From a virus, in IMG/VR virus record IMGVR_UViG_3300025759_000827, positions 1-21,560 of that record: 21,560 nucleotides of DNA; one strand, written 5' to 3'. The notes beneath the pieces were generated by a model that searched no databases, had not been told where the DNA came from, and saw nothing but the letters and a program-made list of their open reading frames with translations. Each line of letters opens with the position of its first letter. The first letter of the stretch is position 1. Below, one piece after another: positions 1 through 21,560 of the stretch. Position numbers and translations under genes: made by a program.

Positions 1-486
1 TTAAAGTGGTGTGAACACGCTATGAGAGCATCGTTACTAAGTCGTGGTGTTATTGAAGAAGAGGGAGATACTTTTAACCAAAAAGAATGGCGTGAGAGAA
101 ACAGACTTTACAGAAATGTACTTACTAGATTACACAGTCTAAACGTGGCTAAGGTATACTTTACCTTCCATCTAAAGGCTGTATCACAATACATGGATGA
201 CGGTACAGGTAAGAAAGTATTGATGACTGTTGGACACAGACCTGAATGGGAGAAAGGTACTATGCGTAAGTTCTCTCAACAAATCTTCCTAGCAAGATAC
301 CAAAAGAAGGCTGACTTGGCCGCAGGTGTCGAAGGTGACAGAAACCTAAAAGATAATGAGTGGGTTGTACGAGCAAAGATAGAAGAAATGAAAGGTCAAC
401 ATATTGAAAAGGTTGGCTCAGTACATGACGTAGCACGTATTTCTGACGGTAAGTTTGAGTTTATAGGGTTAGAGTGGTTGAAGTGA
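1..486 (+). CDS. RecA/Sak4-like recombination ATPase, C-terminal part (5' end outside window)
   Basis: The reading frame is open to the first base (leading residues LKWCEHAM), so this is the 3' end of a gene that begins upstream; the ATG at 22 need not be a start. About 160 residues are visible. A helix followed by the strand VAKVYFTFHLKAVSQYMDD, then GHRPEWEKGTMRKFSQQIFLARYQKKAD, resembles the C-terminal half of phage Sak4/AAA_24-type RecA-fold ATPases, where a central strand ends in a polar residue and is followed by a target-protein loop and a final strand. Walker A and B would lie outside the window, so the call rests on the tail and on context: it sits directly before a sliding clamp in a replication/recombination block. 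A single-strand annealing or recombinase role is inferred. Its stop overlaps the GTG start of the clamp gene, suggesting translational coupling. Confidence 0.5.
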   Translation, partial: LKWCEHAMRASLLSRGVIEEEGDTFNQKEWRERNRLYRNVLTRLHSLNVAKVYFTFHLKAVSQYMDDGTGKKVLMTVGHRPEWEKGTMRKFSQQIFLARYQKKADLAAGVEGDRNLKDNEWVVRAKIEEMKGQHIEKVGSVHDVARISDGKFEFIGLEWLK

Positions 487-1310
487 CTAATCAAATAGTA
501 GTGGAGACTGACTCGTTGAAGTGGTTGTTACAGTTAGCACAACGTAAACAAACAATTGACGGTAAAAGTATTCCTCAGATACACTCTGCTATGCTAATGG
601 CAGAGAACGGTAGACTGCGCTGCGGCTCTTTGGTTAAGGATGGTGTTACTTCTTTAATCAACGTCTCTATACCTTGTCACGGTAATTGTGATTTAGGTTA
701 CGCTATCTCAGACATTGATAACGTCTTAGGTATCTTAAAGTATCACGGTGGTGTTTTGACTATGATTAACAAAGGTAGTAAAATTGTATTCAAGAGTGGC
801 AGTAAACAAACTACTATCACAGGGAATACCGATTCTAGGGCTTTCCCACACACGGCAGAAACTATGGCACAATGGTATAAGAAGTCCCAATCTATCATCA
901 ATAAGATAGATGGCCTAGCCATGACCTATACTAAAAACGATGGCTCTGTGATAGAACCTACACTACTTTTCTCAGACTTAAACACTACCTCTTTGTATGA
1001 GGCGTTTAGGTGTGATTCTATGAACGGACAAAAGTTTAACAAATACAAATTATCTTGTGAAGATGGTAATTTATATGTAGACGTTGGAGAAGAACTTAAA
1101 GGTAAAACTAAGTCGTTGGTTGCAGAAAATTGTGCAAATATAGATTTCGAATCTACTTACAACGGTGGGTTAGAAGAAGTATTTAGAAACCTTAATAGTG
1201 ATGTCAATATCGCTATATGGGACTTTACAGAGGCAGACATGGGTTATCCTATGCTGATTACGCTAGGTGATGGCGATTTTATATTCCAAATGAGTAATTT
1301 GGGGGAGTGA
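483..1310 (+). CDS. PCNA-like DNA sliding clamp (divergent)
   Basis: Product of 275 residues, close to the usual 245-260 of PCNA. The N-terminal part (DSLKWLLQLAQ, then alternating strands, a conserved-looking AENGRLRCGSLVKDGVTSLINVSIPC segment, and SDIDNVLGILKYHGGVLTMINKGSKIVFKSG) follows the strand-helix-strand pattern of a clamp domain, and a second similar half ends with strands around IAIWDFTEADMGYPMLITLGDGDFIFQMSNL. Sequence similarity to cellular PCNA is weak, so the call rests on fold pattern and on its place among polymerase, primase and nucleases. It would form a ring tethering the polymerase to DNA. Start choice: GTG at 483 overlaps the previous stop as GTGA and has GAGTGG (472-477) five bases upstream; the alternative GTG at 474 would lie inside that Shine-Dalgarno-like sequence. 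Confidence 0.68.
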   Translation: MTNQIVVETDSLKWLLQLAQRKQTIDGKSIPQIHSAMLMAENGRLRCGSLVKDGVTSLINVSIPCHGNCDLGYAISDIDNVLGILKYHGGVLTMINKGSKIVFKSGSKQTTITGNTDSRAFPHTAETMAQWYKKSQSIINKIDGLAMTYTKNDGSVIEPTLLFSDLNTTSLYEAFRCDSMNGQKFNKYKLSCEDGNLYVDVGEELKGKTKSLVAENCANIDFESTYNGGLEEVFRNLNSDVNIAIWDFTEADMGYPMLITLGDGDFIFQMSNLGE

Positions 1311-1314
1311 TAAT

Positions 1315-1587
1315 ATGCAAATAGTATTAAGTGATATAGAAATAGGCGAAAACAGAAGAACGATTACCGTAAAGGGGGAGTTATACAAAGTGTTTGTATC
1401 TGTTCAACCCGCATCTAATAAAGGTATGCACCGTGATTATGAGTGGTTGCGTACTGAATACGTAGATAATGGTAAAACTATGGCAGAGATTGGCGTTATG
1501 TGTGGTGTAACACCTATGGCAATAAACTCTTGGTTGAACAAACATAACATTGAAACACGTAGTAGAGGACATAGGAAATCTTTATAA
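1315..1587 (+). CDS. Small helix-turn-helix DNA-binding protein
   Basis: Product of 90 residues. The first 35 residues look like a short beta-rich segment (IVLSDIEIGENRRTITVKGELYKVFVSVQP). From about residue 42, YEWLRTEYVDNGKTMAEIGVMCGVTPMAINSWLNKHNIETRSRGHR matches the helix-turn-helix pattern common in phage regulators and in homing-endonuclease-associated DNA-binding modules: a first helix, 'TMAEIG' second helix, 'TPMAINSWLNKHNI' recognition helix and a basic tail. No nuclease motif is visible, so it is more likely a regulator or DNA-binding accessory. It starts four bases after the clamp stop, with GGGGGAG (1301-1307) as ribosome-binding site, so it is in the same operon. Target unknown. 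Confidence 0.6.
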   Translation: MQIVLSDIEIGENRRTITVKGELYKVFVSVQPASNKGMHRDYEWLRTEYVDNGKTMAEIGVMCGVTPMAINSWLNKHNIETRSRGHRKSL

Positions 1588-1597
1588 TCGTAATTAG
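1581..1597 (+). promoter_or_regulatory. Promoter-like element (TATA-like box plus GTAATTA), copy 1
   Basis: TTTATAATCGTAATTAG begins exactly 30 bp before the ATG at 1611. Near-identical elements lie exactly 30 bp before the ATGs at 4110 and 6615. The TTTATA part fits an archaeal TATA box; at this spacing transcription would start at about the ATG. Here a GAGGAG Shine-Dalgarno-like run (1597-1602) also precedes the ATG, so a mixed arrangement is possible. The element overlaps the last codons of the helix-turn-helix gene. Confidence 0.5.
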
Positions 1598-1610
1598 AGG
1601 AGTTAATCAT

Positions 1611-1697
1611 ATGCGACCTATAAAGATAGATACGTGTTTACATTGCGGTTCTTATAACGACAGATATTGTGGATGTTGGAGAGATAGATTATGGTAG
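1611..1697 (+). CDS. Tiny cysteine-rich zinc-binding peptide (28 aa)
   Basis: ATG-to-TAG frame of 28 residues (MRPIKIDTCLHCGSYNDRYC...). A CxxC pair (C9, C12) and a CxC pair (C20, C22) in so short a peptide suggest a zinc knuckle. Support for a real gene: a promoter-like element 30 bp upstream, GAGGAG eight bases before the ATG, and a short overlap with the next cysteine-rich ORF, which begins at 1691 before this stop. Function unknown; context suggests an accessory to the replication proteins. Its size leaves real doubt. Confidence 0.5.
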   Translation: MRPIKIDTCLHCGSYNDRYCGCWRDRLW

Positions 1698-1843
1698 CCA
1701 TGAAAAGAAAGTTTTTTGCTCCTTGTACCGAGTGTGGTGCTGAGTTTTCATGGATGTACCATGATACCGTAGAAGAAGAGGGCGATATATTTGTCTGTGA
1801 AAATTGTAATCATATGATAATTGATAGAAGTGTTGCCGAATGA
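1691..1843 (+). CDS. Small zinc-ribbon protein (50 aa) directly upstream of the polymerase
   Basis: Frame of 50 residues, MVAMKRKFFAPCTECGAEF... to ...IDRSVAE, with two CxxC knuckles (C12-T-E-C15 and C36-E-N-C39) about 20 residues apart, the arrangement of a zinc ribbon. An alternative start is the Met at codon 4. It overlaps the preceding tiny ORF by seven bases, and its TGA overlaps the polymerase ATG (ATGA at 1840-1843), which indicates coupled translation. It is the second of five small zinc-binding proteins in this block. A role as a polymerase partner or DNA/RNA-binding accessory is inferred only from context. Confidence 0.65.
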   Translation: MVAMKRKFFAPCTECGAEFSWMYHDTVEEEGDIFVCENCNHMIIDRSVAE

Positions 1844-4074
1844 TTATAGAAAGAGGCAGGGGCAGGGATGTAATAGTCCGAGGCCGTGACAAAAAAGGCG
1901 TTAGATACGAAAAAACCATTAGTGGTTATTGGCCTTATGCTTTTGTTTCTGATGAGGATGCCGAACATATAGAGGATGCGGTAAAAAAGGAAACTGGTTA
2001 CAAAGGTCTGTATGGTGAGAATCTAACAAAAATTGTTTGTGCTACACCTGCTGACATAAAAAACCTTTCTTATCATGGTACTACATGGGAAGGCAACATT
2101 CCTTATGAGAATAGAGTACTTGCTGACTACATAAATGATGGTAACGAACCGATAGAGAATTACAAACACAGAACTTGGTATATGGATTGTGAGTGGTCGC
2201 CCACGACCAATAAAATGAGAGTGATGGTTGTTTATGATAATTTTACCGAAAAAGAATATGTATGGTTTGTCGAAGAAACATTAGGTGATGAGTATAAACA
2301 CGGTAAAGGTAAAGCCTTTAGAGAGTACGGTGGTTACACATACGAAACACCTGCTTTGGCATTCAAGACAGAGCGTTCTATGCTAATACATTTCTTAAGA
2401 CATATGAAAAAATGCGACCCTGACATAATTACTGGATGGTATGTTGTAGGTGCAGATATAAGACAGATTATGGAAAGATGTAAAGCATGTGGTCTTTCCG
2501 AATTGACACTATCACCTATGAGAAGAGTAAGATACGAGTTTAAAGATTGGGCGCAACCTATCGTTGGTAGGAATTGTATAGATTTGATGATTGCTGTATC
2601 TAAATTGTGGGAGTTGAAGAACGGTAAATTACCTTCTTACAAACTAGATGATGTAGCATTTGAGATATTAGGAGAAAGAAAAATAGAGTTGGAAAAAGGA
2701 CACAATGAATCTTGGTGGGAAGATAAAGCACTTTACCTACATTATGCAAGACAAGATGTTAGATTGCTCCCTAAACTAGACCAAGCAGTAAACGCTTTGG
2801 ATTACTATACATCTCTACAACACATTGTACAATGTGATATACGCTCTACACCATTTATTACTAAGATGTTCACACAATTAGTGCTTACAGACTCCGAGTT
2901 TGATAGAAGGATTCCTACTAAACCACAGTTCTCTAAGGTAGATTACGAAGGCGCTGATATATTAGATGTCATTCCCGATGTATATGACAACGTAGGTATC
3001 CTAGATATCAAGGCTATGTATCACAGCAACGCTGCTAAATATAATATATCTTGGGATACTTTATCTGATGATGGTGAAGATTGTGGTAATGGTACTAAGT
3101 TTATACAAGGCGACAAAGGTTTATTGGTAAGACAGATGGATAAGATGACCAACCTCAGAGATATTTTTAAGATGAAAATGTTTGTGAGTGATGGTGCAGA
3201 AAAACGTAAATGGGATTGTATGCAGTTTGCTGCAAAATCCCTAGTAGCATCTATGTATGGTGTTTGTGGTGATGCTAAGTACGGTATGTATCATCCTGAG
3301 ATAGCCGCAGCGATAACATACACTTCTAGGAATACTCTAGGTGAATTGATGGTTGAGGCACAAAGAGTAGGTTTCAACGTATTCTACGGCCACACAGACT
3401 CAGTATTTTGTCAAATACCTTCACCTGAATTGGGTATGAGATTATTACCGCAAATAAATGAAAGAATGAGTCCTATCATAGTGCAGTTTGAAAAATGGTG
3501 TCCTAGACTTATCATGGTAGCCAAGAATAGATATACCGGAAAAGTAACTTGGACTGACGGTGAACATCATGACCCAACAATATATGTAAAAGGTATAGAA
3601 ATGAAACAAAGTAGAATGCCTACTGTTATGAAAGAGGCTATGTTGAATACTATTACGGGTATACTAAATAATGACAGCGAAAGCGACACCACAAAAAATG
3701 TAACAAACTTAATAGAATCTGTAATGAGTGGTAAAACACCCGCACAAGACTTATGTATGAAAGGTAAAATAGATAGAGATTTATCACAGTATAAAGTTTT
3801 GTCGGGTTCATCGGCAGGTGCGGCATGGGCTAATGAGTTTTTAGGTAAAGGGTATAGAGCAGGTTCTTTCTTCTTGGTAACTCTAGACGAAGATGGTAAA
3901 TACATAGCCTTTGATGACCCTTCTGAAATAGAAGGTATAAAGGAAATAGGTACTAAGATTCTTGTAGATAGATTTATCATAAAAAAAATATTACCTTACT
4001 ATGCTTTAGCGGGTTGGGATATGCAGCCACTAGAGAATGCTAAAAATGGTCTATCTAAATTATCTTGGTTGTAG
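1840..4074 (+). CDS. polB: Family B DNA polymerase with 3'-5' exonuclease domain, altered catalytic motifs
   Basis: Product of 744 residues, the viral replicative polymerase candidate. Exonuclease motifs: Exo I as D116-C-E118, Exo II ending at D206 (GWYVVGADI), Exo III as Y302-A-R-Q-D306. Polymerase motifs: A around D389 (DIKAMYHSN), B around K466 (KSLVASMYG), C around 516-521 (YGHTDS, with H518 and D520), and a KxRY-like motif (AKNRYTGK) then VKGIEMKQSRMPT. All four exonuclease acids are present, so proofreading is expected. Three polymerase motifs differ from consensus: motif A has His where YPS has Pro, motif B has Ala for the usual Asn, and motif C has His for the first Asp of GDTDS. The metal-binding Asp in motif A and the second Asp of motif C remain. 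It is about 10% shorter than typical archaeal PolB. Translation is coupled to the zinc ribbon upstream. Confidence 0.93.
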   Translation: MIIERGRGRDVIVRGRDKKGVRYEKTISGYWPYAFVSDEDAEHIEDAVKKETGYKGLYGENLTKIVCATPADIKNLSYHGTTWEGNIPYENRVLADYINDGNEPIENYKHRTWYMDCEWSPTTNKMRVMVVYDNFTEKEYVWFVEETLGDEYKHGKGKAFREYGGYTYETPALAFKTERSMLIHFLRHMKKCDPDIITGWYVVGADIRQIMERCKACGLSELTLSPMRRVRYEFKDWAQPIVGRNCIDLMIAVSKLWELKNGKLPSYKLDDVAFEILGERKIELEKGHNESWWEDKALYLHYARQDVRLLPKLDQAVNALDYYTSLQHIVQCDIRSTPFITKMFTQLVLTDSEFDRRIPTKPQFSKVDYEGADILDVIPDVYDNVGILDIKAMYHSNAAKYNISWDTLSDDGEDCGNGTKFIQGDKGLLVRQMDKMTNLRDIFKMKMFVSDGAEKRKWDCMQFAAKSLVASMYGVCGDAKYGMYHPEIAAAITYTSRNTLGELMVEAQRVGFNVFYGHTDSVFCQIPSPELGMRLLPQINERMSPIIVQFEKWCPRLIMVAKNRYTGKVTWTDGEHHDPTIYVKGIEMKQSRMPTVMKEAMLNTITGILNNDSESDTTKNVTNLIESVMSGKTPAQDLCMKGKIDRDLSQYKVLSGSSAGAAWANEFLGKGYRAGSFFLVTLDEDGKYIAFDDPSEIEGIKEIGTKILVDRFIIKKILPYYALAGWDMQPLENAKNGLSKLSWL

Positions 4075-4079
4075 AAGTC

Positions 4080-4096
4080 TTTATATCCGTAATTAG
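4080..4096 (+). promoter_or_regulatory. Promoter-like element (TATA-like box plus GTAATTA), copy 2
   Basis: TTTATATCCGTAATTAG matches copy 1 (1581-1597) at 15 of 17 positions and begins 30 bp before the ATG at 4110. The stretch between element and ATG has no Shine-Dalgarno sequence, consistent with a leaderless transcript. It sits in the 35-bp gap after the polymerase stop. Confidence 0.58.
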
Positions 4097-4109
4097 TTGA
4101 CATATAGTT

Positions 4110-4415
4110 ATGTCTAAGAAGATAACACAGGATGAACTAGAAAAGGTCATTAATGCTTTTGGTAAAGAAGTCGGTAATGCATTGATGTTGATGGGTAACG
4201 ATTTGATGAAAATGCAAAACTTACTTTACTTGCATTTACAAGAAGAAGGTAAATTGGAAAAAATAAGTTGTGCCTCTTGTAGTAACGAATTGTTAAGACC
4301 TACTGTAAAAGGTATAGAAAAGAGTGACCATTGCCCTGCATGTGGTAAAAATATATTTGCTGATAAACAAACTACCTTTGAAGATTGGGATAGCGGTAAA
4401 ACAGAAGAAGAGTGA
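4110..4415 (+). CDS. Zinc-ribbon protein with N-terminal helical region (101 aa)
   Basis: Residues 5-50 are predicted helical and rich in Leu, Met, Lys and Glu, resembling a short coiled coil or oligomerisation helix. Residues 54-78 form a zinc ribbon with two knuckles, C54-A-S-C57 and C75-P-A-C78. The tail is acidic (DWDSGKTEEE). The gene has a promoter-like element 30 bp upstream and no Shine-Dalgarno sequence, so it may be translated from a leaderless message. It is four bases ahead of the RecB/Cas4-like nuclease, probably in one transcript. I do not recognise a specific family; nucleic-acid binding or a scaffold role is inferred. Confidence 0.75.
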   Translation: MSKKITQDELEKVINAFGKEVGNALMLMGNDLMKMQNLLYLHLQEEGKLEKISCASCSNELLRPTVKGIEKSDHCPACGKNIFADKQTTFEDWDSGKTEEE

Positions 4416-4419
4416 TAGT

Positions 4420-5271
4420 ATGAAGGCTACACCTGAACAAACAGCAGCATCTTCTTACAACCCTCTGAACGGGGGTATACTAAGATTGAGTAAATCTTCT
4501 TACATGAAGTATCTAATGTGTCCTAGACAATTTTATTGGTCTTATGTGGCAGATATACCTAGACCCCCTGCCACCGAGGAAATGATAAGGGGTACTAAGA
4601 TACATACTGTTATGGAAGCAGGTCTGTTAGAAGGCTCTGAATCAGTAATGATAACGGCTGAGAAAGAAGGTGTCGCTGATGACGAAGGTGTTGATTCTCT
4701 AAATCTATTACTACACCAAATAGCCTACGATTTAGGTGGTTTTGATGTAGTAGAGGCAGAAGTAAAACACGAAGTGTATGAAAAGATAGGCGACCAAGAA
4801 ATTATATGGGTAGGTCTGATAGATGGTGTTCTACGCAATCCACAAACAGGCGGTCTTATCTTGGTAGAGTTGAAAACAGGTAACATGGGTATGTCTAAAT
4901 TAGGTAGAACACGTAAAGAATTGGTGTACTATACTAGATTACTTAGAAAACTAGGGTATGATGAAGTAACACATTTCCTGTACGTTACACCTGATTACGA
5001 GATACCTGAAGATGGTGATGATAAATTATTATTAGAAGGTAATAAAAGAGGTAAAAGACAATGGGTTGGTGCGGAGCGTGGATACGCTCTACTAGAGCCG
5101 TTCTTGGAGCGCTCATATAATGCCTTCGAGGAATCATTATATGACACTATTGACTCAATCACTTCCCATCAATGGGATATGAATTGGAATGACTATTTCT
5201 GTCCTATGTGGTGTGATTTTTCACTTAACTGTGAAGCAGAATTAAATGGTATTACGGAGTGGGGTTTATGA
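4420..5271 (+). CDS. RecB/Cas4-type PD-(D/E)XK nuclease with predicted iron-sulfur cluster
   Basis: Product of 283 residues. The opening RLSKSSYMKYLMCPRQFYW is the typical start of Cas4/RecB-family nucleases. Core residues: H62 in RGTKIHTVME, D135 in VGLIDGV, and E150-L-K152 (ExK) in ILVELKTG, followed by a helix (ELVYYTRLL) where many relatives carry QxxxY. C34 together with C261, C265 and C271 near the C-terminus reproduces the four-cysteine arrangement that binds a [4Fe-4S] cluster in Cas4, AddB and Dna2. It likely trims DNA ends for recombination, replication or packaging; no cas1/cas2 gene is nearby, so a CRISPR role is unlikely. Start: the ATG at 4420 has GAAGAAGAG just upstream and follows the previous stop by four bases. 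An in-frame extension back to 4324 would run through the upstream zinc-ribbon gene and is rejected. Confidence 0.88.
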   Translation: MKATPEQTAASSYNPLNGGILRLSKSSYMKYLMCPRQFYWSYVADIPRPPATEEMIRGTKIHTVMEAGLLEGSESVMITAEKEGVADDEGVDSLNLLLHQIAYDLGGFDVVEAEVKHEVYEKIGDQEIIWVGLIDGVLRNPQTGGLILVELKTGNMGMSKLGRTRKELVYYTRLLRKLGYDEVTHFLYVTPDYEIPEDGDDKLLLEGNKRGKRQWVGAERGYALLEPFLERSYNAFEESLYDTIDSITSHQWDMNWNDYFCPMWCDFSLNCEAELNGITEWGL

Positions 5272-5414
5272 TAGGAATGAAGTGCATAGCGTGTGGTTCA
5301 GATGACCTATGGGAAGGCTCAGAGGTAATATGGAGAGTAAACGGCCAAGAAGGAAACGCACCCGAACAGATTACTATTTGGGCTTGTGAGTGCGGAAGTC
5401 AACAAACGGAGTGA
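5268..5414 (+). CDS. Small zinc-ribbon protein (48 aa)
   Basis: Frame of 48 residues, MIGMKCIACGSDDLWEG... to ...ACECGSQQTE. Knuckles C6-I-A-C9 and C40-E-C42 about 30 residues apart form a zinc ribbon with a CxC second half. Its ATG overlaps the nuclease stop (ATGA), and its stop lies five bases before the primase ATG, so it is packed between the two as part of one operon. Function unknown; one of the series of small zinc-binding proteins in this block. Confidence 0.68.
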   Translation: MIGMKCIACGSDDLWEGSEVIWRVNGQEGNAPEQITIWACECGSQQTE

Positions 5415-5419
5415 ACGAA

Positions 5420-6415
5420 ATGCCGTTGAGTTTTCCTAGAGAGATTGGTCTACGACGTACTCCTTGTTTGAGCCGAAACGATTTTGACTCTTACGTGAAT
5501 AGTATTAACGGAAAAGCATCTTGCTATACTTCACTATATTCCTTCGAAAGAAAGGATGAATTAAGACCTTGGAAAATGGATATAGAATCAGTAGTTATGG
5601 ATAGAGCATGGTGGGATTTTGATATGTTAGAAGGTGGTACTTTGGAAGATGTAAAAAAAGATGTAGCCACCTTAGTTGCTAGATTAAATGGTGATGTACG
5701 TACAGTATTCACAGGTAGAGGATTTCATGTACATCAGTTCTTCGATAAAGAAATAAAAGGTACTAGTATAGCAAAACATCTAGACAGATACCAACGCCTG
5801 ATGGCTAAAGACCTAAAAACATTAGACGGTGTAGGATTCCCACAAAAACTTACACGCATTCCTGATACATTCAACCCTACTAGGCGCAGATGGTCTGTAA
5901 ATATAGATACAGATGCATTCATAAAAAATCCTATCGCCTACAATATCCCTAGTAAACCACAACAATCTCTTTTACATCTAGACCCGTTTAGAGGCGAAAT
6001 GCCAAAACAAAGATTCAATATAATAAAGTGGATTGCTGATAATCCTAAAAAGGAAGAAGTTATACCTTCTACTAAGTTCGAAGGTAAAATAGGCAACGCA
6101 GGTGAGATTCCTATCCCACCGTGTCTAGAAAAGGTTATGAACCACGAAAACCCTAAACATACACACAGGATAGCACTAGTGCAGCACCTAGCAGAAAATC
6201 TACGATGGTTTGCACATCCTTCTACATTGACACAAGAGCAGAAAAAAGATTCAATAGAAAGTATAGTTACTTTTATCTCAAAACTAGGTTGGAGAGATTA
6301 CAATGAACATACTTCTAGATTCCATGTTGGTACTTTGATTGATTACGAACACGTTCCAACTAAATGCTGTGTAGATGCAGGTCCATGTTGGGCGCATGAT
6401 GGAATAAAAAGGTGA
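5420..6415 (+). CDS. Archaeo-eukaryotic primase: PriS-like catalytic domain fused to a PriL-like C-terminal domain
   Basis: Product of 331 residues that would make primers for the viral polymerase. N-terminal half: the acidic pair of the AEP fold at D66-F-D68 (AWWDFDML), the FTGRGFHVHQFF motif with H103/H105 (the family's SxH nucleotide-binding motif), then LTRIPDTFNPTRRRWSVNID with D163 as probable third acidic residue. C-terminal half: PPCLEKVM (C235), then H-R-IALVQHLAENLRW, GWRDY and C316-C317 with C323, resembling the PriL C-terminal domain, whose four cysteines hold a [4Fe-4S] cluster. One chain thus seems to carry both catalytic and regulatory primase parts. Start at the ATG at 5420, with GAGTGA five bases upstream; the longer in-frame extension to 5390 would overlap the zinc ribbon. 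The catalytic domain is well supported, the PriL-like part moderately. Confidence 0.85.
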   Translation: MPLSFPREIGLRRTPCLSRNDFDSYVNSINGKASCYTSLYSFERKDELRPWKMDIESVVMDRAWWDFDMLEGGTLEDVKKDVATLVARLNGDVRTVFTGRGFHVHQFFDKEIKGTSIAKHLDRYQRLMAKDLKTLDGVGFPQKLTRIPDTFNPTRRRWSVNIDTDAFIKNPIAYNIPSKPQQSLLHLDPFRGEMPKQRFNIIKWIADNPKKEEVIPSTKFEGKIGNAGEIPIPPCLEKVMNHENPKHTHRIALVQHLAENLRWFAHPSTLTQEQKKDSIESIVTFISKLGWRDYNEHTSRFHVGTLIDYEHVPTKCCVDAGPCWAHDGIKR

Positions 6416-6420
6416 AAAAA

Positions 6421-6579
6421 ATGATGACAATGGCAATGATAAGTTTGAAACAAGCAACAGAATGTATTACATGTGGAAATAGTTGGACGACCGAAACAGA
6501 ACTAGAAAAGTTTTGCGGTAAATGTAACTCTTACATGATTGACATAGACGGAGAAGTCTATACTACACAAGGTTGGTAG
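6421..6579 (+). CDS. Small zinc-ribbon protein (52 aa)
   Basis: Frame of 52 residues with CxxC knuckles at C15-I-T-C18 and C32-G-K-C35, a compact zinc ribbon followed by a short polar tail ending YTTQGW. Several ATG codons in a row at the start (codons 1, 2, 4, 6) leave the exact start uncertain. It begins five bases after the primase stop and is followed by the third copy of the promoter-like element. Function unknown; its spacing and composition match the other small zinc-binding proteins here. Confidence 0.65.
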   Translation: MMTMAMISLKQATECITCGNSWTTETELEKFCGKCNSYMIDIDGEVYTTQGW

Positions 6580-6584
6580 AACAC

Positions 6585-6601
6585 CTTAAATAAGTAATTA
6601 T
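6585..6601 (+). promoter_or_regulatory. Promoter-like element (TATA-like box plus GTAATTA), copy 3
   Basis: CTTAAATAAGTAATTAT keeps the plan of the copies at 1581 and 4080 (TATA-like half, two variable bases, then GTAATTA) and begins exactly 30 bp before the ATG at 6615. No Shine-Dalgarno sequence lies between, consistent with leaderless transcription. Confidence 0.52.
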
Positions 6602-6614
6602 ATGTCTTACTAAC

Positions 6615-7313
6615 ATGCTCCTAGTAGATGACCGAGAAAACCCTAAAGTAGTTAATAAATTACTCATGCGTATGGGTAATGATAAGGTAAAAGTATGTAG
6701 ACTGCAAGCAGCAGATTATATTCTAGGTACTTGCGGTGTAGAGGCAAAAGAAATAAATGATTTATACCGTTCTATTATGGGGTTCGGGCGCACAAGAACT
6801 ATTGTTGCACAACTCAGAGATTTACAAGAAGAGTTCGAGAATCCTATGTTAGTGGTTTACGGTACAGAACTAAAACCTTTTATACCCGGCCGTAGGCCGA
6901 ACGCTAGGGAAACTGCTATGGAAATGGCTCGTATGAAAAAAGTAATACAGCAATTTAAGACTACATTCTATCAACGATTTCCAAAAATTAGATTTATGCA
7001 ATTAACTACTATGGATGATTTTACAGAGTGGTTAGTTGTAAACCACACACAACAAGATATGAAACTATACAAACAATCTCCTCATGTACAACAAGCAGTA
7101 AAAAAATCTGATTTAGACCCTCGCGTCAGGGCTTTGTCTAGTGTTGACGGTGTAACACCAACAATGGCAGAAGAGTTGTTAAAAGAGTTCGGTAGTATAC
7201 CTAGTCTGTTGAGGGCTAGAACTACACAAAAACAAATAACACAAATTAACGGCATAGGTAAAAAAAGAGCAAAGGCTATTCTATCTCTCAGAAAAAAGTT
7301 TAACTCAAACTAG
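6615..7313 (+). CDS. ERCC4/XPF-type structure-specific nuclease with HhH domain
   Basis: Product of 232 residues with no helicase domain, like the nuclease half of archaeal Hef/XPF. Nuclease motifs: VDDREN at 4-9 (D5, D6, E8), AADY (D34), and E43-A-K45-E-I-N-D49 followed by LYRSI, corresponding to the family's ERKxxxD motif with Ala in place of the Arg. Residues about 170-230 hold two helix-hairpin-helix units (SSVDGVTPTMAEELLKEFG and ITQINGIGKKRAKAILSL), the DNA-binding and dimerisation part of the family. It probably cuts branched DNA at replication forks or recombination intermediates. It has its own promoter-like element. Its last 14 bases overlap the end of the tail-hub gene on the opposite strand. 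Confidence 0.9.
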   Translation: MLLVDDRENPKVVNKLLMRMGNDKVKVCRLQAADYILGTCGVEAKEINDLYRSIMGFGRTRTIVAQLRDLQEEFENPMLVVYGTELKPFIPGRRPNARETAMEMARMKKVIQQFKTTFYQRFPKIRFMQLTTMDDFTEWLVVNHTQQDMKLYKQSPHVQQAVKKSDLDPRVRALSSVDGVTPTMAEELLKEFGSIPSLLRARTTQKQITQINGIGKKRAKAILSLRKKFNSN

Positions 7314-10300
7314 CAGTAAACTTACTTGCAGAAGAAGATGTGTGAGCAGATGCTCTTTGCATCTTAACATTTAGATTCTTAATAACTACGCTAGTTGTAT
7401 CTGCATTGTCATCTCCTATGGTTGGTTTTCTAGTTATTATTACCCTAATTTTATTACCGCCTTTGTTTAGACCGCTTACAGGTTGCTCAGGCATTATGTC
7501 TACGACTCTATTACTCACACCTGTTGGTATCTTTACCTCTGATGTTGTCTCTGTACCCGCTTGCTCATTAAATACAGTCACGTAGAGGACCGCATTCTTA
7601 CCGCCTACGGGTGTACTAGGGGCGTGGGTAGTTGTGGCCTGTATGCTCATCTTATTGCTTAAAATATCGTTAGGTACAATGAAGTGTGTCTCTAGAGATA
7701 CCTCTTGCGAATCTATTGAGAAGTCAGTACCTTGTAGACCTTTACCTGCGAACACGTAACCATCTGCTATCCTAGATGCTGTACCGGATACAGGAGTTAT
7801 CTGTACATCCATACCTTCTATACCACGCATTGTAGCAGGGGTTATAGATGGCTTCTGTTGACCTAATACAGAGAATGTAGCATCACCCGATAAATTGTCA
7901 TTTGTCAAATCCATTCTACCCTTAAAATTACCGTAAGATTTCTTACTCATCTTGTTTACTGTAAAACCACCAACTGTTTCGTAACCATCTCCTGTGTCTT
8001 TGAAACCATCACCTAAACTTTGGTCTATGCTAGGGTCGGTATCTTGGCTTGGTTTGTTAGAAGGCGGAGTTATACCTATACTTCCCCAATCGATAGGGGG
8101 ATTCTGTACGCTACCACCGTTACCAGTACCTAGTTGTAATCCGTCATTATCTTGGTTTAGAATGTAATCCAAAAGTCTTTGTGAAGATAGTGATTCGTCT
8201 CTTTCTAAGCGTAGTTTTACGTCATCTATATTACCCGCACTAACGCCCCAATCCACCTCTTGTATAACCATTGTTTCATTGTTCATTTCAAGACCTAAAT
8301 CAGTAACTTGTAAGTAAGTAGCAGGTACATAACTCAAATCCCTACATATTAATATCTTAGGTGCGTACCATTCAAGTCTACTAGTATCATCTCGGAATCC
8401 ACCGCCCATCTCTGTATATGGCCTCATACCTAGAGGGAAAATACTGTCAGCGTTAGTGTTGTAATTAGTTAGGATGTTAGCACCTTCAGGATTCCCGCAT
8501 CTATGACGTAGCAAAGCACGACAGTATTCTGCGTTGAAAGAAAATACTATTTTACCTTGTGCAGAAGAATAAGACTGTGGTATATCTATCTGATAGTAAC
8601 CACTATGTTTTACATCCTTAGAAGATGTATTATTACTTGGGGATGATGCTGTGTGTTCTAAAGTAGTAGAAAAATTGTAATCTGCTATATGTACTGTAAA
8701 CTCGGCAGTATCTATTGTAGCATCACTTTCTTGTGTTGATTTTAAATCTACCCATATCCTTAGATGTCTAGTAGTAGTATCACTAACTAAAGGTACATCG
8801 TTAGGTATATGTACTATCTGTACAGCGTGTGAAATAGAGTTGCTACCATACCAATAGTAATTGTTGTTCCAAGTTATATCACCTGAACCTGTCTCTTGGC
8901 TTATACCGTATCTATCTTCTATTGGGTCTACATCTGTACTCATGTTACCGTTTAGTGCGTTTACCATACCTTGGAATAATGCTCCACCTGTACCTATATA
9001 TGTCCAGTTTGTTACGTTTGCTACTGTGTCGTTGTTTCCTTGTAGCGCTATGTATGAGTCAGAAATATATCCGTATCTACCAGTATCAATCATTTTGTCT
9101 TGGTCGCCTGATGGCATTAATGGACTAACTTCCATACTTAAAGAATTGTCGCTGTAAGTATTGTATTGTTTTTGTGCTACAATTAACGCTTCCTTGCTGC
9201 TTGTAATCTTAGGATGTTCTAATATTTTCCAACGTGTGCTGTCTGTCAAATCTGTTGCAGGGTAATCTACAAACGCTTCATTATTGTTATAGTACACACG
9301 CACATTAGTTATTTGACCTGCTAATTTAGCACTCATCTTAGATATCAACATATTATCTCTGTCAAAGGATATACCTGAGTTATATTTAGGTCTGAACTCT
9401 ATTCTGTTGTCTCTACCTACTAATACCGAAAAAGTAGTTGCTAAAGAGTTTGTCGTACCGAATCCTGTTTTCTCTCTTATCTGTTTCAATGTACTACCTA
9501 AACTCTTGCCTCTACTGTCTACGATAGAACCGTAGGAATCATTACTACTTGTGTCGTTGTAAGTAGTCATTAAAGAAGTTACAGGTACGTTATTTATATC
9601 AAAAACTGATGTTAGTCTAGCCGAAGGCAACCATGTGTCCATAATAGATGCATTCCATAAGAATCTCATCTTGTCGTGATTCCAATAAGTACCACCGTTA
9701 GTATTTTCGTAGAAACCATCAACGTGCATCATTAGTCTTAGCATAAAAGAAGATGTTATGGTTGCGTGAACTTCAAATCTTTTAGGTGTAGTTTCTAAAG
9801 AAGTATCAGTTGTATAACTTGGTATTGCTCTAAGACCTACATCAGCCCAGTTCACAGTGTTTAGGTTTAATGCTTCGTATATCTTTTCTTCTCGTTCTTC
9901 TAATGTCAATCCTTTCCAAGATGCATCACCAGTAAATGTGTTAGCCGTAATTGCTCTAACCATACCTAATTGTACAGGTACGCTGTAAGAATCGGTAGTA
10001 GCCCAAGTTACTTCTGTACCGTTAATCATGTCACCGGCTTTTCTAGTTACTATTAAAGTAGTGTCAGAGTTTGCGCCAGTCTCAGCACCTACATTAGTAT
10101 TGTCACCTAATCTCAAAATAGTGTGTCTAGTAGTTGTACCACCCGAAGTAGTACGCTTTATTAACATTCCGGGTTTTAAGCCACTTTGTTCGTGTGTTTC
10201 CCCACTATTTACTATAACGGTAGCGTCCACACCTTCCCAAGTAATATTAGTAGGTGTATTATTGTTGCCTGAACTATCGTATTGAGTTTCTAATTTGTTC

Positions 10301-13300
10301 TCCCAAGAGAAGAAATGTTCGGTAACACCATCCTCATTACCGTTAGTTTCCATTACTATTTTTAATATACCTACACCACTATCATCATATTTTGCAGCAT
10401 CTTCTACTGTTACTCCTACGTCATATTTTATCAAACCTTCAGGTGATAACTGTGCGTCTGAAATCAATTTATCTTGGTTAGGATGCTCTTGTAATTCTTC
10501 TGTTGTTTGGTATGATGCCATAGCCTCAGACCAATAGTTATCTATGAGAGACGGGAATCCGTTTCTTGTAGCAACATAGTCCGATAAGTCGGTAGAGCCA
10601 CCGGATATTTGTCCTGTCTTACCACCATTTACATGAGTATTAAGGTTAAAAAAAGGTGATGAATCTATAACTATCATAGAACCTGCTTTATCTTCCCAAT
10701 CTTGATATGTAGACAAATCTTTATCGCTACCTGTTGTTGTACAATAAAAACCATTACCTGTGTTGATTGTAGTAGATACAAAGGTAGTATCAACGTCAAA
10801 ATGTGTGTTAGTAGATACTGCTGTTACTTTGTGTATACCATCATGGCTTGCTGTGTTTATCAAATGGATATAATCATTAGCAACAACTGAGCCGGTGTCA
10901 GATGTAGATATTCTTAGTTTACCGCTATTGTCGCTCAATGCCGATATAGATACTTTGTTTGCTAAGTCTGCCGGTTTGGAAAACGCTCCGCCCGTGATTG
11001 GGTCGTTTGTTACATCTAAATCCCATACTCTCAAATCGTCTCCTACTTTTAGAGATGCAAACTTATCTATATTTCCTTCTGCGTCAAATTGGTCTACGTA
11101 GAATAAATCAAAATCGTAATTTTCTGATACGGGATATTGTAGACCAAACTTTTGTTTTCTCGTAGAACCATCAGCATTAGCCTTACCATTATTTCTCATA
11201 TCAGACCAAAGTAACCAAAGATGTTTGTAGTCATCACTAATGTTCTGTACTTTTAAGATATAATTATTACTTGACACAGTATAAGAATTGTTGATATATT
11301 TACATCCTATCAATCTGTAACTACCACCTACAAAGGATTTTGCTTGATATACAAACTTTTCTTGATATACTTGACTTCCGGTAGCAGGGTTAGTCCATAT
11401 TTCTACTACGCCACTATCAGGAATATTATCGTATGTATCTTCTGCTATTATAACACTAGTAGATGTTTTACCAAAACTTTGATTTGTCATGTGTTGTTGT
11501 GCCAATGAATTATTAACAGGGTTTTCTTCTACCTTGCCAAAGTGATATTTGAACCATAGGCTTTGCGGTAAATCCCTCATCCACCTTGCATGTATAGCCC
11601 TGTATTGACTTTTTTGTGTGTTAGTAGTGTAGTGTCCCGACGTTTGCCCTGTGTCTTTAGACCATTGATATCTATTATCCCCTGTGAGCAATCCTGTATC
11701 ACTAGTTACATCTCCATAATCGGTATTGTTAGCAACCGAAGTGTATGTTTCGACAGCCCAAAGTACAGTAGGGTTTCCTGTCAGTTGACTTACCCCATCC
11801 ACAATATCAAAATAATTTCTAAACTTTACTACTCTTTTTACTTTGTGTCTTGCTTCGTAATATGCATAAAAACTAGTGCCTGAAAGTTGGTGGTCTTTGT
11901 CTCTTCTATTCATATAGAAATAATCCCCTACCTTTAGATTCGGGTCTGCATCAAATATAAAATTAAGTCTGTATGGTCCTGTGTTTGTATAATAACTAGA
12001 GGTAGGATTATCAGTATAAAAATCTTCCCATCCTATCAAAGAAACTGTACCATTACTGTAAACGGTAGGATTGTCGTTAAATGTGCCGTCGTCGTTCATG
12101 TAGGGCAAAACACCTTCATGTATACCGTAAGCACCTGCATATACGATATGTGCTGATTCAGGAGTATATACTAATTCCGCGTTAGTAAAGGTTATCTCTT
12201 CGTTAGAGATTGGGTCAACACTTTCTATTGTTACGGTAGTATCATTGTGGTTGCTAGTATTCTGTATGCTTATAGTGTCAGTAGCAGAAAGTCCGTGACT
12301 GCTTGTTGCTAGTATAGCGATAGTTTTAGTATTAGTCTCTGTACTACCGTCAGTATCCGCTATTCTTTTTTCGGTAAAACCAAGTATACCTACACCTTCA
12401 TAACTATCTTCTATATCGTTAGGTCCGGTGTTTGTGTTTTCATTATTGTACATCTGTATAGGATGTCCTGAACCTAACTGTGTTCTTTGTGTTGATGTTT
12501 CTAAGTAAGAGTTATCTTTGTCAAAACCTACGTTGTTATTCAGTAACTTTAACTTACCGCCACCAAGATACATAGCATCTCTAAAACCTTGTGCGTCGAA
12601 ATCCCAGTATGTAGTAGAGTCACCTGTTTCGTTTTCTGCTTTTTGTCCTACATCCCAAAGTGGTATCTGATTGTTTAATGCTTCCATAGAGTCAACTGCT
12701 CTTAACACAAGTTCTCTACTTCTACCTTTTTGATTGATAGCAAAAGTATCTACTGTACCTCTCCATACAGGTCTATCTATTCTTTTATCTTTATCACCAA
12801 AAACTAGTAAGTTCCAGTCTAGAGGTGTAGATGATACGAAAAGTCCCCGTAAGTTTAGTAAATAGTCTGTTGCCGCCTTACCTCTAGAACCTGATGACAA
12901 AGCAGCATCATCATGTAGTGCTATACTACAACTAGATATACCATTGTTTGCTTGCTTTATCTGCATCTTGTGTATTTGTACTTCGCTGCTAGATGTCATA
13001 TCATCTGATAAATATCTAACAAGACCTGCCCTATCTAGCATAAGATAAGAAACGTAACCATAGTTGCCATCTGATTCGTCAGACTCTATACTTAATTGAT
13101 AACCGTATATACCTGCGGCAGTAGGAGTACCACTCATACTTTCAGGAGATGTGTTTTGTTTTACACCATTTACGTACCAATCATATTCTGAGTTGGTATA
13201 ATCAAATACGAAATCCACATCTAACCAAGAATCATCATTAGTATAAGACCAACTGTTACCGCTTGTTAGTAGACCTTGAACGTCATAAGAGGTAGAGCCT

Positions 13301-14262
13301 GATGAGCCTGTGAATGTCTTTAAGTCTAAAGATTGTGTTATAGCGGCTGCACCTGTGTAACCTTCGTCATTTAACAACCCTGCTTGTGCGATAGGAAAAC
13401 CTATCTCGAACTTTACCTTTACATCATCCCAAGTTAAGGTACTAGAAGCGGCAAAAGCCCTAACTGCTATTCTTGTTGTAAACACATCACCATCTAATCT
13501 GCTGTTTAGAGGACCATCATATATAATAGCAGGTACATCAGGAGAGTCGTTGTCTATGTGTTTTCTAACTGTCTGTACACATAGGAATGGTTGTTTAGAC
13601 GGTGATGTTACTTCAGCAAATAGTTTTGCCGGAATCTTATCTGAAAAGGATGTTTGTTCTACTTGCTCTCCCATCCAAGACCCTGTAAGATGCGCTCTTT
13701 GTACGAAGTTACCTGTTGTAGATGTTTTACCTGCATCTTTAGCCTCATAGTTAGTGTTGTCGTATCTTTTCATGTCAGACCTACCAAACGAGGCATCGTT
13801 ATCACCAACAGGTACTATGTAAGATGCATCACTATTATGTCCGTTGATAAATCTTTGGTAGAAATCACTACCGTATGCAGAATCATTATTGAACTTATAT
13901 CTGTTTGCTACGTGACCGTCAGGATAGTTAAGATGTATTCTACCTTCCCATTGGTCACTACTTAATCTAGTATCGTCAAATGTCAACCACTCGAAGATAC
14001 CATCGTTTTGTAAATATTGATTTGCTGTTGTAGATACTTTGTTACCTGCGTTAGTATCTTGCGCTCTTTCTTCAACAGACCATCTATATCTAGGATTTAA
14101 GAATGCCTCACCGTTTAGAGGATTACCAAAGTGGCTGCTCAGGTGTGAGTAAGATGTATCGGATGGGCTGTTAGTATAATCACTTATTGCTCTCGCACCA
14201 TTGAAATCGTCATAGTATCCGGCAAGCCATACTTGATATTTCTTTTTTACTGTTCTTACCAT
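7300..14262 (-). CDS. Giant tail hub / tip (receptor-binding) protein, 2,320 aa
   Basis: Very large late protein immediately downstream of the tape measure, the place of the baseplate hub/tip gene in siphoviruses. Visible parts: a lectin- or LamG-like beta-sandwich at about 300-420 (WLDVDFVFDYTNSEYDWYVNG); a hub-like segment at about 497-526 (WRGTVDTFAINQKGRSRELVLRAVDSMEAL); two related beta-domains at about 655-700 and 1116-1162 (xDTISIQNTSNHNDTTVTIESV and NDYIHLINTASHDGIHKVTAV); a second hub-like segment at about 1650-1735 (TNVRVYYNN...); a closing hub motif at about 1983-2033 (IQEVDWGVSAGNIDDVKLRLERDESL); and a beta-rich C-terminus after about 2100. The hub fold seems split by long insertions. 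No separate distal-tail gene is seen, so that role may be included. Start: ATG at 14262 with GGTGAT five bases upstream; an in-frame TTG at 14265 lies just before it. Host adsorption is inferred. Confidence 0.8.
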   Translation of the reverse strand: MVRTVKKKYQVWLAGYYDDFNGARAISDYTNSPSDTSYSHLSSHFGNPLNGEAFLNPRYRWSVEERAQDTNAGNKVSTTANQYLQNDGIFEWLTFDDTRLSSDQWEGRIHLNYPDGHVANRYKFNNDSAYGSDFYQRFINGHNSDASYIVPVGDNDASFGRSDMKRYDNTNYEAKDAGKTSTTGNFVQRAHLTGSWMGEQVEQTSFSDKIPAKLFAEVTSPSKQPFLCVQTVRKHIDNDSPDVPAIIYDGPLNSRLDGDVFTTRIAVRAFAASSTLTWDDVKVKFEIGFPIAQAGLLNDEGYTGAAAITQSLDLKTFTGSSGSTSYDVQGLLTSGNSWSYTNDDSWLDVDFVFDYTNSEYDWYVNGVKQNTSPESMSGTPTAAGIYGYQLSIESDESDGNYGYVSYLMLDRAGLVRYLSDDMTSSSEVQIHKMQIKQANNGISSCSIALHDDAALSSGSRGKAATDYLLNLRGLFVSSTPLDWNLLVFGDKDKRIDRPVWRGTVDTFAINQKGRSRELVLRAVDSMEALNNQIPLWDVGQKAENETGDSTTYWDFDAQGFRDAMYLGGGKLKLLNNNVGFDKDNSYLETSTQRTQLGSGHPIQMYNNENTNTGPNDIEDSYEGVGILGFTEKRIADTDGSTETNTKTIAILATSSHGLSATDTISIQNTSNHNDTTVTIESVDPISNEEITFTNAELVYTPESAHIVYAGAYGIHEGVLPYMNDDGTFNDNPTVYSNGTVSLIGWEDFYTDNPTSSYYTNTGPYRLNFIFDADPNLKVGDYFYMNRRDKDHQLSGTSFYAYYEARHKVKRVVKFRNYFDIVDGVSQLTGNPTVLWAVETYTSVANNTDYGDVTSDTGLLTGDNRYQWSKDTGQTSGHYTTNTQKSQYRAIHARWMRDLPQSLWFKYHFGKVEENPVNNSLAQQHMTNQSFGKTSTSVIIAEDTYDNIPDSGVVEIWTNPATGSQVYQEKFVYQAKSFVGGSYRLIGCKYINNSYTVSSNNYILKVQNISDDYKHLWLLWSDMRNNGKANADGSTRKQKFGLQYPVSENYDFDLFYVDQFDAEGNIDKFASLKVGDDLRVWDLDVTNDPITGGAFSKPADLANKVSISALSDNSGKLRISTSDTGSVVANDYIHLINTASHDGIHKVTAVSTNTHFDVDTTFVSTTINTGNGFYCTTTGSDKDLSTYQDWEDKAGSMIVIDSSPFFNLNTHVNGGKTGQISGGSTDLSDYVATRNGFPSLIDNYWSEAMASYQTTEELQEHPNQDKLISDAQLSPEGLIKYDVGVTVEDAAKYDDSGVGILKIVMETNGNEDGVTEHFFSWENKLETQYDSSGNNNTPTNITWEGVDATVIVNSGETHEQSGLKPGMLIKRTTSGGTTTRHTILRLGDNTNVGAETGANSDTTLIVTRKAGDMINGTEVTWATTDSYSVPVQLGMVRAITANTFTGDASWKGLTLEEREEKIYEALNLNTVNWADVGLRAIPSYTTDTSLETTPKRFEVHATITSSFMLRLMMHVDGFYENTNGGTYWNHDKMRFLWNASIMDTWLPSARLTSVFDINNVPVTSLMTTYNDTSSNDSYGSIVDSRGKSLGSTLKQIREKTGFGTTNSLATTFSVLVGRDNRIEFRPKYNSGISFDRDNMLISKMSAKLAGQITNVRVYYNNNEAFVDYPATDLTDSTRWKILEHPKITSSKEALIVAQKQYNTYSDNSLSMEVSPLMPSGDQDKMIDTGRYGYISDSYIALQGNNDTVANVTNWTYIGTGGALFQGMVNALNGNMSTDVDPIEDRYGISQETGSGDITWNNNYYWYGSNSISHAVQIVHIPNDVPLVSDTTTRHLRIWVDLKSTQESDATIDTAEFTVHIADYNFSTTLEHTASSPSNNTSSKDVKHSGYYQIDIPQSYSSAQGKIVFSFNAEYCRALLRHRCGNPEGANILTNYNTNADSIFPLGMRPYTEMGGGFRDDTSRLEWYAPKILICRDLSYVPATYLQVTDLGLEMNNETMVIQEVDWGVSAGNIDDVKLRLERDESLSSQRLLDYILNQDNDGLQLGTGNGGSVQNPPIDWGSIGITPPSNKPSQDTDPSIDQSLGDGFKDTGDGYETVGGFTVNKMSKKSYGNFKGRMDLTNDNLSGDATFSVLGQQKPSITPATMRGIEGMDVQITPVSGTASRIADGYVFAGKGLQGTDFSIDSQEVSLETHFIVPNDILSNKMSIQATTTHAPSTPVGGKNAVLYVTVFNEQAGTETTSEVKIPTGVSNRVVDIMPEQPVSGLNKGGNKIRVIITRKPTIGDDNADTTSVVIKNLNVKMQRASAHTSSSASKFTASLS

Positions 14263-14270
14263 CAAATCAC

Positions 14271-17057
14271 CTATGTACTAGCCATAGAAAGTGATATACC
14301 ACTCAAGTTTGCTCTACTCTCTATCTCTTCTATAATTTGCTCTGCTACTTCAGGTATTGTCATACCGTTGAAGTTATTAGTCATGATTACCTCTGTGTTA
14401 GTAATAAGGTTTTCTACTCCTTGTTGTTTGACTTGTCTGATTAAATCTCCTGTCAAGTTACTAGCACTAAATCCATAGAACAATTCTTCTCTAGCATTAG
14501 CAAACTCATACATAGCATCTGTACCTGCTTCCAAAGATTCGTTTATTCCTTGAACCGCATCACTAGTAGAAGAATCTATGCTATTACTTGTTGCAGATGC
14601 AGTCGCTTGTATAAAAGTGTTTAGTTCCGATATACTATCTATACCTTGTCTTTCTAACATAGCGATAACCTCAGCATTTTCCTTTTCTAAGGCTGCCAAT
14701 TGTGGCTTGATTACCGCAGCAGTACCTCTCATTATCATTTGGTCTCCTGTTGCCGCAGCCGCAGCCATTTGTTCCTGTAATCTAACCTGTTCTTCCATTA
14801 CTGCAACTGCGTTTTCATCTCTAGCAAGAGCAATATCTTTTGCCTGTATTAAATCATCTGCCCTTTTTTGCGCTGCGTCTGCTGCTGCTTTCGCTGCACC
14901 ACTTTCTGCATCCCCTAAATCCTCTACTATTTGTAATTGATACTCTAATTCAGCATTTATATCTTGTATACTCATTTTTTGTTCATCTAATATACCTAGA
15001 ACAGTAGATAAATCTGTAAATGATGTGTTGACATCGTTGACACTATTAGACATATTAGACATTTTGCTTGCTAAATACCCTGCGGCAAGTAAAGCAACAC
15101 CGATAGCACCGGCAGCGATAAGTATTGCTCTTTGATTTGCTATCAATGCTGCTGTGAATGTGTTTGTCACGCCCGTTTGAAAAGTTTTTGCTGCTGCATC
15201 TTGATACGCAAGTTTAATACTTCTCAAACTTACACCATTATTAATTATTTTTGCTTTAGTATCCATTATTGTTGCTGCTGTACTAGCCAATAATTTACCC
15301 ATTTGTATTACCATAGCAAAGGTATTGAGAATCATACCCATTCTCATACTCTTTTGGCTTTTACCAAACATCATCAAACCAGTACCTAACATACCATATC
15401 CCATTGATAGAGCATTCGCTGATTGACTAGCCATCTGTGCTGCTGCATCCATTTGCATTGTACTCCAAGATACTTGGCCTTGTTTTGCTGCCATAAGGTC
15501 GTAAGCGTGTATTTTTCTTTGTATGGATTCTGTATGTGTGCCTTCTGAGTTTATCATTTGCCCTATCAAAACTCCTCTTTGTTTTAACAGACTGTTGTGG
15601 AATGACTCTTGCTGTATCATAGTTTCTGTTACTTTTTTCTTAAACATATCTTCGCCATTCATAGCCCTTCTTACGTGTCTTAATGCTTCGGTAGCAATAC
15701 GTAAGTTCTGTACTGCCAAGAATGTTTGTATTAATGGTCCTACTACTGTTCTCATCATCTGTGCACCAGCAAAAACTCTAGTCAGTCTAGGATATGCCTC
15801 TATTAACTGTAATACACCGTCAAAGAAAACTGTTTGTACCTCTGCGCTTCTTTGCATAGCCGGCATAAGTTCATCGGCTAAAGCACCCTTGACGCTTTTT
15901 AATCGTGCTTCTGTTTGCTCTAGTTGGTATAAATTAGTATCTTGTAATCTTTCTATTTCCTCGTAAGCAGGGAAGGTGGCCGCCAAAGCATCGGCTTCTA
16001 ATTCTCTCATACGACCTGTGTTTTCAAGAAGTTTGATAAGACGAGTATAGTGTAGATTACCTGCAACAGTTTGCGCCAAGTTAGACTTTTGCGCCCCTGT
16101 CATAGTATCATATTCTGTTGATACATCTTGTAATATGTCAGACAATGGCCTCATAGCACGCGTCTCTGCATCTATGACAGCAATACCTAATTCTTCTATT
16201 GCCTTTCTAGCACCATTAGTATCAGCACCTAGACGAGCATATATTGTCCTTAAGGCTCTACCACCCTTACCTTGTTCTTCACCGGCCTCAACTAACACAG
16301 CAGACATAGCAGCCATAGCCGCTATACTTTCACCTGTAAGATGTGCCTGTGATGCGAATTGATTCATAACGAAAGTTATCTGTTGCATGGTAGCAACCGA
16401 TGTATTTTCTACTGTGTTAAGTTGGTCTAGGATTTGAATTGTATTTTCCCTTATTTTATTATTTCTTTCAGCCTCAGTAGCATTATCTCTGATATTCTTT
16501 GTCATAAACTTTGTCTGCTGATTTAAGTTTACTAATCTTTGCATGGCTTCGTCTGTTGACATACCTGCTATAAGACCAAACGCCATACCCATTTCTGTAC
16601 CAGTAGCGGTAGAGCCTTGACCTAACACACCTGCCAACTGTGCCATTTTAGCACCTGCTTGGAATGACTCATCCGCAGCAAAACCAAAGGAGTGACCTAT
16701 CTCAATAATCTGAGCGTTTAGTGCCTCAACATCTTCTCCGGCAGTTACGAACTTTTCAAACTGTCTCTGTGCTTCCCCTATCTCTCTACCAATAGGAATA
16801 ATATCATCCATCAGTTGATTGAAACCTTCACCTAGTTCCATCACACCTTCTTGCACACCAACTAATGCGTCAACATACAACGCTTCTACGATAGTAGCAG
16901 ATGCCTTAGCATCTTTGATTAATTTATCGACTTGCATCGTACCTACGATGTCGAAGAATATCCTAGAAGCACCGGCACGTAGAACGACCATAGTAACGGC
17001 CATACTGATAAAAACTAAGGGTGCAAAATACGCTAGTATAAGATTTGCTTCCATCAT
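14271..17057 (-). CDS. Tail tape measure protein (928 aa)
   Basis: Sets tail length and passes through the tube at DNA ejection. Residues about 80-400 carry the TP901-type tape-measure domain (IIEIGHSFGFAADESFQAGAKMAQLAGVLGQGSTATGTEMGMAFGLIAGMSTDEAMQRLVNLNQQ, later MQQITFVMNQFASQAHLTGESIAAM and GKGGRALRTIYARLG). Hydrophobic segments lie at the N-terminus (LILAYFAPLVFISMAVTMVV) and near residues 640-665 (AILIAAGAIGVALLAAGYLA). Much of the rest is helical and Ala/Gln-rich with coiled-coil stretches. At roughly 0.15 nm per residue it implies a tail of about 140 nm. Start: tandem ATGs at 17057 and 17054 preceded by GGTGA, a Shine-Dalgarno form fitting archaeal 16S rRNA. It follows the chaperone genes and precedes the hub gene by only eight bases. 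Confidence 0.92.
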   Translation of the reverse strand: MMEANLILAYFAPLVFISMAVTMVVLRAGASRIFFDIVGTMQVDKLIKDAKASATIVEALYVDALVGVQEGVMELGEGFNQLMDDIIPIGREIGEAQRQFEKFVTAGEDVEALNAQIIEIGHSFGFAADESFQAGAKMAQLAGVLGQGSTATGTEMGMAFGLIAGMSTDEAMQRLVNLNQQTKFMTKNIRDNATEAERNNKIRENTIQILDQLNTVENTSVATMQQITFVMNQFASQAHLTGESIAAMAAMSAVLVEAGEEQGKGGRALRTIYARLGADTNGARKAIEELGIAVIDAETRAMRPLSDILQDVSTEYDTMTGAQKSNLAQTVAGNLHYTRLIKLLENTGRMRELEADALAATFPAYEEIERLQDTNLYQLEQTEARLKSVKGALADELMPAMQRSAEVQTVFFDGVLQLIEAYPRLTRVFAGAQMMRTVVGPLIQTFLAVQNLRIATEALRHVRRAMNGEDMFKKKVTETMIQQESFHNSLLKQRGVLIGQMINSEGTHTESIQRKIHAYDLMAAKQGQVSWSTMQMDAAAQMASQSANALSMGYGMLGTGLMMFGKSQKSMRMGMILNTFAMVIQMGKLLASTAATIMDTKAKIINNGVSLRSIKLAYQDAAAKTFQTGVTNTFTAALIANQRAILIAAGAIGVALLAAGYLASKMSNMSNSVNDVNTSFTDLSTVLGILDEQKMSIQDINAELEYQLQIVEDLGDAESGAAKAAADAAQKRADDLIQAKDIALARDENAVAVMEEQVRLQEQMAAAAATGDQMIMRGTAAVIKPQLAALEKENAEVIAMLERQGIDSISELNTFIQATASATSNSIDSSTSDAVQGINESLEAGTDAMYEFANAREELFYGFSASNLTGDLIRQVKQQGVENLITNTEVIMTNNFNGMTIPEVAEQIIEEIESRANLSGISLSMAST

Positions 17058-17069
17058 TTTTATTCACCG

Positions 17070-17360
17070 CTACTCTTCGGGTCGATTTATAGTCTCGACC
17101 CCGCTATCTCTCAATATATCGAGCAGTTCATTATTGTTTGATAATAGTTTGCGTTTCTCACGCCTTTGATTGCGTCTAGCAACCATAGCATTTGCATCTT
17201 GTTTGGCTTTACCAGTAGCCTCAGTTATCTTATCATTGATGTCTGCCGCTATGATTAAATCTAGTTCCATAAGATGCCTTCCGCCCTCGACGGAATACTT
17301 GAGCCATAAATCAGACGGTAATGTCCCTTTGAAGGCCATACAAAGGCTCGGTGCGACCAT
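17070..17360 (-). CDS. Tail assembly chaperone, second part (gpT-like; reached by -1 frameshift or restart)
   Basis: Frame of 96 residues: a short N-terminal region (VAPSLCMAFKGTLPSDLWLKYSVEGGRHLMELDLIIAADI), then a basic helical tail (ARRNQRREKRKLL). In long-tailed phages the second chaperone gene (lambda T) is made mainly as a fusion to the first through a -1 frameshift and loads the tape measure. Size, position between the first chaperone and the tape measure, and the -1 frame relation all match. The ATG at 17360 overlaps the upstream stop as TGATG, so independent restart is also possible. The frame is open upstream of this ATG back past the slippery site, giving SEFL as the linking residues of a fusion of about 213 residues. 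Confidence 0.72.
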   Translation of the reverse strand: MVAPSLCMAFKGTLPSDLWLKYSVEGGRHLMELDLIIAADINDKITEATGKAKQDANAMVARRNQRREKRKLLSNNNELLDILRDSGVETINRPEE

Positions 17361-17710
17361 CAGGAACTCTGAAAAGGGACTGCGCCTTCTGTATCGTCGC
17401 CCCTTACAAATTGTAGAATAGTATTCAGTTCCTCAAATGTCAATAGATTGTAATCAACATTCTCATCAATGATACAAGGTGGAATCCATGTTTCCATCTG
17501 TGTTTCTATTCCGCCACCCATTTCATCTACTATTGTAGCAAACTCTTCGTTTTGCTCATCAGTCCAACCAGTAGGGTCGCCCGCGTGTTTCATTTTACGA
17601 AACGCTTTACCTTGTATATTGGTAATTTTCAGTTTTTCCATACCGGAAGCCTGTCTTACCCAAATCTTTGTTCCATCTTCTAACTCTATCTCTTTCTTCA
17701 TTACTGGCAT
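17360..17710 (-). CDS. Tail assembly chaperone, first part (gpG-like)
   Basis: Product of 116 residues from the ATG at 17710 (an in-frame GTG at 17719 would add three). It starts MPVMKKEIELEDGTKIWVRQASGMEKLKI, a compact beta opening typical of tail assembly chaperones, then a helical, acidic C-terminal half ending LNTILQFVRGDDTEGAVPFQSS. In siphoviruses this protein coats the tape measure during tail assembly together with its frameshifted longer form. The gene stands between the tail-tube and tape-measure genes, as in lambda-like phages, with a slippery heptamer eight codons before its last sense codons end. A TATA-like element 47 bp ahead of the ATG suggests its own late promoter. Confidence 0.8.
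   Translation of the reverse strand: MPVMKKEIELEDGTKIWVRQASGMEKLKITNIQGKAFRKMKHAGDPTGWTDEQNEEFATIVDEMGGGIETQMETWIPPCIIDENVDYNLLTFEELNTILQFVRGDDTEGAVPFQSS
17372..17378 (-). other. Predicted programmed -1 frameshift site (CCCTTTT)
   Basis: On the minus strand the end of the first chaperone frame reads GTC CCT TTT CAG, so C CCT TTT is a perfect X XXY YYZ slippery heptamer in the zero frame. Slipping back one base continues as TCA GAG TTC CTG ATG GTC, entering the second chaperone frame with no stop. The location is exactly where lambda-type G-GT frameshifts occur. A 6-bp hairpin (CCTTTG at 17346-17341 with CAAAGG at 17331-17326) begins about 25 nt downstream, farther than the usual 5-9 nt, so its role is doubtful. 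Confidence 0.75.
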
Positions 17711-17750
17711 AATTACCACTCACTCTCGCTGTATCTACGAGTCTATAAGG

Positions 17751-17760
17751 TATTAATAAA
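17751..17760 (-). promoter_or_regulatory. Late promoter-like TATA element ahead of the tail chaperone genes
   Basis: Minus-strand TTTATTAATA lies in the 53-bp gap before the first chaperone gene. Its ATTAATA core starts at 17757, 47 bp before the ATG at 17710. The same core occurs at the same distance before the tail-tube ATG. With a TATA box there, transcription would start about 20 bp before the ATG, leaving room for a leader. Confidence 0.42.
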
Positions 17761-17763
17761 GAT

Positions 17764-17940
17764 TTACTCTTCTTCATCAATTACTTTTACGTCAACTTTA
17801 ACTTTAGTAGCAACTGCCTTCATAGGATATCTTCGAATGTATCTAGGGATTTTGTGTACAGGCATTTCTAAAATACCTTGCATCTCATCATCAGGGATGT
17901 CTCTACCGAAAGAGTCTATGTATTCTTTCATTAATCTCAC
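17764..17940 (-). CDS. Small hypothetical protein between tail tube and tail chaperone (58 aa)
   Basis: Frame of 58 residues from GTG at 17940, which overlaps the tail-tube stop as GTGA; an in-frame TTG at 17949 and an ATG at 17931 are alternatives. The product starts with a helical acidic part (MKEYIDSFGRDIPDDEMQGILEM), has a basic middle (HKIPRYIRRYP), and ends in a Val/Lys-rich strand with an acidic tail (KVKVDVKVIDEEE). I do not recognise a family. Tight coupling to the tail-tube gene and its place before the chaperones suggest a tail assembly role, but this is inference. Confidence 0.65.
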   Translation of the reverse strand: MRLMKEYIDSFGRDIPDDEMQGILEMPVHKIPRYIRRYPMKAVATKVKVDVKVIDEEE

Positions 17941-19013
17941 GCATTCCAAACAATTGCAGAAGTACCGAAGTCTCCACCGTCTGCTGTAACTTTCATCATT
18001 GACTCTGTTGTGTCATCATATAATGCTACGAAACCAACACTCATTGTTTGTGTATCCCTTCCGCTTACTGATGCTTCAGGCGCTTCGAATCTAATGTTAA
18101 AGAACTCCATTTTTAAGAAGTTAGTCGTACCGTTAGATTCTTCTTCGAATAATAGTGTAAGTGCATCGTTACTTGAACCCGGATTGTAAGCCAATCCATC
18201 TTCAGCGACTAATGTATCGTATGTTGGTATAGCGGCAGCATCACCGTCTAGGTTATTTGCGGAGTGTATAATTTGGTTAAACTCAATAGTACCAGTTACT
18301 TCTCTTCGTTGTGAAGGTGGCTGTCTTACATACGTAGAGTTACCAAGAGCATAAGCATTGTCTGTATCCCTATTCATGTTTATTTCAAAAGAAACAGATT
18401 TAACAACACCTACTGCTGTATTGCCCGAATTGTTGAATGTAACAGTACCGTTTGAGAAATAGAGTGCATCTAACGCATCTCCCTCAAAAGAAAGTGTTCC
18501 GTCGGTGTTAGTAAGTGTAGCAGTTGCTTTTTCTCTGCATCCTACCCAATCACAAGACAACATAACATATTCCCCAACATTTGCTGTCAGAGAAAGTCTG
18601 TTAGCCATCATACCTACGTATGTGTGTTCTTTATCTTCTCTTCCGACACGTATTGTATATGAATCGTAAGAATCTGCGTCAGTTGCGTAAGCGTGTGTAC
18701 CGTCAGTAGGTTCTTCCCAAATGTGGAGAGGGTCTGAGAAACTGTATTTAGGGAAAAATGCTAATAGTGTAGCACCTAAAAATGTATCTAATTGTACGGC
18801 CATATTATATCCGCCCTCAGAATATTCTCCGCCTGTAACGGATTTAGCAGAACCATAATGACTCATATCTTGCCTTGTAAGCAAATCCATTCTTGTTGCG
18901 AATGACTCATCATCTACTTCACCATAATATATGGTATTTGCGGAAGAGTTTTCCACACCGTAGGCATCTTCTAATTCAAGAGAAACGTATCTATTTAAAA
19001 CTTCATTACCCAT
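17937..19013 (-). CDS. Major tail tube protein
   Basis: Product of 358 residues, mostly beta-strands with few charges, as expected of a tube subunit. The stretch VKSVSFEINMNRDTDNAYALGN...RREVTGTIEFNQII is a hallmark of siphovirus tail-tube families: a strand pair, a long loop with an aromatic/proline segment, then the 'vtGtiefn' strand. The C-terminal strands (FLKMEFFNIRFEAPEASVSGRDTQTMSVGFVALYDD) complete the pattern. Gene order supports the call: tail terminator upstream, chaperones and tape measure downstream. Start: ATG at 19013 with GAGG seven bases upstream; the longer frame from GTG at 19040 would read through that Shine-Dalgarno sequence and is rejected. A TATA-like element at 47 bp upstream suggests a strong late promoter, as suits an abundant virion protein. 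Confidence 0.85.
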   Translation of the reverse strand: MGNEVLNRYVSLELEDAYGVENSSANTIYYGEVDDESFATRMDLLTRQDMSHYGSAKSVTGGEYSEGGYNMAVQLDTFLGATLLAFFPKYSFSDPLHIWEEPTDGTHAYATDADSYDSYTIRVGREDKEHTYVGMMANRLSLTANVGEYVMLSCDWVGCREKATATLTNTDGTLSFEGDALDALYFSNGTVTFNNSGNTAVGVVKSVSFEINMNRDTDNAYALGNSTYVRQPPSQRREVTGTIEFNQIIHSANNLDGDAAAIPTYDTLVAEDGLAYNPGSSNDALTLLFEEESNGTTNFLKMEFFNIRFEAPEASVSGRDTQTMSVGFVALYDDTTESMMKVTADGGDFGTSAIVWNA

Positions 19014-19051
19014 AGTTAAACCTCTATGTGTATTTAGCACACATGGGTTGA

Positions 19052-19065
19052 CTTATTAATATTAT
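19052..19065 (-). promoter_or_regulatory. Late promoter-like TATA element ahead of the tail tube gene
   Basis: Minus-strand ATAATATTAATAAG lies in the gap before the tail-tube gene and partly overlaps the end of the tail terminator gene. Its ATTAATA core (19060-19054) starts 47 bp before the ATG at 19013, the same spacing as the element before the tail chaperone. A GAGG Shine-Dalgarno sequence sits between it and the ATG, so a short leader is expected. Confidence 0.42.
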
Positions 19066-20120
19066 CTATGCCGCATATCAATTCTACGCATATATGTCAT
19101 AGTTAGTGAGTGTACGCATATTGTTTCATCGTCATCCATCTTAGAATCTAGTTTTGCTTCGTAAGAAATTATACTGTCAGTAGTTGCCTTTACACCAGTT
19201 TGTGTATATAACTCATCAAACACTTCACCCACTATATTTAGTCCTTTTCTGTATGCGTTTTCGTAATTAGTTCCTTTTACGGTAACAAAAACTTTTACAT
19301 CGTATTCTTGAGTTATTTTAGCGCCCGCTAGAGATTCAAAAGTAGGAGAACCTAATTCCTCTACTAATACGTGTATTGTCGGTGTCGCTAACCTATTTAA
19401 CATTTGTGATGATATATCATAGCCGTAAACAATAGAAGAATCATCAACTTGTGTTTTTAGATACGGTCTTTTACTATCCTTTAGTTGGTTTACTATCGCT
19501 AGACCCATTCTAGCCAATGTATCTTGAGCAAAGTCTGATAGTAATAATTCTTCGGGACTGAATGCTCCGAACTTAGAATAGTATACTGCGCCCCATTTTA
19601 CAGAGCCACTTGTGTTACCCCATGTAACACCTGTTGAAGATGAAGCCGCACCTGTCACCGTTCTGTATATTGTAGCGCCATCGTCATCATCTATAATTTC
19701 ATGTGTGTATAATTTAGCGGTACTGCCATCTAAAGTTAGACGCAAAATCATTGTAGTAGGATTATCTTCTTGATTTGCTAAATCTAAATCTGTAATAGTT
19801 ACTGTTGTAGTACCTACTAGTTTTAAGGATGTATTATTACCAGTAGATTGTACTTCTACCTTTTTAGTACCGTCGTCTATTTTCATTAAAACTGTACCGT
19901 CATCGGGCGCAGTAGTGTATTCAAACACACCTACCAATGTATTAGTCGTCCCTGTCGGCGCAATACTGTAAACACCATTAGTAATTACCCAATTATCTCC
20001 TGATGCCGCACCACTTCCACTTGCTTGTGTCCAAGAGTCATTAAAAGTACCGTCTAAATCGGTAGGGTCTGTACCATTCATTCTACTATTCCAATATTGT
20101 GTCTTTGTCGCTACTGCCAT
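19062..20120 (-). CDS. Tail terminator protein with N-terminal lectin-like domain
   Basis: Product of 352 residues in two parts. Residues about 25-190 read as a concanavalin/LamG-like beta-sandwich (NWVITNGVYSI, then repeated strands, LRLTLDGSTAKLYTHEI, and KWGAVYYSKFGAFSPEEL, a typical closing of such domains). Residues about 195-352 fit a tail terminator: LARMGLAIVNQL, then PTIHVLVEELGSP, KITQEYDVKVFVTVKGTNYENAYRKGLNIVGEVFDELYTQ and a last strand pair ending HSLTMTYMRRIDMR. In siphoviruses this protein caps the tube and joins it to the head. The fusion would place a sugar- or surface-binding module at the neck. Start ATG at 20120 is preceded by AGGGG and follows the upstream stop by one base. 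Confidence 0.72.
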   Translation of the reverse strand: MAVATKTQYWNSRMNGTDPTDLDGTFNDSWTQASGSGAASGDNWVITNGVYSIAPTGTTNTLVGVFEYTTAPDDGTVLMKIDDGTKKVEVQSTGNNTSLKLVGTTTVTITDLDLANQEDNPTTMILRLTLDGSTAKLYTHEIIDDDDGATIYRTVTGAASSSTGVTWGNTSGSVKWGAVYYSKFGAFSPEELLLSDFAQDTLARMGLAIVNQLKDSKRPYLKTQVDDSSIVYGYDISSQMLNRLATPTIHVLVEELGSPTFESLAGAKITQEYDVKVFVTVKGTNYENAYRKGLNIVGEVFDELYTQTGVKATTDSIISYEAKLDSKMDDDETICVHSLTMTYMRRIDMRHR

Positions 20121-20121
20121 T

Positions 20122-20784
20122 TTATTGCCCCTTTAATGCATCTATCGCTGAATTAGAATGTCTTTTTGTACCACCCAAAGGTTGCGTATTCATTTGGAAA
20201 CCACCCATACCTAATATTTTTATTAAATTAGCACCCCTTTTACCTTTCACCCCAGTAGGTGAACCACCATCGTAAGAACCGGCAACATATCCTGTAAATT
20301 GATTTGATTGTCTAGTATTGACCTTCTTTTCCCACTTCAATGAATCTGCTATTTTATAGTATAAATCACCTTTTGCTGAAGTACTTGGGTTAAGTTTACC
20401 TTTAAACTTTCTATCCATACCCTTTATGTGTTTTTTAGTATCGTCTCTAGATTTATTCAAACTTTCTTCCATAAAATCTTTCATATGTCTTTTAACTTCT
20501 TTACGGATTTCTTCACCCATCATTTCATAAGCAGTAGAATCAAAGTAAGCGTCAAACCTCATCATACCTTCTTGTTTTTTATTCGCATTGATAGCATTTT
20601 TTCTTTTGCGTAAAGACTCTCCTTCAGGACCGTCTTTTACCCTCATTCTTTGAACAATCTTGTCTAATTCTTGTTGACCTTCATCAAATCTTTTACCTGC
20701 GTTTTCTTTGAATATTTCTATTAGAGGAATGTCGGGAAATCCGGGATGAGTATAAGGAACTCCTATATATCCAAAATCTGCCAT
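20122..20784 (-). CDS. Probable neck / head-closure protein
   Basis: Product of 220 residues. The first half is helical and highly charged (FDEGQQELDKIVQRMRVKDG..., EEIRKEVKRHMKDFMEESLNKSRDDTKKHIKG); the second half has a strand-turn pattern KADSLKWEKKV-like region followed by GYVAGSYDGGSPTGVKGKRGANLIKILGMGGFQ, which recalls the C-terminal part of HK97 gp10-type neck proteins. Its place between the head-tail adaptor and the tail terminator is where such a gene is expected. The family match is weak, so the function is inferred from order. Start ATG at 20784 has GGTGGG directly upstream. Confidence 0.55.
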   Translation of the reverse strand: MADFGYIGVPYTHPGFPDIPLIEIFKENAGKRFDEGQQELDKIVQRMRVKDGPEGESLRKRKNAINANKKQEGMMRFDAYFDSTAYEMMGEEIRKEVKRHMKDFMEESLNKSRDDTKKHIKGMDRKFKGKLNPSTSAKGDLYYKIADSLKWEKKVNTRQSNQFTGYVAGSYDGGSPTGVKGKRGANLIKILGMGGFQMNTQPLGGTKRHSNSAIDALKGQ

Positions 20785-20792
20785 TATCCCAC

Positions 20793-21329
20793 CTAATCCA
20801 CACTACCAAGATGCGCTAATCTTTTTAGATTGAACTCACCTCTTTCCCTCAATGCTGTTCCACGCATAGAGCCGTCTGCGGTAGTGGTTTGGAAGGTACT
20901 CTCATCTTCGATATAATAAGATGCTGCTAAGTCAGCACATATCTCTCTTAACACATGAGCAAACTCTCCCTCTTGAACTGCCACACCGTCTGCGTGGTCA
21001 AAAGAAAGTCCACTTACTCCTGTAAGGTCAGCACCGGACTTACCAGTCCACTTGAATGAATCCCCATCTACGTTACCGTTACCGGCAGAACTAAAGCCCG
21101 TAGAACTAGTGAGTGTAATTGTGTTAGCACCTGCGACCACGCTACCATTTAGTGTAGTATCTTTGATGCTTTTACTAGGAACATCTCTACCGTAATCTCT
21201 AAAACATTGGTCTATGTCTATTGTTGACCTTCTTATAGCACTAGTCAATCTACTAGATGCTCTTGTACGTTGTGCCGAATCTAAACCTAGTCTTGAGCCA
21301 ACATCATTTGTAGTACAATAATAAACCAT
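20793..21329 (-). CDS. Head-tail adaptor (connector) protein
   Basis: Product of 178 residues. The N-terminus YYCTTNDVGSRLGLDSAQRTRASSRLTSAIRRSTIDIDQCF is the two-helix opening of gp6-type head-tail connectors (x-T-xx-DV...L then a helix ending in 'ID'). A beta-insert at about 60-115 (VVAGANTITLTSSTGFSSAGNGNVDGDSFKWTGKSGADLTGVSG) is the small strand domain often found within these adaptors. The C-terminal helices (FAHVLREICADLAASYYIED..., ALRERGEFNLKRLAHL) complete the all-helix core. It would dock under the portal ring. Its ATG lies inside the end of the preceding small membrane-protein gene (26-bp overlap), showing close packing. Confidence 0.75.
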   Translation of the reverse strand: MVYYCTTNDVGSRLGLDSAQRTRASSRLTSAIRRSTIDIDQCFRDYGRDVPSKSIKDTTLNGSVVAGANTITLTSSTGFSSAGNGNVDGDSFKWTGKSGADLTGVSGLSFDHADGVAVQEGEFAHVLREICADLAASYYIEDESTFQTTTADGSMRGTALRERGEFNLKRLAHLGSVD

Positions 21330-21465
21330 TCAACAACACCATTCCTACTAAAATACTATAAAGCATACGCTTTTGTGATTTATTATACGCTTTGAGTGTC
21401 TTTTCAAGGTTTCCTAATCTTTGTGTAACGTCGCTACACCATATATGCCATTCTTCTTGATTCAT
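21304..21465 (-). CDS. Small single-pass membrane protein (53 aa)
   Basis: Frame of 53 residues: a helical, charged N-terminus (MNQEEWHIWCSDVTQRLGNLEKTLKAYNKSQKR), then one predicted membrane segment to the end (MLYSILVGMVLLNGLLLYYK). This layout (short coiled coil, C-terminal anchor) is like XhlA-type lysis proteins and other holin-associated peptides, but such shapes are common and the resemblance is not proof. It starts four bases after the upstream small membrane ORF and overlaps the adaptor gene, so it belongs to the late operon. Confidence 0.6.
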   Translation of the reverse strand: MNQEEWHIWCSDVTQRLGNLEKTLKAYNKSQKRMLYSILVGMVLLNGLLLYYK

Positions 21466-21469
21466 AATA

Positions 21470-21547
21470 TCACATCTGCGTTGATAAACCCATAGCCCCT
21501 GCCACTATTGCTATTAATGCCAATGTAATCTTTTGAGTGTTTGACAT
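21470..21547 (-). CDS. Tiny hydrophobic protein or C-terminus of a longer one (25 aa visible from ATG)
   Basis: From the ATG at 21547 the product is MSNTQKITLALIAIVAGAMG..., essentially one membrane segment. The frame stays open to the window edge (IASY before the Met) and no clear Shine-Dalgarno sequence precedes the ATG, so this could be the tail end of a larger gene instead of a complete small one. The TGA is followed after four bases by the next small membrane-protein ATG. Function unknown. Confidence 0.4.
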   Translation of the reverse strand: MSNTQKITLALIAIVAGAMGLSTQM

Positions 21548-21560
21548 ATAGGATGCAATA

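Follow-up and report, generated by a model that had tools for sequence, protein, structure and literature searches.

Phage lambda, whose host is a bacterium, carries the slippery site G_GGA_AAG in its pair of tail chaperone frames. These two small frames overlap between the tail tube and tape measure genes, and a -1 shift at the X_XXY_YYZ site near the end of G gives a long product, gpGT, besides the short gpG (Xu, Hendrix and Duda, 2004, as cited in PMC5009743). A -1 G-T frameshift has also been proposed for the haloarchaeal viruses HVTV-1, HCTV-1, -2 and -5 (PMC8211752, PMC5009743) and for Hardycor1 (PMC7911831). The annotation of HVTV-1 joins its chaperone frames into one CDS, and the virus also encodes a DNA polymerase, RecB and a Hef nuclease. 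Together with one cellular gene, this handful of haloviruses made up the earlier archaeal evidence. The first-pass annotation of the DNA analysed here had singled out a G-GT frameshift beside archaeal-type replication genes; the frameshift is supported, but the archaeal setting is not new (PMC8211752, PMC5009743, PMC7911831). A literature search, which did not extend to the first haloviral frameshift paper or to several of those on magroviruses, found no report of frameshifting in marine archaeal viruses.

The kind of system is therefore already known from phages and proposed in a few haloarchaeal viruses, and what is new is a well-sampled member with the site C_CCU_UUN. This site differs both from that of lambda and from the purine-rich sites of the haloarchaeal viruses (G_GGA_AAC/G/T, A_AAA_AAC). 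No sequence-family match to known chaperones was found, and G of HVTV-1 has no profile similarity to G of the window, by which we mean the whole stretch of 21,560 nucleotides that was analysed. The gene order of the window (tube, G/T, tape measure) puts the pair in the same place as lambda G/T, with the following features.

17937..19013, minus strand: tail tube protein, upstream of G (PF18906 Phage_tube_2, 5e-21)
17360..17710, minus strand: G, tail assembly chaperone by position, 0 frame, 116 aa, kept from its ATG in about 90 distinct relatives
17372..17378, minus strand: slippery heptamer C_CCT_TTT (X_XXY_YYZ), from direct reading, conservation and synonymous resampling
17070..17375, minus strand: T, which extends G in the -1 frame and runs from the re-paired TTT (17375-17373) to a TAG stop, beginning F-SEFL-MVAPSLCMAFKG...
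17358..17362, minus strand: TGATG overlap of the G stop (17362-17360) and a possible T restart codon (17360-17358), from the sequence
17324..17366, minus strand: possible downstream stem-loop, weak evidence from clade alifold and folding z
14271..17057, minus strand: tape measure protein, directly downstream of T (PF10145, PhageMin_Tail, 2.6e-18; phrog_5448, 4e-21)

On the minus strand, the sequence of 17420-17360 is ...GGC GCA GTC CCT TTT CAG AGT TCC TGA TGG, which bears out the earlier claim of an in-frame C CCT TTT at 17378-17372 near the end of G. In the G frame, the P-site codon of the heptamer is CCU (Pro) and the A-site codon UUU (Phe), and three sense codons separate the heptamer from the G stop TGA (17362-17360). 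After TTT, the -1 frame continues as TCA GAG TTC CTG ATG (S E F L M) and meets no stop until 17072-17070, so that the predicted G-T fusion has 113 + 100 = 213 aa, exactly as large as the roughly 213 residues expected from a stop-free -1 entry. A small correction concerns the start of G, which had been placed at the GTG at 17719: the likely start is the ATG at 17710, with the GTG as an alternative. An unannotated 55-aa ORF (window 17764-17931, minus strand) separates G from the tail tube gene; tblastn gave 24 matches to it upstream of G in 89 loci, counting the window.

Judging from the sequences, the G/T pair very probably makes a short and a long chaperone by -1 slippage at C_CCU_UUN. Most ribosomes would translate G and terminate at TGA, while in a minority the Pro and Phe tRNAs at C_CCU_UUU would re-pair one base upstream, on CCC UUU; for these ribosomes the G stop would no longer lie in frame, and translation would run on through T to yield the 213-aa fusion. 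If the roles known from lambda apply, the tape measure protein would be coated by G, and tail-tube subunits would be brought in through the T portion of the less abundant fusion; the ratio of G to G-T, set by the slip, would matter for this reason.

The case for slippage comes from conservation. Scans with G returned 59 loci first, and profiles were used afterwards, with 80 loci listed per scan and many contigs repeated. The site counts refer to 90 distinct G/T pairs from the matches listed, which stem from many metagenomes; as these relatives share ancestry, the counts are to be taken as a measure of conservation and not as probabilities. A perfect heptamer occurs at the same codon in 69 of the 90 (CCCTTTG in 33, CCCTTTT in 17, CCCTTTA in 17 and AAATTTT in 2), nine have T_TTT_TTG one codon later, eleven have a relaxed N-YY_TTTT (N-CC or N-CA_TTTT), and one, L123, is rearranged. 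When codons were resampled synonymously in 500 trials, the mean was 4.1 perfect heptamers and the maximum 11 of 90, and elsewhere in G an in-frame X_XXY_YYZ is found at 0.39% of codons. The Pro codon in the P site is CCT in 76 of 76 cases, versus 122 of 337 (36%) elsewhere, and its codon conservation ratio of 3.57 is the highest among the last 33 codons of G. In the tree, CCC_TTT spans all deep clades except the T_TTT_TTG clade. The site is kept whether G continues for 0 to 5 codons after it, and also where an insert precedes it (L287). In relatives retrieved by T alone, the junction falls precisely on CCCTTTG or CCCTTTA, also where G departs from the FVRGD motif (L297, L300) or carries the insert (L287). 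T lies in the -1 frame in 81 of 82 distinct pairs and in the +1 frame in one, and in all 81 pairs of the -1 kind the reading from the shift site into T is free of stops. In one clade, whose junction is GTT AAT TTT TTG (the AAT clade), the codon upstream brings a TAA into the -1 frame, so that only a shift at T_TTT_TTG can give the fusion there. The conserved heptamer and the open -1 frame together support the lambda-style -1 programmed frameshift that had been proposed for the window.

The first-pass annotation had also pointed to the TGATG overlap as a competing route. This holds for the clade of the window, where 25 of 28 members have TGATG or TAATG, but the ATG overlap is absent from all relatives outside it and missing in 65 of the 90 overall. 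In many relatives, at least 32 bases separate the stop from the first ATG of T, and conserved T sequence precedes that ATG. One clade has the G stop abutting the heptamer (CCCTTTA TAG or CCCTTTG TAG), with the first ATG of T 32 bases further along. Conservation of T starts at the shift codon, roughly as F-x-E/D-F-x-x-V-A-P, and together with the missing overlap this shows that restart is not the general route. Slippage is, as far as can be read from these sequences, and restart may add free T in the clade of the window.

Such a combination, with slippage giving the fusion and restart some free T, is compatible with the main explanation, and we regard it as possible though on the doubtful side. 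TGATG or TAATG is retained in most of the clade even though it can be lost, as it was in L007, L018 and L056. On the other hand, the bases of the overlap serve the G stop and conserved residues of T as well and could persist without restart, and the overlap is limited to this one clade. Translational coupling as the sole route, with ribosomes stopping at TGA and restarting at ATG to make T as a separate protein of 95-96 aa and the heptamer being incidental, is very unlikely. It would fit the overlap in 25 of 28 members, and also the loss of the first C of the heptamer, which is confined to that clade and might suggest a constraint eased by a second route. However, all other clades lack the ATG overlap, and L018 and L056 have neither the overlap nor a perfect heptamer. 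Moreover, the residues F-S-E-F-L before the ATG are conserved in the -1 frame: SEFL, the four codons before the ATG, is kept in 23 of 28 members of the clade, whereas the 0 frame varies. In the predicted model of T, the first 50 residues have pLDDT of at least 90, and the first helix starts upstream of the ATG.

Slippage by RNA polymerase along the T run, yielding mRNAs that lack or gain a base, is less likely still: a TTTTTT run, present in the AAT clade and in L004, L005 and L030, could permit it, but the commonest site, CCCTTTG (33 of 90), has three T only, and a run of three T is too short for polymerase slippage. That one gene was split in two by an assembly or sequencing error is next to inconceivable and refuted for the -1 type, with about 90 distinct pairs from many metagenomes showing the same overlap.

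Slippage at C_CCU_UUN, the reading we prefer, does not require every base of the heptamer. A, G or U replaces the first C in 11 relatives, all within the clade of the window, and two of these also have CAT (His) in place of the Pro codon; textbook re-pairing in the P site is therefore not strictly kept in this clade. The first base is other than C in 11 of 28 cases when an A-site UUU follows CCU or CAU, versus C in 50 of 50 when the A-site codon is UUA or UUG. UUU after U re-pairs perfectly in the -1 frame, and the P site may then matter less. The relaxed first base is confounded with the ATG overlap, as both occur in the same clade, yet L018 and L056 are relaxed without having the overlap. 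With these variants, the rules of slippage could readily be tested on ribosomes that are probably archaeal.

The rearranged relative, L123 (IMGVR_UViG_3300025110_000229, 3300-3350), is a single contig and the sole one with T in the +1 frame. Its junction reads GTA TCC TTT CGT TGA, then VEFLQVAPALCMAFKG, with UCC_UUU_CGU abutting the G stop UGA. UCC_UUU_CGU is the +1 shift site of influenza A (PMC5009743), which the L123 junction matches exactly, and TTT-CGC has been proposed as a +1 site in HF1-group haloviruses (PMC7230728). In the tree, L123 is nested within the T_TTT_TTG clade; it lacks the GTGAGGG/CCCTCAC stem of its sister viruses. When an extra T is supplied, G overruns the 0-5 codon tails of its relatives and no perfect heptamer appears at the junction, so a single missing base is not a simple explanation. 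Further +1 relatives were sought by DNA pattern, and the four other matches were unrelated sequence. On balance, we lean slightly towards the view that the L123 lineage switched its chaperone pair from -1 to +1, and that the family is a series of shift-site replacements that keep one fusion, probably under archaeal translation. If true, the series would comprise C_CCU_UUN, U_UUU_UUG, the relaxed N-CC_UUU_U and UCC_UUU_CGU. The analysis extends predicted G-T frameshifting to a widespread group of uncultured marine viruses with about 90 distinct examples, and it is their many and varied natural shift sites that give the finding its value.

Possible stimulators of slippage differ between clades. 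Upstream, the anti-SD duplex energy was no better than in synonymous resampling, which gives no sign of a Shine-Dalgarno stimulator, and downstream RNAalifold found no structure common to all clades. For the clade of the window alone, the alifold energy was -9.0, versus -3.5 +/- 2.1 for shuffled columns, and the folding z against codon permutation reached -1.46 at the offset of 17324..17366, the lowest in the clade profile; the stem-loop at this position is a possible, weak candidate for stimulating slippage. By the same measure, the AAT clade reached a z of -2.27, lowest just past the shift site, and the TTG clades had no folding minimum just after the shift site. A clear downstream stem is present only in the AAT clade, which is distant from the window, as a near-invariant GTGAGGG-loop-CCCTCAC hairpin 5-6 bases past T_TTT_TTG.

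L131, 3348-3366: GTGAGGG/CCCTCAC hairpin, with equivalents in L138, L141-L145, L149, L150, L158 and L197

The stem shows no covariation, and as its pairs hardly vary, this neither supports nor opposes it.

G and T are best explained as the tail assembly chaperones of a long-tailed virus. The chaperone assignment, already made in the first-pass annotation, is supported by their position between the tube and tape measure genes and weakly by the predicted fold of G. The AlphaFold2 model of G (pLDDT 93.7) has the HK97 tail assembly chaperone 2ob9 as its first match, both in Foldseek against PDB, with a weak E of 0.18, and in VIA, with a weak Z of 4.7 and an rmsd of 4.0 over 81 residues; YqbN 3klu is second in VIA (Z 4.6, likewise weak). 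These are the nearest solved folds, at 12% (2ob9) and 5% (3klu) identity and with weak scores. Many of the BFVD matches of the model are annotated as viral tail assembly chaperones. Neither G nor T falls into a Pfam or PHROGs family or has a significant chaperone profile match there, the best chaperone hit being phrog_344 (E 0.039, in 5 of 50 members), and the predicted fold of T has no useful match in PDB. G has a weak tblastn match (29% identity, E 2e-3) in Sinorhizobium phage Phosso (PV764938, 292596-292835), at a place where the annotation gives a tail tube protein gene.

The host is probably an archaeon, and the virus may be magrovirus-like, judging by three features of the genome. Haloarchaeal viruses give the best coverage of the B-family polymerase (about 24% identity), an XPF/ERCC4-HHH nuclease gene is present, and the replication and virion modules run in opposite directions, as they do in Apasviridae (PMC12999244). 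Species genomes searched for a host or provirus contained no relative of G, and the phage capsid family PF05065, sought as a taxonomic marker, had no match in five long relatives. A 278-aa protein encoded among the replication genes (window 474-1310, plus strand) is by position a candidate sliding clamp; it has no Pfam or PDB sequence match, and its assignment as PCNA is unproven. The replication and virion modules meet at window 7300-7313, where the XPF-type nuclease gene (plus strand) and a 2321-aa virion gene (minus strand) overlap tail to tail by 14 bases.
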